From Arthrobacter sp. Leaf141 (GTDB taxonomy: Bacteria > Actinomycetota > Actinomycetes > Actinomycetales > Micrococcaceae): a stretch of 64,000 bases of DNA. Position 1 is the stretch's first letter. Every line of letters starts with the position of its first letter. The notes beneath the pieces are model-generated. The model saw nothing but the letters and a program-made list of their open reading frames with translations. It was not told where the DNA came from and did no database searches. Where the stretch lies: contig NZ_LMOL01000005.1 of assembly GCF_001424565.1 (NCBI RefSeq), forward strand, positions 259,820 through 323,819, in the 5' to 3' direction. A program made the position numbers and the translations under genes. Below, piece by piece: positions 1-64,000 of this stretch.

Positions 1-145
1 TCCTCCGGGAGTCTTTTGTGACCCCTCCCGCAGCCCCCTTATGTTCGTCCGCCGGAACAGGTAAAGTTCCCGGCAGGCCGCCCCAAAGGGCCGCCGCCGG
101 GGTTTGGGGGGACTTCCAGCAACATCTCTTGTTGGGGAGTCGGGC

Positions 146-1219
146 ATGCGCGCTGCACAGCAATCCATCACGGCCACAAAAGTACGACGGCGGCTGGCCA
201 GATTGGCGGCCTCGCTCGCCGCCCTGCTGGCCACGGGGCTGATCGTCGCGGCCCCCGCGGGTGCCCTCGCGCCCGCGGATCCTCGGGCACCGGTGATCAT
301 CAACGCCTTCCTGGACGAGCCCAGCTGGGCCTATCTGGACCGGCCCTCGCTGGTGCAGATATCCCTGGTGGTGCCCGCCGGCCAGACCCGGGTGCCCACA
401 GGCACGCTCAAAGTCACAGCCCACGAACCGGGCGCCGTCCCATCAGTGGTAACGGTGACGGGAGACGAGGGCAACTTCTACATTCCCATCCAACCCACAC
501 AAATTGGAACCCGGTACTACACCGTGTCCTACTCCGGCGATGCGCTTTTCAAGCCGTCCGCCCTGCGTGCCTCCTACGTTGCCCTGACCGGACCAGAGAT
601 CCGCACGGCCCTGCAGTCCGCCACGGCCGGCTCCGTGCTGGTCAGCCAGCCAGTCAAGCTCACCGCAACGGTGCGGGCTGCCAGCGGGGCCCGGATGAAC
701 GGCACCGCCGACGGGCCCATCATGTTCTACGCCGACGGCGTTGCGGTGGGGGAGGGGATTGCCGTGGCGGGTTCCAGCGGCTGGAGCGCCACCCTGTCCC
801 TGGACTCTCTGGCGGTGGGCCGGCACAGGATCATTGCCAACCTTGAATCGGTGATCCACTACTTCGGGCCCGCGTCCGCCCCCGTCTACGTTGATGTCAA
901 AGCTCCTGCTGCAGGCCTGCCCGTCACCGGCAGGCATACCGTCATGCAGGACGGACCGGGTGGCTCCTGGGCACGCTCGGCCGTGACGGTGCGCGCAGCC
1001 CGGACCGGGGATCCTGCCCCCGCCGGTTATGTGCAGTTCTACGTGGACGGGAGCGCACCCGGCCTGCCCGTGAAGCTGGTTGCCGGTAAGGCGGCCTGCG
1101 ACTATGTGCCGCTCGGAGCCGGCACCCACCGGATCCGGGCCGTGTACCTGGGTGACACCCGCCACCGCCCGGCCGAGCTGCCCGTCCGCACCGTAACGGT
1201 CACGGGGCCGGCGAGCTGA
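146..1219 (+). CDS. Secreted Ig-like domain repeat protein
   Basis: Predicted secreted protein built from about three Ig-like beta-sandwich repeats of 90-100 residues. Each repeat has a 'G..V.F..DG' core (for example FYADG and FYVDG) and ends in an 'AVYLGD/VSYSGD' type strand, as in bacterial Ig-like (Big) repeat proteins. An N-terminal signal peptide of roughly 40 residues is visible: Arg-rich start, an alanine/leucine core, then an APAGA-type cleavage region. I place the start at the ATG at 146, because GGGGAG lies six bases upstream; an in-frame start at 104 would add a region without a Shine-Dalgarno site. There is no sortase motif or C-terminal anchor, so it is probably released or bound non-covalently. 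The ligand is unknown. The lipoprotein that follows begins only 14 bases after the stop, suggesting co-transcription. Confidence 0.75.
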   Translation: MRAAQQSITATKVRRRLARLAASLAALLATGLIVAAPAGALAPADPRAPVIINAFLDEPSWAYLDRPSLVQISLVVPAGQTRVPTGTLKVTAHEPGAVPSVVTVTGDEGNFYIPIQPTQIGTRYYTVSYSGDALFKPSALRASYVALTGPEIRTALQSATAGSVLVSQPVKLTATVRAASGARMNGTADGPIMFYADGVAVGEGIAVAGSSGWSATLSLDSLAVGRHRIIANLESVIHYFGPASAPVYVDVKAPAAGLPVTGRHTVMQDGPGGSWARSAVTVRAARTGDPAPAGYVQFYVDGSAPGLPVKLVAGKAACDYVPLGAGTHRIRAVYLGDTRHRPAELPVRTVTVTGPAS

Positions 1220-1233
1220 GGCGGGGGCGCTCC

Positions 1234-2376
1234 ATGCGGCCGGAACCCCGGCAGTCCAAGTATCTGCGCATCGTTGCCGCTGCCGTTCTCCTGGTTGGAT
1301 CGGCGGGTTGCACCGGTGCCCCCGATCCGCCGGACCAGCAGACTCGCACGGCCCCGGCCTTCGTTGGAATCCTGCAGCGATATAGCGCTGACCTTCTCAC
1401 GGCGGGAGCCACCGCCGTCATTATCGACATGAAGTCCCGAGTGGGGGACTGGTCCTCTGCTGCCGGTGTCCGGGACCTTGACACCATGGACCCCGCCCAG
1501 CTGAGCGATCAGTCACAGGTGGGTGACATCACCACGGCCATGGTGGCGGTGTCTGTGCTGAAGCTGGTGGAAGAGGGAAAGATCCAGCTGGATGATCCCG
1601 TCCAGCAGTACCTGCCCGGGCTGGAAGGCATCGTCAAGCCGCCGGGTCCCATCACCATCCGCAGCCTGCTCAGCCACCGGTCCGGAATGCCCGACTACTG
1701 GGTGTCGCCCGTTCACATAGGTACGGGTCCGTTCACCCATGAGGAACGGGTGGGTTTTGTCGCCGGCATGCCTTGGACCGGCGGGTCCGGGAGCCTGTAC
1801 AGCTACTCCGCCACCAACTATTCGGTGTTGGCGCTCCTGGTGGAGAAGCTGCGGGGCCGGAGCATTGGTGTTGTCATCCGGGAAGACAGCGTGGCGCCGC
1901 TGAACCTGCAGCACACGCTTATGACCGGGGACGCGCCCGGACCCCAGCGGATGCTCCACGGCTATACCCGGACGGCGGCCGGGGACTTGGAAGACAATGC
2001 GTTGGCTCCGTTCCACCTGGGCTCGCCGGATACCGGGATGATCTCCACGGTGGGCGACCTCAACACCTACTTCGCAGCGCTGCAGGACGGATCGCTGCTG
2101 GCGCCCGGAAGTGTGGCTGAGATGCATCATCCCAAGTACCAGGAGTTTGGCCTTGGCCTGGTCCGGAAGTACGACGCCTGTTCCAACAACGACTACTTTG
2201 GCCACGTCGGAGTTGTCCGCGGCTATGCAGCGCTGGCGCTGATCAGCGCGGACGGGTCACGCCAGCTGGCCATGATCGTGGCCCGGGCCCCGCGGCAGGA
2301 CCCCGTGGGATTCGATGATCCTGAGTCCCTGGAGATGGCGGAGGCGGCGTTGGCGGCGCTCAATTCGGCCTGCTAA
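1234..2376 (+). CDS. Serine-hydrolase (beta-lactamase-fold) lipoprotein, active site degenerate
   Basis: Class C beta-lactamase/DD-peptidase-like protein of 380 residues with a likely lipobox (S-A-G-C, Cys26), so probably anchored outside the membrane. The family frame is clear: LVEEGKIQLDDPV (111-123), the LLSHRSGMPDY block (145-155), and HVG near the C terminus, which matches the third active-site motif HxG. The nucleophile motif SxxK, expected just before the LVEEGK helix, is replaced by D-I-T-T (98-101). The YxN motif appears as Y-S-A (191-193). As read, it lacks the catalytic Ser, the catalytic Lys and the motif-two Asn. It is therefore more likely a binding or regulatory pseudo-enzyme than an active hydrolase. 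This is my inference from motif alignment by eye. Confidence 0.75.
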   Translation: MRPEPRQSKYLRIVAAAVLLVGSAGCTGAPDPPDQQTRTAPAFVGILQRYSADLLTAGATAVIIDMKSRVGDWSSAAGVRDLDTMDPAQLSDQSQVGDITTAMVAVSVLKLVEEGKIQLDDPVQQYLPGLEGIVKPPGPITIRSLLSHRSGMPDYWVSPVHIGTGPFTHEERVGFVAGMPWTGGSGSLYSYSATNYSVLALLVEKLRGRSIGVVIREDSVAPLNLQHTLMTGDAPGPQRMLHGYTRTAAGDLEDNALAPFHLGSPDTGMISTVGDLNTYFAALQDGSLLAPGSVAEMHHPKYQEFGLGLVRKYDACSNNDYFGHVGVVRGYAALALISADGSRQLAMIVARAPRQDPVGFDDPESLEMAEAALAALNSAC

Positions 2377-2443
2377 GGGGGCCGCGAAGGAGGGCACGTG
2401 ACAGGCCGCTGCCGCCCGGTCACGGACGCCGCCCGGGCCGCCA

Positions 2444-2449
2444 TAGGAT
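2444..2449 (+). promoter_or_regulatory. -10 box of a leaderless promoter for the MFS gene
   Basis: TAGGAT fits the actinobacterial -10 pattern TAnnnT and ends seven bases before the ATG at 2457. The expected transcription start therefore falls on or next to the start codon. No Shine-Dalgarno sequence lies between them. Confidence 0.5.
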
Positions 2450-2456
2450 CAATCTG

Positions 2457-3674
2457 ATGACAGCTCCGGAAAACCCGCAACCGTTCAGCCTGCGCGGCAT
2501 TGCCGTGGCGGCCTTTGGCCCCACGCTGCTCTACGGAATAGGCACCGGCGCCATCCTTCCCGTGGTGGCCCTCACGGCCCGCGACCTGGGCGCCTCCGTG
2601 GCGGTGGCCGCGCTGATCGTCACCGTGATCGGCCTGGGATCCTGGTTCTTCAACCTCCCGGCCTCGCTGGTGACCCTCAAATACGGCGAACGCTGGTCCA
2701 TTGTGGGCGCCTCGGTGGCCTCCGCGCTGGCGCTGGCGGCAGCGGGGCTGACTCCCGTGGTCCAGAACGGGCTGTGGCTGCTGGCAGCGGCGATGGCCGT
2801 CGTCGGAATGTCCGGCAGCGTGTTTGGGCTGGCCCGCCAGAAGTACCTTACCGAGGCCGTGCCGGTGGAATTCCGGGCCAGGGCCCTGTCAACGCTTGGC
2901 GGCGTGAACCGGATCGGCGTTTTCATTGGCCCTTTCCTGGGCGCCCTCGCCATGCAGTTCGGCGGGATGAGCGCCGCCTACTGGGTGGGTGTGGTGGCGC
3001 TGGTGGCCGCAGCGCTGCTGTCCCTCACTATTCCGGACCTCGCCGCCGTGGAAAGCACCAAAGGCGCAGACGCCGGCCCGCAGCCCACACTCCGCAGTGT
3101 GGCCGTCTCCCACGCGGGCGTGCTGCTGAGCCTGGGCGTGGGCATCCTGCTGCTGAGCGCCCTCCGCTCCTCCCGGCAGGTGGTGATCCCGCTGTGGGCG
3201 GACCACCTGGGCATGGACGCCACATCCGCCTCCCTGATCTACGGGCTGTCCGGGGCCATTGACATGCTGGTGTTTTACCCAGCCGGCAAGCTGATGGACC
3301 GGAAAGGCCGGCAATGGGTGGCCATTCCCTCCACCCTGATCATGGGTATTGCCTTGCTCCTGATCCCGCTCACCGGATCATTTGTGGGGCTGCTGCTGGC
3401 GGCGCTGCTGATCGGCTTCGGCAACGGCATCAGCTCCGGGCTGGTGATGACCCTGGGCGCTGACTTCTCGCCTGACCGGGGCCGGGGCCAGTTCCTGGGG
3501 CTGTGGCGTTTTACGGCGGATGCCGGCAGCACCGGCGGCCCGGTCCTGCTCTCCGGAGTGACGGCGCTGGCTTCCCTGGGCGCGGGGATCTCAGCCACCG
3601 GCGTCCTGGGCTTTGCCGCGGCGGCCGTGTTCGCCGTCGTGATTCCCCGGCTGCGGCACCGGCGCAATTACTGA
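2457..3674 (+). CDS. MFS transporter
   Basis: Integral membrane transporter of 405 residues with about twelve hydrophobic segments, the usual major facilitator size. After TM2 and TM8 there are short charged loops; the second is clear as MDRKGRQ (the G-x-x-x-D-R-x-G-R/K loop), and the first is less canonical. Many glycines sit in the helices of both halves. The family exports or imports small solutes, usually by proton antiport, and here resembles drug-efflux-like members. The substrate cannot be read from the sequence. It stands alone: the upstream lipoprotein ends 80 bases earlier and a leaderless promoter lies just ahead of the ATG. A hydrolase gene follows with its own apparent -10 box. 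Confidence 0.8.
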   Translation: MTAPENPQPFSLRGIAVAAFGPTLLYGIGTGAILPVVALTARDLGASVAVAALIVTVIGLGSWFFNLPASLVTLKYGERWSIVGASVASALALAAAGLTPVVQNGLWLLAAAMAVVGMSGSVFGLARQKYLTEAVPVEFRARALSTLGGVNRIGVFIGPFLGALAMQFGGMSAAYWVGVVALVAAALLSLTIPDLAAVESTKGADAGPQPTLRSVAVSHAGVLLSLGVGILLLSALRSSRQVVIPLWADHLGMDATSASLIYGLSGAIDMLVFYPAGKLMDRKGRQWVAIPSTLIMGIALLLIPLTGSFVGLLLAALLIGFGNGISSGLVMTLGADFSPDRGRGQFLGLWRFTADAGSTGGPVLLSGVTALASLGAGISATGVLGFAAAAVFAVVIPRLRHRRNY

Positions 3675-3728
3675 CGGTTTGGGCGCGCGTTTGGCGGGTA
3701 GCCCGGCCCGCGGCGCTATCCTCGACAG

Positions 3729-4451
3729 ATGAGGACACCGGGCCCCGGCCGCCGTATCAGCCCGCTGCACAAAGCCGCGTGGTGGCTGCAGGACTACGCC
3801 TACGCCGCCAGCTGGCAAGTGCGCGGTTTTTTGTCGCGCGTCCAGCCGGGTTCGTTCCATCAGGGACACCGCAACCCAGTGGTCATCATTCCCGGGGTCT
3901 ACGAAAACTGGCAGTTTATGCTGCCGCTGATCCAAGCCATCCACGACGCCGGCCATCCCGTCCACGTGGTCACTGTCCTGCAGCGCAACCAGCTTGAAGT
4001 ACCGGAGGCCGCCCGGCTGGTGGCGCAGCACCTCGAGGAGGCAGGACTGCGCGACGCCGCGCTGGTGGCCCACAGCAAGGGCGGGCTGATCGGCAAATAC
4101 GCCATGCTGTCGCTGGACCCCGAGCACCGCATCCAGCGCATGGTGGCCGTGTGCACACCGTTTTCCGGTTCAAGCTATGCCCGGTACATGCTGCTGCCCA
4201 GCCTGCGGATCTTCTCGCCCCGCAACGCCGTGACGCTGCAGCTGGCCCGCGAGGAAGCCATCAACAGCCGGATCACCTCCCTGTACGGCCCGTTCGACCC
4301 CCACATTCCAGAAGGCAGCGTGCTTCCCGGCGCCACCAACATCGAGCTGCCGGTGGCCGGGCATTTCCGGATTCTGGGGGATCCCGGGACGGCGCGGATC
4401 ATCGTTGAACAGCTGGATCTGCCTGCCGGGCCGGCGGCCGCCGGGGCATAG
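3729..4451 (+). CDS. Alpha/beta hydrolase (lipase/esterase-like)
   Basis: Protein of 240 residues in the triacylglycerol-lipase-like branch of alpha/beta hydrolases. Seen directly: VVIIPGVYENW (51-61), the oxyanion-loop strand, and the nucleophile elbow A-H-S-K-G with Ser116, a variant of GxSxG common in this branch. A conserved ARYMLLPSLR region follows, and a C-terminal GHFRIL supplies the likely catalytic His. There is no obvious signal peptide, although the N terminus is basic and aromatic-rich, so it may act in the cytoplasm or at the membrane. The substrate is unknown; esters or lipids are plausible. A TATCCT box ends six bases before the ATG, which suggests a leaderless transcript. Confidence 0.75.
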   Translation: MRTPGPGRRISPLHKAAWWLQDYAYAASWQVRGFLSRVQPGSFHQGHRNPVVIIPGVYENWQFMLPLIQAIHDAGHPVHVVTVLQRNQLEVPEAARLVAQHLEEAGLRDAALVAHSKGGLIGKYAMLSLDPEHRIQRMVAVCTPFSGSSYARYMLLPSLRIFSPRNAVTLQLAREEAINSRITSLYGPFDPHIPEGSVLPGATNIELPVAGHFRILGDPGTARIIVEQLDLPAGPAAAGA

Positions 4452-4635
4452 CCGGCCCCGCAGGATTGCGGCTTGAATCCTTTCATTCCTTGCTGACCTG
4501 CGGCTTTGATCTTTCGCAAATCTTGAGAAACCCTTTCAGCAACCCTGACGGTATCCCCTCCCTGTTCCTGATTTTCCTTGTGCAAAGTAGTCATCAGCAA
4601 GACAACAACCACACAAAAACTTTCAAGGGGTCATC

Positions 4636-5184
4636 ATGAAGAACAGCACGCTGATCAAGGGAACCGCAGCCATCGCCGTAGGCGCCGCACTGTTGCTGGG
4701 CGGCGGCGGCACCCTGGCCGCTTGGAACGCGGAAGCCACCGCAGCGCCGGGCACCATCGTTGCCGGCGACCTGAACGTGGTCAAGACCGCTGCCGGTGTC
4801 TGGAAGGACCGCGCCGGAACCACCATCAACAACATCGGCTCCTACAAGGCGGTTCCCGGTGACAAGCTCACCTTCACGCAGGAAGTTGATGTCACCCTCA
4901 CCGGCGACAAGATGGCCGCCAGCATCGTGGCCGAGGGCGTGGGCGCTTCCAACGGCTTCAACCCTGCCAGCGTTTCCGTCTCAGCCCCGGCCCTCTCCGT
5001 GGGCGGCGTGGCCGTGACCAACAACCTGGGCCCCAACGCCGCCGTCCAGAAGGTCACCGCCACCGTCACCTTCGAATTCCTCTCCACCACCACCGGCCGC
5101 ACCGATGTGACCAAGTCCTACGACTTCGGCAACGTAAAGTTCACCCTGCAGCAGGTTGTTGCAGGCCAGGCCGGCCTGCTCTAG
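4636..5184 (+). CDS. SipW-type (alternate) signal peptide secreted protein 1
   Basis: Secreted protein of 182 residues. The signal peptide is short and has a hydrophobic core followed by G-G-G-G-T-L-A-A-W-N. The Ala-x-Trp junction is the mark of proteins processed by SipW/archaeal-type signal peptidases rather than LepB. The mature part is Thr/Ser/Val-rich, predicted to be all beta, and free of Cys. That is like TasA/camelysin-family surface proteins, although I see no firm family match. A strong AAGGGG Shine-Dalgarno lies ahead of the ATG, with a leader of more than 100 bases. It heads a cluster of three such proteins plus their likely peptidase. A GC-rich hairpin at about 5191-5218 follows and could lower expression of the downstream genes. 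Confidence 0.75.
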   Translation: MKNSTLIKGTAAIAVGAALLLGGGGTLAAWNAEATAAPGTIVAGDLNVVKTAAGVWKDRAGTTINNIGSYKAVPGDKLTFTQEVDVTLTGDKMAASIVAEGVGASNGFNPASVSVSAPALSVGGVAVTNNLGPNAAVQKVTATVTFEFLSTTTGRTDVTKSYDFGNVKFTLQQVVAGQAGLL

Positions 5185-5254
5185 CCAGGCGCGGCGGGCG
5201 GACCATCCGCCGCCCGCCACCTGCCCGGACTGAGGAACAGCAACAGGAGGACGC

Positions 5255-5863
5255 ATGCGCATCAGGCGCACACTGCAGGCGGCAGCCCTCATCGCCGCAG
5301 CGGTCCTCCTGGGCCTCCTCACCGTCCAGGGCACCTACGCCCTCTGGAACGCCAGCGCACTCACCGCACCGGGCACCGTATCCGCAGCATCCTTCGACGT
5401 GGCCATGACCTCCACCCTGGCAGGGCAGGCCACCAGCAACATGACCCTGCCGTCCGGCCAGTCGGCCAACCTGAACCTGGGCCCGACGACGGCACTCCAG
5501 CCGGGCGACAGCGTCCAGGCCGGTGTGGTGGTCACCAACAACTCCGACGCCACCGGGACGTTCAACACCTCAACCACCGCAGGCCAGCCCGTTCTGGCCA
5601 ACGCTTCCGGGGGAGGACTGGCCCAGTACCTTGCGGTCACGGCCAAGACGGCGGCCACGGCCGCGCAGTGCGACGTCACCACCGGTTACGCAGCCATCTC
5701 GGCAGCCGGGCTCACCTCGCCGCCGGTTGCCAAGGGCGGGGCCACCGTCTTTTGCTTCCGCGTCAGCCTCAGCCCAGCAGCCCCGTCATCCGTGAAAGGA
5801 CAAGCCGTGAACATCACGCTTCCCATGACCGCCCGTCAGTGCGGGGTATCCGGTGTCTGCTGA
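5255..5863 (+). CDS. SipW-type signal peptide secreted protein 2
   Basis: Secreted protein of 202 residues with an Arg-rich N terminus, a long hydrophobic core and the junction T-Y-A-L-W-N-A-S, the same Ala-x-Trp signature as the upstream protein. The mature domain contains a CARDB/DUF11-like beta pattern (LQPGDSVQAGVVVTNNSD), with an Ala/Thr-rich middle and four cysteines towards the C terminus that could form disulfides. It probably forms part of a surface fibre or matrix, by analogy with TasA-like proteins; this is inference. The start is supported by AGGAGG just upstream. Its last bases overlap the GTG start of the signal peptidase gene, which implies translational coupling of substrate and peptidase. 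Confidence 0.75.
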   Translation: MRIRRTLQAAALIAAAVLLGLLTVQGTYALWNASALTAPGTVSAASFDVAMTSTLAGQATSNMTLPSGQSANLNLGPTTALQPGDSVQAGVVVTNNSDATGTFNTSTTAGQPVLANASGGGLAQYLAVTAKTAATAAQCDVTTGYAAISAAGLTSPPVAKGGATVFCFRVSLSPAAPSSVKGQAVNITLPMTARQCGVSGVC

Positions 5864-6488
5864 CCTGACTGAGGCACCCGCGGCCGCACCCACCGCCGAC
5901 GAAACCCCTGCCGGCCCCGCCGGGTTGGAAGGTGACGCCAAAAGCGGCGGCGCCTGGACCGCCGTCGGCCGCATCCTGAGCATGGCCGCCATGCTGGTGG
6001 CGATGTTCGCCGCCACCGTGCTCATCATTTTGCCCTTCGCTACTGGGTCGCAGACATACACGGTACTGACCAAGTCGATGGCACCCAAGTTCCCGCCCGG
6101 CACGTTTATGGTGATGAAGCCGGTGGCGTTCGATGCGCTGCAGTACGGCGACGTCGTTACCTTCCAGCTGTATTCCGGCCGGCCCGATGTGGAGACGCAC
6201 CGGATCGTCGGGTTTGGCGCCACGCAGGAAGGCGAAAAGACGCTCATCACACGGGGCGACAACAACGGGGCCAACGATCCCGAGCCGGTCCGCGCCATCC
6301 AGGTCAAAGGCAAGCTCTTTTATGCCGTTCCCTACGTCGGCTTCGCCGCCAACGCCCTGGGCAACGCCGACCGCGACACCTGGACCACTGTGGCAGCTGC
6401 CGGCCTGATCGGCTACGGCTCCATCCTGGTGTTCAAGTCTGTCCGGAAGTCCCGCAAGTCCCGGTCCGACGTGCCGGCCGGGGCCTGA
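5853..6488 (+). CDS. sipW: SipW/archaeal-type signal peptidase I
   Basis: Membrane peptidase of 211 residues that should cleave the Ala-x-Trp signal peptides of its neighbours. It has an acidic Ala/Pro-rich N-terminal tail, a TM segment (about 42-64), the nucleophile in T-K-S-M-A-P (Ser75) and T-H-R-I-V-G with His116. That His takes the place of the general-base Lys of LepB and is the hallmark of ER/archaeal/SipW enzymes. T-R-G-D-N-N supplies a conserved Asp (136), and a C-terminal TM segment follows at about 178-196. The start is GTG at 5853, inside the preceding gene. Lying between two sets of SipW-type substrates, it is almost certainly dedicated to this operon. Confidence 0.85.
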   Translation: MSADLTEAPAAAPTADETPAGPAGLEGDAKSGGAWTAVGRILSMAAMLVAMFAATVLIILPFATGSQTYTVLTKSMAPKFPPGTFMVMKPVAFDALQYGDVVTFQLYSGRPDVETHRIVGFGATQEGEKTLITRGDNNGANDPEPVRAIQVKGKLFYAVPYVGFAANALGNADRDTWTTVAAAGLIGYGSILVFKSVRKSRKSRSDVPAGA

Positions 6489-6490
6489 CC

Positions 6491-6973
6491 ATGAAGCGGC
6501 TGCGGAGCCTGCCCGGAGCGGCGCTGGCTGTTGGGGCGTTTGTCCTCACGGTGCTGCTGGGACTCGGCGGCACGTCAGCGTCGGCGCTGTGGCAGCAAAG
6601 CGCCACGGCCAGCATGACCGTCACTGCCTCGAATACCTGGCCCGGGCCCGCGTTTTCGCTGACCTGCACCGGCCTCGGTGCACCAAACAGGTCCCTTTTC
6701 CTCAACTATTCGTTGACGGACCTGCCGAGGACGCTGACCTATTCCGCGAGCCTTCCGGACGGCACGTTCTCGGACGCCCAGCAGGTCATCTGGCCAGGAT
6801 TTTTCGGCTCTGTCTTCCTGGATACTTCCAGCGCAGTCCTCGCCAAGAGCGTCGGCATGAACGAGGTGACGATCCGGATGACCGCGACGTACTACAACCA
6901 GACCCAGGCCAGCTCCGAAATCACCATCCGCATGGACGCGGGGACCGGCAACCGGAAGATCTACTGCCCCTAA
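6491..6973 (+). CDS. SipW-type signal peptide secreted protein 3
   Basis: Small secreted protein of 160 residues starting two bases after the peptidase stop. The signal ends in S-A-S-A-L-W-Q-Q-S, again with Ala-x-Trp. The mature region is beta-rich with two cysteines (in SLTCTG and at the very C-terminal IYCP) that could form a terminal disulfide. The sequence is unlike the other two secreted proteins apart from the signal region. It could be a minor subunit or an assembly factor of the same surface structure. I do not recognise a named family. Confidence 0.65.
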   Translation: MKRLRSLPGAALAVGAFVLTVLLGLGGTSASALWQQSATASMTVTASNTWPGPAFSLTCTGLGAPNRSLFLNYSLTDLPRTLTYSASLPDGTFSDAQQVIWPGFFGSVFLDTSSAVLAKSVGMNEVTIRMTATYYNQTQASSEITIRMDAGTGNRKIYCP

Positions 6974-7004
6974 TCCGTTCCACTGCCTCCACCCTTCCGC
7001 CGCC

Positions 7005-7064
7005 AGCCCGGCGGCAGCAGGCGCCGCTGTGCCCCCACACAGCGGCGCCGGCTGCTGCCGGGCT
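7005..7064. terminator. Long imperfect hairpin after the SipW cluster
   Basis: Two 27-base arms match at 25 positions around a six-base C-rich loop (7032-7037). It lies about 30 bases after the stop of the last SipW-cluster gene, so it is a plausible transcription stop for that operon. There is no good T-run on the plus strand, so the call as a terminator is moderate. Confidence 0.5.
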
Positions 7065-7153
7065 TGCGGCGTTTCCGGTGCATAGGTGAAAAGCTGCTGC
7101 CGGGTGCCGCCAGCCAGGCCGCACCTGCAAAGGGCCCGCCTGTCCCAGGGCAT

Positions 7154-7181
7154 GAAAAAAGCCGGCGGGATGCGCCGGCTT
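7154..7181 (-). terminator. Intrinsic terminator, minus strand
   Basis: On the minus strand AGCCGGC pairs with GCCGGCT across a seven-base loop and is followed directly by six T. This is a classical Rho-independent terminator. It would stop transcripts coming leftwards from the PAP2 gene or from the structured region at 7244-7403. Confidence 0.65.
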
Positions 7182-7243
7182 GAGCTGTGGTGGGGTCAGT
7201 GCGGCACTATGTTGGGAGCCGCCGTCGTGCGTCCTGAATCCCC

Positions 7244-7403
7244 AAAATTAGAAGTCCCGGCGCCGCCATATGGGGGGCAAAGGCGGCGCCGGGACGCTGG
7301 GGTAAGGCTGCAGGACCAGCCTCTGCCAAGCCGGTTTTCGGTTATCCCGGCGGCCCCCACTTCTGGAGGCCGCCAGGGCCCTGATGGCTGCACCATCTGT
7401 ATC
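7244..7403 (-). ncRNA. Candidate structured small RNA (minus strand)
   Basis: The gap 6974-7525 is the only stretch over 300 bases without a gene. On its minus strand I see a possible -35 (TTGAGC, bases 7438-7433), a 17-base spacer and TACCTG. Next comes a 7-bp stem at 7349-7374, then a perfect 14-bp stem at 7254-7295 whose loop holds six C, followed by a T-rich tail (7253-7244). Together these make a plausible 160-base small RNA with its own terminator. A simpler reading is a long 3' end of the PAP2 mRNA. I match it to no known RNA family with confidence. Confidence 0.35.
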
Positions 7404-7525
7404 GGCCTGACAGGTATAACTATCCTCCGGGTGGCTCAAAATGCCTGCCGGAAATGAGTCAAGTTTCCCTCAAGCTTGCTGGCCCAGCCCCGGGTGCCAC
7501 GCTTCCGCCACGGGCGGGGACGGAG

Positions 7526-8437
7526 CTAACGCGCCGGTACCGGCGCGGTCCGGCGCCGTGCGGCAAAAGCAAACAGCGAGGTCATGGCTACGGTCGCGAG
7601 GTAGCCGGCAATAACAATCAGGGCGATGCCGGCCCAGAAATAGTGTGTGGTGCTGACCTGCTGCCACGGACCGGGGGCGATCCGGACCAGCGAGTACACG
7701 GCCACCGCCGCCCAGGCCAGCCCGATCAGCACCGGCAGGGTCAACCAGATCCTGGCCGAGCCGAGGTGCCCGCCAAACCCGTCCCACGAATTCCACGAGC
7801 CGCGGCGAATGATCAGCCAGCCGGCGGGGATCATAAACGCGCCCACCAGGAGGAACGCGGCCACCACGTCCGCAGGCCGGTGCCACTGGTTGATCAGCGT
7901 TGACGCCCCGGACGCGATGGCAAACGTACCGCCCACAAAACCGGCCAGGGGCCGCCATTTGGGGGAGGACATCAGGAACAGCGCCGCTGCGGCGGAAGCG
8001 GCCAGGGTGGTGTGCCCCGACGGCAGCGAATTCAGTTCGAGCGTGACCACGCCCTTGTCCGGGCGGACCGGCAGGAATTCCTTCAGGATCTGGGTGGCCG
8101 CGTTCGCGCCGATGCAGGCCGCCACCGCAATGCCCGCCTCGGTCCAGCGCCGCCGGATCACCGTGACAAACAGGACCACCACAGCCGAGGCCACCAGGGA
8201 GATAGCAGGCAGCAGGTCCAGGAACCGGGTGCTGGCCTGGCCGGCCTGGCCGCTGATGTCCGCGGCTTCCACCAGGGCGGACTCGTCGATGAACTGTCCG
8301 GTGGTGGTGCGGACAAAGAAGTAGTAGGTGGCGATCAGGCCGGCGATGCACCCGAGGGTAGCCAGGACGAAGAGCAGGCCCGATCCCGGAGCGGGTCGGG
8401 CTGCAGTCCTGGAACGTGCGGGGTGTGAGACGGCCAT
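7526..8437 (-). CDS. PAP2-family membrane phosphatase
   Basis: Membrane phosphatase of 303 residues with about six TM segments, related to phosphatidic acid or undecaprenyl-diphosphate phosphatases. Motif 1 is K-E-F-L-P-V-R-P, one residue shorter than the usual KX6RP. Motif 2 is L-P-S-G-H, intact with the catalytic His. Motif 3 is S-T-L-I-N-Q-W-H-R-P-A-D, where the His and Asp are kept but the usual Arg after Ser is Thr. Activity is therefore likely but not certain. The N terminus is cytoplasmic and basic, and the extracytoplasmic loop is long. It is transcribed alone, opposite to the neighbouring menC gene. Substrate is not determined by the sequence. Confidence 0.75.
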   Translation of the reverse strand: MAVSHPARSRTAARPAPGSGLLFVLATLGCIAGLIATYYFFVRTTTGQFIDESALVEAADISGQAGQASTRFLDLLPAISLVASAVVVLFVTVIRRRWTEAGIAVAACIGANAATQILKEFLPVRPDKGVVTLELNSLPSGHTTLAASAAAALFLMSSPKWRPLAGFVGGTFAIASGASTLINQWHRPADVVAAFLLVGAFMIPAGWLIIRRGSWNSWDGFGGHLGSARIWLTLPVLIGLAWAAVAVYSLVRIAPGPWQQVSTTHYFWAGIALIVIAGYLATVAMTSLFAFAARRRTAPVPAR

Positions 8438-8523
8438 GGCTTAAGGGTGGCACAGAAATCTGGGAGGCGGCTCTACTGTGCCGGCTGAGGGCGCCCCCGG
8501 CTTGGGGCGCCAAGGCTGCAGTC

Positions 8524-8551
8524 TTGTGGGCCGTTGCCGCGCCGGTACAGT
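8524..8551 (+). promoter_or_regulatory. Leaderless promoter of menC
   Basis: TTGTGG (8524-8529), a 16-base spacer and TACAGT (8546-8551) form a good housekeeping promoter. TACAGT ends six bases before the ATG at 8558, so the mRNA should start at the start codon. This also argues against the longer in-frame start at 8534, which would lie inside the promoter. Confidence 0.6.
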
Positions 8552-8557
8552 GAATGC

Positions 8558-9601
8558 ATGCCTGCTGACGCCGCCCAGCCGTTATTGCCGCCTCTGGAGG
8601 AGCTCCTGGCCGGGGCGAAGGTGGTGAGCCTGCCCATGCGCGTCCGGTTCCGCGGGATCATGGAGCGGGAGACCCTTCTGGTGCAGGGGCCCGCCGGCTG
8701 GGGGGAGTTCTGCCCGTTCCCGGAGTACGGCGATGCGGAGGCTTCCCGCTGGCTCGCAGCAACCATTGAGGCCGCCTGGCACGGCTTTCCGGCACCCCTG
8801 CGCGGACGGATCCCCGTCAACGCCACGGTGCCGGCCGTTTCCGCTGACCGGGTGCCAGAGGTGCTGGCACGGTTCGGCCGCGTGGACGCGGTAAAGGTCA
8901 AGGTGGCTGAGAAAGGCCAGACCCTGGCCGACGACGCCGCGCGCCTGGACGCCGTCCGCGCTGCCCTGCCGGACGCCGCGATCCGAGTGGACGCGAACGG
9001 GGGCTGGGACGTGCCTGCCGCGGTGGCGGCACTCACCCGGCTCGCCGCCGTCGGACTTGAATACGCCGAGCAGCCCGTGCCCACCATCGAGGGGCTGGCC
9101 GAGGTCCGGACCCGGCTGTCCGCTGCGGGCACCCCGGTCCTGGTGGCCGCCGATGAAAGCGTAAGGAAGGAAGAGGACCCGCTGAAGGTGGCCCGGGCCG
9201 GCGCCGCCGACCTGATTGTGGTCAAGGTGGCGCCGCTGGGCGGGGTCCGCAGGGCCCTGGACCTGGTGGCGCAGGCCGGACTGCCGGCAGTGGTCAGCTC
9301 CGCCCTGGACACCTCGGTGGGCATCCGGGCCGGCCTGGCCCTCGCCGCTGCGCTCCCGGACCTTCCCTACGCCTGCGGGCTGGGGACGGTGTCATTGTTC
9401 GAATCCGACATCACACTTGACCCGCTGGTGGCCGACGACGGCGCCATCACCCTCCGCGACGCCACCGCGGACGCCGGGCTGCTGGAGCGGTATGCGGCAG
9501 CGCCCCACCGCACCGAATGGTGGCTGGCCCGCCTGCGCCGGGTCCACGCAGTCCTGGCCGGCCAGGACACCGCCCGGCGCCTGCACGCCACGGGCGGTTA
9601 A
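8558..9601 (+). CDS. menC: o-Succinylbenzoate synthase (menaquinone synthesis)
   Basis: Enolase-superfamily enzyme of 347 residues. It dehydrates SHCHC to o-succinylbenzoate, the fourth step of the classical menaquinone pathway, in the cytoplasm. The active site is complete: K-V-K (113-115), metal ligands Asp145 (RVDANGGW), Glu171 (YAEQP) and Asp199 (AADES), and Lys223 (VVKVAP). The barrel then runs to a SALDTSVG loop. It belongs with menD, menF, menG, menJ and the polyprenyl synthase further right, although menB and menE are not in this window. The start at 8558 is chosen because the promoter -10 box lies directly upstream. Confidence 0.92.
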   Translation: MPADAAQPLLPPLEELLAGAKVVSLPMRVRFRGIMERETLLVQGPAGWGEFCPFPEYGDAEASRWLAATIEAAWHGFPAPLRGRIPVNATVPAVSADRVPEVLARFGRVDAVKVKVAEKGQTLADDAARLDAVRAALPDAAIRVDANGGWDVPAAVAALTRLAAVGLEYAEQPVPTIEGLAEVRTRLSAAGTPVLVAADESVRKEEDPLKVARAGAADLIVVKVAPLGGVRRALDLVAQAGLPAVVSSALDTSVGIRAGLALAAALPDLPYACGLGTVSLFESDITLDPLVADDGAITLRDATADAGLLERYAAAPHRTEWWLARLRRVHAVLAGQDTARRLHATGG

Positions 9602-9687
9602 CCTCGACTTCACCTGCCCGACGGATGTCCGTAGGAACCGGCTGGCAGGGTGGGCGCGTCCCCATGACGACCTTTTGGAAGGCCCCC

Positions 9688-11757
9688 ATGTCTGAAACGA
9701 CCGCCCGCAAGTTCCCCCTGCTGCCCATGCTGGGCCACACCAAAGGCAAGCGCAGCGCCGTTACCTGCGCGCTGAAGTGCGACAACGCCTGCGCCAGCGA
9801 GGTCTGCAACACGAGCGAGAACGGCTACTTCCGCGACATCGCCTCCGCGACCCTGTCCCGCCGTGCCGCCCTGGGCTTCGGCGCCGCCGGTGCGCTCGCC
9901 GTCGTCCTCGGTTCAGCCGTGACCTCTGCGGAATCCGCCAGCGCCGCCGGACTGTCCCCGGCCGCCAAGGAGGGCTTCGCCAAGTCCAAGCTCCAGTTCA
10001 AGCCCATCGCCGCCGTTGACGCCAGCGTGGATGCCGTGACGGTCCCCGACGGCTTCACCTGGCAGCCGGTGATCAGGTGGGGCGACCCGATCTTCGCCGA
10101 CGCGCCCGCGTTCGACATCGCCAACCAGACGGCCGCCGCGCAGGAAAAGCAGTTCGGCTACAACAACGACTACACGGACATCCTGGAGATCCCGGGCAGC
10201 AAGGGCCGCCGCGCGGTGCTGTTTGCCAACCACGAATACACCAACGAAACCATCATGTTTCCGGCCACCATGCCGGCCGGCCAGGTGCGCGCTGTGGGGG
10301 CTGCCGCGCACGGGCTGTCGGTGGTGGAGCTGGAACGCAAAAACAAAAACAAGCCGTGGTCCTACGTCAAGGGCGCCGGCCTGAACCGCCGCTTCCTGAA
10401 CAGCACCGCCTACGAACTCACGGGCCCGGTGGCGGGATCGCCGCTGGTCCGCACCGTCCAGGATCCCGCCGGCCGGACCATCAAAGGCACGCTGGGCAAC
10501 TGCTCGGGCGGGACCACCCCCTGGGGCACCATCCTTTCCGGCGAGGAGAACTTCAACGGCTACTTCGTGGCGAAGGGCACCTCGGCCGCGGACAAGCGCT
10601 ACGGCCTGGGCGCCAACCCGACGGTACGCCAGTGGGAGCTCGATGACCCGCGCTGGGATACCCGCAACCCCGGCTACGAAAACGAGGCCAACCGGTTCGG
10701 CTGGATCGTGGAGGTTGACCCGTTCGACCCCACCTCCACCCCGAAGAAGCACTCCTCCCTGGGCCGCTTTAAGCACGAGGGCGCCAACGTCATCGTGGCG
10801 AAGTCCGGGCACGTGGTGGCTTACTCCGGTGACGACGAGCGCTTCGACTACCTGTACAAGTTCGTCTCCGCCGGGAAGTACATCGAGGGCGACCGCAAGC
10901 ACAACATGACGCTGCTCTCCGAGGGCAACCTTTACGTGGCCAAGTTCACCGGCAACTCGCCTGCCGCCGAGATCACCGGGGTTGGCAACGTGCCGGCCGA
11001 CGGTGCCTTCGACGGCATCGGCCAGTGGCTGCCGCTGGTGGTGGACGGTGCGTCCGCGGTGCCGGGCATGTCCGTCGAGGAAGTCCTGGTCTACACGCGC
11101 CTGGCCGCCGACAAGGTGGGCCCCACCAAGATGGACCGCTGCGAGGACGTGGAGCCGAGCCTGCTGACCGGCAAGGTCTACGTGGCCTGCACCAACAACT
11201 CCAACCGCGGCGTCGGCGCCAACGAGGCCGCCACGGAAATGAACCCGCGCAACCAGAACCGCGACGGGCACATCGTGGAGATCACCGAAACCGGCGACCA
11301 GACCTCCACCACGTTCAGCTGGAACCTGCTGATGGTCTGCGGCGATCCCGCGCAGGGCGACGTCACCTACTTCTCCGGCTTCCCGGTGGACAAGGTCTCG
11401 CCCATCTCCTGCCCGGACAACCTCGCCTTCGACTCCGTGGGCAACCTCTGGATCTCCACCGACGGCGCCCCCTCCGGCATCGGCAAAGCGGACGGGCTGT
11501 TCAAGGTCACCGTGGCCGGCAAAGACCGCGGCAAGGTGGAACAGTTCCTCGCGGTCCCGCGGGACGGCGAAACCTGCGGGCCCATCATCCACGACGACGA
11601 GCGCACCGTCTTCGTCTCGGTCCAGCACCCGGGGGAGGACGGTTCCTTCGGCGCGCAGGTCTCGTTCTTCCCCGACTACGTTGCAGAGGGTACGACGCCG
11701 GCACCCGGCGCGGTGCGGGCGCCCCGTCCCGCAGTGATCCAGGTTTTCCGCGGCTAA
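9688..11757 (+). CDS. phoX: PhoX-family alkaline phosphatase, Tat-exported
   Basis: Calcium/iron-type alkaline phosphatase (DUF839 family) of 689 residues. PhoX enzymes release phosphate from a wide range of esters outside the cell. The N terminus carries a Cys-rich leader (CALKCDNACASEVC, 27-40), then a twin-arginine signal (S-R-R-A-A-L-G, Arg58-Arg59) and a hydrophobic stretch, so it should be exported folded. Cys272 in N-C-S-G-G-T-T-P-W-G marks the metal-centre region, and the E-E-N-F and K-H-E-G-A motifs also fit the family. I chose the ATG at 9688 because GGAAGG lies five bases upstream. I see no clear Pho box. A long inverted repeat follows the gene. Confidence 0.9.
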   Translation: MSETTARKFPLLPMLGHTKGKRSAVTCALKCDNACASEVCNTSENGYFRDIASATLSRRAALGFGAAGALAVVLGSAVTSAESASAAGLSPAAKEGFAKSKLQFKPIAAVDASVDAVTVPDGFTWQPVIRWGDPIFADAPAFDIANQTAAAQEKQFGYNNDYTDILEIPGSKGRRAVLFANHEYTNETIMFPATMPAGQVRAVGAAAHGLSVVELERKNKNKPWSYVKGAGLNRRFLNSTAYELTGPVAGSPLVRTVQDPAGRTIKGTLGNCSGGTTPWGTILSGEENFNGYFVAKGTSAADKRYGLGANPTVRQWELDDPRWDTRNPGYENEANRFGWIVEVDPFDPTSTPKKHSSLGRFKHEGANVIVAKSGHVVAYSGDDERFDYLYKFVSAGKYIEGDRKHNMTLLSEGNLYVAKFTGNSPAAEITGVGNVPADGAFDGIGQWLPLVVDGASAVPGMSVEEVLVYTRLAADKVGPTKMDRCEDVEPSLLTGKVYVACTNNSNRGVGANEAATEMNPRNQNRDGHIVEITETGDQTSTTFSWNLLMVCGDPAQGDVTYFSGFPVDKVSPISCPDNLAFDSVGNLWISTDGAPSGIGKADGLFKVTVAGKDRGKVEQFLAVPRDGETCGPIIHDDERTVFVSVQHPGEDGSFGAQVSFFPDYVAEGTTPAPGAVRAPRPAVIQVFRG

Positions 11758-11808
11758 CCCGGTCCCTGCCCCGGCCCTTGCCCCTGCCCCTGCCCCGCTC
11801 CCTCCTCC

Positions 11809-11871
11809 CGTTGCGCTATCACCTATGGTCGTCATTTGAGGGTTTTGACGACCATAGGTGATAGCGCAACG
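11809..11871. repeat. Perfect 26-bp inverted repeat (hairpin)
   Basis: Arms 11809-11834 and 11846-11871 are exact reverse complements around an 11-base loop. It sits between phoX and menD, both on the plus strand, ending 82 bases before the menD start. It may act as a transcription stop for phoX, but the arms are far longer than terminators need. One of five such elements in this window. Confidence 0.85.
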
Positions 11872-11952
11872 CGGGGGGAAGGGCATGGCGCGTCTGGTTG
11901 GTGGGGCAACGCGGGGGGACGGGCGGGCCGTGCCGGGTGGCAGACTGGGTTG

Positions 11953-13695
11953 GTGACTTCGCACAACGAACCGGCTCCCCACCCCACCCCCGATCCGACC
12001 GGCCTGAGCGCCCTCCAGGCGGCGCGCGCCGCCGTCGAAACCCTGCTCGACGGCGGCGTGCGGCACGTGGTGGTGGCGCCCGGCTCCCGGTCCGCGCCCA
12101 TGGCCTACGCCCTGGCCGAAGCGTCCGCCGCCGGCCTGGTGGACCTGCTGGTGCGCATTGACGAACGGGCCGCAGGGTTCACGGCCCTGGGCCTGGCACT
12201 GTCCACCGGCTCACCGGCCGCCGTGCTCACCACGTCCGGGACCGCTGTGGGAAACCTGCTGCCTGCAGTGATGGAAGCCAACCACGCCGCGGTGCCCCTG
12301 ATCGTCCTGTCCGCGGACCGGCCGGACGAACTGCGCGGCACCGGCGCCAACCAGACCACCATCCAGCCGGACCTGTTCGGGGAGCATGTCCGGTTTGCTG
12401 CCGACATTGCGGCGGGCAGCAACCCGAAACGGGCCATCCGGGCCGGCCTTTCCGCGGCCACCGGCGCCTTCCCGGACATTCCGCCCGGGCCCGTCCAGCT
12501 CAACCTGGCGTTCCGGGACCCCCTGGTCCCGGCGGCCGGGGACCGGCTGCCTGCCGCGGTGGACCGGAAGCGGTTCCGGATCGGCACGGACCCCTTGGTG
12601 ATGAACCTTCCGCCCGCCGCAGACCATCTGCCGGAGCGGCGCACGGTGGTGCTGGCCGGGCACGATGCCGGCCCGGTGGCCGAGGCATTCGCCCGCGCGC
12701 ACAACCTGCCGCTGCTCGCCGAACCGTCCTCCAACGCCCGGTTCGGGCCCAACGCCGTGGGACCCTACCGGCTGTTGCTGGAGCACTTCGGAGCCGGATC
12801 GGCCATGCCCATCGAGCGCGTTGTGCTGTTTGGCCGGCCCACGCTCTCCCGCCCGGTGGCGGCGCTGCTGGCCCGCGCCGACGTGCCCTCGGCCTTCTAC
12901 CAGCCCGTTCCGGTGGCCTGGTTCGAACCCGGGCGGCGCACTGAGCTGCCGCTGGACAGCCTGGCGGACCTCGCCGATTTCGCCGGCCGGGGACCCGCCC
13001 CGTGGCTGGACAGCTGGCTCCTGGCCGGCTCAGCAGCGCAGCATGCCCTGGACGGCATCCTTGCCGGCGTCCCTGCCGCGACGGGCCCGTCCACGGCGGC
13101 GCTGGTCTGGAAGCATGCCCGCGGCCAGCTCCTGCTGGGCTCCTCGAACGGGATCCGCGACGCCGACCTGGCCGGCCTGCCCGCACCGGACCCTGCGGCC
13201 ACCGTCTACGCCAACCGGGGCCTCGCCGGGATCGACGGCACCATCTCCACCGGCACGGGCATCGCCCTGGGCGGCGACCAGGAAACCACCATCCTGCTCG
13301 GCGACGTCACGTTCCTGCACGACGCCGGCGGCCTGCTGCTGGGCGCGGGGGAGGAACAGCCGGCGCTGCGGATCGTTGTCCTGAACGACGCCGGCGGTGC
13401 CATCTTCGACCTTTTGGAGCACGGGGAAGTAGCGGTCGCCGGAAACTACGGAGACGCCGTCGAGCGCCTCTTCGGTACCCCGCACGCCGTGGACATCGCG
13501 GCACTTGCGGCGGCGTACGGCGTCGGCCATTCCCTGGTGAGTACGACGGCGGGACTCGCCGAGGCACTGTCCCGGCCGGTGGCGGGGCGCAGCATTGTGG
13601 AGGTGCGCACCGAACGGGCGGGCCTGCGGGCGCTGCATGAGCGGATCAAGGCTGCCGTGGCTGCCGCTGCCGGGGGAGTCCTGGCCGGGCGTTAG
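11953..13695 (+). CDS. menD: SEPHCHC synthase (menaquinone synthesis)
   Basis: Thiamine-diphosphate enzyme of 580 residues that joins isochorismate and 2-oxoglutarate to SEPHCHC, the first committed step of menaquinone synthesis. The N-terminal Pyr domain shows V-V-V-A-P-G-S-R-S-A-P and R-I-D-E-R-A-A-G-F-T. A second block is G-T-G-A-N-Q-T-T, and the C-terminal ThDP domain contains L-G-D-V-T-F-L-H-D and V-L-N-D-A-G-G. The start is GTG at 11953 (VTSHNEP); the in-frame sequence upstream runs into the hairpin and is not protein-like. CAGACT, six bases ahead of the GTG, fits the local leaderless -10 spacing. Downstream it converges with the amino-acid ABC operon. Confidence 0.92.
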   Translation: MTSHNEPAPHPTPDPTGLSALQAARAAVETLLDGGVRHVVVAPGSRSAPMAYALAEASAAGLVDLLVRIDERAAGFTALGLALSTGSPAAVLTTSGTAVGNLLPAVMEANHAAVPLIVLSADRPDELRGTGANQTTIQPDLFGEHVRFAADIAAGSNPKRAIRAGLSAATGAFPDIPPGPVQLNLAFRDPLVPAAGDRLPAAVDRKRFRIGTDPLVMNLPPAADHLPERRTVVLAGHDAGPVAEAFARAHNLPLLAEPSSNARFGPNAVGPYRLLLEHFGAGSAMPIERVVLFGRPTLSRPVAALLARADVPSAFYQPVPVAWFEPGRRTELPLDSLADLADFAGRGPAPWLDSWLLAGSAAQHALDGILAGVPAATGPSTAALVWKHARGQLLLGSSNGIRDADLAGLPAPDPAATVYANRGLAGIDGTISTGTGIALGGDQETTILLGDVTFLHDAGGLLLGAGEEQPALRIVVLNDAGGAIFDLLEHGEVAVAGNYGDAVERLFGTPHAVDIAALAAAYGVGHSLVSTTAGLAEALSRPVAGRSIVEVRTERAGLRALHERIKAAVAAAAGGVLAGR

Positions 13696-13722
13696 GGTCT
13701 TCAGGACGCGCAAATCTACCCC

Positions 13723-13782
13723 CGACGCGCAAATTCCCTGGCGCCCCCGGGATATATGGGGCGACAGGGAATTTGCGGGTCG
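13723..13782. repeat. Near-perfect 25-bp inverted repeat between convergent genes
   Basis: Arms 13723-13747 and 13758-13782 match at 23 of 25 positions. The first 11 bases of the arm recur directly at 13705-13715. It lies between menD (plus) and the ABC ATPase gene (minus) and could stop transcription from both sides. Confidence 0.75.
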
Positions 13783-13792
13783 AAAAGGCGGC

Positions 13793-14596
13793 CTACTCCT
13801 GGATGTCGATATGCGTGGGATCCAGGACCCGGCGCAGGAACTCCTGGGTGCGCGGCTGTGTGGGAGCGCTGATGACCTGCTCGGCCACGCCTTCCTCCAC
13901 CACCACGCCGCCGTCCATGAACACCACACGGTCCGCCACTTCGCGGGCAAAGCCCATCTCGTGGGTGACCACCAGCATGGTCATGCCTTCCTTGGCCAGG
14001 TTCCGCATGACCGAGAGGACATCGCCCACGGTTTCCGGGTCCAGCGCGGACGTGGGCTCATCAAACAGCATCAGCTCGGGGTCCATACTCAGCGCCCGGG
14101 CGATGGCCACGCGCTGCTGCTGCCCGCCGGACAGCTGATCCGGGAAACGGTCGGCGAGGTGGCCCAGGCCCACCCGCTCCAGGTTGTGCAGCGAGACCTT
14201 GTCCGCCTCCGCCTGCGACCGCTTGAGCACCTTGGTCTGCGCGATCGAGCAGTTGCGCTTGGCGTCCAGGTGCGGGAACAGGTTGAACTGCTGGAACACC
14301 ATGCCCACTTTGCGGCGCATCTTGTCGATGTCCACATCGGGGTGGGTCGCCTCGAAGCCGCCCACCTGGATGCTGCCCTGGTTGGGCTGCTCCAGCAGGT
14401 TGACGCAGCGCAGGAGCGTTGACTTGCCGGAGCCGGAGGGCCCGATCAGGCACACCACCTCTCCCGGTTTCACCTCGAGGCTGATCCCCTTGAGGACCTC
14501 GTTGGAGCCGTAGGACTTGCGCAGGTCCCTGATGGCGACCCCTGCTGCGTGGACTTTTGCGGCTCCCCCGCGGGGGCCGTTTACGACGTCGTTCAT
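13793..14596 (-). CDS. Polar amino-acid ABC transporter, ATP-binding protein
   Basis: ATPase of 267 residues that drives uptake through the adjacent permease. Walker A is G-P-S-G-S-G-K-S-T (52-60), the signature is L-S-G-G-Q-Q-Q-R, and Walker B is [14 protein letters not shown], followed by an H-loop V-V-T-H-E-M. This is the GlnQ/HisP type, and the [11 protein letters not shown] block is typical of polar amino-acid importers. It is the last gene of a three-gene minus-strand operon, 12 bases after the permease. It carries about 20 extra N-terminal residues compared with GlnQ. Glutamine or glutamate is the usual substrate class; the exact one is unknown. Confidence 0.9.
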
Positions 14597-14608
14597 TGTC
14601 TTCCCTGC

Positions 14609-15400
14609 CTATCGCTTGGTCCGCGCGGAGCGGCTTTCGAACTTCCGGGCCAGGAGGCTCAGCGGGATGGTGATAACGAGGTAGAAGGCGCCGGCCACCA
14701 GCAGCGGCGTGAGGCCCGCACCCAGGCTGGAGATGCCATCACGGCCGAACTTGGTGAGCTCGAACTGCGAGGCGGTCAGGCCCAGCACGTAGATCAGCGA
14801 GGAGTCCTTGGTCAGCAGGATGACCTCGTTGGTCAGCGGCGGGAGGACGATCTTGAAGGCCTGCGGAATCACGATGGAAACCATGGCCCGCCACTGCGGC
14901 ATACCCAGCGACCGGGCCGCTTCCAGCTGTCCCTTGGGGACGGCCTGCAGGCCGGCGCGGAGGGTCTCGGCGATATATGCCGAAGCCACCATACCGAGGG
15001 AAATCATCACGATGATGGTCACGTTCCACTGGACGCCGAACGCCAGCGGGACGCCGTAGCCGAAGGCGATGAACACCAGCAGCGCGGGGATGCCCCGGAA
15101 AAACTCGATGTAGCCGGTGGCGATCCAGCGGTACAGCGGGAAGCTGGAGAGCTTCATCAGGGCCAGAAGCAGGCCGCCGCTGAGGCCCACCACAAAGCCC
15201 AGGAACGTGTAGATCAGGGTATTTTTCAGGCCAACCAGGAAGATGTCCGGGAACATGGGCCCGATCTTGCCGAAGTTGAAGACGCTGTTGGCCATGGTCT
15301 TCCAGTCCGTCGCCAGGATCAGCGCGGCGATGGCCACCACGAATATTCCGGCCTGGACATACAGGCTTACTTTGGCTCGCTGACGTGCGGTCAATGCCAT
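14609..15400 (-). CDS. Polar amino-acid ABC transporter, permease
   Basis: Inner-membrane permease of 263 residues in the HisM/GlnP family, with about five TM segments. The EAA loop (E-A-A-R-S-L-G-M-P-Q-W, docking to the ATPase) is clear, and L-R-A-G-L-Q-A-V-P-K-G-Q precedes it. Only one permease gene is present, so it probably forms a homodimer. The N-terminal TM region has an amphipathic leader (ALTARQRAKV). Gene order is binding protein, permease, ATPase. A hairpin separates it from the binding-protein gene, consistent with lower expression of the membrane parts. Confidence 0.9.
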   Translation of the reverse strand: MALTARQRAKVSLYVQAGIFVVAIAALILATDWKTMANSVFNFGKIGPMFPDIFLVGLKNTLIYTFLGFVVGLSGGLLLALMKLSSFPLYRWIATGYIEFFRGIPALLVFIAFGYGVPLAFGVQWNVTIIVMISLGMVASAYIAETLRAGLQAVPKGQLEAARSLGMPQWRAMVSIVIPQAFKIVLPPLTNEVILLTKDSSLIYVLGLTASQFELTKFGRDGISSLGAGLTPLLVAGAFYLVITIPLSLLARKFESRSARTKR

Positions 15401-15429
15401 GGGGTGCTCAATTCGTTGTGCGTGGCGAA

Positions 15430-15461
15430 GGCCCCGGACGGACGTTCATCCGTCCGGGGCC
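15430..15461 (-). terminator. Intercistronic hairpin between binding protein and permease
   Basis: Perfect 13-bp arms (15430-15442 and 15449-15461) with a six-base loop and no T-run. It stands between the first and second genes of the ABC operon. Such stems usually protect the upstream mRNA or cause partial termination, so that more binding protein than permease is made. Confidence 0.65.
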
Positions 15462-15509
15462 CCATTACCTGTATCTGCTGACCGGGGCCGCGAGGGCTCC
15501 CGATGCTGC

Positions 15510-16310
15510 TTACTTAGCGGTTTCGCCGAACCAGGCGGTCTGGAACTTGGCCAGGCTGCCATCATCGGTAAGGCGCTTGAGCGTGGTGTTAACCTGCTCC
15601 AGCATGGCGGTGTTGCCCTTCTTCACGGCAATGCCCAGCTTCTCGCCCGTGGTGTAGTCCTCCACGCGGGTGAACTCGGTGTTGTCCTTGATGGCGTAGC
15701 CCAGGACCGATTGGTTGCCCAGTGCCGCGTCGATGGTGCCGGCTTCGAGGGCCTGGACCAGGAGGCCGGAATCCTCGAACTGCTGCGCTTCGATGCCCTT
15801 TTCCTGCGCGTACTTGGCGCCGGTGGTGGCCTGCTGCACGCCAACCTTCTTGCCCTTGGCTGAGTCGACGTTCTCTACGCCGGAGCCTTCCTTCGCCACG
15901 AGGGTCAGGTCGTCGTCCATGTAGGGGTCGGAGAAGTCCATGACGTTTTTGCGGACATCCGTGATGGAGACGGAGGAGATGGACACGTCGCAGCCGGTCA
16001 GGGCGGTGCCGGTCTCGATGGCCTCGAAGGAGCTGTCAACAATGTTGAGCTCGGCCTTCAGGTCCTTGGCGAGCTCGGTGGCGATGTCGATATCGAAGCC
16101 CACCGTCTTGCCGTCCTTCTGGAATTCGAAGGGCTCGTAAGGCACATCCGAGCAGATGGTCAGTTTGCCGGAGTTGATCAGCGAGATGCCGCCTTCGGAA
16201 GCTGCCGGGGTTGAACTGCCGCCGCACGCGGTGAGGGTGAGGGCACCCACGGCGAGGACTGCTGCTGCCTTGGCGGTCAATTTGGCCGTGGCCAGGGACT
16301 TGAGCTGCAT
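15510..16310 (-). CDS. Polar amino-acid ABC transporter, substrate-binding lipoprotein
   Basis: Extracellular lipoprotein of 266 residues with lipobox L-T-A-C (Cys29), family 3 solute-binding fold. Diagnostic blocks: P-Y-E-P-F-E-F near the start of the mature part, V-G-F-D-I-D-I-A-T-E-L, D-F-S-D-P-Y-M (the FS.PY motif of amino-acid binders), and K-K-V-G-V-Q-Q-A-T-T-G for the second lobe. It captures a polar amino acid, most likely glutamine, glutamate or cystine, and hands it to the permease. First gene of the operon. Upstream on the minus strand a TACACT box (bases 16365-16360) and the palindrome GAAACTTAGTTTC (16391-16403) could be the promoter and an operator. Confidence 0.88.
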   Translation of the reverse strand: MQLKSLATAKLTAKAAAVLAVGALTLTACGGSSTPAASEGGISLINSGKLTICSDVPYEPFEFQKDGKTVGFDIDIATELAKDLKAELNIVDSSFEAIETGTALTGCDVSISSVSITDVRKNVMDFSDPYMDDDLTLVAKEGSGVENVDSAKGKKVGVQQATTGAKYAQEKGIEAQQFEDSGLLVQALEAGTIDAALGNQSVLGYAIKDNTEFTRVEDYTTGEKLGIAVKKGNTAMLEQVNTTLKRLTDDGSLAKFQTAWFGETAK

Positions 16311-16390
16311 GTTTCTTACCTTTTGTTGCAGGAGTATGCGGTACTAAATCGGTTCATAGTGTAGCGCCGATTATGAGATGTGCATCACAG

Positions 16391-16403
16391 GAAACTTAGT
16401 TTC
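16391..16403. promoter_or_regulatory. Palindrome upstream of the amino-acid ABC operon
   Basis: GAAACTTAGTTTC is a perfect inverted repeat (5-bp arms, 3-base centre), about 80 bases ahead of the binding-protein start and upstream of a likely -10 box (TACACT on the minus strand, 16365-16360). It may bind a transcription factor; which one is unknown. Confidence 0.35.
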
Positions 16404-16508
16404 ACTATTGGATAACTAAAGCACAGTCGAAATCAAGGCCCCAGCCCGCGGGAGTGTCTGACATCCCGGACTAAGGTCCGCCACAGCTATAAGAGGGGGC
16501 GGCATGGG

Positions 16509-17906
16509 TCAGGAGCTGATGCCCAGGGACTCCAGCATGGGGCGGAACTTGGCCCACGTCTCGGCCAGTTCGGCTTCCGGCTGGGAGCCTTCGACGATGC
16601 CGCAGCCGGCATACAGCCTGATGGTGTCCGGCGCTTCGATCACAGCCCCGCGCAGTGCGATGCCCCACTCGCCGTTCCCGGCCGCGTCCAGCCAGCCGAC
16701 GGGTCCCGCGTAAGGCCCGCGGTCCATGTGTTCGAGCTTGCGGATCAGGGCACCGGCCACCAGCGTGGGGGTGCCGCACACGGCGGCCGTGGGATGCAGC
16801 GCGTTGATCAGGGCCAGGCAGGTGGGAACGTGCCCCTCAACCTCGGCCAATTCCGCCTTAACGTCTGACGCCAGGTGCCACACATTGGGCAGTTCCAGGA
16901 TGAACGGCTCGTCGTGGGCGTTCATGGCTTCGGAAAACGGTGCCAGCTGCGTGGTGAGCGACTGGATGGCGATCTCGTGTTCGTGCCGCTGCTTCTCCGA
17001 GCCCGCCAGCACCCGCTCGGCAAATTCCAGCGGCGAGCCGGCCATGCCCTCGGCGTCACGCCGGTCCAGGGTTCCGGCCAGGACGCGGGCCTGCGCGGTC
17101 CGGCCTTCCACCTGGATCAGCATCTCGGGGGTGGACCCCACCAGCCCGTCCACGCCGTAGGTCCAGCATTCGCGGTACCGGACCGCCAGCTGCTGCAGGA
17201 TCGCCGCCGCGTTGACACCCTCCGGAATGGTGGCAACAACGTCACGGGCCAGGACCAGCTTCTCCAGTTTCCCGGCGCGGATCTCTTCGACGCCGGCCGT
17301 CACGGCTGCCATCCAGTCATGCTCGCTGAGGGAACCGGACTCGAGTTTAGGCACGACGGCGGCAGCAGGTTCCGCCGGCAGCGCGGCGCCGGGACGGCCG
17401 GCGTCGCCGTGGCCGGCAGCAGGGGAGCCGGAGCCGGCGGAGTCGGAGCCAGCGGACTCGGCAGCAGCAGGGGCGTCGGACTCCAGCCACCCCGCAAGCG
17501 CGGCGCGCGCGCCCGCTTCGGTGAGTGGGCCGCCGTCGAACGCCATCTGGGTGAGCCAGGCGCGGCCGTCCCGGACGCCCACCACAATCTCCGGCACAAT
17601 CAGCCGGGAGCGGTGGCTGGAGACCTTGGAGAATGCGAAGGAACCGAACGCCACGGGACCGGTGCCGGGCAGCTCAACGGAGTCCGTGATCTCAGCCTCG
17701 AGGACCAGGTGCCGCCACCAGATGTCCGCCTCGAGGAAGCGGTCGGGCCCGCTGGCGGTGAAGCGGGTTATCTCGCCAAAACCCACCAGGCCGGCCTCGC
17801 GGCGGGTCCAGCAAAGGACGTCGTCCCGGACCAGAAACGAGGGCAGCCCCCCGGGGAAAGTGGTTCCATCCAGGGGGACTGTCAGGGTGCGGAACGTGCT
17901 CGTCAT
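16509..17906 (-). CDS. menF: Isochorismate synthase (menaquinone synthesis)
   Basis: Enzyme of 465 residues converting chorismate to isochorismate, the entry to menaquinone (and a precursor of 2,3-dihydroxybenzoate). Conserved chorismate-binding blocks are visible: K-L-E-K-L-V-L-A-R-D-V, G-S-T-P-E-M-L-I, A-G-T-L-D-R-R and L-H-P-T-A-A-V-C-G-T-P. The C-terminal Y-A-G-P-V-G-W and Y-A-G-C-G-I-V complete the site. A low-complexity Ala/Ser/Gly linker at about residues 150-190 separates the N-terminal part from the catalytic core. I start at 17906 (MTSTFRTL) because TACTGT lies nine bases upstream on the minus strand; the longer in-frame extension looks non-coding. It is divergent from menG. Confidence 0.88.
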   Translation of the reverse strand: MTSTFRTLTVPLDGTTFPGGLPSFLVRDDVLCWTRREAGLVGFGEITRFTASGPDRFLEADIWWRHLVLEAEITDSVELPGTGPVAFGSFAFSKVSSHRSRLIVPEIVVGVRDGRAWLTQMAFDGGPLTEAGARAALAGWLESDAPAAAESAGSDSAGSGSPAAGHGDAGRPGAALPAEPAAAVVPKLESGSLSEHDWMAAVTAGVEEIRAGKLEKLVLARDVVATIPEGVNAAAILQQLAVRYRECWTYGVDGLVGSTPEMLIQVEGRTAQARVLAGTLDRRDAEGMAGSPLEFAERVLAGSEKQRHEHEIAIQSLTTQLAPFSEAMNAHDEPFILELPNVWHLASDVKAELAEVEGHVPTCLALINALHPTAAVCGTPTLVAGALIRKLEHMDRGPYAGPVGWLDAAGNGEWGIALRGAVIEAPDTIRLYAGCGIVEGSQPEAELAETWAKFRPMLESLGISS

Positions 17907-18007
17907 GATGAGACAACAGTACTCCCGCGTACCCCGCCCCCGGTCAGTGCCCGAATTGGGCGCCGAAGGTGGTCCGCAGCCTGCTGAACATTTGAGACAA
18001 TGGACTG

Positions 18008-18784
18008 GTGAACCGAGCATCCTTGGATAAGCGTCCGGACGAAGTAGCCACGATGTTTGACGACGTCGCACCGAAATACGACGTCGTCAACGATGTCCTG
18101 TCCATGGGACAGACGCGCCGCTGGCGCAAGGTTGTGGTGGACGCGATGGAAGTCTCCAAGGGCCATCGGGTCCTGGACCTCGCCGCCGGCACCGGCACCT
18201 CCAGCGAGCCATATGCGGATGCGGGCATAGACGTGGTGGCCTGCGACTTCTCCCTGGGCATGCTCAAGGTGGGCAAGCGCCGCCGCCCGGACATCAACTT
18301 CATCGCCGGTGACGCCACCAACCTGCCGTTCGCGGACAACACCTTTGACGCCAGCACCATTTCCTTTGGCCTGCGCAACGTCAACGAGCCGCGCAAGGCC
18401 CTGGCCGAGATGCTCCGCGTCACCAAGCCCGGCGGACGCCTGGTCATCGCCGAGTTCTCCTCGCCCGTGGTGCCGCTGTGGCGCACCATGTACACCGAAT
18501 ACCTGATGCGCGCGCTGCCCGCCATCGCCGTCAAGGTGGCCTCCAACCCGGACGCCTACGTCTACCTCGCCGAGTCCATCCGGGCCTGGCCGGACCAGGA
18601 CCACCTGGCCGCGTGGCTGCAGGAAGAGGGCTGGGAAAACGTGACCTACCGCAACCTGACCGGCGGCATCGTGGCCGTCCACCGCGCCTTTAAGCCCGCA
18701 GATTCGGCTCCGGACAGCGCGGCCGCCGCCATCGCCGCGCACAAGGGCCCGGTGGCAAAGCTGCGCCGCAACATCGTCCGCTAA
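18008..18784 (+). CDS. menG: Demethylmenaquinone methyltransferase
   Basis: SAM-dependent methyltransferase of 258 residues (UbiE/MenG) that adds the ring methyl in the last core step of menaquinone synthesis. Seen: F-D-D-V-A-P-K-Y-D near the start, motif [19 protein letters not shown] (post-I) and S-F-G-L-R-N-V, all diagnostic of the UbiE group. A hydrophilic Ala-rich C-terminal tail of about 25 residues extends beyond the usual length. It starts with GTG at 18008, with GACAAT six bases ahead, the local leaderless pattern. The reductase gene begins four bases after the stop, so menG-menJ-polyprenyl synthase form one operon. Confidence 0.92.
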
Positions 18785-18788
18785 GACT

Positions 18789-20120
18789 GTGAAGGTACTG
18801 ATAGTCGGCGCAGGCCCGGCCGGATCCACCGCCGCGTACTACCTGGCCAAGGCCGGCCTGGACGTCACGGTCCTGGAAAAGACCAGCTTCCCCCGCGAGA
18901 AGGTCTGCGGCGACGGGCTCACCCCCCGCGCCGTCCGGGAAATCCAGAAGCTTGGCCTGCCGCACCCCGAAGGCGAAGGCTGGCGCCGCAACAAGGGCCT
19001 GCGCCTGATCGCCGGCGGCCGCACCGTCGAACTCCCGTGGCCCGAGGTCTCGGACTTCCCGCAGTACGGCCTGATCCGCACCCGCCTGGGCTTCGACGAG
19101 GAGCTGGCCCGGCACGCCCAGGCTGCCGGCGCCGAAATCCTGGAACGGCACAGCGTCACCGAAGCCCTCCGCGACGACAGCGGCCGCGTCACCGGCGCCC
19201 GCGCCGCGATCCTGGACGGGAACGGACGAAAGACGGGGCAGACGCGCGACTTCAGTGCCGACGTCGTCCTCGCCGCGGACGGCAACTCCACCCGCACCGC
19301 CGTCTCCCTGGGCATGCACAAACGCGACGACCGGCCCCTCGGCGTGGCCGTCCGCACCTACTTCACCAGCCCCCGCACCGACGACGACTGGATGGAAGGC
19401 TGGCTGGAACTTCCCGGCCGCGACGGCAAGCTCCTTCCCGGTTACGGCTGGGTGTTCGGCGTGGGCGACGGCACCTCCAACGTGGGCCTGGGCATCCTGA
19501 ACTCCTCCAAGGACTTCGGCAAGCTGGACTACAAGCAGGTGCTCCGCGAATGGACCGCCGGCATGCCCGCCGACTGGGGCTTCACGCCCGAGAACCAGGT
19601 GGGCGAAATCCGCGGCGCCGCGCTGCCCATGGGCTTCAACCGCACCCCGCACTACTCGCCGGGCCTGCTCCTGCTGGGCGACGCCGGCGGCATGGTTTCC
19701 CCGTTCAACGGCGAAGGCATCTCCTACGCCATGGAATCCGCGCGGTTCGCCGCCGAGTTCATCATCGACGCCTCCTCGCGCACCGCCTCCTCCGGTGGAA
19801 CGTACGACGCCGATGCGCACCTTTCGCGGTACGCGGACTACGTGCGGGACCAGTGGGGATCCCACTTCACCCTGGGCCGGGCCTTCGCCGCGCTGATCGG
19901 CAAACCCGCCATCATGAAACTCGCGCTGCGCACCGGCATGCCCATTCCGGTGCTGATGAAGTTCGTGGTGCGCCTGCTGGCCAACCTCACGGATCCGTCA
20001 GCCAAGGGCTTCGAGGACCGGGCCATCCGGCTCCTGGAATCGCTGGTTCCCGCCACATCCAACACCCCGTCTGCTTCGAACCAGCGGTATCCGCAACAAA
20101 AAGTTAGGGTTAACCCGTGA
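18789..20120 (+). CDS. menJ: Menaquinone (geranylgeranyl-type) reductase
   Basis: FAD-dependent reductase of 443 residues in the geranylgeranyl reductase family. In mycobacteria MenJ saturates one isoprene unit of the menaquinone tail. The N-terminal dinucleotide fold G-A-G-P-A-G-S (7-13), E-K-T-S-F-P-R-E-K-V-C-G-D-G-L (the family's P-x-x-x-C-G block) and the second FAD motif G-D-A-G-G-M-V-S-P-F-N-G-E-G are all present. Its place between menG and the polyprenyl diphosphate synthase matches the order known for Mycobacterium, which supports MenJ over a chlorophyll or lipid reductase. The GTG start lies just after menG, and the last four bases overlap the next start (GTGA). Confidence 0.85.
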   Translation: MKVLIVGAGPAGSTAAYYLAKAGLDVTVLEKTSFPREKVCGDGLTPRAVREIQKLGLPHPEGEGWRRNKGLRLIAGGRTVELPWPEVSDFPQYGLIRTRLGFDEELARHAQAAGAEILERHSVTEALRDDSGRVTGARAAILDGNGRKTGQTRDFSADVVLAADGNSTRTAVSLGMHKRDDRPLGVAVRTYFTSPRTDDDWMEGWLELPGRDGKLLPGYGWVFGVGDGTSNVGLGILNSSKDFGKLDYKQVLREWTAGMPADWGFTPENQVGEIRGAALPMGFNRTPHYSPGLLLLGDAGGMVSPFNGEGISYAMESARFAAEFIIDASSRTASSGGTYDADAHLSRYADYVRDQWGSHFTLGRAFAALIGKPAIMKLALRTGMPIPVLMKFVVRLLANLTDPSAKGFEDRAIRLLESLVPATSNTPSASNQRYPQQKVRVNP

Positions 20121-21217
20121 CCAACGCCGCAGACCACAGCTGGACCCATGCCGGACACGGCAGCACCGACGCTGAGCCGTCCCTGAATACCAGCGCCATC
20201 GCCACCGGGCTCCAGCTGCCCGCAGGGTTCGCAGCCATCGCCGAAGATGCCGACCTGGGCCCCGCCATCACCACCAACCTGGCCAAGGTGGAGAAGAAGC
20301 TGCGCGAGGCAATCGCCAACTCCGACCCCCTGGCCGACGCCACGTCCCGGCATTTGGTGGAAGCCGGCGGCAAGCGCATCCGGCCGCTGCTGACCCTGCT
20401 CTGCGCACACCTCGGTGACGCTTCGCTGCCCGCCGTGGTGCAGGCCGCCGTGGTGGTGGAACTGACCCACCTGGCCACGCTGTACCACGACGACGTGATG
20501 GACTCCGCCCCGTTCCGCCGCGGTGCTCCCACCGCCCATGAGGTGTGGGGCAACTCCGTGGCCGTCCTGACCGGGGACCTTATTTTCGCCCGGGCCTCCA
20601 TCCTGGTGTCCGAGCTCGGTTCCCGGGCGCTGGGCATCCAGGCCCGTACGTTTGAGCGGCTGTGCCTCGGCCAGCTGCACGAGACCGTGGGGCCGCGGCC
20701 GGACGAGGATCCGGTGGAGCACTACCTGTCAGTCATTGCGGATAAGACCGGTTCGCTGGTTGCCGCTTCCGGGCAGCTGGGTGCCATCTTTGCCGGCGCC
20801 GACGAAGCCTATGAATCCCTGCTGGTGGAGTACGGCGAGAAGGTAGGTGTTGCCTTCCAGCTCGCCGACGACGTTATCGACGTCACCGGGGTCAAGGTCA
20901 AGTCCGGGAAGTCCCCCGGAACCGACCTCCGCGAAGGTGTCCCCACGCTGCCCGTCCTGTTCCTCCGGCGCGATGCGGCTGCCGGCGACGAGTCCGCCGT
21001 CGAACTCCTGAAGCTCATTGACGGCGACCTGACCTCGGACGAGGCCCTGGCTGCCGCCGTGGCGGGCCTGCGTGGGCACGCCGTGACAGCTGAATCATGG
21101 GTGGTGGCACGCCGCTGGGCCGATGAGGCCATCGCCGCGCTGGCGCCGTTGCCCGAAGGTGTGGTCAAGTCCTCGCTGTCCAACTTTGCGCTGGCAGTCG
21201 TGGACCGGGCCAGCTGA
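20117..21217 (+). CDS. Long-chain polyprenyl diphosphate synthase (menaquinone side chain)
   Basis: All-trans prenyltransferase of 366 residues making the C40-C50 tail for menaquinone from IPP and an allylic primer. First aspartate-rich motif D-D-V-M-D (125-129) and second D-D-V-I-D (251-255) are intact, as are G-G-K-R-I-R-P and the K-T-G-S-L block. The residues before the first motif are small or medium (L-A-T-L-Y-H), consistent with a long product; exact chain length cannot be read. An N-terminal extension of about 35 residues is not part of the fold. It overlaps menJ by four bases (GTGA) and ends at a strong terminator. Confidence 0.9.
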   Translation: MTNAADHSWTHAGHGSTDAEPSLNTSAIATGLQLPAGFAAIAEDADLGPAITTNLAKVEKKLREAIANSDPLADATSRHLVEAGGKRIRPLLTLLCAHLGDASLPAVVQAAVVVELTHLATLYHDDVMDSAPFRRGAPTAHEVWGNSVAVLTGDLIFARASILVSELGSRALGIQARTFERLCLGQLHETVGPRPDEDPVEHYLSVIADKTGSLVAASGQLGAIFAGADEAYESLLVEYGEKVGVAFQLADDVIDVTGVKVKSGKSPGTDLREGVPTLPVLFLRRDAAAGDESAVELLKLIDGDLTSDEALAAAVAGLRGHAVTAESWVVARRWADEAIAALAPLPEGVVKSSLSNFALAVVDRAS

Positions 21218-21228
21218 CATTTTGTGTG

Positions 21229-21264
21229 GAGCCCGGCGCCCGTTACGGGTGCCGGGCTCTTTTT
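21229..21264 (+). terminator. Rho-independent terminator of the menG-menJ-prenyl synthase operon
   Basis: Stem GAGCCCGGCGCCCG / GGGTGCCGGGCTC with the four-base loop TTAC, followed by five T. It begins eleven bases after the stop codon. The 230 bases that follow (21265-21497) show no gene or RNA that I recognise. Confidence 0.85.
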
Positions 21265-21497
21265 GTCTGTTTGTTATGCGGGGCCTGCGCTAAGGGGCCT
21301 GTTAAACGGGACAGCCCCGGTTCGCAGCAAGGGATACGAGCTATCCGTTGCGTAGAACCGAGGCTATCTCTCCGTTCGCATCAGATCCGCCGGAGGCGTT
21401 TAGCGGATCCATGAAGAGTCTATGACAGTTTTGTCATATTGCGCAAGAGGTTTGTTATTGGGATTGTCACGAAGAGGTGTGTGCTGAAAGCCCGAGG

Positions 21498-21929
21498 CTA
21501 GGACTCGTCGTCCTCGAAGGCCCACTCGAACATGTCAAAGACGAACTCAGAGAAGGTTCCCTCTTCCGACTTCCACTGCGCGCGGGCATTGTTGCGCCGG
21601 TAGACGATGGGATCCGGGACGCCGAGGTCGCCGATCCGGAAGCCCCAGGTGAACTGTTCTTCCTCGTCCTCGAGGAACATCAGGAAGCCTTCGTCATCAA
21701 CCTCGAGCTCTTCAGGGTCCCAGAAGTAGTGGTAGGCCTCCATGAGGTCCTCGCAGCCGCCGATGGCCAGGTAGAACTCGCGCAGCACCAGGGGAATCTC
21801 GAACTGGTGGTCGGCCAGGGCGGTGTCCAGCTCCTCAGCGGTGAGGCCGTCAGCTTCCTGCCATTCATCCTCGAGATACTTCGGAACCAGCGCGCGGAAT
21901 TTCTCGAGGAACATGTCAGTCATGCTCAT
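21498..21929 (-). CDS. Small acidic SUKH/SMI1-KNR4-like protein
   Basis: Acidic, probably cytoplasmic protein of 143 residues. The layout resembles the SUKH (SMI1/KNR4) superfamily: an N-terminal helix, E-I-P-L-V-L-R-E-F-Y-L-A-I-G-G (like 'lP..l..fy...nGg'), then strand-rich segments F-L-M-F-L-E-D-E-E-E-Q and W-G-F-R-I-G-D. The family includes immunity proteins of polymorphic toxins, but also many stand-alone proteins. I see no toxin gene beside it. It begins only about 10 bases after the start region of nothing on its own strand, and the TRIC gene stops just upstream, so the two could share a transcript. Function unknown; the family call is tentative. Confidence 0.55.
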   Translation of the reverse strand: MSMTDMFLEKFRALVPKYLEDEWQEADGLTAEELDTALADHQFEIPLVLREFYLAIGGCEDLMEAYHYFWDPEELEVDDEGFLMFLEDEEEQFTWGFRIGDLGVPDPIVYRRNNARAQWKSEEGTFSEFVFDMFEWAFEDDES

Positions 21930-21936
21930 ATCCTAG

Positions 21937-22605
21937 CTAATTCCGGGTGCCCGGTTTGCCGCCGCCGGACTGCCGTCGGTGCCGTCCATGGACCGCCATC
22001 GGCATGGTCCACGCACGGCGCCAGGCCACAACGCGGAATGCAAAAACCAGGGCGGCGACGCCGAAGGCCGTCAGGCCGTTGAACAACCCGCCCAGCCAGA
22101 GCAGGGTGGTCAGGGCGGCGCCGGTGAAAGCCGGGACTGCATAGAGGTCACCGTTGTTGAAAAGCTGGGGCACCTCGTTGGCCGTGACGTCGCGCAACAG
22201 ACCGCCGCCCACGGCCGTGGTGACACCCAGCAGGATGGCCGAGTACGGGTTCATGCCCAGCGAAAGCGCCTTGAGCGTGCCGGTGATGCAGAACAGTGCC
22301 AGCCCGCCGGCATCAAAGAGGACCAGCAGCGAGGTGAAACGCTGGACGCTGGAATACAGCGAGTAGACCAGGAACGTGGCCAGCATCGGCGGCAGCAGGT
22401 ACGCCGGATTGGTGAACGCGGCCGGAACCGTGTTGAGGATGATGTCACGGATCACCCCGCCGCCCAGCGACACCAGGGACGCCAGCAGCAGGGAGCCCAC
22501 TAAATCGAACTGTTTCCGGGCGGCCAGCAGCGACCCGGAGACGGCAAAGAAAAAGACGCCGGCCAGGTCCAGCCAGACCAGGGCGATGTCAAAAGGGAAT
22601 GTCAT
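21937..22605 (-). CDS. TRIC-family (UPF0126/YadS) membrane channel
   Basis: Membrane protein of 222 residues with about seven TM helices made of two related halves. Each half bears the glycine-rich signature (G-G-G-V-I-R-D and G-G-G-L-L-R-D), which defines the TRIC/UPF0126 family of trimeric cation channels. The start is taken as the ATG at 22605 (MTFPFDIAL). The upstream in-frame extension runs into the oppositely oriented chelatase gene and lacks family character. Prokaryotic members form potassium- or sodium-permeable trimers; the physiological role is unclear. The basic C-terminal tail (RHRRQSGGG) is cytoplasmic. Confidence 0.82.
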   Translation of the reverse strand: MTFPFDIALVWLDLAGVFFFAVSGSLLAARKQFDLVGSLLLASLVSLGGGVIRDIILNTVPAAFTNPAYLLPPMLATFLVYSLYSSVQRFTSLLVLFDAGGLALFCITGTLKALSLGMNPYSAILLGVTTAVGGGLLRDVTANEVPQLFNNGDLYAVPAFTGAALTTLLWLGGLFNGLTAFGVAALVFAFRVVAWRRAWTMPMAVHGRHRRQSGGGKPGTRN

Positions 22606-22666
22606 TGGAACGTCCCGGTCATTCTCGGAGGGCGGACAAGGCGGCTCCAACGTTACGCTAGCCCGT

Positions 22667-23572
22667 ATGAACAGCCCGATCATGATCGCCTGCGCCCACG
22701 GAACGTCCAGCGACATAGGGGGTGCCGAAGTCAACGGCCTCCGCGCCGGAATCTCCGCCCTGCGGCCCGGCCTGGACGTCCGCGAGTCTTACGTGGACGT
22801 GCAGGACCCGGACCTGGTGGACGTGATGGCCGGCCTGCCTGAAGGGGAGGCCGCGGTGGTGGTCCCGCTCCTGCTGAGCGTGGGATATCACACAAAAGTC
22901 GATATCGCCCGGGCCGTGGGCAGCCGCGCCAACAGCCTGGCCTCAGCGCCGCTGGGGCCGGACCCGCGGCTGGCGGAGGTCCTGGACCAGCGTTTGCGGG
23001 AAGCGGGAATCACCGCGGACGACGCCGTGGTGCTGGCCGCCGCCGGATCTTCCAACCCAGCCGCTGCAGTCAGCGTCCAGGAGGTGGCAGCGCACCTGCG
23101 GAAACTGCGCGGCAACAGGATTGTGCCGGCGTACGGTGCAGCCGAGAAACCTTCCGTGCCGGACGCCGTGGCCGCGCTCCGGGCCGAATATCCCGGGGGA
23201 GAGGGCAAGGGGCGGGTCATCATCGCTTCCTACCTGCTGGCACACGGGTTCTTCCACGACCAGCTGGCCAAAGCCGGGGCCGACGTGGTGGCCGAGCCGC
23301 TGCTGCCCTCCGACGTGCTGGCCCAGGTTGCCTTGGACCGCTACGACCACGCCGTCGCCGGCCACACAGCGCCCCAGGCCGGAGCACCTTCAGCGGCAGC
23401 GCCCCAGGCCAAAGCACCCCAGGCGACGGCGCCCCATGCTGCAACGCCGGCGGTAGCACCGGCGTCGGCCGCGGCGGAAACCGAGGCGGCGGAGGCACCT
23501 GCCGGTCCTGCACAGAAGCGGAGCCTGCCGGGCATCGTGAAGCGTTTCGTGACGAAATATTTCCCTAGGTGA
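22667..23572 (+). CDS. Sirohydrochlorin ferrochelatase-like protein (CbiX/SirB type) with Ala/Pro-rich tail
   Basis: Chelatase-fold protein of 301 residues, expected to insert iron into sirohydrochlorin for the siroheme of the sulfite reductase next door. Active-site His lies in A-C-A-H-G-T-S near the N terminus; the second half repeats the fold with A-A-A-G-S-S and A-H-G-F-F-H-D. An unusual C-terminal part follows (about 238-301): repeated A-P-Q-A-x-A-P units, an Ala/Glu stretch and a basic terminal helix (K-R-F-V-T-K-Y-F). TACGCT seven bases before the ATG suggests a leaderless start. Its last codons overlap a sequence motif shared with other sulfur-gene promoters. Confidence 0.82.
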   Translation: MNSPIMIACAHGTSSDIGGAEVNGLRAGISALRPGLDVRESYVDVQDPDLVDVMAGLPEGEAAVVVPLLLSVGYHTKVDIARAVGSRANSLASAPLGPDPRLAEVLDQRLREAGITADDAVVLAAAGSSNPAAAVSVQEVAAHLRKLRGNRIVPAYGAAEKPSVPDAVAALRAEYPGGEGKGRVIIASYLLAHGFFHDQLAKAGADVVAEPLLPSDVLAQVALDRYDHAVAGHTAPQAGAPSAAAPQAKAPQATAPHAATPAVAPASAAAETEAAEAPAGPAQKRSLPGIVKRFVTKYFPR

Positions 23573-23600
23573 CTTAGCGTTTCCCGAACCTTTGTGACGC
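23569..23600 (+). promoter_or_regulatory. Candidate sulfur-regulon site upstream of sulfite reductase
   Basis: CGTTTCC (23578-23584) and TGTGACGC (23593-23600) recur upstream of ssuA and, with one change, upstream of cysG. The second overlaps the probable -35 box TTGTGA (23592-23597), which pairs with TACAGT (23616-23621) over 18 bases. TACAGT ends six bases before the ATG. Binding here would block or control RNA polymerase; the regulator is unknown. Confidence 0.45.
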
Positions 23601-23627
23601 CATTCGGGCGGGACCTACAGTCGATGC

Positions 23628-25373
23628 ATGACTGATACAGCTCTAGCCGGAGCGTCTGCGGATTCCGCTGGCGCCAAGCGCCCTGCCCGCTCGTCCCGTC
23701 CCGCCGCAAAGCCGCACGGGCAGTGGAAAGTGGACGGCAAAACGCCGCTGAACGCCAACGAAACCTGGAAGCAGGAAGACGATGGCCTGAACGTGCGCGA
23801 GCGTATCGAGTCCGTCTACTCCAAAGAGGGTTTCGACTCCATCCCCGGTCAGGACCTGCACGGCCGGTTCCGATGGTGGGGCCTCTACACGCAGCGCAAA
23901 CCCGGGATCGACGGCGGCAAGACCGCAACGCTCGAGCCGCACGAGCTCGAAGACAAGTATTTTATGCTCCGGGTCAGGATCGACGGCGGTGCGCTGACCA
24001 CCGAGCAGCTGCGCGTCATCGGGCAGATCTCCGTTGATTTCGCCCGGGACTCGGCCGACCTCACGGACCGGCAGAACATCCAGCTGCACTGGATCCGGGT
24101 GGAAGACATCCCCGAGATCTGGACCCGGCTCGAAAGTGTTGGCCTGTCCACCACCGAAGCCTGCGGCGACGTGCCCCGCGTCATCCTGGGCTCGCCCGTG
24201 GCCGGCATCGCCAAGGACGAAATCATCGACCCCACGCCGCTGATCGCTGAGCTGGGCGAGCGTTTCATCGGCAACCCGCTGCTGTCCAACCTGCCCCGCA
24301 AATACAAAACGGCCATCACCGGGCACCCCAGCCAGGACGTGGTCCACGAGATCAACGACTTCGCGCTGGTGGGCGTCAAGCACCCCGAGCTGGGCATCGG
24401 CTACGACCTCTGGGCCGGCGGCGCCCTGTCCACCAACCCCATGCTGGGCAAGCGGCTGGGCGCGTTCGTGAAGCCGGAAGAGGCCGCTGAAGTATGGCTC
24501 GGCGTCACCAGCATCTTCCGCGACTACGGCTACCGGCGCATGCGCACCAAGGCCCGCCTGAAGTTCCTGATGGCCGACTGGGGCCCGGAGAAGTTCCGCC
24601 AGATCCTCGAAGACGAATACCTGGGCTACAAACTGGCGGACGGCCCGGCCGCGCCCAAGCCCACCACCCCCGGCGACCACATCGGTGTGCACGAACAGAA
24701 GGACGGCAAGTTCTTCATCGGCGCCACCCCGATGGCCGGCCGGCTGTCAGGTGCCGCGCTGGTCAAGCTCGCGGACACCCTCGAGGCCCGCGGCTCCTAC
24801 CGCCTGCGCACCACCCCGCACCAGAAGCTTGTGGTGCTGGACGTTGCCAAGGACCAGGTGGAACCGCTCGTGGCAGAGCTCGACGCGCTGGGCCTCTCCG
24901 CCCGCCCGTCCGTGTTCCGCCGCGGCACCATTGCCTGCACCGGCATCGAATACTGCAAGCTCGCCATCGTGGAGACCAAGCTGACGGCGGCAACCGCCGT
25001 GGCCGAGCTGGAACGCCGCCTGGCGGACCTCGCCGGCTCCGGTGAACTGCCGCAGGCACTGTCCCTGCACATCAACGGCTGCCCTAACTCCTGTGCCCGC
25101 ATCCAGACCGCGGACATCGGACTCAAGGGCATGATGCTGCCCACGCCCGACGGCGATCCCACCCCCGGCTTCCAGGTCCACCTGGGTGGCGGGCTGGCTT
25201 CCAACGAACGCGAGGAAGCAGGCCTGGGACGCACCGTCCGCGGCCTCAAGGTGTACGTCAACGACCTGCCCGACTACGTTGAGCGCGTTGTCCGCACCTT
25301 TGTTGCCCAGCGCGCCGAAGGCCAGACCTTCGCCGAATGGGCCCACGCAGCAGATGAGGAGGCACTCCAGTGA
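23628..25373 (+). CDS. sir: Assimilatory sulfite reductase (ferredoxin), siroheme/[4Fe-4S]
   Basis: Reductase of 581 residues performing six-electron reduction of sulfite to sulfide in cysteine synthesis. The cluster/siroheme ligands are present as C437-x5-C443 (ACTGIEYC) and C485-x3-C489 (NGCPNSC). N-terminal blocks R-F-R-W-W-G-L-Y-T-Q-R and T-T-E-A-C-G-D-V-P-R-V match the actinobacterial NirA/Sir group, in which a Tyr and a Cys near the siroheme are cross-linked in the Mycobacterium enzyme. A basic Ala/Pro-rich N-terminal tail (about 30 residues) is an extra. Neighbours cysH, cysD, cysN and the siroheme genes favour sulfite over nitrite as substrate. First gene of the operon; the leaderless promoter is described separately. 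Confidence 0.93.
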   Translation: MTDTALAGASADSAGAKRPARSSRPAAKPHGQWKVDGKTPLNANETWKQEDDGLNVRERIESVYSKEGFDSIPGQDLHGRFRWWGLYTQRKPGIDGGKTATLEPHELEDKYFMLRVRIDGGALTTEQLRVIGQISVDFARDSADLTDRQNIQLHWIRVEDIPEIWTRLESVGLSTTEACGDVPRVILGSPVAGIAKDEIIDPTPLIAELGERFIGNPLLSNLPRKYKTAITGHPSQDVVHEINDFALVGVKHPELGIGYDLWAGGALSTNPMLGKRLGAFVKPEEAAEVWLGVTSIFRDYGYRRMRTKARLKFLMADWGPEKFRQILEDEYLGYKLADGPAAPKPTTPGDHIGVHEQKDGKFFIGATPMAGRLSGAALVKLADTLEARGSYRLRTTPHQKLVVLDVAKDQVEPLVAELDALGLSARPSVFRRGTIACTGIEYCKLAIVETKLTAATAVAELERRLADLAGSGELPQALSLHINGCPNSCARIQTADIGLKGMMLPTPDGDPTPGFQVHLGGGLASNEREEAGLGRTVRGLKVYVNDLPDYVERVVRTFVAQRAEGQTFAEWAHAADEEALQ

Positions 25374-26095
25374 GCACACACGTGGCACCTGCCAAACTCC
25401 GCTCCCACGATGAGCTGAAGGCCCTCGCCGAAGCCGGCGCCGCCGAGCTGGGCTGGGACGCCCCCGCCCGGGACGTCATCGCCTGGGTGGAGCGGAACTT
25501 CGAGCTGCCCGCCGTGGCCGTAGCCTGCTCCATGGCCGACGCCGTCCTGCCGGCCCTCGTGGCCGACCAGCTTCCCGGCGTCGACGTCCTGTTCCTGGAG
25601 ACCGGCTACCACTTCCCGGAAACCTACGCCACGCGGGACGAGGTGGCCGCGAACCTCCGCGTCAACGTGGTGGACGTGCTGCCCGAGACCACCGTGGAGC
25701 AGCAGGACCGGCTGCTGGGCAAGGACCTGTTTGCCCGGGACGCCGCCCAGTGCTGCGCGCTGCGGAAGGTGGGCCCGCTGCGCCGCACCCTGTCCGGCTA
25801 CGAACTCTGGTTTACCGGAGTCCGCCGCGACGAGGCCCCCACCCGCACCAACACCCCGCTGGTGACCTGGGACGAGGCCAACGGCCTGGTCAAGGTCAAC
25901 CCGGTGGCGGCCTGGACCTTCGACCAACTGGTCCAGTACTCCGATGACAACCTCCTTCCCGTCAACCCACTGCTGTCGCAGGGCTACCCGTCCATTGGCT
26001 GCCAGCCCTGCACCCGGAAGGTGGCGCCGGGCGACGACCCCCGCGCCGGCCGCTGGGCAGGAACCGACAAGACAGAATGCGGACTTCACACATGA
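25370..26095 (+). CDS. cysH: APS reductase ([4Fe-4S] type)
   Basis: Reductase of 241 residues that turns adenylylsulfate into sulfite using thioredoxin. It has the cluster cysteines that define APS rather than PAPS reductases: C128-C129 (AQCC) and C211-x2-C214 (GCQPC). The C-terminal catalytic Cys237 lies in E-C-G-L-H. This agrees with the absence of an APS kinase (cysC) in the cluster. The PP-loop-like nucleotide site (ACSMADA, LETGYHFPETY) is also clear. The start GTG overlaps the sulfite reductase stop (GTGA), and the end overlaps cysD (ATGA), so the operon is tightly coupled. Confidence 0.93.
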   Translation: MSTHVAPAKLRSHDELKALAEAGAAELGWDAPARDVIAWVERNFELPAVAVACSMADAVLPALVADQLPGVDVLFLETGYHFPETYATRDEVAANLRVNVVDVLPETTVEQQDRLLGKDLFARDAAQCCALRKVGPLRRTLSGYELWFTGVRRDEAPTRTNTPLVTWDEANGLVKVNPVAAWTFDQLVQYSDDNLLPVNPLLSQGYPSIGCQPCTRKVAPGDDPRAGRWAGTDKTECGLHT

Positions 26096-27042
26096 GCACA
26101 CCCATCACAGCTGACGCCTACGCAGCAGATGCCGCCCCTTTGCAGTCGACCCGGCTGAGCAGCCTGGACACCCTCGAGTCCGAGGCCATCCACATCATCC
26201 GTGAAGTGGTGGCAGAGTTCGAGAAGCCCGCGCTGCTGTTCTCCGGCGGCAAGGACTCCGTGGTGATGCTGCACCTGGCCACCAAGGCGTTCTGGCCCGG
26301 CAAGGTACCGTTCCCCGTGCTGCACGTGGACACCGGGCACAACTTCCCTGAGGTCCTGGACTTCCGGGACCGCACCGTGGAGCGCCTGGGCCTGAAACTA
26401 GTGGTGGGCTCCGTGCAGGAATTCATCGACAGCGGCGAGCTCGCAGAGCGCGCCGACGGCACCCGCAACCCGCTGCAGACCGTCCCGCTGCTGGACGCGA
26501 TCCAGCGGAACAAGTTCGACGCCGTCTTCGGCGGCGGCCGCCGCGACGAGGACAAGGCCCGCGCCAAGGAACGGATCCTGAGCCTCCGCGACGAATTTGG
26601 CCAGTGGGACCCGCGCAACCAGCGCCCCGAACTGTGGAACCTCTACAACGGCCGCCACACCGTGGGCCAGCACGTCCGCGCGTTCCCCATCAGCAACTGG
26701 ACCGAGCTGGACATCTGGCGGTACATCGAGCGCGAGAACATCGAGCTGCCCGGCCTGTACTACGCCCACGAGCGTGAGGTTTTTGCCCGCGACGGCATGT
26801 GGCGCGCGGTGGGCGAGGTCAGCCAGCCGCTGCCCACCGAAAACGTCATCACCAAAACGGTCCGCTACCGCACCGTGGGCGACATGTCCTGCACAGGCGC
26901 CGTGGAATCCGACGCCTACACGGTGGCCGACGTGGTGGTGGAGGTTGCAGCCTCCACCCTGACCGAACGTGGCGCCACCCGCGCAGATGACCGCATCTCC
27001 GAGGCAGCCATGGAAGACCGCAAGAAGGACGGGTATTTCTAA
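26092..27042 (+). CDS. cysD: Sulfate adenylyltransferase subunit 2
   Basis: Catalytic subunit (316 residues) of the CysDN sulfate-activating complex, making APS from sulfate and ATP. The PP-loop S-G-G-K-D-S-V (51-57), H-V-D-T-G-H-N-F-P-E and G-G-R-R-D-E-D-K-A-R-A-K-E-R are characteristic, as is the C-terminal R-Y-R-T-V-G-D-M-S-C-T-G-A-V. I start at the ATG at 26092 that overlaps the cysH stop (ATGA); the in-frame start five codons earlier is less well placed. It ends with TAA exactly one codon before cysN. Confidence 0.95.
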   Translation: MSTPITADAYAADAAPLQSTRLSSLDTLESEAIHIIREVVAEFEKPALLFSGGKDSVVMLHLATKAFWPGKVPFPVLHVDTGHNFPEVLDFRDRTVERLGLKLVVGSVQEFIDSGELAERADGTRNPLQTVPLLDAIQRNKFDAVFGGGRRDEDKARAKERILSLRDEFGQWDPRNQRPELWNLYNGRHTVGQHVRAFPISNWTELDIWRYIERENIELPGLYYAHEREVFARDGMWRAVGEVSQPLPTENVITKTVRYRTVGDMSCTGAVESDAYTVADVVVEVAASTLTERGATRADDRISEAAMEDRKKDGYF

Positions 27043-28452
27043 ATGAGCACCGAAACTTCACTCCTGGCCGCCGAGCTGGAGACAGCCCTGCCCACCACTT
27101 TGTTCCGGTTCGCCACCGCAGGATCGGTCGACGACGGCAAGTCCACTTTGGTGGGCCGGCTCCTGCACGACTCCAAGGCGATCCTTGCCGACACGCTCGA
27201 CGCCGTGGCCCGCACCTCCGCGGACCGTGGCTTCGGCGGCGCCGCCGGCGGCATCGACCTGGCACTGCTCACCGACGGCCTGCGCGCCGAACGTGAGCAG
27301 GGCATCACCATCGACGTGGCCTACCGCTACTTCGCCACCGACCAGCGCAGCTTCATCCTGGCCGACTGCCCCGGGCACGTCCAGTACACCAAAAACACGG
27401 TGACGGGCGCGTCCACGGCGGATGCCGTCGTCGTCCTTATCGACGCCCGCAAGGGTGTGCTGGAGCAGACCCGCCGGCACCTTTCGGTGCTGCAGCTGCT
27501 GCGGGTGGCCCACGTGATTGTGGCCGTGAACAAGATTGACCTGGTGGACTTCAGCGAGTCCGTGTTCCGCGACATCGAAGCCGACGTGCAGAAAGTGGGC
27601 CGCGAGCTGGGCCTGGGCTCGGACGGGATCACCGACCTGCTGGTGGTTCCCGTGTCGGCCCTGGACGGCGACAACGTGGTGGAACGCTCGGCGCGGACCC
27701 CCTGGTACACCGGACCCGCCCTGCTGGAGGTCCTCGAAACCCTGCCGGCTGCCGACGAACTCGAAAGCCACCTGGAAAGCTTCCGCTTCCCGGTCCAGCT
27801 GGTGGTCCGGCCGCAGGGTGCGCTGGCTCCCGACGCCGTGGCCGCCGGGCTCGACGTGGAGGCCTACCGTGACTACCGCGCGTACGCCGGGCAGATCACC
27901 GAAGGCTCCGTCAAGGTGGGCGACCAGGTCTCCGTGCTCACGCCCGGCCAGGCCCCCCGCACCACCACGGTAGCGGGCATCGACTTTGCCGGCGCTGAAC
28001 TGACCGAGGCCGCAGCGCCGCAGTCGGTGGCCATCCGCCTGGCGGATGAGTTCGACGTGGCCCGCGGCGACACCATCGCCGCCGCAGGGACCGTCCGCGA
28101 AGCTTCCGCCGACCTCTATGCAGCGCTGTGCTGGCTTTCGCCCAAGCCGCTCCGCGAGGGCGCCAAGGTGCTGGTTAAGCACGGTACCCGTACCGTGCAG
28201 GCGCTGGTCCGGAACGTCAGCGGCAAGCTGGACCTGGCATCGTTCCAGCTCGAGGCCGCCTCAACGCTGGAGCTCAACGACATTGGCCACGCGCAGCTCC
28301 GGCTCGCAGCGCCGCTACCGCTGGAGAACTACCTGCACCACCGCCGGACCGGCGCGTTCCTGGTGATCGACCCCCTGGATGGCAACACCCTCGCCGCCGG
28401 CCTGGTCAAGGACCACCCGGGCGACCATGAGGACGAGCGCTACTCCATCTAA
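27043..28452 (+). CDS. cysN: Sulfate adenylyltransferase subunit 1 (GTPase)
   Basis: EF-Tu-like GTPase of 469 residues that drives APS formation by CysD. G1 is G-S-V-D-D-G-K-S-T (27-35), G3 is D-C-P-G-H (109-113) and G4 is N-K-I-D (164-167), followed by two beta-barrel domains. There is no C-terminal APS kinase domain: the length matches E. coli CysN rather than a CysNC fusion. That fits an APS-reductase route. It starts directly after the cysD stop. A large hairpin follows within seven bases and probably ends the operon. Confidence 0.95.
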   Translation: MSTETSLLAAELETALPTTLFRFATAGSVDDGKSTLVGRLLHDSKAILADTLDAVARTSADRGFGGAAGGIDLALLTDGLRAEREQGITIDVAYRYFATDQRSFILADCPGHVQYTKNTVTGASTADAVVVLIDARKGVLEQTRRHLSVLQLLRVAHVIVAVNKIDLVDFSESVFRDIEADVQKVGRELGLGSDGITDLLVVPVSALDGDNVVERSARTPWYTGPALLEVLETLPAADELESHLESFRFPVQLVVRPQGALAPDAVAAGLDVEAYRDYRAYAGQITEGSVKVGDQVSVLTPGQAPRTTTVAGIDFAGAELTEAAAPQSVAIRLADEFDVARGDTIAAAGTVREASADLYAALCWLSPKPLREGAKVLVKHGTRTVQALVRNVSGKLDLASFQLEAASTLELNDIGHAQLRLAAPLPLENYLHHRRTGAFLVIDPLDGNTLAAGLVKDHPGDHEDERYSI

Positions 28453-28458
28453 GCCGCC

Positions 28459-28526
28459 CGAAATCGCCGGAGCGCTGCGAAATCGCCGGAAATTTCCAGC
28501 GTGCCCGCAGCGCTCCGGCGATTTCG
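28459..28526. repeat. Perfect 21-bp inverted repeat after cysN
   Basis: Arms 28459-28479 and 28506-28526 are exact reverse complements. The 26-base loop holds a second direct copy of the first 13 arm bases (28478-28490) and the palindrome GGAAATTTCC. It separates the cys operon from ssuABC and abuts the ssuA regulatory region. Confidence 0.8.
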
Positions 28527-28612
28527 CGTTTCCGCATGAATGTGACGCCAGATGAACCCCCGTGACCCCCCGTTTCCGCGTCGTTGAACGGGTTTGGGTC
28601 ACTCCCTATGGT
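28527..28612 (+). promoter_or_regulatory. ssuA promoter with candidate sulfur-regulon sites
   Basis: TTGAAC (28584-28589), a 17-base spacer and TATGGT (28607-28612) make a strong promoter ending six bases before the ATG, so the transcript should be leaderless. Upstream are CGTTTCC at 28527-28533 and 28571-28577, TGTGACGC at 28541-28548 and a related GTGAC at 28562-28566. These motifs also occur upstream of sulfite reductase and cysG. Confidence 0.55.
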
Positions 28613-28618
28613 GAAACA

Positions 28619-29770
28619 ATGACTAGTTCCAAGCCCGGGATGACCCGCATCGTGGCAGGCGAAAGCGCTGCACCCCAGCGCAAGCGCGCGCTCGAAGCCG
28701 CCCTGGCCATCGGCCTGGTCCTGCTGATCGTGGTCGGGGCCGTGGTGTCGTCCACCGTCTCCCGCAACGCCAGCGCGGAAGCCGCCGAGCCCACACCCGC
28801 CGCCGAACTCAAACTCGGCTACTTCGGCAACGTCACGCACGCGCCGGCGCTGGTGGGCATCAAGCAGGGTTTCCTCGCCGAAGCCCTGGGCAACACCACG
28901 CTCAGCACCGAAACCTTCAACGCCGGGCCCGCCGCCATCGAGGCGCTGAACGCCGGCGCGATCGACGCCGCGTACATCGGCCCCAACCCGGCCATCAACT
29001 CCTTTGTGAAGAGCCAGGGCCAGTCCGTCAGGGTCATCGCCGGGGCGGCAGCGGGCGGCGCGCAGCTGGTGGTCAAACCGGAAATCAAAACCCCCGCCGA
29101 CCTCAAGGGCAAGACCCTCGCGTCCCCCCAGCTGGGCGGCACGCAGGACGTGGCGCTCCGGGCCTGGCTGGCAGGCAACGGCTACAAAACCAACGTGGAC
29201 GGCAGCGGCGACGTGGCCATCAACCCCACCGAAAACTCCCAGTCGCTGAAGCTTTTCCAGGACGGAAAGCTCGACGGCGCGTGGTTGCCGGAGCCGTGGG
29301 CCTCCCGCCTGGTGCTGACCGCCGGCGCCCAGGTTTTGGTGGATGAGAAGGATCTCTGGGACGGGGCGGAGACCGGCAAGCCCGGCGAATTCCCCACCAC
29401 CATCCTGATCGTCAACCAGAAGTTCGCCGCCGACCACCCGGACACCGTGTCGGCCCTCCTCCGCGGCCATGCCAGGTCCGTGGACTGGCTCAACACCGCC
29501 CCCACCGCCGACAAAGCCGCCGTCATCAACGCAGCCCTGCAGGAATCGGCCGGCGCGGCACTGCCTGAGGACGTCCTGGCCCGGTCCCTGGCCAACATCA
29601 CCTTCACCCTGGACCCGCTGGCCGGCAGCTACCCCCGGCTGCTGGCGGATGGCGTCACGGCGGGCACCACCAAGCAGGCCGACATCACCGGCCTGTTCGA
29701 CCTCCGCGCCCTCAACGGCGTCACGGAGTCCGCAGCGAAGATTTCCGCGGCCGGCCTCGGCCAGGACTGA
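28619..29770 (+). CDS. ssuA: Aliphatic sulfonate ABC transporter, substrate-binding protein
   Basis: Periplasmic-type binding protein of 383 residues (SsuA/TauA/NMT1-like). A membrane anchor/signal at about 25-48 (ALAIGLVLLIVVGAV) lacks a lipobox Cys, so it may be membrane-tethered. The core shows L-K-L-G-Y-F-G-N-V-T-H-A-P-A, A-Y-I-G-P-N-P-A-I-N and G-K-T-L-A-S-P-Q-L-G-G-T-Q-D, typical of sulfonate and related binders. The location between sulfate assimilation and siroheme genes favours sulfonates or another sulfur source; nitrate, taurine or pyrimidine precursors are possible in this family. The start is set by the leaderless promoter. Confidence 0.82.
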   Translation: MTSSKPGMTRIVAGESAAPQRKRALEAALAIGLVLLIVVGAVVSSTVSRNASAEAAEPTPAAELKLGYFGNVTHAPALVGIKQGFLAEALGNTTLSTETFNAGPAAIEALNAGAIDAAYIGPNPAINSFVKSQGQSVRVIAGAAAGGAQLVVKPEIKTPADLKGKTLASPQLGGTQDVALRAWLAGNGYKTNVDGSGDVAINPTENSQSLKLFQDGKLDGAWLPEPWASRLVLTAGAQVLVDEKDLWDGAETGKPGEFPTTILIVNQKFAADHPDTVSALLRGHARSVDWLNTAPTADKAAVINAALQESAGAALPEDVLARSLANITFTLDPLAGSYPRLLADGVTAGTTKQADITGLFDLRALNGVTESAAKISAAGLGQD

Positions 29771-29797
29771 CCACACCCCCTACCTAAGGACGGCACC

Positions 29798-30523
29798 ATG
29801 CCAGTCGTACTGGAACATCTGGGCAAACGCTTCGGCGACGGCGCCCCGGTGCTGGACGACGTCAACGCCACCATCGGCAAAGGCGAGTTTGTCGCCCTCC
29901 TCGGTGCGTCCGGCTGCGGCAAATCCACCCTGCTGAACATCATCGCGGGACTGGAAGCGCCGTCGTCGGGCGCCTTGGAAGTACCCAGCGACGGCGCCGC
30001 GTTTATGTTCCAGGACGCCGCCCTGTTCCCCTGGCTGACCGCCCGGGAAAACATCGAGCTGGCGCTGAAGCTGCGCGGCGTGGGCAAATCCGAGCGCCGC
30101 ATCAAGGCGCAGGAGCTCCTGGAACTGGTCCACCTGGGCACAGCCGGCGACAAGCGCCCGCACGAACTCTCCGGCGGCATGCGGCAGCGTGTGTCGCTGG
30201 CGCGTTCGCTCGCCCAGGACCGGCAGCTGCTGCTGATGGACGAGCCGTTCGCCGCCCTGGACGCCATCACGCGCGACCTGCTGCACGACGAGCTGGAGCG
30301 GATCTGGAAGGAAACCGGGCGCACCATCGTCTTTGTTACGCACAACGTCCGCGAGGCTGTACGGCTGGGCCAGCGGGTCCTGCTGCTGTCCTCACGCCCC
30401 GGCCGGGTGGTCCAGGAATGGGCCGTCACCGAGGAACACCACACCGATGCCGGACTCGCCGGCCAGCTGACCGGGGCCATCACGTCCCGGCTGCGGGAGG
30501 AGATCCGCCGCCATGCCAAGTAA
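29798..30523 (+). CDS. ssuB: Sulfonate ABC transporter, ATP-binding protein
   Basis: ATPase of 241 residues of the SsuB/TauB/NrtD group. Walker A G-A-S-G-C-G-K-S-T (36-44), Q-loop M-F-Q-D-A-A-L-F-P-W-L (family-typical FQ...LLPW), signature L-S-G-G-M-R-Q-R and Walker B L-L-L-M-D-E-P-F-A-A-L-D are intact. It energises uptake through SsuC. Its last eleven bases overlap the start of ssuC. Confidence 0.88.
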   Translation: MPVVLEHLGKRFGDGAPVLDDVNATIGKGEFVALLGASGCGKSTLLNIIAGLEAPSSGALEVPSDGAAFMFQDAALFPWLTARENIELALKLRGVGKSERRIKAQELLELVHLGTAGDKRPHELSGGMRQRVSLARSLAQDRQLLLMDEPFAALDAITRDLLHDELERIWKETGRTIVFVTHNVREAVRLGQRVLLLSSRPGRVVQEWAVTEEHHTDAGLAGQLTGAITSRLREEIRRHAK

Positions 30524-31466
30524 CCCCACGCCCCTCGCCGAGGCGCACCCGGACGCCCCCGATGAGGGCCACCGCTCCGTCCACGCCGCCCTGACCCGTT
30601 CGTCGTCCGGCCGGGAGGACCTGCGCGAGCTCGAAGCCGGCCTCGACTCCCTCCAGTCAGACGCCGACCGGAAGCACCGGATTGAGTGGAGCCGCATCCT
30701 GCTGCCCGTCGCCGCCCTGGTGGTGCTGGTGCTGATCTGGCAGTTTTACGTGTCCCTGGGCCTCAAGCGCCGCGACCTGGTGCCCGGCCCGCTGGACGTC
30801 CTGGGCCAGATCGGAGTCCTTTGGGGCGAGGGCAAACTGCAGGAGGCCGTGTGGACCTCGCTGCAGCGTGGCCTGGTGGGCTTCCTGATTTCGGTTGCCA
30901 TCGCCACGCCCATCGGCCTGTTGCTCGCCCAGGTGGCGCCCCTGCGCCGGGCGTTCGGACCGCTCATTTCCGGTCTGCAGGTGCTGCCGTCTGTGGCCTG
31001 GGTGCCGGCCGCTATCATCTGGTTCGGGCTGACTGACGCCACGGTGTACTTTGTGGTGTTTATGGGCGCCATCCCCTCCATCATCAACGGGCTCATCTCC
31101 GGCGTGGACCAGATCCCGCCGCAGTACCGCCGGGTGGGAACGGTGCTGGGCGCCTCGCGGCTGCAGATGGCGCTGCAGGTCATCCTGCCCGCCGCGCTGC
31201 CGGGTTACCTGGGCGGCCTGAAGCAGGGCTGGGCCTTCTCCTGGCGGTCCTTGATGGCGGCGGAAATCATCGCTGTGGGCGGCACCATTGGTTTCGGACT
31301 CGGTTCGTTGCTCGACCAGGGCCGCGTCCTGTCGGACATGACCATCGTGATGTCCGCCATCCTCCTGATCCTGGCCGTGGGCATCCTGATCGAACTGCTG
31401 GTGTTCGGGCCCATTGAGAAGCGGCTCCTGCGCAGCCGTGGGCTCCTGGCCGGCAGCACCCGCTAG
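30513..31466 (+). CDS. ssuC: Sulfonate ABC transporter, permease
   Basis: Permease of 317 residues with about six TM segments. The hydrophilic N-terminal extension (about 55 residues, acidic and Ser-rich) is longer than in E. coli SsuC. The EAA loop is A-S-R-L-Q-M-A-L-Q-V-I-L-P-A-A-L-P and is followed by G-W-A-F-S-W-R-S-L-M-A-A-E, a signature of the SsuC/TauC family. It overlaps ssuB by eleven bases, and a hairpin terminator follows. Confidence 0.88.
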   Translation: MPSNPTPLAEAHPDAPDEGHRSVHAALTRSSSGREDLRELEAGLDSLQSDADRKHRIEWSRILLPVAALVVLVLIWQFYVSLGLKRRDLVPGPLDVLGQIGVLWGEGKLQEAVWTSLQRGLVGFLISVAIATPIGLLLAQVAPLRRAFGPLISGLQVLPSVAWVPAAIIWFGLTDATVYFVVFMGAIPSIINGLISGVDQIPPQYRRVGTVLGASRLQMALQVILPAALPGYLGGLKQGWAFSWRSLMAAEIIAVGGTIGFGLGSLLDQGRVLSDMTIVMSAILLILAVGILIELLVFGPIEKRLLRSRGLLAGSTR

Positions 31467-31482
31467 CCCCCATCCAACCCGT

Positions 31483-31519
31483 GCAAAGCCCGACGGCCGG
31501 ACACGCCGCCGGGCTTTGC
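31483..31519. terminator. Hairpin terminator after ssuABC
   Basis: 15-base arms with one mismatch around a seven-base loop, followed by CGTTT, 17 bases after the ssuC stop. It probably ends the ssu transcript before the SRPBCC gene. Confidence 0.65.
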
Positions 31520-31544
31520 CGTTTAAGCGTGTAAGACTGGCTTG

Positions 31545-31991
31545 GTGACCGTCAGCTTCGTGTGCCGTACCGAATCCACCCTGCCGCCGGAGCGGCTGTT
31601 CGACCTGGCGCGGAGCATCGACCTGCATGTCGAATCGCAGCGCGGCTCAGCGGAGCGGGCCGTGGCCGGGGTGACGTCCGGGCTGATTGGCCTGGGCCAG
31701 CAGGTGACCTGGCGGGCGCGGCACTTCTGGATCCCGCTCACCATGACCAGCCGTGTCACCCGGCTGGACTTCCCGGAGAGCTTCACCGACGAACAGGTCC
31801 GGGGCCCCTTTGCGTCCTTCCGGCACGTCCACGGCTTCGAGGCCACACCCACGGGGAGTGTGATGACCGACTCGGTGGAATTCACCGCACCCCTCGGTGT
31901 GCTGGGCCGGCTGGCCGAAAAACTGGTGCTGGCCAGGTACCTGGAGCGGCTCATCGTGCGCCGCGGACGATACCTCGCCGGCCTCTCCTGA
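31545..31991 (+). CDS. SRPBCC (START-like) domain protein
   Basis: Small protein of 148 residues with the polyketide-cyclase/START-like fold. It has an N-terminal beta strand, a helix (P-P-E-R-L-F-D-L-A-R), R-F-like beta strands such as W-R-A-R-H-F-W-I-P-L, and a closing long C-terminal helix (L-A-R-Y-L-E-R-L-I-V-R-R). The family binds lipids or other hydrophobic ligands, with no catalytic motif to predict a substrate. GTG at 31545 is preferred; TTG one codon earlier is also in frame. There is no apparent link with the sulfur genes around it. Confidence 0.65.
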   Translation: MTVSFVCRTESTLPPERLFDLARSIDLHVESQRGSAERAVAGVTSGLIGLGQQVTWRARHFWIPLTMTSRVTRLDFPESFTDEQVRGPFASFRHVHGFEATPTGSVMTDSVEFTAPLGVLGRLAEKLVLARYLERLIVRRGRYLAGLS

Positions 31992-32003
31992 CCCGCGTCC
32001 CTA

Positions 32004-32076
32004 TGTGACGCAGCGTTACCTTACGTGAACTGGTGTTGCCCGGCCTTTGTAGGCGAATGTGACGCGGCCCTACCGT
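32004..32076 (+). promoter_or_regulatory. cysG promoter with candidate sulfur-regulon sites
   Basis: TTGTAG (32047-32052), an 18-base spacer and TACCGT (32071-32076) end six bases before the ATG at 32083, again leaderless. TGTGACGC occurs twice (32004-32011 and 32058-32065, the second inside the spacer), and CGTTACC (32014-32020) resembles CGTTTCC upstream of the sulfite reductase and ssuA genes. Confidence 0.5.
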
Positions 32077-32082
32077 TGAGCC

Positions 32083-33345
32083 ATGGCAATTCAGGACATT
32101 TACCCCACGGCGCTGCGGCTTCTGGGCCGCCCCGTGCTGGTGGTGGGCGGCGGACCCGTCGCTGCCCGGCGTGCCAAGGGGCTGCTGGATGCAGGCGCCC
32201 GCGTCACCGTTGTGGCCCCCGCTGCCTGCGCCGCCCTGCAGGAACTGGCCGACGCCGGCCTCCTGGCCTGGGTGCCGCGCCCCTACCTTTCCGCCGACGT
32301 GGACGGCGCCTGGTTCGTCCAGACCGCCACGGGCAACGCCGCCGTGGACGCGCAGGTTTCTGCCGACGCCGAAGCGCAGCGCATCTGGTGCGTGAACGCT
32401 TCCAACCATGAAACTTCCGCCGCGTGGACCCCAGCCGTCGCCGAGGTGGATGACGTCAAGATCGCCGTCAACGCCGGGGGAGACCCGCGCCGCGCCATGG
32501 CAGTCCGTGACGCCGTGGCCACCGCACTGGAAACCGGCGACCTGCCGCTGCGCCGCCGCCGCGCCCACCGGGGTTCCGTGGCGCTGGTTGGCGGCGGTCC
32601 CGGAGATGCCGGCCTGATCACCGTCCGTGGCCGCCGGCTGCTGGGCCAGGCCGACGTTGTGGTTGCCGACCGGCTGGGCCCCCGCGGCTTGCTGAAGGAA
32701 CTGGCACCCGATGTCCGCATCATCGAAGTGGGTAAGACCCCCGGCCACCACCCGGTGCCGCAGGCGGAGATCAACCGGATCCTTGCCGACGAAGCCCTGC
32801 AGGGTCACCGCGTGGTCCGGCTCAAAGGCGGGGACCCATATGTGCTGGGCCGCGGCGGCGAAGAAGCCGAGTACTGCCGTCAGCGCGGCGTCGAGGTGGA
32901 GGTGGTGTCCGGGGTGACCTCGGCCATCTCCGTCCCCGCCGCAGCAGGCATTCCCGTAACCCACCGCGGCCTGGCCAAAGGCTTCAGCGTGGTCACCGGC
33001 CATGAGGAACTTTCGGAAGTCCCCGCCCGCGCCGACCACACCATTGTGCTGCTGATGGGCGTGGCCCAGCTCCGCGAATCCGCGTCCGCCCTCCGCGGAG
33101 CAGGCCTGCCGGGGGACACCCCGGTTGGTATTGTTGAAAACGGCTACCTGCCGGACCAGCGCGTCACGATTGGCACCCTCGGTTCCATCGCCGACCAAGC
33201 GGAAGCGGCCGGCGTCGCCAATCCAGCAGTGATCGTCATCGGTGACGTGGTGCGCGTGAGCCCCTTCGCCCCGGCGCACTTCCGGACCGCTGACTACAGC
33301 ACCACCACCCCGAACCGTCCCCGTACCGCCCGAGTCACCACCTAG
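32083..33345 (+). CDS. cysG: Siroheme synthase (fused precorrin-2 dehydrogenase and uroporphyrinogen-III methyltransferase)
   Basis: Two-domain enzyme of 420 residues. The N-terminal domain (about 1-155) is an NAD-dependent precorrin-2 dehydrogenase: V-V-G-G-G-P-V-A-A-R-R and V-N-A-G-G-D-P-R-R-A. The C-terminal domain (about 165-405) is the SAM-dependent uroporphyrinogen-III methyltransferase: V-G-G-G-P-G-D-A-G-L-I-T, V-R-L-K-G-G-D-P-Y-V-L-G-R-G-G-E-E and S-G-V-T-S-A-I-S-V-P-A-A-A-G-I-P-V. It feeds siroheme to the sulfite reductase. The separate chelatase upstream suggests that iron insertion is done in trans, or redundantly. A very long hairpin follows. Confidence 0.92.
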   Translation: MAIQDIYPTALRLLGRPVLVVGGGPVAARRAKGLLDAGARVTVVAPAACAALQELADAGLLAWVPRPYLSADVDGAWFVQTATGNAAVDAQVSADAEAQRIWCVNASNHETSAAWTPAVAEVDDVKIAVNAGGDPRRAMAVRDAVATALETGDLPLRRRRAHRGSVALVGGGPGDAGLITVRGRRLLGQADVVVADRLGPRGLLKELAPDVRIIEVGKTPGHHPVPQAEINRILADEALQGHRVVRLKGGDPYVLGRGGEEAEYCRQRGVEVEVVSGVTSAISVPAAAGIPVTHRGLAKGFSVVTGHEELSEVPARADHTIVLLMGVAQLRESASALRGAGLPGDTPVGIVENGYLPDQRVTIGTLGSIADQAEAAGVANPAVIVIGDVVRVSPFAPAHFRTADYSTTTPNRPRTARVTT

Positions 33346-33352
33346 CCCCCCA

Positions 33353-33418
33353 CCCAACTGACTCGCAGTTGTTGTCGTTTTGAACGCTCAAAACGACAAC
33401 AACTGCGAGTCAGTTGGG
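33353..33418. repeat. Perfect 31-bp inverted repeat between cysG and fprA
   Basis: Arms 33353-33383 and 33388-33418 are exact reverse complements with a four-base loop. Inside each arm CAACTG...CAGTTG can form its own small hairpin. It begins eight bases after the cysG stop and ends 26 bases before the reductase start. Confidence 0.9.
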
Positions 33419-33444
33419 AAGGAACGAACAAAAGGAACACAGCC

Positions 33445-34911
33445 GTGTCATCAAGCACTTCCGTAGGTTCTGCCGAGCGTCCCCTGCGCGTCGCCGTTGT
33501 GGGTTCCGGCCCGGCCGGTGTCTACGCAGCGGACATCCTCACCAAGAGTGAAGCCGTCAAAAGCGGCGAATTGACCGTCAGCATCGACCTGTTCGACCGC
33601 TACCCGGCTCCCTATGGCCTGATCCGCTACGGCGTGGCCCCGGACCACCCGCGCATCAAGGGCATCGTCAACGCCCTGCACAAGGTCCTGGACCGCGGCG
33701 ACATCCGCTTCTTCGGCAACGTGGACTACGGCACCGACATCACCATCGAGGACCTCCGCACGCACTACGACGCGGTCATCTTTGCCACGGGTGCCATCAA
33801 GGACGCGGACCTGAACATCCCCGGCATCGAGCTGGACGGCTCCTACGGCGGCGCGGACTTTGTCTCCTGGTACGACGGCCACCCGGACGTGTCCCGCGAA
33901 TGGCCGCTGGAGGCCACGGAAATCGCCGTGATCGGCAACGGCAACGTGGCCCTGGATGTGGCCCGCGTCCTCTCCAAGCACGCCGATGACCTGCTGGTCT
34001 CCGAGATCCCGGAGAACGTCTACGCCGGCCTCAAGGCCTCGCCCGTTACCGACGTGCACGTCTTTGGCCGCCGCGGCCCGGCCCAGGTCAAGTTCACCCC
34101 GCTGGAGTTGCGCGAGCTGAGCCACTCCAAGGACGTGGACATCATCCTGTACCCGGAGGACTTTGAGTTCGACGAGGAATCGGACCGCCTGATCCAGAGC
34201 AACAACCAGGTCAAAACCATGGTTGGCACGCTCACCAACTGGATCGCCGAGCAGCCGGAGGACCTCTCCGAGCTCACCGCTTCCCGCCGCCTGCACCTGC
34301 ACTTCCTGCACAGCCCGGTGGAAATCGTCGACTCCCCGGAAACCCCGGGCAAGGTGGCCGGCATGCGCTTCGAGCGCACCGAACTGGACGGCACCGGGAA
34401 CGCCCGCGGCACCGGCGAGTTTGTGGACTACCCGGTCCAGGCCGTGTACCGCGCGATCGGCTACTTCGGTTCGGCCCTGCCGGAGATCGAGTTCGACCAC
34501 AAGAAGGGCGTGGTGCCGAACGACGGCGGCCGCGTCCTGGACGCCGCAGGCACCCACGTGCCGGGCATCTACGCCACGGGCTGGATCAAGCGCGGACCCG
34601 TGGGCCTGATCGGCCACACCAAGGGCGACGCCCTGGAGACCGTCACGTACCTGCTCGAAGACCGCGGGAACCTGCCGGTAGCCGCAGTGCCCGAGGCGGA
34701 CGCTGTGGTTGAACTCCTGGACACCCGCGGCGTGAAGTTCACGTCCTGGGAAGGCTGGCTGGCCCTGGACGCCCATGAGCTGGCGCTCGGCGCTGCCGCC
34801 ACCGAAGCCGGCGGCTCGCACGGTGTGGAGGTCAAGCGGGAACGCATCAAGGTGGTGCCGCGCGGGGACATGGTGGCCATCTCCCGCGACGGCGTCGCCG
34901 CCCAGGTCTAA
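33445..34911 (+). CDS. fprA: FprA-type ferredoxin/flavodoxin-NADP+ reductase
   Basis: Flavoprotein of 488 residues related to adrenodoxin reductase and mycobacterial FprA. It passes electrons between NADPH and ferredoxin, here plausibly for sulfite reductase. FAD site V-G-S-G-P-A-G-V-Y-A-A, the signature Y-P-A-P-Y-G-L-I-R-Y-G-V-A-P-D-H-P, and the NADP site I-G-N-G-N-V-A-L-D-V-A-R are intact. The C-terminal A-T-G-W-I-K-R-G-P-V-G-L-I-G block is typical. It starts with GTG after an AAAGGA site. A second, closely related copy starts at 62927. Confidence 0.9.
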   Translation: MSSSTSVGSAERPLRVAVVGSGPAGVYAADILTKSEAVKSGELTVSIDLFDRYPAPYGLIRYGVAPDHPRIKGIVNALHKVLDRGDIRFFGNVDYGTDITIEDLRTHYDAVIFATGAIKDADLNIPGIELDGSYGGADFVSWYDGHPDVSREWPLEATEIAVIGNGNVALDVARVLSKHADDLLVSEIPENVYAGLKASPVTDVHVFGRRGPAQVKFTPLELRELSHSKDVDIILYPEDFEFDEESDRLIQSNNQVKTMVGTLTNWIAEQPEDLSELTASRRLHLHFLHSPVEIVDSPETPGKVAGMRFERTELDGTGNARGTGEFVDYPVQAVYRAIGYFGSALPEIEFDHKKGVVPNDGGRVLDAAGTHVPGIYATGWIKRGPVGLIGHTKGDALETVTYLLEDRGNLPVAAVPEADAVVELLDTRGVKFTSWEGWLALDAHELALGAAATEAGGSHGVEVKRERIKVVPRGDMVAISRDGVAAQV

Positions 34912-34932
34912 GGGTTTTCGGAAAGCATAAGA

Positions 34933-34976
34933 ACGCGGGGCCGCCCACACCTGTTCAGGTGCCGGTGGCCCCGCGT
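34933..34976. terminator. Bidirectional hairpin between fprA and SRPBCC gene
   Basis: Ten-bp outer stem (ACGCGGGGCC/GGCCCCGCGT) with an inner CACCTG-TT-CAGGTG stem, between two convergent genes whose stops are 80 bases apart. GGCGTTT follows on the plus strand. Confidence 0.65.
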
Positions 34977-34989
34977 GGCGTTTAACCCC

Positions 34990-35430
34990 TCAACGCCCTG
35001 CCCCGCCTGCTGCCATCAGCTCCAACCGGCGCAGCGTTTCGCGGTTCCGCACGTCGATGGCGGGGTCCCGCAGGAACTTGGGCACCACGGTGCCGGGCCC
35101 CTTGATGGCGTCCTCGGAAATCGTCACCAGGCAGCCGGCACCCCGGTCTTCCAAGCTGATCTCCACCTTGGCCTCACCCATGGGCCAGCCGCGGGCCACC
35201 ACTTCCAGCGAGCGGCCCGGGGTTACTGCCGTTACCCGGCTGCTGTCGTTGATCACCAGCGGCCACGCGCCCACTGAGTGGTGCAGCTGCGTGCCAACAA
35301 GCGGCCAGTCCGGGTCCACGGCTCGGATCCGGGACGCACCCACCACCCAGCCGGAGTACAGCCAACCGTCAGCGATCACCCGCCACACGTCCTCGGCGGA
35401 GGAATTGAAGAGTTGGGACACAGTGGACAT
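34990..35430 (-). CDS. SRPBCC (polyketide cyclase/dehydrase-like) protein
   Basis: Protein of 146 residues in the START-like SRPBCC superfamily: S-S-A-E-D-V-W-R-V-I-A-D-G-W in the first helix, L-V-G-T-Q-L-H-H-S-V-G-A-W-P in the middle strands, and a long C-terminal helix with R-N-R-E-T-L-R-R-L-E. It probably binds a hydrophobic ligand. The ATG at 35430 (MSTVSQLF) is chosen because the sequence further upstream in frame overlaps the DUF1206 gene and is not family-like. The ligand is unknown. Confidence 0.75.
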   Translation of the reverse strand: MSTVSQLFNSSAEDVWRVIADGWLYSGWVVGASRIRAVDPDWPLVGTQLHHSVGAWPLVINDSSRVTAVTPGRSLEVVARGWPMGEAKVEISLEDRGAGCLVTISEDAIKGPGTVVPKFLRDPAIDVRNRETLRRLELMAAGGAGR

Positions 35431-35488
35431 GGGACTCCTTCTGCTCTGGTGAAACGCCGTATTCCTTACGTACCCACTCCGGCCCGGC

Positions 35489-36316
35489 CTACATCCTGCC
35501 GAACCGGGCCCGGACCAGCGCGAAGATTCCGTAAGCGATGAAGCCCACCCCGATGGCCACCAGCAGGGCGGGCCCGAAGGGATGGTCCCGGAGGGCCTTG
35601 AGGCTGCCGTCCAGCCCTGTGGATTCCTCCGGGCGGTGCTTGGCGGCCGCGATGACAAACAGCAGGCCGGCCAGGTTCAGGGCGATGCCCTTGGCGATGT
35701 GTCCCACGACGCCCAGGACATCGATCAGCCCGCCACGGCGGGTGCCCCGGAACCGGAACAGCTCGGCGCGGAAGCCCTGCCGCAGGCCCTTGACCACAAA
35801 GTAGACGCCCACCCCCATGGTGGTGAGCCCCACGGCCACCAGGAGCCACAGGCCCGCGGGATGGGCCATCAGGGCGGCGCTGAAGTCGCGGGTACTGTCG
35901 CCTGAATCGCCGCGCAGGCCCACGGCGAAGCCGGCAAAGCTGAGCCCCACGCTCCCGTACGCCACGGCCAGGAACCCGGACGAGATGAGCTTGCCCAGGC
36001 GCTCCCTGCCCGGCAGGCTCCGGGCCCGGACGGTGGCCTCGCTGGCCTGCCACAGCGCGAGCCCGGTGCAGGCGGCCACCCCGGCCCACATCAGGACCGG
36101 GCCCCAGGGGTTGGCCACGAGCTGGCTGAGGGCGCCGGTGATGTCCGCGTCGCCGGGCTGCCCGAAAGCCACGGCAATGGCCATCCCGCCCACCATGATG
36201 TGCAGCAGCGCCATCACGGCGAAGCCGGCCCGGGCCAGCACGTCGAGCGCCGGGGCGTTGGACGCGTCCTCGACGGCGTCGGCGGCCTGGCCGATGGCGG
36301 AATCCCCGTTGGACAC
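35489..36316 (-). CDS. DUF1206 membrane protein
   Basis: Membrane protein of 275 residues with six TM helices arranged as three repeated two-helix units, each starting with a conserved A-R-x-G-F/Y-x-A pattern (A-R-A-G-F-A-V-M-A; S-S-G-F-L-A-V-A-Y; G-H-I-A-K-G-I-A-L-N). This is the DUF1206 family, common in actinobacteria and without an assigned function. It ends 58 bases before the SRPBCC gene start. The upstream 95-residue gene stops only three bases before its start, so the two are probably co-transcribed. Confidence 0.85.
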   Translation of the reverse strand: MSNGDSAIGQAADAVEDASNAPALDVLARAGFAVMALLHIMVGGMAIAVAFGQPGDADITGALSQLVANPWGPVLMWAGVAACTGLALWQASEATVRARSLPGRERLGKLISSGFLAVAYGSVGLSFAGFAVGLRGDSGDSTRDFSAALMAHPAGLWLLVAVGLTTMGVGVYFVVKGLRQGFRAELFRFRGTRRGGLIDVLGVVGHIAKGIALNLAGLLFVIAAAKHRPEESTGLDGSLKALRDHPFGPALLVAIGVGFIAYGIFALVRARFGRM

Positions 36317-36319
36317 CGG

Positions 36320-36610
36320 TCAGCCGTTCATTGGTCCTTCGGCGTGCAGCTTCTCCGCGCCGGGCCCCTCAACGTGCACGGTGCACCGGACCACAAGTTT
36401 CCCGGGGGCGTTGTCCAGCTCCACCAGGGAGTCGTCGCCGGAGAGCACCGTGAACACCTCGGAACCGGGGACCACCGCCACGCCCTTGGCCTTGGCCGTT
36501 TCCCTCGCGTTGGCCAGGGCCTCGCCCTGGAGTCCGCCCACGTAGGCGGTGTCGCTGTGGCGGCCGGAGTCGCCGAACGCCCAGCCGAATAAAGTTCCTG
36601 TGGTTTCCAT
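36320..36610 (-). CDS. Small conserved hypothetical protein
   Basis: Protein of 96 residues that I do not recognise. It has no TM segment or Cys. The visible order is a short N-terminal motif L-F-G-W-A-F-G-D-S-G-R-H, a helical segment rich in Ala/Lys (G-E-A-L-A-N-A-R-E-T-A-K-A-K), and two beta strands. The ATG at 36610 is supported by TAAAAT on the minus strand (36623-36618), ending seven bases upstream, i.e. a leaderless start. It shares its upstream region with the oppositely oriented membrane protein gene and its palindromic operator. Confidence 0.6.
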   Translation of the reverse strand: METTGTLFGWAFGDSGRHSDTAYVGGLQGEALANARETAKAKGVAVVPGSEVFTVLSGDDSLVELDNAPGKLVVRCTVHVEGPGAEKLHAEGPMNG

Positions 36611-36649
36611 GGCGTCGATTTTACGTCCTCGCGGCACAAATTCCGGTCT

Positions 36650-36678
36650 TTGGACTTAGTAGTAAGTGTGCTTACTAT
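36650..36678 (+). promoter_or_regulatory. Strong promoter with overlapping palindromic operator
   Basis: TTGGAC (36650-36655), a 17-base spacer and TACTAT (36673-36678) are close to consensus. The perfect palindrome TAGTAAG-TGTG-CTTACTA (36660-36677) fills the spacer and the -10 box. A dimeric repressor of TetR or MarR style binding here would block polymerase. No such regulator gene is adjacent, so the factor acts from elsewhere. Confidence 0.65.
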
Positions 36679-36760
36679 GAGGGTGCACGTCCTGAAGGAA
36701 AATGCCCCGGCCTGGCGCCGGCGCAACGCCCCACCCCGTTCAACGTTAGGAATGCACACC

Positions 36761-37297
36761 ATGGCAGGAAACCTTATTGCCCGCTCCGTCCACGATCTCA
36801 CGGCGGCAGCCTGGTTCGGCGGTTCCCTGATGGGCGCCATCGGCCTGAACGGCGCAGCGGCGGAAGCCCGGGACCCGGCGGAACGGACCCGGCTCTCCAG
36901 TGCAGGCTGGATGAAGTGGGCGCCGGTCCAGACGGCCGCGTTTGCCACCCACCTGGCCGCCGACGTGGCCATCGCCTGGGAAAACAAGGGCCGGATCGCC
37001 AAGCAGGACGGCGTTGCCCGCGACACGGCCATCAAAACGGCAGTCACCGTGGTTGGCGCCGCCGCTACGCTGTACTCCGGCCTGCTGGGCAGGAAGGTCC
37101 AGCAGCTCGCCGGTGAAGGCGCGGAAGGCGCCACCGAGCCGAAGCCGGGCGCCTCGGACGAGCTGAAGGCCGCGCAGCAGCAGCTCAAGGTGCTGCAGTG
37201 GACCATTCCGGCCTTCGCAGCGGCCGTCATAGTCCTCGGCGCAAAGCACGGCGAAATGCAGCGGCCCAAAAACATCCTGGCGGGCCTGCACCGCTGA
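36761..37297 (+). CDS. Hypothetical membrane protein under operator control
   Basis: Protein of 178 residues with about three to four hydrophobic segments: A-A-W-F-G-G-S-L-M-G-A-I near the start, A-V-T-V-V-G-A-A-A-T-L-Y-S-G in the middle, and W-T-I-P-A-F-A-A-A-V-I-V-L near the end. A charged helix between them (S-D-E-L-K-A-A-Q-Q-Q-L-K) may form a coiled coil. I do not recognise a functional family. The ATG at 36761 has AGGAA eight bases upstream; the transcript would carry a leader of about 75 bases from the promoter at 36650-36678. A long hairpin follows the stop. Confidence 0.65.
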   Translation: MAGNLIARSVHDLTAAAWFGGSLMGAIGLNGAAAEARDPAERTRLSSAGWMKWAPVQTAAFATHLAADVAIAWENKGRIAKQDGVARDTAIKTAVTVVGAAATLYSGLLGRKVQQLAGEGAEGATEPKPGASDELKAAQQQLKVLQWTIPAFAAAVIVLGAKHGEMQRPKNILAGLHR

Positions 37298-37326
37298 CCG
37301 CAGCCTGCGGTCCAGCCGCAACCAAC

Positions 37327-37391
37327 GCTGACGCACGACGACGGCCCCGCACCTTTTCGGAAAAGGTGCGGGGCCGTCGTCGTGCGTCAGC
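37327..37391. repeat. Perfect 31-bp inverted repeat, bidirectional terminator
   Basis: Arms 37327-37357 and 37361-37391 are exact reverse complements with a three-base centre. It lies between two convergent genes, four bases from the AI-2E gene stop. The A/T run sits at the stem apex rather than after it, so it is not a textbook terminator. Confidence 0.85.
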
Positions 37392-37395
37392 AGGG

Positions 37396-38562
37396 CTACT
37401 TGGCCGCGGTACCTGCGGCCCGGCGGTCGGGTGTGTCCCGGTGTGCTGTTCCGTCGTCCGAGGTCCACACCTTGATGATGGACCACGCGACGGCGGTGAT
37501 GGGGACGGCCAGGACCGCGCCCACGATGCCGGCCAGGAGGGTGCCGGCGGTCAGGGCCAGCAGGATGACCAGTGCGTGCAGCTGGAGGGACTTGCCCATT
37601 ACCACCGGCTGCAGGAGGTTGCCTTCGAGTTGGTTCACGGCCACCACCACTGCCACCACAATCAGCGCCACCACGGGTCCGTTGGCCACCAGCGCCACGA
37701 GGGCTGCGAGGATGCCCGCCATGGTGGCGCCCACGATGGGGATGAACGCACCGATGAAGACCACCATGGCCAGGGGCAGTGCCAGCGGAACCTGCAGGAC
37801 CAGCAGCGCCGCGCCAATGCCCAAAGTGTCCACCAGGGCCACGATCGCCGTCCCGCGGACATAGCCGCCCAGGACTTCCTGGCTCCTGGTACCCACCCGG
37901 CGCAGGCGGCTGGCCCGTTCGCCCTTGAACGGGCTGATCAGGAAGGCCCAGATCCGCTCGCCGTCCTTGAGGAAGAAAAACAGGATCACCACCAGGAGCA
38001 CGGCGCCGGTCAGGAACTCCGTCACCACGGACAGCCCGGTGATGGCGCCGGACCTGGCCTGGCTGCTGGTGGCGAAGTCCACAATCGCATCCCGGGCCGA
38101 GTCGATCTGCGCCGCGTCGATGGGCAGCGGACCGTTGAGGAGGAACTCCTGCAGCTGGTCCACACCCTCGCTTGCCTGCTGGACCAGATCATCCCACTGG
38201 CTCCGGACGGAGAAGTAGATGACGGTGAACACTCCGCCCAGGACGGCCAGGAGGGCAATAAAAGCGATGACGGTGGCGAGGGCATCGTTGATGCCGCGGC
38301 GCTTGAGGATGTTGACGAACGGGCTGATCGCGGCCGCCAGGATCAGCGCGATCAGCATCGGGATCACCAGCAGCTTGACCTGCAGGAGCGCAAACACGGC
38401 CACCACTGAGACCGCGAGGATCAGCAGGGTCTGTGCGGCCCGGATACCCACCCGGCCGTAGCCGTCGCCCCATAGCTGCTGCGGGGTTTTGCTGCCGGGC
38501 TCGGGGACTGCGGCGTCGTGGGCGGGGCACGTGCCGCGGTGATGGCGGGAGAACAGGGCCAT
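37396..38562 (-). CDS. AI-2E family (TqsA/YdiK/PerM-like) transporter
   Basis: Membrane protein of 388 residues with about eight TM segments in the pattern of the AI-2E exporter family: paired helices at the N terminus, a long extracytoplasmic loop (about 120-180), then L-F-F-F-L-K-D-G-E-R-I-W and the block N-Q-L-E-G-N-L-L-Q-P-V-V-M-G-K, which is diagnostic. Members export diverse small molecules or exchange sodium; a quorum-sensing role cannot be inferred. The hydrophilic N and C termini are cytoplasmic. It is a single-gene unit. Confidence 0.87.
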   Translation of the reverse strand: MALFSRHHRGTCPAHDAAVPEPGSKTPQQLWGDGYGRVGIRAAQTLLILAVSVVAVFALLQVKLLVIPMLIALILAAAISPFVNILKRRGINDALATVIAFIALLAVLGGVFTVIYFSVRSQWDDLVQQASEGVDQLQEFLLNGPLPIDAAQIDSARDAIVDFATSSQARSGAITGLSVVTEFLTGAVLLVVILFFFLKDGERIWAFLISPFKGERASRLRRVGTRSQEVLGGYVRGTAIVALVDTLGIGAALLVLQVPLALPLAMVVFIGAFIPIVGATMAGILAALVALVANGPVVALIVVAVVVAVNQLEGNLLQPVVMGKSLQLHALVILLALTAGTLLAGIVGAVLAVPITAVAWSIIKVWTSDDGTAHRDTPDRRAAGTAAK

Positions 38563-38672
38563 GGAGTGGCTCCTCTGGGGTTAAAGGACACCGCTGGAAC
38601 GCGGCGGAAGTACGGATCTTGCTCAGCCAGTAAGCCTACTGACCTCCCGGGCTGCGGCGAAACGGGGTCGGC

Positions 38673-39353
38673 TCAGCCAGCCAACCACTCCGCGCACGTG
38701 TTCAGGTTGCGGTTCACGGTGGCCACGGCGGCGTCCGCGTCTCCACGTTCAATGGCAGCCAGTAGCACCCCGTGCCCTTCCTGCGGCAGCCCCGCGAACC
38801 CCGGCCGCCGCTGCTGGCTCAGGAGATCCTGGTGGAACACGGTGCCAAAGCTGGCGTAAAGCTCGAACAGCAGCGGGTTGCCGGAGGCCAGCGCCACCCG
38901 CTCGTGAAAGCCCCAGTCGGCCAGCGCCCACGCCTCAACGTCACCGGACTGCCAGGCCCGGTCCCGGTCGGCGAGCAAACCGCGCAGGGCTGTGACGTCG
39001 TCGGCCGTGGCATTGCGGGCGGCCAGGCGCGCGGCCTGCGTGTCCAGCCCCACCCGGACCTCCAGGATGTGCTGTTCGGTGTGGTCCTGGTACATGCGGC
39101 GGGCGGCGCCGGGCATCTCGCTGGTGGCCCGGACGTAGGTGCCGTCGCCGCGGCGCACTTCGAGGATGCCGCTGTGGGCCAGCGCCTTGACCGCTTCCCG
39201 GAGGGTGCCGCGGGAAATGCCCAGCCCGGCCATCAGCTCGGGCTCGGCCGGGATGCGGTGGTGCAGCGGCCATTCGCCGGAATGAACCATGGCGCGGAGC
39301 TTGTCGGTGGCCTCGGCGGCGAGCGGCCGGCGCGGCGAGGGGGTCAGTGCCAT
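38673..39353 (-). CDS. GntR/FadR-family transcriptional regulator (FCD domain)
   Basis: Regulator of 226 residues. The N-terminal winged helix (about 10-75) has I-P-A-E-P-E-L-M-A-G-L-G-I-S-R-G-T-L-R-E-A-V, the recognition helix of GntR proteins, and V-R-R-G-D-G-T-Y-V for the wing. The all-helical FCD ligand domain follows, with D-x-x-x-H (W-G-F-H-E-R-V) residues that often bind metal or an organic acid. It starts three bases after the CynX-type transporter and probably controls that transporter's expression in response to its substrate. Confidence 0.87.
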   Translation of the reverse strand: MALTPSPRRPLAAEATDKLRAMVHSGEWPLHHRIPAEPELMAGLGISRGTLREAVKALAHSGILEVRRGDGTYVRATSEMPGAARRMYQDHTEQHILEVRVGLDTQAARLAARNATADDVTALRGLLADRDRAWQSGDVEAWALADWGFHERVALASGNPLLFELYASFGTVFHQDLLSQQRRPGFAGLPQEGHGVLLAAIERGDADAAVATVNRNLNTCAEWLAG

Positions 39354-39356
39354 GGC

Positions 39357-40637
39357 CTACTTCTTCCCGCCGGTGATCAGGTGCCCCACCACAACCTGGA
39401 CCACGGCCAGGCCCAGGAGGATGGCCAGCGGAAGGCCCCAGCCGCCGGTGGCGCTGTGCAGCAGGCCCATGCCGAACGGTCCGGCGGTGGCCAGCAGGTA
39501 GCCCGTGGACTGGGCCAGGGTGGACAGTGCCGTGGTTTCGGAGGTGGTGGAGCCGCTGCGGCTGATCATCACCATCACCAGGGGGAAGATGCCCAGGCCG
39601 AAGCCCAGCAGGACCGCCGGGATGAAGGCCAGGTCCACGGGGAGGGCCATCAGCGTCACCAGGCCTGCCACCATGGTGAGGCTGACCAGGTAGAAGGCCG
39701 GCCGCAGCATCCGGGGGCGGGAGCCGATGGCGATCAGGATCATGCCTGCCGGGACGGAGACCAGCTGCATCAGCCCGAACATCAGGCCGCTGTCTGAGGC
39801 GCTCATGCCTTGGGTGGTGAGCAGGTAGGGGAACCAGCTCAGCAGGGCGTAGGCCAGCAGCGCCTGCAGCGAGAAGATGGCGGTGAGGAGCTGGCCTTTC
39901 CGGGTGCGCAGCAGCGGCCACGGCGAAACGCGCACTGAGGCGGCGCGGGTGCTGTTGCGGTGCGCGTGCAAGGCCACGGGGATAAAGCCGAGGAATGCGG
40001 CGACGGCGGTAAACCCGATGGCGCCGACGGCGGCGGACGGCGAACCGAGCGCCTGCGCCAGGGGCACCACTGCCACCGCCGTTACGGTGGCGCCGGTGGT
40101 CATGGTCACCGTATAAACGGCCGTCATCAGGGAGGTCCGGTCCGCGAAGTGCTCCCGGATGAACGCCGGCATGGCCACGTTGCACACGGCCAGCCCGGAC
40201 ATGCCCAGCACGCTTCCGGCCACCAGCATGCCCGTGGCCGGGATGCCGCGGAGCAGGAGCCCGCCGGCCAGCATGGCCAGGGCCAGCAGGATGGCCTTCT
40301 CCACGCCCAGTTTGCCCGTCAACCACGACGTTGCGGCACCCGCCACCGCGAAGCACAGGGTGGGAATGGACGGAATAACGGCAGCCACCAGGGCGCCGTA
40401 GCCCAGGACCGCCTGCAGGTCGTGCAGCAGCGCCGACGCGCCGGTGATGCCCGCACGGAGGTTCAGGCCGATCAGGACCAATGCGATCACGCCAAAGACG
40501 ACGGCAGACACCGGCTTCGGGGCAGGGGTGCCGACTGCTGAATCTTCGGCTCCCGTCACGGCAAGGGGTGCCGGGGCGGGCGCCAGGGTGGGTTCCAGGG
40601 CAGGATCCAGGGCAGGGGGAGGTGATGAGGCGGGCAT
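39357..40637 (-). CDS. CynX/NimT-family MFS transporter
   Basis: Transporter of 426 residues with twelve TM segments. The opening G-L-N-L-R-A-G-I-T-G-A-S-A-L-L is the signature of the CynX/NimT subfamily (cyanate and nitroimidazole-type carriers), followed by G-M-S-G-L-A-V-C-N-V-A-M-P-A-F-I. A Pro/Ala-rich N-terminal tail of about 35 residues is unusual, and a later start is possible. It is co-transcribed with the GntR regulator, so it is likely an inducible importer or exporter for a small anion or aromatic; the substrate is unknown. Confidence 0.85.
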   Translation of the reverse strand: MPASSPPPALDPALEPTLAPAPAPLAVTGAEDSAVGTPAPKPVSAVVFGVIALVLIGLNLRAGITGASALLHDLQAVLGYGALVAAVIPSIPTLCFAVAGAATSWLTGKLGVEKAILLALAMLAGGLLLRGIPATGMLVAGSVLGMSGLAVCNVAMPAFIREHFADRTSLMTAVYTVTMTTGATVTAVAVVPLAQALGSPSAAVGAIGFTAVAAFLGFIPVALHAHRNSTRAASVRVSPWPLLRTRKGQLLTAIFSLQALLAYALLSWFPYLLTTQGMSASDSGLMFGLMQLVSVPAGMILIAIGSRPRMLRPAFYLVSLTMVAGLVTLMALPVDLAFIPAVLLGFGLGIFPLVMVMISRSGSTTSETTALSTLAQSTGYLLATAGPFGMGLLHSATGGWGLPLAILLGLAVVQVVVGHLITGGKK

Positions 40638-40779
40638 GCCTCCAGCCTAAAGGTTGGACGTTTGATGTTTGGCGTTCTGTGGCCAACCTCTCCAACCAGC
40701 CCCTGCCAAGGGCCATAGACTGCAAAAGGACCGCCGGCCACGCCCGGCGCACGCGCTGCATCACCACGGAAGGATGGCT

Positions 40780-42351
40780 GTGAAGGCTTCCCAGGGACTT
40801 GAAGTCGAGAAGAAGTACGACGTCGGCGAGGAGGCCGGGGTGCCGGACCTCTCCGGACTTCCCGGGGTGGCGCGGGTGGGGGACCCGCACGAGGCGCTGC
40901 TGGAGGCGGTGTACTTCGACACCGCAGACCACGCATTGGCGGCACGGCGGATTACACTCCGCCGCCGGACCGGCGGGGCCGATGCGGGTTGGCACCTGAA
41001 ACTGCCGCCGGCAATCGCCGACGCGGCAGCGGTTTCCGCTGCGCCCGGTGACGCGCCCCAGGTGCGGCAGGAACTGCACGCCCCGCTGGGCCAGCCGGAC
41101 GTGGTTCCGGACAGCCTGCTGGCACACCTGCAGGTACACCTGCGGGGAGCGGAGGTGGCCCCTGTGGCCCGGCTGGCAACCCGCCGGACCACCCATACCC
41201 TCTACGCAGCGGACGGCCTGCACCTGGCGGACCTGGCGGACGACAGGGTCACCGCAGGGAAACTCCCCGGGGACGGCGCCGACCAGCAGTGGCGGGAATG
41301 GGAATTCGAACTGGTCCATGGAAGTGCTGACCTGTTCGGCCCGGCAGGGGAACTGCTGGCCGCAGCCGGTGCGGCCCCGTCGGGGCACGCCTCCAAGCTG
41401 GTCCGCGCCCTGGGTGGGAAAAAGCTGAAGAGCCGCCACCTGGACAGCACCCCGGTCCTGCTGGCCGGCAAGAAAGCCCCGGCTGCCGCCGTCGTGACCG
41501 TATACGTGGCAACACAACTGGGACAGCTTGTGGCGCTGGACCCGGCCGTCCGGCTCGAGGAACCAGACGCGGTGCATGACATGCGGACCGCCACCCGGCG
41601 GCTGCGCTCGGTGCTGGCGGCCTACCGGAAGCTGTATTCGGCGGTCCAGGTGCGCAGGCTGCAAAGCGAACTCAAGTGGCTTGCCGCTCAACTGGGGGCT
41701 CCCCGCGACGCGGAGGTCATGGCCGGCCTGCTGCAGGAGCCGCTGGCCGCGCTGCCGGCAGGCAACGGCGCGGACACGGTCCGGCAGCGGATCAGCCAGC
41801 ACACCGGGACCAGTTTTGACGCCGGCTACCGCACGCTGCTCGGAGCCCTGGGATCTGCCCGGTACTTCCGGCTCCTGGACGACCTGGAGGCCTTCCGCGA
41901 CAACCCGCCGGTCCGGACCGGCCCGGTGGCGGCCGGAAAGAAAGTGACGGCGAAGGCGGTGGACAAGTCCGCTGCCAGGCTGCGAAGGGCCCACAAGGCG
42001 GCCGCCCACGCGCGCCGCGGAACCGACCACCACCGGGCCCTGCACCAGATCCGCAAGGACGCGAAGCGGCTCCGGCACGTGGCTGAATCGGCCGTTCCGG
42101 TGCACGGCAAGCGGGCCGGAAAAGTGGCCCGGGCGGCGCACAGCCAGCAGAAGTTCCTGGGCGCGTTCAACGATGCAGTCCTGGCCCGGGAACTGCTGGC
42201 CTCCCTGGTGCAGGCCGCCGACCAGCCGGACACCGCTGCGGCGCTCGCGGCTTTGATCAGTGGCCAGGAGGAGCAGATGGCGGCGTCCGTGGCCGGCTAC
42301 CGGAAGGCGCGGAAGAAGTCGAAGGACCTGCTGAACCGCGGCGTGATCTAG
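40780..42351 (+). CDS. CYTH and CHAD domain protein
   Basis: Protein of 523 residues. The CYTH domain (about 1-205) begins with L-E-V-E-K-K-Y, the E-x-E-x-K metal/triphosphate motif, and has R-I-T-L-R-R-R-T and W-H-L-K-L-P. The CHAD domain (about 220-515) is helical and rich in His and basic residues: H-D-M-R-T-A-T-R-R-L-R-S and H-Q-I-R-K-D-A-K-R-L-R-H. CHAD domains bind polyphosphate, so a role in polyphosphate or triphosphate metabolism is likely. I prefer GTG at 40780, six bases after GGAAGG; ATG at 40774 touches that site directly. Confidence 0.88.
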   Translation: MKASQGLEVEKKYDVGEEAGVPDLSGLPGVARVGDPHEALLEAVYFDTADHALAARRITLRRRTGGADAGWHLKLPPAIADAAAVSAAPGDAPQVRQELHAPLGQPDVVPDSLLAHLQVHLRGAEVAPVARLATRRTTHTLYAADGLHLADLADDRVTAGKLPGDGADQQWREWEFELVHGSADLFGPAGELLAAAGAAPSGHASKLVRALGGKKLKSRHLDSTPVLLAGKKAPAAAVVTVYVATQLGQLVALDPAVRLEEPDAVHDMRTATRRLRSVLAAYRKLYSAVQVRRLQSELKWLAAQLGAPRDAEVMAGLLQEPLAALPAGNGADTVRQRISQHTGTSFDAGYRTLLGALGSARYFRLLDDLEAFRDNPPVRTGPVAAGKKVTAKAVDKSAARLRRAHKAAAHARRGTDHHRALHQIRKDAKRLRHVAESAVPVHGKRAGKVARAAHSQQKFLGAFNDAVLARELLASLVQAADQPDTAAALAALISGQEEQMAASVAGYRKARKKSKDLLNRGVI

Positions 42352-42360
42352 GGGACGGGG

Positions 42361-43110
42361 TCAGGCTGCCCGCGCCAGGAGCAGGTCCGCGAGCGGCAGC
42401 GTGGCCGCAGGCAGGTCCGACGCTGCGGACACCGCCGCAGCGTAGCCATCCGGGGCTGCGACGGCAGCCGCCGTCAGGCCATGGACCTGCGGGGTGCCGG
42501 GGCAGTCGGCGCGGAGCAGGGTGCGCTCCGGCGTTCCGGCGTCGACTGTTACCAGGTGGACGGCCGCGGGCGTCACCGACAGGCCCAGCCCGGCGGCCTT
42601 GAGGACCGCTTCCTTAGCCACCCACAACCGCAGCCGTGCCGGAACGTCCTGCGGCGCCAGGCTGAGGCGTTCATCCGTTGAGGCCACGTAGTCGTCAAAA
42701 CCCTTGAACAGGTTTCCGGGCACCAGTTCGATGTCGGCCCCCACCGGGGTGCCGGCCGGGCCGGCGGCGGCCATCACTGCGCCGTGGCTGCGGGAGAGGC
42801 TCAGGCTCAGGCCCGCCACTTCGGGTTTTCCGTGGGCTGTGCTGCCGCAGCCGGCGCAGCTGCGGGTGACCTGAAGGTGCCGGGCAGCCAGCGGCTGCCG
42901 GCCCAGCTGCCGCGCTGCCAGGAGCCGGAACAAGGCATGTGAAGCGGCGTAGTCCAGCCGGTCCCCGGCCCGGGTGTACTTCCTGGCTGCCTCCGCTTCG
43001 GCGGGGGACAGGTACGCGGCCAGGCCGCCGGTGGGGGCGCAGGCCAGCTCCAGGTCCCGGGACAGGGCGCTGAGGAAAACAGTGCCCTGTCCCGGCCCGG
43101 CAGTGGTCAT
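42361..43110 (-). CDS. Sfp-type 4'-phosphopantetheinyl transferase
   Basis: Enzyme of 249 residues that loads the phosphopantetheine arm onto carrier domains; here it should activate the three T domains of the adjacent NRPS. Motifs: G-A-D-I-E (124-128), with the Mg2+-binding Asp and Glu, and W-V-A-K-E-A-V-L-K-A (163-172). C-A-G-C-G-S-T-A-H-G-K-P (85-96) is typical of the Sfp/Gsp type. It overlaps the ABC permease gene by four bases (ATGA) and is the last gene of the NRPS operon. PPTases can also serve other pathways, but this position argues for a dedicated role. Confidence 0.9.
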   Translation of the reverse strand: MTTAGPGQGTVFLSALSRDLELACAPTGGLAAYLSPAEAEAARKYTRAGDRLDYAASHALFRLLAARQLGRQPLAARHLQVTRSCAGCGSTAHGKPEVAGLSLSLSRSHGAVMAAAGPAGTPVGADIELVPGNLFKGFDDYVASTDERLSLAPQDVPARLRLWVAKEAVLKAAGLGLSVTPAAVHLVTVDAGTPERTLLRADCPGTPQVHGLTAAAVAAPDGYAAAVSAASDLPAATLPLADLLLARAA

Positions 43111-43907
43111 CGCTTGCTGATCCGCCGGTACTGGGCGATGGCCAGCGGCGCGAACACGGCGATGATGGCCACGCTGCAGAGAATCGAGTACAGCACGGCG
43201 TTATCTGCAGGCCAGCCGCCCGGAACGCCGAACCCTGCCGGGGCGGCATTGCCGAACAACTCGCGGGCGGAGGTGGCAACGGCGGTCACGGGGTTCCATT
43301 CCGCGATGGTCCGCAGCGGCCCGGGCAGCGTATCCACAGAGACAAACGCGCCGGAAATGAACGTGACAGGGAACAGCCAGACGAGACCCAGGCTCTGGGC
43401 CACCTCCACGCTCCTGGCGGTCAGTGCGATGACCGCACCGATCCAGGACACGGCGAACGCGAACAGCAGCAGCAGGCCCAGGGCGGCCAGCGCCTGTCCG
43501 GGGCCGCCGGTGATGCGCCAGCCGATGGCCAGGCCGCACACCATGGTGGCAGCCACCGACAGCACGCTGGTGGCCAGGTCTGAGGTGGTGCGGCCCAGGA
43601 TGACTGCCACCCGGGACATGGGCAGCGACCGGAACCGGTCAATGAGCCCCAACTGCAGGTCCTTGGCCAGGTACACGGCCGTGAAGGACGCGTTGAAGGT
43701 CAGGGTCTGGGCCAGGATTCCGCCGATGAGGAAGCTGCGGTACTGGTCCCCGCCCAGGGTTCCGCCAAACACAAACCCCAGCAGGAGCACAAACATAATG
43801 GGCTGGACGAGGCCGGTGACCATGGCGCCGGGGGTGCGCAGGACGTTGAGCAGGTTGCGCCGGGCGATGACGGAGCTGTCGCGGGCGGCTGCGGTGAGGG
43901 CGCTCAT
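43107..43907 (-). CDS. ABC-2 type exporter permease (DrrB-like)
   Basis: Membrane subunit of 266 residues with six TM helices, in the daunorubicin-resistance DrrB/ABC-2 family: R-N-L-L-N-V-L-R-T-P at the cytoplasmic N terminus, a Q-P-I-M-F-V-L-L-L first helix, and G-A-F-V-S-V-D-T-L-P before the last helices. It pairs with the ATPase gene, which it overlaps by four bases (ATGA). Together they probably export the NRPS product or give self-resistance. Confidence 0.88.
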   Translation of the reverse strand: MSALTAAARDSSVIARRNLLNVLRTPGAMVTGLVQPIMFVLLLGFVFGGTLGGDQYRSFLIGGILAQTLTFNASFTAVYLAKDLQLGLIDRFRSLPMSRVAVILGRTTSDLATSVLSVAATMVCGLAIGWRITGGPGQALAALGLLLLFAFAVSWIGAVIALTARSVEVAQSLGLVWLFPVTFISGAFVSVDTLPGPLRTIAEWNPVTAVATSARELFGNAAPAGFGVPGGWPADNAVLYSILCSVAIIAVFAPLAIAQYRRISKR

Positions 43908-44872
43908 GCTGCCACCTCCTCTTTCTGCCGGGCCTGGTCGGCGGCGTGGCCGGTGAGCTGCAGGAAAACGTCGTCAAGGGTGGGCCGGCGGAGCGAGGCT
44001 TCCTCCACCGGGATGCCCACGGCGTCAAGGTCGGAGAGGATGCGCACCAGCGTCCGGTGGCCCTGCGGGGCGGCAATGGACACGCCCAGGTTTTGCGGGT
44101 CGATGTCGGGGCTGACGCCGGAGCCGGTTGCGGCGTCCAGGGCGGCAGCGGCGGCGGAAAGGTCGGAGGCGTGCCGCAGCACAACGCTGATGCGTTCCGT
44201 GCCGGCGCTTTGCTTCAGTTCGGTGGCGGTGCCCTCGGCGATGACCCTGCCGTGGTTAATGACGGCGATGTGGTCCGCCAGCCGGTCGGCTTCCTCGAGG
44301 TACTGGGTGGTCAGCAGCACGGTGGTGCCATCCGACACCAGCCGCGAAACAACATCCCAGGTGTCCAGCCGGCCGCGGGGGTCCAGGCCGGTGGTGGGCT
44401 CATCGAGCACCACCACTTTGGGCCGCGCCACAATGGCGCCGGCCAGGTCCAGGCGCCGCCGCATGCCGCCGGAGAATGTTCCGGACCGTTTATTGGCGAC
44501 GTCCGTGAGGCGGAAGCCTTCCAGCAGCTCATGTGCCCGGGCCGACGCGGTGCGGCGGTTCATGCCGTACAGCCGGCCCACCATGTGCAGGTTTTCGAAG
44601 GCGGTGAGTTTTTCGTCCACGGCCGCGTACTGGCCGGAAAGGCCAAGGTTGCGGCGGACCAGGGCCGGCGCTGCCAGCACCGAGTGGCCGGCCACCCGGG
44701 CGTCACCGCTGTCCGGTGCCAGCAGGGTGGTGAGGATTTTGACGGTGGTGGTTTTGCCGGAGCCGTTGGGTCCCAGCAATCCCAGGACTGTCCCTTCGCC
44801 TGCGTGCAGGGACAGCCCGTCCAGGGCCTTGAAACTGCCGAACGACTTGCTGACGTTCTCGATCCGGATCAC
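43904..44872 (-). CDS. Exporter ABC ATPase (DrrA-like)
   Basis: ATPase of 322 residues. Walker [10 protein letters not shown] (34-42), signature [12 protein letters not shown] (the MRRRLDLA form is typical of DrrA-type drug exporters), Walker [14 protein letters not shown] and a C-terminal regulatory domain ending [11 protein letters not shown], also a DrrA hallmark. The start is the GTG at 44872 that overlaps the mbtH stop (GTGA); the longer in-frame extension lies inside mbtH and is spurious. It is the energy subunit for the adjacent permease. Confidence 0.9.
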
Positions 44873-45081
44873 TGCGAAGCGGCGAGTTCGGCAACTTTGC
44901 GCGGCGCCATGTCGGTCCACGTCCGGGCGACGTAGTCCAGGCAGGCCTCGCGGTTGTCGGGGCCGAACATGGTGACCCAGCCCTGCGGCACTGCTGCGAA
45001 CTCCGGCCAGAGGGAGTGCTGCTGGAAGTCATTGACCAGTACGGAGAACGTTGCGGATTTGTCGTCGAAGGGGTTCGTCAT
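44869..45081 (-). CDS. mbtH: MbtH-like NRPS accessory protein
   Basis: Small protein of 70 residues with the complete MbtH signature: N-P-F-D-D near the start, V-L-V-N-D-x-x-Q-H-S-L-W-P, V-P-Q-G-W, and the C-terminal Y-V-A-R-T-W-T-D-M-x-P. MbtH proteins bind adenylation domains and are often needed for their folding or activity. It follows the NRPS gene by 65 bases and overlaps the exporter ATPase gene by four. Confidence 0.95.
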
Positions 45082-45146
45082 GGTGACCTTTCCTGTCGGT
45101 TCTGTCGTCGTATGGGGCGTCCCGTGTGCAACAGGAGCATCATCTG

Positions 45147-48100
45147 TTATTCGGCTCCGGCGCCCAGGTGGATGGCCAGCGCCGGCATGATTGTGCTGAG
45201 AGCCCGGTCACTTAGGAGCTGGGAGTGCCGGTCCGGGACGGGGATGTCGGTGATGGTTCCGGTGACGTAGGGGGTCCAGGACGTGGCGTCCGGGGTGCCG
45301 GCCGGTACCTGTTCGGTGGCACTGAAGAAGAGCAGGTCCCCGGCGAACACCTGCGGGCGTTCGTCCCTGATCAGCCGCGCCAACGCGGGGAAGTTCCCGG
45401 CCATGGCTTCTACGGAGTCGGTGGGAACGGTCCCCAGCGGGTTGTGGTTTTCGCGCAGGATTTCCTGGGCCCGGTGGACATCCACCGCGGCCAGGTCCTC
45501 GCCGGCCAGGTCATAGCCCTGCGCCTCGAGGTAGCTGGCCCAGAGGCCCGCCCCGCTGCCCGCTCCCGCATTGGATTCCTGGTTGTCCGGGAAGGCATCC
45601 AGGATGGCCAGGAACGCCACCTCATGGCCCAGGTCCTGCAGCCTCGTGGCCAGCCGGTGGGCCAGGTAGCCGCCGAAGGACCAGCCCAGCAGGTGGTACG
45701 GGCCTTCCGGCTGCACGGAACGGATCTGCGCGATGTAGTCATCGGCCAGGGCCGTCAGCGTTGCGGCGTCCACCGGGTGCGTGTTGCCGGGTTCCAGGCC
45801 AGGCATCTGCAGCCCGATCAGCGGCCGCTCCGGGTCCAGCCGGCCCAGCATGGCGGCGAAGCCCCAGCCGATCCCGGACGCCGGGTGCACGGCAAACAGC
45901 GGCGCCTTGCTCCCGGCGGTGCGCAGCGGCAGCAGCTGCCGCAGGCTGTCCGCGGCGCTTTCCGCCCCGCCCTTGGCAGCCTCGGCGAGCAGGCCTTCGA
46001 CAGTGGGTGCCCGGAACAGGGACTGGACCTGCAGGTCAGTGCCCAGCGCGGCATTGATCTTGGCGATCAGCGGCCTGGCCAGGAATGAGTGCCCGCCCAG
46101 TTCGAAGAAGGACTCGTCCACGCCGGCGCGGTCCAGGGACAGCACCTCGGCGAAAATGCCGGCCACCGTCTTTTCCTGGGGCGTCCGCGGGGTGAGTCCC
46201 GCAGCCCGGGTGGCGGTGCCGGGATCGGGCAGCGCGGCCGTGTCCACCTTGCCGTGCGGCGTCAGCGGCACCGCCGGGATGACCAGAACTGCTGCCGGGA
46301 CCATGTAGTCCGGCAGGAGCGCCCGGACATGGCTGCGGGCGGCGTCGGGCAGGCCTGCTGCAGGCCCGCCGTCGGACGGAACCACGTACCCCACCAGGCG
46401 CGCCGCGGCCCCGCTGCCAAAGGAGCGGACGACGGCGGCACGCACCCCGGGTGCGCCGCGCAGGGCGTTTTCAACTTCCCCGGTTTCCACGCGGAAGCCG
46501 CGGATTTTCAGCTGGCCGTCGTTGCGGCCGGCAAAAACGAGGCGGCCGTCGGCGTGCCGGAACACCACGTCGCCGGTGCGGTACATCCGCTCGCCGCCGC
46601 CGTGGAAGGGGTCTGCCACAAAGCGCTCCGCGGTGAGGTCCGGCCGGCCGCGGTAGCCGCGGGCCAGCTGGGTCCCGGCGATGTACAGTTCACCGGCGGC
46701 GCCGGGCAGCGTGTGCTGCAGCCTGTCATCCAGGACGTACAGCCGGGCGCCCGGGGTGGGCCGGCCCAGCTCCGGGGTGTCGCTGCCAGCCACCGCAGCC
46801 ACCACGGTGTCCACCGTGGCCTCGGTGGGGCCATAGAGGTTCCAGGCCCGCACACCGGGACGTGCCGCGACGGAGGTCCAGAGGCCGGCGTCGAACGCTT
46901 CCCCACCCAGGGCGAGGCTGAACGCATCGGAACCGCCCGGGTGGCCGGCCAGGAGCCCGGCGAAATCCGGTTCGGCCAGGAGCTGGCGGAGGTAACCCGG
47001 CGTGGTTTCCCATGCGCTGATGCCCTCCGCGGCGAAGTAGGCGGCGAGCCCCGCCGGGTCCCGGCGGAGGTCGTCGGAGACCACATGCAGCTCGTGTCCG
47101 GCCACCAGCCAGAGGATCGGATCCCAGGAGGCGTCGAAGCCCACGCCGGTGGTGTGGGCCACCTTGCGCCGGGTGATCCCGGCGAGCAGGGTTTCCCGGT
47201 GCGCTGCCAGCAGGGCAGCCAACGCGCCATGGCTGACTTCCACACCCTTGGGCCGGCCGGTGGACCCGGACGTGAACATCACGGAGGCCAGGTCCCGCGG
47301 CGAGGGGGCGTAGGGGACGGCGTCCCCGGCGGCCTCCGTGCCGATGAGCTCCTCAAGCAGGAGTACCCGTGGTTGGGTGGCCAGGCCGGCGATGATGCCG
47401 TCCAGCCGGCCAGACACGCCAGCCGTGGTCAGCACCACCGGCGGGGCGGCGTCCTCAAGGATGGCGGCCACGCGGTGGTCCGGGTATTCGGTGTCGATCG
47501 GGTTGTAGGCAGCCCCGGCGGCCAGGACCCCCAGGAGGCCCTGGACCGTTCCAGCGGAGCGGGGCAGCAGCACGGACACCGTGCCGCCGCCTGCCCCGGC
47601 CGTGGTGAGTCCGGCGGCGATGCGTCGCGCGGTAGCCGCCAGGTCCGCAAACGTGGTGGCGGCGCCGTCGGCCACCAGCGCCACGGCGTCCGGGGTGGCG
47701 CTGACGGTGGCGGTAAACGCGGAGAGGAGATCCGCATCCACGGCGTGATCTGCCGACTGGGAGCGGGACCCTGCGGTGGCTGCCATGAGACGGAGGGCTT
47801 CGGGCCCGGCCAGCAGCGGCAGGGCCGAGAGCGGCGTGTCGGGAGCTGCCGAGGCGAGGTCAAGCAGGCGCAGGAAACCGTTCACCAGGCGTTGCGCCGT
47901 ACCCGGTTCGAACATGGCGGCGTTGTAGTCCAGCGTGCCCGCCAGGGTGCCGTCGTCGCCGGGCCGGAAGGTGAAGGAGAGGTCGAACTTGGCCTCGCCG
48001 GACCCGGTTTCGGGCTCGGCGCTCACCGTAACGCCGGGCAGCTGGGGGACTGCCGGTGCGTCGCTGTCCACCGTGAGCATGGTCTGGAAGAGCGGATGCC

Positions 48101-51100
48101 GGCCCAGCTCACGCTCCGGCGCCACGGCTTCGACGAGCCGTTCGAATGGCACGTCGTCATTCTCGAACGCGTCCAGGATGCCGGCCCGGGACCGGCCCAG
48201 CAGCGTGCGCAGGTCCGGATCGCCGCCGGCGCTGACGCGCAGGGGCAGGGTGTTCACAAAGAAACCCACCAGCGGGGCAAGCAGCGGATCCGGACGGCCC
48301 GCGGTGGGGGAGCCAATCACCAGGTCATCGCCCGCGCCGGCCCGGTACAGGAACGCGGCAAGGCCGGCGTGAAGGGCCATAAACAGGCTGGCGTTCGACG
48401 ACGACGCCAGGCTGTTCAGCGCCTTAACGCTTGCGGAATCCACCTGGAAGCCCAGCTGGCCGGCGGGTTGGCGCGGCTCGCGGGGCCGGCGGTGGTCAGC
48501 CGGGAGCATCAGTTCGGCGGGGATGCCGGCCAGTGCCTGCTGCCAGTGCGTCACCTTGGCCTCGAGCGCCGGGCCGGCCAGCTGCCGGCGCTGCCAGGTG
48601 CTGAAGTCGGCATACTGCAGCGGCAGCGGGTGCTGCTGTGCTGCGGTGTAGGCCAGGGACAGGTCCTGGGCCAACGGCGCCAGGGAGGCGCCGTCGCTGG
48701 CGATGTGATGCATCACCAGGTGCAGCACCCACTGGTCCTGTCCGCCGTCGGCCGGGAGCCGGATCAGCCGGGCGCGCAGCGGGATGTCGGACCGGACGTC
48801 GAAGCCTTGGCCGGCGTCGAGCCGCAGCAGGTCCTGGACGTCAGCCTGGGAACCGGCGGTGCTGACGGCCAGGGCCATGGCGGTGCCGGACGAAGCGGTT
48901 GTGCCGGTTGACCCCGGATCGCCTGGTCCTGGATCGCCTGAACCAGCGGCATCAGGAGCGGGCAGGATCAGCTGTTCCGGGACGCCGGACGTTTCCGGGT
49001 ACACGGTCCGGAGGATTTCGTGCCGCCGGAACAGGGCGGCCACGGCCTTGGCCATTGCCCGCTCGTCCAGGTTGCCGGCCAGGCGCACGGCCAGGGAAAT
49101 GTTGTAATCCGCGGCGCCGGGATCCAGCTGGTTCAGGAACCACATCCGGGACTGGGCGTAGGAGAGCTCCAGGCGGTCCGGACGGGCCGAATCCGGGCCG
49201 GCCAGCCACTCGGCCAGGGGCTCGGGCAGGTCCAGGGGCAGGTCGGCAGGGCCGGCGGGAGTTGTCCCCGTGGCACTGAGCGGCGCGTCCGGGCTGGCTG
49301 CCCCCGAGTCCCCGGCGGGCGGCAGCACCGCTGCCAGCAGCGCGGCGGGCGTGGGGGCATCGAACAGGGTGCGCAGCGGCACATCGCGGCCGAACGCCTC
49401 CCGGATCTTGCCCATCATGGCGATGGCCAGCAGCGAATGGCCGCCCAGGGTGAAGAAATCATCGTCCATGGACACGGTGTCCACCGCCAGGACGGCGCCG
49501 AAGATCCCGGCCATGGTGTGCTCATCGGCGGTCTGCGGTGCGGCGCCGTGGCCGGCCCCGGCTGCCACCGGTGCGGGGAGCGCCCTGCGGTCCAGCTTGC
49601 CGTGCGAGGTCAGCGGAATCCCGGGAATGGCCATGATGATGGCCGGCACCATGTACTCCGGCAGCCGCTCCGCCGCCACCGCGCGGACGTCCTCCGGGCT
49701 GGCCGTGCCGGTGTAGTAGGCCACAACGCGCTGGGCCGGATCGCCGTCGGGAAGGGCCACGGCCCGGTCCACGCCGGGAGCCAGGGCCAGGGCCGACTCG
49801 ATCTCGCCCAGTTCGATCCGGAAGCCCCGGACCTTCACCTGCTCGTCATTGCGGGCAATGAACTCCAAGGACCCGTCGGCGCGCCGGCGCACCAGGTCGC
49901 CGGTGCGGTACATCCGGCTGCCGTCCAGGGCAAAGGGGTTGGCCACAAAACGGGAAGCGGTCTCGCCTGGGCGCCCGTCATAACCCTGCGCCATTCCCGC
50001 TCCCGCCAGGTACAGTTCGCCCGGAATCCCGGCGGGCACCAAGGCCAGGTGCTGGTCCAGGACCAGGGTGTCGGTGCCTGCGATGCCGCGGCCGATGCCG
50101 GGTACCGCACCATCGATCCTGGCCGTCACGGAATCAACCGTGAACTCCGTGGGGCCGTAGAAGTTGTAGGCCTCCACTTCCGGGGTGGCGGCCAGCTTCG
50201 CCCACAGGTCGGCGGATACCGCTTCGCCACCCAGGACCAGCAGCAGCGGCAAGTCTGCCGGGGCGCCGGTGGATGCTGCCGGCGTGGCCAGGCCCAGCTG
50301 CAGGAGCTGGGTGGCGTAGGACGGCGTGGTTTCCAGGACCCCGATGCGGTGCTCCCGGCAGTAACCCACCAGTGCTTCGGCATCGGAGCGCACGGCGTCC
50401 GCCACCAGGTGCAGTTCCGCGCCCGCAACCAGCCACAGCATGGGGTCCCAGGCAGCGTCGAAACCCAGGCCGGCGATGTGGGCCACCGCAACGGTGGCGG
50501 ACCCTGCGGCAGCAAACCGCGGTGCGTACAGGGTGCGGTGGTGGTGCGAGTAGAGGTTGGCCAGCGCGCCATGGGACACGGCAACGCCTTTAGGCCGGCC
50601 GGTGGAGCCGGACGTGTACAGCACGTAGGCCAGGTCATCGGCGGCGGGCCGGCATGCGGCAAGGTCGGCGGCCGGAACGTCCGCGCCGCGGGCCAGCAAA
50701 GCCTCCACGGTGACGGTCCGGAGCCCGGTGGCGCGGCTGCTTGCGGGACCGGCAACGCCGGGCGTGCCGATCACCAAGGCCGGGGCGCCGTCGTCGAGAA
50801 TCATGCCGATCCGCTCCGCGGGGTAGGTGAGGTCCACGGGAATGTAGACGCCACCCGCTGCCAGGACAGCCAGCGCTGCCGTCACCACGTCGGCGGTCCG
50901 GGGCAGGGCGACGGCCACCCTGTCGCCGGGCTCCACACCGAGGGCAATCAGCCCCCGGGCTGCCGCGTCGACGCGCTGCCGCAGCTGGTCGAAGCTGAGA
51001 CCGTGGCCGCGGCCGGCTGCGTCCACCACCGCGGGGGAGGCCGGGATCCGGGCGGCGGTGGCGAGGAAGGCGTCCACCACGGTGCCCTCGGGACCGTCAT

Positions 51101-54100
51101 TGTGGTTGCCGAGGCTGTGGCCCAGCACCCGGGCGTGCTGCTCGGGCGTCTGGATGCGGAGGCGGTCCAGGGTGATGGCGGGGTCCGCCGCGAACTGTTC
51201 CACCACGGCCAGGTACCCGGCCGCGAGCTGCGCCGCGGTGCCTGGCGTGAAGAGCCCCGGGTTGAAGGCAAGGCTGCCGGTGATCCCGCCGGTGCCCTCC
51301 GCCAGGTCCAGAAGCAGGTCGAACTTGGCTCCGCCGGGCTCCTGGCCGTGGTCGGCGCTGGCATCGAGTCCGTCCATGGCGAGCTCTGCGGGGACGGTGT
51401 TCTGCAGGGTCAGCATCACCTGGAAGAGCGGATGCCGGTGCTGGGAGCGGGCCGGGTTCAGTTCCTCCACCACCCGCTCGAAGGGTGCGTCCTGGTTGGC
51501 GTATGCGTGCAGGTTGGTGTACCTGACGCTCTCCACCAGCTCGCCGGCGGTGGGGTTGCCGGACGTGTTGGTGCGCAGCACCAGGGTGTTGACGAAGAAC
51601 CCCACCAGGCTGTCCAGTTGGGTGTCCGTGCGGCCGGCCACGGGTGTGCCCAGGGGAATGTCATCGCCGGCGCCGGACTTGGTGAGCAGCGCGGCCAGCG
51701 CCGCCTGCAGCACCATAAAGAGGCTGGCGCTGTGGTTCCGGGCCAGCGCGTTGAGCCGCTCCGCCGTTTCGGGGCTGATGGCCAGCGGGACGGACGACGC
51801 CGGTCCGCCGGCCGGGTGCGCGGCCTCGTCGCGGGTGCCGCGTGCGTAGTCGAACGGCAGCAGCAGCTCTTCGGGGGCGCCGCGGAGTTCGCGGGTCCAG
51901 AAGTCGAGCTGCCGGGAGATGGGGCTTTCGGGATCCGCTTCGCTGCCCAGTTCGGCGCGCTGCCACAGGGTGTAGTCGGCGTACTGCACGGGCAGCGGCG
52001 CCAGCCCGGCCTCGCCGCCGGAGACGAGGCTGTTGTAGGCGGCGGACAGGTCCCGGGCCAGCGGTGCCAAGGACCAGCCATCGGCGGCAATGTGGTGCAG
52101 GGTGATGGCCAGGACATGGTGGTCCGGGGCCAGCTGGAAGAGGACGGCGCGAAGCGGCAGGTCGCGGCCCAGGTCGAACCCGCGGCCCGTTTCCGCTGCC
52201 AGCGCTGACGGCAGGTTCTGTTCGGTGCATTCCACGGCCAGCAGGGCCGGCCGGCCCTCCTCCGGGGACAGCACCCGCTGCGCCGGTTCGCCATCCACCA
52301 GCGGGAAGAGGGTCCGCAGGGTCTCGTGGCGGACGGCCAGCTGGCCGATGGCCTCCGCCAGCGCCGCCACGTCCAGTTTGCCCGGCAGGTTCAGGACCAC
52401 GGGGATGTTGTAGGCACCGGATTCGGGAGCGAACCGGTTCAGGAACCACAGCCGGCGCTGGGCGAAGGACAGCGGCAGGACCTCGGGGCGTTCCGCCCTG
52501 ACCAGCGGTCGCGCGGTGGCGGTGCCCAGTTCCAGGGTTTCCGCGAGCTCGGCCACGGTGGTCTTTTCGAACACAGTGCGCAGCGCCGGGGCCGTTCCGG
52601 TGCGGTCCCGCAGCAGGGCCACCAGCCGGGTGGCCAGCAGGGAGTGCCCGCCGAGGTCGAAGAAGTCGTCCTCAAGCCCGACTTCGGCCAGGCCCAGGAC
52701 CTCCTTGAAGGCGTCGGCGACGATCCGTTCCCGTTCGTTTCGCGGGGCGGAGGCGGCGCGTTCCTGGTCCGGGACGGGCAGGGCGCGGGTGTCCAGCTTG
52801 CCGTTGGGCGTCAGCGGCAGCACAGGGATCTGGGTGATGGTGGCGGGCACCATGTAGTCGGGCAGGTGGCGCCGGGCCAGCCGGCGGAGTTCGGCGGTGT
52901 CCAGCGCGGTTAGGGCAACACCTGCGGGGGTCACATAGCCCAGGAGCTGGTCATACCCCGCCCGGTTCCGGCCCACTGTGACGGCCGCGTGTTCCACGCC
53001 GTCCAAGGCGCGCAGCACCTGCTCGATTTCGGCCAGTTCGATCCGGAAGCCCCGGATTTTGACCTGAGCGTCCAGGCGGCCCCGGAACTCCAGCGTCCCG
53101 TCCCCCTGCCGGCGCACAATGTCCCCGGTCCGGTACATCCGCGACCCGTCCACCGCGAAGGGGTCCGCCACGAAGCGCTCGGCGCTCAGGCCCGGCTGGT
53201 CGAGGTAGCCGCGGGCCAGGTTGATGCCGGCGACGTAGAGCTCGCCCACGGCGTTGTCCGGGACCGGGTTGAGGCCGGAGTCCAGGATGTAGTGCCGGGT
53301 GTTGGCCACGGAGCCGCCCAAGGTGGGTTCGGTGCCCGGTTCCATCACCGCAGTCAGTGAATCCACGGTGGTTTCGGTGGGGCCGTAGAAGTTGTAGGCC
53401 ACCACGCCGTCCCGGCCGGCGAGGTCGTTCCAAAGCGGTGCGTCCACGGCTTCGCCGCCCAGGGCCACCACGGACGGGTGCCGGTCCTGGTCGAACAGGC
53501 CGCCGGCCACCAGCACCTTGGCGAAGGACGGGGTGGTTTCGATCGAGTCGATGCCGGTCCCGGACAGGTAGGCGCTGAGGGCCTCCGGGTCCCGGCGGGT
53601 CAGGTTGTCCACCAGGTGCAGTTCGTGCCCGCCGATGAGCCACAGGATGGGGTCCCAGGACGCGTCGAAGGACAGCCCAGCCGTGTGGGCCACCCGCAGT
53701 TTCCGGCCCAGCCGGGCCTCGGCGGGGCGGAAAATGGTGTCCCGGTGGGAGGTGTACAGGTTGAGCAGCGGCAGGTGTTCCACGCCGACGCCCTTGGGCC
53801 GGCCGGTGGAGCCGGAGGTGAAGATGACGTAAGCGAGGTCCTGCTGGCCCGCGGTGGGCAGCGGAGCGGCCGGGTCCTTGCCAGCCAGGCACGCCGCCAT
53901 CAAGGCAGCGTCCAGCACGGTGACGGGTACGTCCGTCGCCAGTTCGTCGTGGCCAGGCCCGGAGTCGGAGCCTGCGGCGGTGAACGCGGTGGACGTCAGG
54001 AGCCGGACGGGGGCGGCGTCCTCGATCATGCCTTCCACGCGGCCGGCGGGGTAGTCGGGGTCCAGCGGAAGGTAGGCGGCTCCGCTTTTGAGTACAGCCA

Positions 54101-55673
54101 ACAGGGCGATGGGGAGCAGCAGGCTCCGGTCCAGGCGGACGGCCACCGTGGTGCCCGGTCCGGCGCCGTGGCTTGCCAGGTACCGGGCCAGCTGGTTGGA
54201 ACGGGCCTCCAGTTCGGCGAAGGTGAGGGTGCCGTCCCCGGCAACCACCGCTGTCCGGTCGGGGCCGGCGGCGGCGTTGAGCTGGAATTCCTCCACGATG
54301 GTGTGGCCGGGCAAGGCCTGGTCCCCGGCATCGCCGGCCGCCAGCAGGTCCAGCTCCTCGGCCTGCGTGGTGACCGTCAGGTCCGCCAGGGTGGCGCCGG
54401 GCTGCGTGGCAACGCGTTCCAGGAGGCGGACAAACCGGTCCACGTGCTGAACCAGGGCGGCCTGGCCGTAGAGGGCGGCGTTGGCTTCGAACTGCACTGT
54501 TGGGCTGCCGGCGCCCAGGCCGTGGACCACAATCGAGAGGTCGTCGACGGGGCCGGTGGACAGAATGTTTACGGTGCCCTGCGCCGGACCGAAAGCGATG
54601 CCGTCCAGCACGGGCAGGATGTTCACGGACGGACCCAGGTAACCGCCCTGGGTGGGGAGGTCCTCGTAGCGGAAGCGCTGATGGACCAGGGCATTGCGGA
54701 GGTTGCGGCCCACGGCGGCTGCCGTCTCCTGGACGGTGGCTCCCGGGTCCACGGCCAGCCGGACCGGAACAATGTTGGAGAGCATGGACGGAGTGGACTT
54801 GGCCAGGTTGCCGCGGCGCGCCGTCACCGGCAGGGCAACGGAGACCTCACGCTCGCCAGTGATCCGGTGCAGGTACAGCGATGCGGCGGTCAGGATCAGG
54901 GCGGGTGCGGTGGCGGCAGCGGACTCAAGGGCAGCAGCCGCGGGGGCGCGCAGGACCCGGGCGGCGCGGACCAGCGATCCCGCGGCGGCATCCGGCCGGC
55001 CGGCGAGGCCGGTGGCGGGCGCGGCGTCTGCCAGCTCGGCGTCCCAGAAGGCTTTGTCTGCGGTGGCTGCTGCGGAGCCGGCGTACCCGGCCTCGGCGGC
55101 CAGGAGGTCCTGGAGCGGGGCGAAGGCGGTGATGCCGGCGGAATCCGGATCTCCGGCGTCGTCCGCCAGCAGGTCGTTGTAGAGGCCGGCGACGCGGCGC
55201 AGGACCAGCACGGCGGAGTAGCCGTCGAGCAGGAGGTGGTGCACCCGCTGGTAGAAGAAGTGGCGGTCCGGGGCCAGCCGGATGAGCTCGGTGTGCAGGA
55301 GCTGGTCCGTGGCGGCGTCCCGGGGCAGGCCCAGGTCGGCGTCCATCAGGGCGCGGGCCTGCGCTTCCGGGTCCGGCGCGGCTGCCAGGTCGGTGACCTC
55401 CATGGTGGCGGCACCGGGGCGGGGGTACTGGAACGGCCCGTCGGTGTCCTCGGCGAAGCCCAGGTTCAGGGCGTCCGTGCCGGCCACGGCCCGTTCCAGC
55501 GCGCTGGCCAGGACGGCCTCATCCAGGGGACCGGTGATTTCGATGAACTGCCCGATCTGGAACATCGGGTTCTCCGGTGCCAGTTTCTGCGCGTACCAGA
55601 TGCCGCGCTGGGCGGGCGTCAGGTCCAGCCGGGTGGCGTCGGGGACAGCGGGGTTCAGGGAATCGTGGGACAT
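45147..55673 (-). CDS. Three-module non-ribosomal peptide synthetase, C-A-T x3 plus thioesterase
   Basis: Giant synthetase of 3508 residues. Order: C1 (about 18-430, H-H-L-L-L-D-G 145-151), A1 (455-965), T1 (Ser1011), C2 (1065-1510, HHIAADG 1193-1199), A2 (1530-2030), T2 (Ser2080), C3 (2168-2615, HHIASDG 2322-2328), A3 (2650-3150), T3 (Ser3196) and thioesterase (3255-3508; Ser3332 in G-W-S-F-G, Asp3359, His3483). There is no epimerisation or methylation domain. C1 resembles the EntF condensation domain, which accepts an aryl-carrier donor in trans. By alignment with GrsA I read specificity codes DADEVLFVDK, DADELLFVDK and DADELLLVDK, so all three modules probably load the same or very similar residues. 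The acidic code residues (D, E) could favour a basic amino acid; that is a guess. C3 has a Gly/Ser-rich insertion at about 2241-2264. Product unknown. Confidence 0.95.
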
Positions 55674-55787
55674 GGTCCTTCTCTGGTTGAGGGGCGCCAG
55701 GCCCGGAGGCCTCGGGGCACTGCAAAAGGGCCGCAGGGCATGGCAAAAGGGCCCGGGCCTGCGGCGGCAGCCCGGGAACGTTGTTCC

Positions 55788-55810
55788 GGCGCCGGCTCAA
55801 AGCCGGCGCC
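55788..55810. terminator. Hairpin between the small secreted gene and the NRPS gene
   Basis: Perfect 10-bp arms (55788-55797 and 55801-55810) around a three-base loop, with no T-run. It lies in the 154-base gap ahead of the NRPS start. It may stabilise the short upstream message and limit read-through into the NRPS gene. Confidence 0.5.
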
Positions 55811-55827
55811 GCGGAATCAGCCGGGTG

Positions 55828-56121
55828 TTACTGGAACTGGCCGAACTGGAACGGGCCCACGTTGCCAATGCCCACCAGGGGGCCATCCACTACGGGGCCC
55901 TCCACCAGCGGACCGTTGATCAGGCCGCCGTTGAGGAACCCGCCGCTGAAGAGGCCGCTGAGGATAGTGGCGTCCTTGGCTGCGGCCACCTGCCCAACCT
56001 TTGTCCCGGCGTCGGACGTGGCTGCCTGGGCCGGAAGCGAGGTGGCGGCGAAGGCCGTCAGGGCCAGCAGGGAGGCGGCGGCGGTGCGGGTCAGGGTCTT
56101 GGCAGTCTTGTTCACAGTCAT
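55828..56121 (-). CDS. Small secreted protein with pentad repeats
   Basis: Protein of 97 residues with a Sec signal peptide (basic N terminus, A-A-A-S-L-L-A-L-T-A core, A-Q-A cleavage after residue 33). The mature part has about 64 residues. Residues 61-85 form five tandem pentads, G/P-hydrophobic-hydrophobic-x-G: GFLNG, GLING, PLVEG, PVVDG and PLVGI. It ends in an aromatic/Gln tail, FQFGQFQ. No Cys. I do not recognise a family; the regular repeat suggests a small beta-solenoid-like or self-assembling surface peptide. It lies upstream of, and on the same strand as, the NRPS gene. TGGAG stands just ahead of the ATG. Confidence 0.65.
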   Translation of the reverse strand: MTVNKTAKTLTRTAAASLLALTAFAATSLPAQAATSDAGTKVGQVAAAKDATILSGLFSGGFLNGGLINGPLVEGPVVDGPLVGIGNVGPFQFGQFQ

Positions 56122-56204
56122 CTCCAGTCAGGTAGCAAATGTTTCCACACACCCGAAGGTGTCATAGGAGCATTCGGACCTGCTGGAATTCCGGATGGGA
56201 ATTC

Positions 56205-57641
56205 CTACTTCCCCTGCCGTGCCGAGAGCCGCGCCACAGCCAACGCCAGCCAGAGCTGGACCCTGTCGGTGGTGACGGCGGGGTCGTACCCCGTCAGCTC
56301 AGTGATCTGTGCCAGCCGGTACCTGACGGTGTTGCGGTGCAGCGTGAGTTCCTCGGCAACGGCCGCCACGGAGCCGTTGTTGTTCAGGTAGCTTTCCAGC
56401 GTGGCCATCAGCTCCGCGCCGTGCGCCGCATCGAAGGTCCGCAGCGGATTCAAGGACTCGTGCGCCATGTCGGCGAGGGGCACGTCTTCGCTGGCCAGCA
56501 GCAGCGAGGTCAGGCTGAGGCGCTCCGGTTCGTTGACCGGCAGGCCGTGGCTGGCAGCGTCCCGGGCCTCGAAGTAGCTCCACCGCAGGCCGTTGGGTTT
56601 GGTGTAGGCGCCGCCGATGCCGATGGTGGCGTGGATGCCGGCCTCCGCGAGGTGGTCGCTGAGCTGGCGGGCCAGCGCCGGCGCCGTACCGCCGTCGTCA
56701 TTGATCACCAGGACAAGGTCCTTGCCCACGACGGCGGCCACGGCGTTTCCGAGGCCGCGCGGCACCGAGGTGCTCCCCAGGGCCTTGTTATGGGCGGCGG
56801 AAACGGCCAGGAGCACCACGTTCTTCCGGGTGCTGTTCACGCCCACCCCGGCCAGCCGGCGCTGCGCCTCGCTGGTTTCCAGGGCCCCGTGGATCACGTC
56901 CTCCAGCACCTGCCCGCACAGGGCACGCTGGGCCTGCCGCTGCTTGACCATGTTGTTCAGCTCCACGCTGATCAGGTTCTGGGCGTAGCCAATGATCCCG
57001 GAGTCCTCAAAAGGCTGCCGGACCCAGAGCGTGCAGGCGTCCCGGCGGCCGGTGGGGATGGGGTAGGAGGACCACGTATCAGCGGCGGGGGATTCGCTGG
57101 TGCTGTTGTACAGCTGGGCCGTGAACTGGCTCAACGCGATGTCCGTCCGCAGCATGCTGCCCAGGTGCTTGAGGAGCTCCGCCAGGCCGCCGCCGGTCAG
57201 CAGCGCCCGGGCGAGGACCTGGTGCCCAGCGATGAGCCGCTCCAGCTTGGCGTAGTGGTCAGCGGACTGGGCGTCCGCCACGAGTTTGCCGATCGCGATG
57301 AACGGGGTCTCGTACGGGACCTCCACCACGGGCAGGCCCCAGCGGTTGGCTTCCGCCAGCAGCGCCGGCGGCACCGCATCATGCGTCAGGCCCACCCCGA
57401 AGCCGATCCCCACGGCCCCGGCCCGCTGGACCTGGCGGACAAACCGGCGCTGCTCCGGAGCGGACCGGAGGCGCAGCCCGGTGGTCAGCACCAGCTCGCC
57501 GCCGTTGATGAAGCGCTGCGGATCCTCAAGTTCCGTCACGGCCACCCAGTTGATGTCCTGGTTCCAGGTGGTTTCGGCGACTCCCACGTTGGACAGCTTC
57601 AGGGAGCCCACAGCAAGGAGGGCAGCAAGGGAAATGGCCAT
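56205..57641 (-). CDS. PucR-family transcriptional regulator
   Basis: Regulator of 478 residues. The N-terminal PucR ligand domain (about 15-130) contains L-V-L-T-T-G-L-R-L-R, a GGDEF-like middle region follows, and the C-terminal helix-turn-helix (HTH_30) is Y-L-N-N-N-G-S-V-A-A-V-A-E-E-L-T-L-H-R-N-T-V-R-Y-R-L, written here as the family's most conserved block. PucR proteins activate purine, amine or amino-acid catabolism. It is divergent from the aminobutyraldehyde dehydrogenase gene 156 bases away, so it most likely controls the GABA/putrescine genes. It also lies upstream of the small secreted gene and NRPS on the same strand. Confidence 0.87.
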   Translation of the reverse strand: MAISLAALLAVGSLKLSNVGVAETTWNQDINWVAVTELEDPQRFINGGELVLTTGLRLRSAPEQRRFVRQVQRAGAVGIGFGVGLTHDAVPPALLAEANRWGLPVVEVPYETPFIAIGKLVADAQSADHYAKLERLIAGHQVLARALLTGGGLAELLKHLGSMLRTDIALSQFTAQLYNSTSESPAADTWSSYPIPTGRRDACTLWVRQPFEDSGIIGYAQNLISVELNNMVKQRQAQRALCGQVLEDVIHGALETSEAQRRLAGVGVNSTRKNVVLLAVSAAHNKALGSTSVPRGLGNAVAAVVGKDLVLVINDDGGTAPALARQLSDHLAEAGIHATIGIGGAYTKPNGLRWSYFEARDAASHGLPVNEPERLSLTSLLLASEDVPLADMAHESLNPLRTFDAAHGAELMATLESYLNNNGSVAAVAEELTLHRNTVRYRLAQITELTGYDPAVTTDRVQLWLALAVARLSARQGK

Positions 57642-57797
57642 GCCACAAGGATAAACGGACGCTGGGCAACCGCACTAACCCCAGCGGCTAAAGGTGTGCA
57701 GGTGGCTATTCACGGCGGCAGGGTGCTGGCATAGGCTCAAGGCAGTTCCATCCATCCGCCCTGGCGCCGATGGCCCCTATGAAAGAGGTTGCACACC

Positions 57798-59228
57798 GTG
57801 GTCCAGACCTTGCAGAACTTCATCAACGGACAGTTCGTCACCCCGGCCGGCACCGACCTGCTGGACATCGTGAACCCCACCAACGGTGAGGTGGTGGCCC
57901 ACTCGCCCGTCTCCGTGGCAGCAGACGTTGATGCAGCCATGGCGGCCGCCAAGGACGCGTTCCGCACGTGGAAGCACGTCACCCCCGGGCAGCGGCAGCT
58001 GATGCTGCTCAAGCTCGCGGACGCCGTTGAGGCGAACAGTGCTGAACTGGTCGAGGCCCAGCACCGCAACACCGGCCAGGTGCGTTCGCTGATCGCTTCG
58101 GAGGAAGTAGCCGCCGGCGCCGACCAGCTCCGCTTCTTCGCCGGCGCCGCCCGCATCCTGGAAGGCAAGTCCGCCGGCGAATACTTCGAGGGCCACACCT
58201 CCTACGTCCGCCGCGAACCCATCGGTGTGGTGGCGCAGGTGGCCCCCTGGAACTACCCGTTCCTGATGGCCATCTGGAAGATCGGCCCCGCGCTCGCCGC
58301 CGGCAACACCGTGGTCCTCAAACCCTCGGACACCACCCCCGAATCCACCCTGGTGCTGGCCCGGCTCGCAGGGGAGATCCTGCCCGCCGGTGTCCTGAAC
58401 GTCGTCCTGGGCACCGGCGAGACCGGTTCGCTGATGGTGGAGCACAAGGTCCCCGGCCTGGTGTCCATCACCGGTTCGGTCCGGGCCGGCATCGCTGTGG
58501 CTTCCGGCGCCGCGAAGGGCCTCAAGCGCGCCCACCTGGAGCTGGGCGGCAAGGCACCCGCCATCGTGTTCAAGGACGCAGACCTCAAAAAGAGCGCAGC
58601 GGCCATCGCGGAGTTCGCCTTCTTCAACGCCGGCCAGGACTGCACGGCCATCACCCGGGTGCTGGTCCAGGACGAGGTGCACGACGACGTTGTGGCCGCC
58701 ATGGTGGAGCACACCAAAACGCTGCACACCGGTTCGCAGGACGACGAAGAGAACTACTTCGGGCCGCTGAACAACGTCAACCACTTCAAGCAGGTCACCT
58801 CCGTGGTGGAAAACCTGCCCGCAAACTGCCGGATCGAAACCGGCGGCCACCGCGCAGGCGACAAGGGCTTCTTCTTCGAACCCACCATCATCACGGGCGC
58901 CAGGCAGACGGACGATGTGGTCCAGCAGGAAACGTTCGGCCCGGTCATCACCGTGCAGCGGTTCAGCACCGAAGCCGAAGCCGTGGAGCTGGCCAACGAC
59001 GTGGACTACGCCCTGGCCTCCAGCATCTGGACCACCGACCACGGCACGGCCATGCGCCTGAGCCGCGACCTGGACTTCGGTGCAGTCTGGATCAACACCC
59101 ACATCCTCCTCACCGCCGAAATGCCGCACGGCGGCTTCAAGCAGTCCGGTTACGGCAAGGACCTCTCCATGTACGGCGTGGAGGACTACACCCGCATCAA
59201 GCACGTGATGAGCGCGCTGGACTCCTGA
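57798..59228 (+). CDS. patD: Gamma-aminobutyraldehyde dehydrogenase
   Basis: NAD-dependent aldehyde dehydrogenase of 476 residues. It oxidises 4-aminobutanal to GABA in putrescine breakdown, by analogy with PatD/PuuC enzymes. Catalytic Cys282 lies in F-N-A-G-Q-D-C-T-A; the general-base Glu is in L-E-L-G-G-K-A-P; P-W-N-Y-P and G-S-V-R/T-x-G-I complete the NAD site. The F-N-A-G-Q-D-C-T variant is typical of aminobutyraldehyde dehydrogenases. GTG at 57798 is used, nine bases after AAAGAGG; an in-frame TTG at 57789 touches that site. The transaminase gene follows by 45 bases, completing a putrescine/GABA route. Confidence 0.87.
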   Translation: MVQTLQNFINGQFVTPAGTDLLDIVNPTNGEVVAHSPVSVAADVDAAMAAAKDAFRTWKHVTPGQRQLMLLKLADAVEANSAELVEAQHRNTGQVRSLIASEEVAAGADQLRFFAGAARILEGKSAGEYFEGHTSYVRREPIGVVAQVAPWNYPFLMAIWKIGPALAAGNTVVLKPSDTTPESTLVLARLAGEILPAGVLNVVLGTGETGSLMVEHKVPGLVSITGSVRAGIAVASGAAKGLKRAHLELGGKAPAIVFKDADLKKSAAAIAEFAFFNAGQDCTAITRVLVQDEVHDDVVAAMVEHTKTLHTGSQDDEENYFGPLNNVNHFKQVTSVVENLPANCRIETGGHRAGDKGFFFEPTIITGARQTDDVVQQETFGPVITVQRFSTEAEAVELANDVDYALASSIWTTDHGTAMRLSRDLDFGAVWINTHILLTAEMPHGGFKQSGYGKDLSMYGVEDYTRIKHVMSALDS

Positions 59229-59273
59229 CCCCCATCCTCGCTCCGCAACCCCGGTTTCCCTGAAAGGCCTGAC

Positions 59274-60644
59274 ATGACCACCACAGCACCCGACATCACC
59301 TACCGCCTGGAGCAGAAGCGCCGCGTCCAGGCCGACTTCCCGGGCCCCAAGTCCGTGGCACTGACCGAACGCCGCAAGGCTGTGGTAGCTGCCGGCGTCG
59401 CCTCCAGCGTCCCCGTCTTTGTTGCCGACGCCGACGGCGGCATCATCCACGACGTCGACGGCAACTCCTTCATCGACCTCGGCTCAGGCATCGCGGTGAC
59501 CAGCGTGGGCGCCTCCGATCCCGCCGTCGTGGGCGCCGTGAAGGAAGCCGTGGAGCACTTCACCCACACCTGCTTTATGGTCACCCCGTACGAAAGCTAC
59601 GTGGCGGTTGCCGAACAGCTGAACCGGCTCACCCCGGGTGACCACGAAAAGCGCACCGTGCTCTTCAACTCCGGTGCCGAAGCCGTGGAAAACGCCGTCA
59701 AGGTGGCCCGCCTGGCCACCGGACGCGACGCCGTTGTGGCCTTCGACCACGCCTACCACGGCCGCACCAACCTGACCATGGCGCTGACCGCCAAGGCCAT
59801 GCCGTACAAAACCAACTTCGGCCCGTTCGCGCCCGAGGTCTACCGCATGCCCATGAGCTACCCGTACCGCGAGGAAAACCCCTCGATCACGGGCGCCGAG
59901 GCCGCCAAGCGCGCCATCACCATGATCGAAAAGCAGATCGGCGGGGACCAGGTCGCCGCGATCATCATCGAGCCCATCCAGGGCGAGGGCGGCTTTATTG
60001 TCCCTGCCGAAGGCTTCCTGCCGGCCCTGGCCGACTGGGCCAAGGAAAAAGGCATCGTCTTCATCGCTGACGAGGTCCAGTCGGGCTTCTGCCGCACTGG
60101 TGAATGGTTCGCCGTCAACCACGAAGGCGTCATCCCGGACATCCTGACCATGGCCAAGGGCATCGCCGGCGGCATGCCGCTGTCCGCCATTACCGGCCGG
60201 GCAGACCTGCTCGACGCCGTCCACCCCGGCGGCCTCGGCGGCACCTACGGCGGCAACCCGGTGGCCTGCGCCGCCGCGCTGGCGTCCATCGGCTCCATGG
60301 AGCAGTACGACCTCGCCGGCCGTGCCCGCCACATCGAGGACGTGGCCACCACCCGGCTCCGCGCGCTGCAGTCAGAGCTCTCCGCCGCCGGGACCGGCGT
60401 GATCGGCGATGTCCGCGGCCGCGGCGCCATGCTGGCCATCGAGCTGGTCCAGGCCGGTTCCAAGGAGCCCAACACCGACCTGACCAAGGCCGTCGCCGCA
60501 GCCTGCCTCAAGGAGGGCGTCATCATCCTCACCTGCGGCACCTACGGCAACGTGATCCGCCTGCTCCCGCCGCTGGTCATCTCTGACGAGCTCCTGAACG
60601 ACGGCCTGGACGTCCTGGCCGCCGCCATCAAGGCGCACGCCTAG
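59274..60644 (+). CDS. gabT: 4-Aminobutyrate aminotransferase
   Basis: PLP-dependent class III aminotransferase of 456 residues that moves the amino group of GABA to 2-oxoglutarate, giving succinate semialdehyde. F-N-S-G-A-E-A-V-E-N-A-V-K, D-H-A-Y-H-G-R-T-N-L-T, E-P-I-Q-G-E-G-G-F, D-E-V-Q-S-G-F-C-R-T-G and the PLP lysine Lys295 (M-A-K-G-I-A-G-G) are all present. It works directly downstream of PatD. A succinate-semialdehyde dehydrogenase is not in view. A clean terminator follows. Confidence 0.92.
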   Translation: MTTTAPDITYRLEQKRRVQADFPGPKSVALTERRKAVVAAGVASSVPVFVADADGGIIHDVDGNSFIDLGSGIAVTSVGASDPAVVGAVKEAVEHFTHTCFMVTPYESYVAVAEQLNRLTPGDHEKRTVLFNSGAEAVENAVKVARLATGRDAVVAFDHAYHGRTNLTMALTAKAMPYKTNFGPFAPEVYRMPMSYPYREENPSITGAEAAKRAITMIEKQIGGDQVAAIIIEPIQGEGGFIVPAEGFLPALADWAKEKGIVFIADEVQSGFCRTGEWFAVNHEGVIPDILTMAKGIAGGMPLSAITGRADLLDAVHPGGLGGTYGGNPVACAAALASIGSMEQYDLAGRARHIEDVATTRLRALQSELSAAGTGVIGDVRGRGAMLAIELVQAGSKEPNTDLTKAVAAACLKEGVIILTCGTYGNVIRLLPPLVISDELLNDGLDVLAAAIKAHA

Positions 60645-60659
60645 GAACCTCACCCTGCA

Positions 60660-60693
60660 CAAAGGCGGGCCAGTTTCGGCTGGCCCGCCTTTG
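60660..60693. terminator. Bidirectional terminator between gabT and rarD
   Basis: Perfect 14-bp arms (CAAAGGCGGGCCAG and its complement) around a six-base loop, 15 bases after the gabT stop, between convergent genes. Confidence 0.75.
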
Positions 60694-60746
60694 GCGTCTC
60701 CGCGGGCGCTCCAGTAGCCGCGGGCGCTCCCGGTCCGCCGCTCCGG

Positions 60747-61754
60747 TCAGGCTGCTGCGGCGCGCAGGGCCCGTTTCCGGTCCACGGCGTGCCGCCGCGC
60801 GGTGGCCAGCATGTCGACGGTGAGCAGCAGCAGTGCCAGCCACACAACGCCGAAGCCGATCCACCGCTCCGCCGGCATGGCCTCCCGGAACACCAGCAGG
60901 GCAACAATGAACTGCAGGATCGGGGCCAGGTACTGCAGCAGGCCGATGGTGGTCATGGGAAGGCGGCGGGCCGAGGCGCCGAAAAACAGCAGCGGAATCG
61001 CTGTGATGATTCCCGATGCTGCCAGGATCCAGAAGTGCGCCGGCCCGTTGGTGGCCAGGGTGGCCGTGCCGTTGACTGCCAGGACGATCATGGTGATCCC
61101 GGCCAGCGGCGCCAGCACGGCGGTCTCCACGCTCAGGCTGGTCAGGGCGTCAACCCTGGCACCCACCCGTTTTTTCACAAAGCCGTAGAAGCCGAAGCTG
61201 AACGCCAGGGTGAGTGCGATCCACGGTAGCTTTCCGTAGGAATAGGTCAGGACGCCGACCGCCACAAACCCGGTTCCGACGGCGGCCCACTGCAGCGGGC
61301 GCAGCCGTTCCTTCAGGACGATCACGCCCAGCAGCACGGAGACCAGGGGGTTGATGAAGTAGCCCAGGGCTGCCTCCACGGCCTGGCCCGAGGTCACGCC
61401 GTAGGTATAGGTGAGCCAGTTGATGGCGATCAGCAGGGCAGCCAGCGCCAACGGAGCAAAGACCTTCCGGTCCCGCACCGCCGCGGCGATGGCCGGCCAG
61501 GAGCGGGTGACCGTGAGCAGGAGAGCGCAGAAAAGCAGCGACCACACAATCCGGTTGGCCACGATCTCAACCGCGCCGGCGGGCACCAGGACAATGAAGT
61601 AGAGCGGCAGCAGCCCCCACAGCCCGTATGCGCCGATCCCGAACAGGACCCCCGCCGTCGTCTCTTTATCCACGGCTTTGGGCCCGGCTCCCTGGACGGG
61701 AGGCGCGGTGGCCGGGTTGAGGCTGGCAGGGGCGGTTTGTTCGGGTGAGGGCAC
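60747..61754 (-). CDS. rarD: RarD-type EamA/DMT transporter
   Basis: Membrane protein of 335 residues with ten TM segments in two EamA halves. The first helix carries G-I-G-A-Y-G-L-W-G-L-L-P-L-Y, the RarD subfamily signature, followed by E-I-V-A-N-R-I-V-W-S. F-I-N-P-L-V-S-V-L-L-G lies in the fifth helix. RarD proteins are drug/metabolite exporters of unknown substrate, linked by name to chloramphenicol sensitivity. The start is uncertain: GTG at 61754 gives a Pro/Ala-rich cytoplasmic tail; GTG at 61790 would add twelve residues including two Cys. Confidence 0.82.
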   Translation of the reverse strand: MPSPEQTAPASLNPATAPPVQGAGPKAVDKETTAGVLFGIGAYGLWGLLPLYFIVLVPAGAVEIVANRIVWSLLFCALLLTVTRSWPAIAAAVRDRKVFAPLALAALLIAINWLTYTYGVTSGQAVEAALGYFINPLVSVLLGVIVLKERLRPLQWAAVGTGFVAVGVLTYSYGKLPWIALTLAFSFGFYGFVKKRVGARVDALTSLSVETAVLAPLAGITMIVLAVNGTATLATNGPAHFWILAASGIITAIPLLFFGASARRLPMTTIGLLQYLAPILQFIVALLVFREAMPAERWIGFGVVWLALLLLTVDMLATARRHAVDRKRALRAAAA

Positions 61755-61822
61755 GCAACCATAACAGCAGGCTTCCGGCAGGTATTCCACGCGTGCCGGG
61801 CGGCAATCCCGGCATTGGTCAG

Positions 61823-61828
61823 TAGGCT
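61823..61828 (+). promoter_or_regulatory. -10 box of the leader ORF/topoisomerase IB transcript
   Basis: TAGGCT ends seven bases before the ATG at 61836, so the message should begin at the short leader ORF rather than at the topoisomerase start. No convincing -35 box is visible. Confidence 0.4.
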
Positions 61829-61835
61829 TGCTTTT

Positions 61836-61871
61836 ATGACATCAGCGGAACTGCCGGCCACCGCCCCATGA
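61836..61871 (+). CDS. Eleven-codon leader ORF coupled to topoisomerase IB
   Basis: ATG at 61836 opens an 11-residue reading frame (M-T-S-A-E-L-P-A-T-A-P) that ends in a TGA overlapping the topoisomerase ATG (ATGA, 61868-61871). The main gene has no Shine-Dalgarno site. A likely -10 box lies seven bases before this small ORF. I infer that ribosomes load leaderlessly on the small ORF and restart at the overlap. The peptide itself shows no regulatory codon run. Confidence 0.4.
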   Translation: MTSAELPATAP

Positions 61872-62866
61872 GGCTCCGGCGCAGCAACGCCTCAGGGCGT
61901 GGATACCGGCGCATCCCTGCCGGAAAAGGGTTCAGCTACCGGGACCTGGACGGCTCCACCGTGCCGGCCGGAGACATCCGGGACCGCCTGGACAGCATCG
62001 GGATCCCGCCGGCGTGGACGGACGTGTGGATTGCCCCGTTCGAAAATGGCCACATCCAGGCCACCGGGGTGGACGCCGTGGGGCGGCGGCAGTACATCTA
62101 CCATCCGGAATGGCGGCAACGGAAGGACCGGCTGAAGTTCGTCAGGTCCCTGCAGCTGGCCGAATCCCTGCCATCGGCCCGGCGGATGGTCACCGTGGAC
62201 CTGCGCAGCGAAGGCTTCTCCCGCGAACGGGTGCTGGCCGGGGCGTTCCGGATGCTGGACAGCGGATCACTGCGGGTGGGCTCCGAACGGTACACCAACG
62301 AAAACGGCAGCCGCGGGCTGGCCACCCTGCTGTGCGCGCACGCCCAGGTCCGCCAGGACAGGATCCTGCTGGCGTTTCCCGCCAAGAGCGGCAAGGACTG
62401 GGAATCGGAAATCCGCGACGCCGACCTCGCCGCCCTGGTGCGCCAGCTCAAGAAGCGCGGCGGCAAGGCCCGGCTGCTCGCCTACAAGGAGGGCAGGAAC
62501 TGGCGCCCGGTCACCAGCTCCGACATCAACGCCTACGTCAAGGAACGCACCGGCTCCGACTTCACCGCCAAGGATTTCCGCACCCTGCGCGGCACCATTG
62601 CTGCCGCCGGCAGCCTGGCCCGGACCGGTCCGCGGCCCACCGTTGCCAAAAGGAAGCGGGCCGTCAGCGCCGCCATGCAGGCTGCCGCCGAGGTGCTGGG
62701 CAACACCCCGTCCATCGCCCGGAAAAGCTACGTGGACCCGCGCGTGCTGGACCACTACAACAATGGCGAGACCATCGACCCCAAACGGCCGGACTCCGCC
62801 GAGTCCGAACTGCGGGCGCTGCTTTACCGGGAAGGCGCGGTGGTTCCGCTGGCCAAAAGCGGCTAA
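61868..62866 (+). CDS. DNA topoisomerase IB (poxvirus/eukaryotic type)
   Basis: Monomeric type IB topoisomerase of 332 residues that relaxes supercoils by a 3'-phosphotyrosyl link. The catalytic Tyr288 lies in K-S-Y-V-D-P-R-V. The active-site Arg/Lys residues are in S-E-R-Y-T-N-E-N-G-S-R-G and the K-D-F-R-T-L-R-G-T block. The N-terminal domain has the Y-I-Y-H-P-E-W-R-Q-R-K-D-R-L-K-F motif typical of bacterial members. Such enzymes are scattered in actinobacteria and were probably acquired horizontally; their cellular role is unclear. The start overlaps a small leader ORF. Confidence 0.9.
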   Translation: MRLRRSNASGRGYRRIPAGKGFSYRDLDGSTVPAGDIRDRLDSIGIPPAWTDVWIAPFENGHIQATGVDAVGRRQYIYHPEWRQRKDRLKFVRSLQLAESLPSARRMVTVDLRSEGFSRERVLAGAFRMLDSGSLRVGSERYTNENGSRGLATLLCAHAQVRQDRILLAFPAKSGKDWESEIRDADLAALVRQLKKRGGKARLLAYKEGRNWRPVTSSDINAYVKERTGSDFTAKDFRTLRGTIAAAGSLARTGPRPTVAKRKRAVSAAMQAAAEVLGNTPSIARKSYVDPRVLDHYNNGETIDPKRPDSAESELRALLYREGAVVPLAKSG

Positions 62867-62926
62867 GGCCTAGAATTGGGAACTGTGCGCCGGTGCGGCG
62901 CACCCGCATCGTCAGAAGGGCCCCCG

Positions 62927-64000
62927 GTGACCAACCACAGCGCCTCCGCCGCCACCCGTCCCCTCCGCGTCGCCATCGTGGGGGCTGGGCCCGCGGGTGT
63001 GTACGCCGCCGATATCCTCACCAAATCCAGCGGCGTCAAGGACGGCGACTTCGAGGTCAGCATCGACCTCTTCGAGGCCTATCCCGCACCCTACGGCCTG
63101 ATCCGCTACGGCGTGGCCCCTGACCATCCCCGGATCAAGGGGATCGTCAACGCATTGCACAAGGTCCTGGACCGCGGCGACATCCGCTTCCTGGGGAACG
63201 TGGCCTACGGCAGGGACCTCACCCTGCACGACTTCCGGGCCTTCTACGACGCCGTGATCTTCTCCACCGGCGCCATCCGGGACGCCGACCTGGACATTCC
63301 CGGCATCGGCATGGCCGGCTCCTACGGCGGCGCGGACTTCGTATCCTGGTATGACGGCCACCCGGACGTCCCCCGGGAGTGGCCGCTGGAGGCCCGGGAA
63401 ATCGCCGTGATCGGCAACGGCAACGTGGCCCTTGACGTGGCGCGCATGCTGGTCAAGCACCCGGAGGAACTGCTCAGCACCGAAATCCCGGACAACGTCT
63501 ACCAGGGCCTGAAATCCTCACCTGTCACCGATGTGCACGTCTTTGGCCGGCGCGGCCCCGCCCAGGTCAAGTTCACGCCGCTGGAGCTGCGCGAGCTCAG
63601 CCACATGAACGACGTGGACATTGTGCTGTACCCGGAGGACTTCGAGTTCGACGAGGCCTCCGATGAGGCCATCCGCAGCAACAACCAGATCAAAACCATG
63701 GTGAACACGCTGACCAACTGGCTTGTCGAAGAGCACGCCGAAGCCGAGGAACCCTCCTCCCGCCGGCTGCACCTGCACTTCCTGCACAGCCCGGTGGAAA
63801 TCCAGGACGGCGGCACAGGCTCGGTCTCGGGGATCAAGTTCGAGCGGATGCAGCTGGACGGCACCGGCAACGCCAAAGGCACGGGGGAGTTCGTTGAATA
63901 CCCGGTCCAGGCCGTCTACCGGGCCATCGGTTACCACGGCTCGCCGCTGGCGGAACTGGAATACGACGCCAAGCGCGGTGTCATTCCCAATGAGGGCGGC
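62927..64000 (+). CDS. Second FprA-type ferredoxin-NADP+ reductase (cut by window end)
   Basis: First 358 codons of a flavoprotein closely similar to the fprA product at 33445, including V-G-A-G-P-A-G-V-Y-A-A, Y-P-A-P-Y-G-L-I-R-Y-G-V-A-P-D-H-P and I-G-N-G-N-V-A-L-D-V-A-R. Long blocks are identical between the two, while the surface loop at about residues 262-295 differs. It begins with GTG after AGAAGGG and has no stop before the end of the window. It is probably a paralogue with a different redox partner or expression; no partner gene is visible here. Confidence 0.88.
   Translation, partial: MTNHSASAATRPLRVAIVGAGPAGVYAADILTKSSGVKDGDFEVSIDLFEAYPAPYGLIRYGVAPDHPRIKGIVNALHKVLDRGDIRFLGNVAYGRDLTLHDFRAFYDAVIFSTGAIRDADLDIPGIGMAGSYGGADFVSWYDGHPDVPREWPLEAREIAVIGNGNVALDVARMLVKHPEELLSTEIPDNVYQGLKSSPVTDVHVFGRRGPAQVKFTPLELRELSHMNDVDIVLYPEDFEFDEASDEAIRSNNQIKTMVNTLTNWLVEEHAEAEEPSSRRLHLHFLHSPVEIQDGGTGSVSGIKFERMQLDGTGNAKGTGEFVEYPVQAVYRAIGYHGSPLAELEYDAKRGVIPNEGG

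Follow-up and report, generated by a model that had tools for sequence, protein, structure and literature searches.

In mycobacteria, the SigK regulon comprises sigK-rskA, mpt70, mpt83 and dipZ, and the sequence CCATCC-CCGAAT is reportedly the consensus of SigK. A second known arrangement is that of an EntF-type nonribosomal peptide synthetase (NRPS) with MbtH and a DrrAB exporter, and the chaplins are known as secreted proteins. To our knowledge, neither an NRPS nor a GQFQ peptide has been placed in the mycobacterial SigK regulon. The membership of this regulon is described, in part, in PMC7509140.

The window, i.e., the whole stretch of 64,000 nucleotides from Arthrobacter sp. Leaf141 analyzed here, was described in a previous sequence-only reading as containing a gene for a secreted protein of 97 residues on the strand of the neighboring NRPS gene. 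This open reading frame was present as described (Table 1). It starts with ATG, preceded immediately by CTGGAG, which was recognized by eye as the ribosome-binding site, and the encoded peptide runs from MTVNK to GPFQFGQFQ. The proposed secretion agreed with a Sec signal peptide visible by eye, in whose region P30, A31 and A34 were invariant in alignment A1. The five in-register pentads of the pattern [G/P]-hydrophobic-hydrophobic-x-G (GLFSG, GFLNG, GLING, PLVEG and PVVDG) were also found, although five residues upstream of the claimed positions 61-85, since residues 81-85 (PLVGI) break the pattern. When the mature region was shuffled 200,000 times, five consecutive pentads were never obtained and four consecutive ones were obtained once. 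AlphaFold2 gave no confident fold for the window protein (alignment of 10 sequences, mean pLDDT 48.5) and no usable fold for a 33-aa form of the family (16 sequences, mean pLDDT 60.4).

Table 1. Features of the peptide-NRPS cassette, with their positions in the window.
Feature	Coordinates	Strand	Basis or remark
97-aa GQFQ-tail peptide gene	55828..56121	minus	ORF, translation, homologues
Signal-peptide part, residues 1-33, AQA/A site	56023..56121	minus	read by eye
Five exact pentads, residues 56-80	55882..55956	minus	pattern scan
C-terminal motif GPFQFGQFQ, residues 89-97	55831..55857	minus	GQFQ invariant in alignments A1 and A4
SigK-type box CCATCC-N15-CCGAAT	56172..56198	minus	50 nt before start codon
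Short stem-loop GACACC-TTCG-GGTGTG	56148..56163	minus	between box and ribosome-binding site; read from sequence
11-bp stem with 3-nt loop	55787..55811	minus	between peptide and NRPS genes
NRPS, 3508 aa	45147..55673	minus	condensation/adenylation/carrier in three modules, then thioesterase
Second SigK-type box	45149..45175	minus	over NRPS 3' end, before MbtH
MbtH-like protein, 70 aa	44869..45081	minus	named from sequence
DrrA-like ABC ATPase	43904..44920	minus	profile match
DrrB-like ABC permease	43107..43907	minus	profile match
4'-phosphopantetheinyl transferase	42361..43110	minus	profile match

The repeat had been regarded as belonging to no known family and, indeed, the window protein had no Pfam or NCBIfam match, while five homologues gave only weak ones (best E 0.018). 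With a cutoff of E 10, neither the window protein nor these five homologues matched the PF00805 pentapeptide-repeat model or a chaplin model, the MbtH family profile did not match the window peptide, and a phage and plasmid search with the window protein gave no match. The best PDB match of the window protein (E 3.2) and that of the peptide profile (E 0.56; MelC, in the signal-peptide part) were both judged to be chance. Judged by their titles and abstracts, the papers listed in literature searches deal with neither this peptide nor its NRPS.

Homologues were then sought at increasing distance. Among 150 genomes of the genus, 28 gave matches at E <=0.01 and 18 of them proved real on reading the translations, the other 10 looking like chance repeats; in named records, the relatives (eight loci) belonged to Arthrobacter and Pseudarthrobacter. 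Matches were obtained in 17 of 295 genomes in the family-wide search and in 44 of 396 in the order-wide search, both of which added further genera. The real members of the order ended in GQFQ, and many other order-wide matches were unrelated repeats. The class-wide search gave matches in 48 of 394 genomes, none of the 25 loci tested there ending in GQFQ. Sixteen wide-profile matches without this end were read and none was accepted as a member: the readable ones were stretches of low complexity, stretches resembling pentads, or N-termini of signal-peptide type, and stops interrupt two matches (L062 and L090). Members were thus counted in 11 genera (g1, g3, g12, g17, g22, g24, g28, g37, g42, g86 and g98) of five families (f1, f6, f8, f11 and f13). 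The peptide gene is a real, conserved family without earlier description.

In an alignment of 16 representatives, only a single G-P pair and the GQFQ at the very end were invariant. Hence the aromatic/Gln tail, which had been mentioned as the end of the repeat, turned out to be more important than the pentads. Conservation of the repeat, on which the earlier interpretation was to be judged, speaks partly against it: the run of five pentads is not kept in homologues and the pentad number varies; by eye, there is one GP unit in g37 and g3, there are two in g42, g86, g98 and g12, and there are more than two in the Arthrobacter group. Pentad number was therefore discarded as a mark of the family: its signature is the C-terminal tail, and the repeat is the variable part. 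In the last 25 codons, compared within six groups, dN was lower than dS in 44 of 46 pairs, and dS was zero in the remaining two (0.02/0.00 and 0.06/0.00). The N-terminus also varied. Signal peptides were recognized by eye in g1, g17, g22, g24, g28, g37 and g42, but not in the 33-aa forms of g86 and g98 (e.g., L116) or in the 49-aa form of g3, and the N-terminus of the g12 form resembles a membrane segment, so that not all members would act outside the cell. In two genomes (L129 and L137), the peptide tail (PFQFGQ) is duplicated, SPFQFGQTGPFQFGQFQ.

The suggested link with the NRPS stood up to a co-occurrence check, the peptide not being found mostly without it. Within the genus, a search with the first condensation domain found the NRPS in 18 of 150 genomes, exactly the same 18 that carry the peptide. 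Within the order, it was found in 16 of 297 genomes at E <=1e-100, all 16 with the peptide: in 11 it had already been detected, and in five more, all g37, it was recognized on reading the DNA. Since the peptide profile had missed these five copies, a peptide search alone undercounts. All 37 loci longer than 10 kb had an NRPS homologue just downstream, including the first condensation domain, with 42-76% identity in the best stretch. In the 33 loci where the distance was measured, 78-265 nt separate the peptide stop from the start of this domain, and the gap between the two genes in the window is 154 nt. The two contig-end copies, L019 (G014, one of the 18) and L059 (G165), belong to genomes in which a different contig begins with the NRPS (E 2e-143 in G165). 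No GQFQ-ending copy away from an NRPS was found among the loci read. In all genomes of the samples searched, the peptide keeps to a single trimodular NRPS lineage; for more distant NRPSs of the class (7.1-Mb genome G873, genus g156; 11 loci), the 1.5 kb preceding the match contained no GQFQ peptide. The distances of the peptide and of the first condensation domain (C1) were correlated (Mantel r 0.83, 0 of 5000 permutations, 37 loci), a result that common descent with the species alone could also give. In three loci (L041, L118 and L126), the NRPS frame is interrupted, by sequence error or decay, and the peptide gene is intact.

The cassette is flanked by genes for a PucR-type regulator, an aldehyde dehydrogenase and a GABA transaminase in the window (56205-60644) and in several relatives. 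As these neighbors occur in some genomes of the genus and the sites are different elsewhere, the peptide-NRPS pair seems to move as a unit.

The co-regulation with the NRPS proposed earlier was likewise upheld at the sequence level by a SigK-type box upstream of the peptide gene. The pattern C[CA]ATCC-N15/16-NCGAA[TC] was present in 42 of 42 peptide upstream regions, 46-79 nt before the start, 35 boxes being strict (spacer 15-16, CCGAA) and seven relaxed; L113 (close to L112), L133 (close to L038) and L019 (cut at the contig end) were left out of this set. Mononucleotide-shuffled upstream regions fitted the box at rates of 8e-5 (strict) and 6e-4 (relaxed), figures to be read with the pattern having been framed after viewing these very regions and with the 42 copies not being independent. 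Consequently, boxes elsewhere in the genomes provided the independent tests. In eight genomes the strict box occurred 63 times and the reversed control three times. RskA (PF10099) was found in all eight, and in five of them (G000, G060, G564, G610 and G470) rskA was preceded on its own strand by a strict box at a distance of 1-2 kb, with none near rskA in G263, G404 and G466. Nineteen of the 63 boxes were read, in 16 stretches, and 12 more lay in NRPS cassettes, seven before the peptide and five at the NRPS end. In four of the eight genomes a box preceded genes for MPT70/83-like fasciclin lipoproteins, and further genes after the boxes read included an ECF sigma gene adjoining rskA and genes for CHRD-like, DUF4383 and DsbD/thioredoxin proteins. 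Pfam supported three of the fasciclin genes and the sigma gene of the window genome; the fasciclin gene of G060, a CHRD-like protein and a DUF4383-like protein owe their names to the sequence only. Other boxes, before an ABC ATPase, a molybdopterin oxidoreductase and genes without identification, may be due to chance. Over or after the NRPS end, a second box, strict or relaxed, was present in nine of 14 cassettes.

We presume that the box upstream of the peptide is a SigK box, given its match to the mycobacterial consensus CCATCC-CCGAAT. Since the same box precedes sigK-rskA and fasciclin genes, the cassette peptide-NRPS-MbtH-DrrAB probably belongs to the SigK regulon. In g156, a genus of another family of the class, large NRPS genes also carry strict boxes (L180, 1324-1350; L183, 1309-1335), 150 and 165 nt before the matched NRPS start and facing the NRPS, without a GQFQ peptide. 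SigK control of NRPSs may thus be wider.

Regarding the content of the cassette, an MbtH-like gene followed the NRPS in the 14 cassettes read. When 16 cassettes, not all covering both flanks, were compared, the gene clusters among the matches listed were NRPS in 16, ABC ATPase in 14 and permease in 11. No other cluster among these matches, such as a conserved modifying enzyme of RiPP type, was present in more than five of the 16, and the 4'-phosphopantetheinyl transferase of the window was shared with none of the other 15. The adenylation-domain codes obtained by anchor reading had D-A-D-E at the first four positions in all modules where these were read, including the window, although the anchors gave no reading for 12 of 31 sequences and overlooked modules in others; the code read by eye differs from the anchor code at some positions. 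The shared D-A-D-E hints at similar, perhaps basic, monomers.

The unchanging tail, the place before one NRPS and the SigK-like switch together indicate that the peptide and the NRPS probably act as one unit. The peptide would most likely be made along with the NRPS product and serve as its partner, being exported in most cases. The main rival is a cis-acting leader, in which the nascent C-terminal core would stall or pace the ribosome and so set read-through into the NRPS or its translation. The open reading frame does stand directly before the NRPS in the loci read, and its constant core lies within the last ~25 residues and reaches the stop. Furthermore, a leader would leave the N-terminus free to vary, so that signal peptides could come and go, as in the 33-aa forms that lack one. 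As to RNA structure, the hairpin reported between the two genes is present, with a stem of 11 bp instead of the claimed 10, and an uninterrupted stem of at least 9 bp was found in 14 of 33 intergenic regions, chosen without close copies; some of the others form long imperfect hairpins, among those listed. Nevertheless, 19 of the 33 regions, including all those tested from g37 (5/5) and g42 (3/3), have no such stem, so no common RNA switch was seen by this test. Moreover, pentad expansion and tail duplication would be needless for stalling, and secretion signals would serve nothing. A leader is considered unlikely, although it retains real weight, since the core ends the nascent chain just ahead of the NRPS and signal-less forms exist. 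No Rfam family matched the window at the gathering score, and three weaker matches in 55500-56400 were judged to be chance. Many Arthrobacter copies, also L034-L041, keep a short, putative stem-loop after the box together with GGAAAC or a near form.

The strict linkage and the signal-less forms would equally suit a cytosolic action on the NRPS, in which the peptide would assist as MbtH-like proteins do or pair with the first condensation domain; in the window, this domain has FQIGQF near its start, resembling the peptide tail. However, the resemblance does not covary, as the domain of g37 reads FQIGLY while its peptide keeps GQFQ, and mimicry of the C1 start by the tail was not upheld. With a separate MbtH-like gene in every cassette read (14/14) and a Sec signal, by eye, in most forms, this explanation appears quite improbable. 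Slightly less probable still is a secreted peptide with a structural or antimicrobial task of its own, which merely shares the promoter and has no functional contact with the NRPS. Its secretion (by eye), repetitive nature and hydrophobicity would be accounted for, and a hairpin after the first gene would yield more peptide than NRPS, but such a peptide would not be expected to lack, as it does among the loci read, any GQFQ-ending copy apart from the NRPS.

Taken as a whole, the best explanation, which we hold tentatively and with somewhat less than even confidence, is a SigK-driven cassette whose exported peptide is a trans partner of the NRPS product; with the same reserve, the family would consist of small, hydrophobic, mostly acidic peptides whose genes head NRPS cassettes of SigK type. 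SigK freed from RskA would transcribe the peptide gene and then the NRPS behind it. In many genera, MbtH and the exporter would be served by the second box, close to the NRPS end. The stem found at 14 of 33 loci could favor peptide over NRPS, a role that a hairpin after the first gene plays in many peptide operons. The peptide would be exported, by Sec in most genera, and the NRPS product would leave probably through DrrAB. The constant GP..GQFQ core would act in trans as a carrier, anchor or co-assembling component for the exported product, and the pentads that some lineages add before the core might tune length or avidity. In its simplest reading, the constant tail would be a binding epitope used with the exported product, and the duplicated tail fits such an epitope acting in trans. 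A bolder idea, which we regard as distinctly doubtful, is a two-part natural product, in which a ribosomal peptide and a nonribosomal tripeptide would come from one operon under an envelope-stress sigma factor and act together, with the constant GQFQ tail as the docking or even attachment site for the NRPS product. We know of no obligate ribosomal-nonribosomal pair of this kind, and a brief search of the literature showed none.

For a family without annotation, a genetic partner is now defined and a regulator is likely, and the SigK/RskA pair, familiar through the antigens MPT70 and MPT83, would be linked to a nonribosomal metabolite. The gene is small and deletable, and with it one could test for an obligate pairing of ribosomal peptides with NRPS products. 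Short genes before NRPSs, having no family model, are easily missed in cluster annotation.

Compared with known systems, the loci resemble leader and arrest peptides of the TnaC/SecM type in having a short open reading frame before a regulated gene and C-terminal conservation, but in the stem search no switching RNA structure common to all lineages was seen. With PF00805 proteins, chaplins and elastin-like repeats they share short hydrophobic tandem units, whereas no model matches and, in the GQFQ family, the pentads vary and the tail is invariant. Like EntF-type systems, the cassette combines condensation, adenylation and carrier domains, a thioesterase, an MbtH-like gene and ABC export; unlike them, it has three modules with near-identical pockets (D-A-D-E in the window) and a peptide gene in front, and no tailoring gene was seen in the window cassette. 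As in the mycobacterial SigK regulon, sigK-rskA and fasciclin genes of these genomes are preceded by the same type of box.
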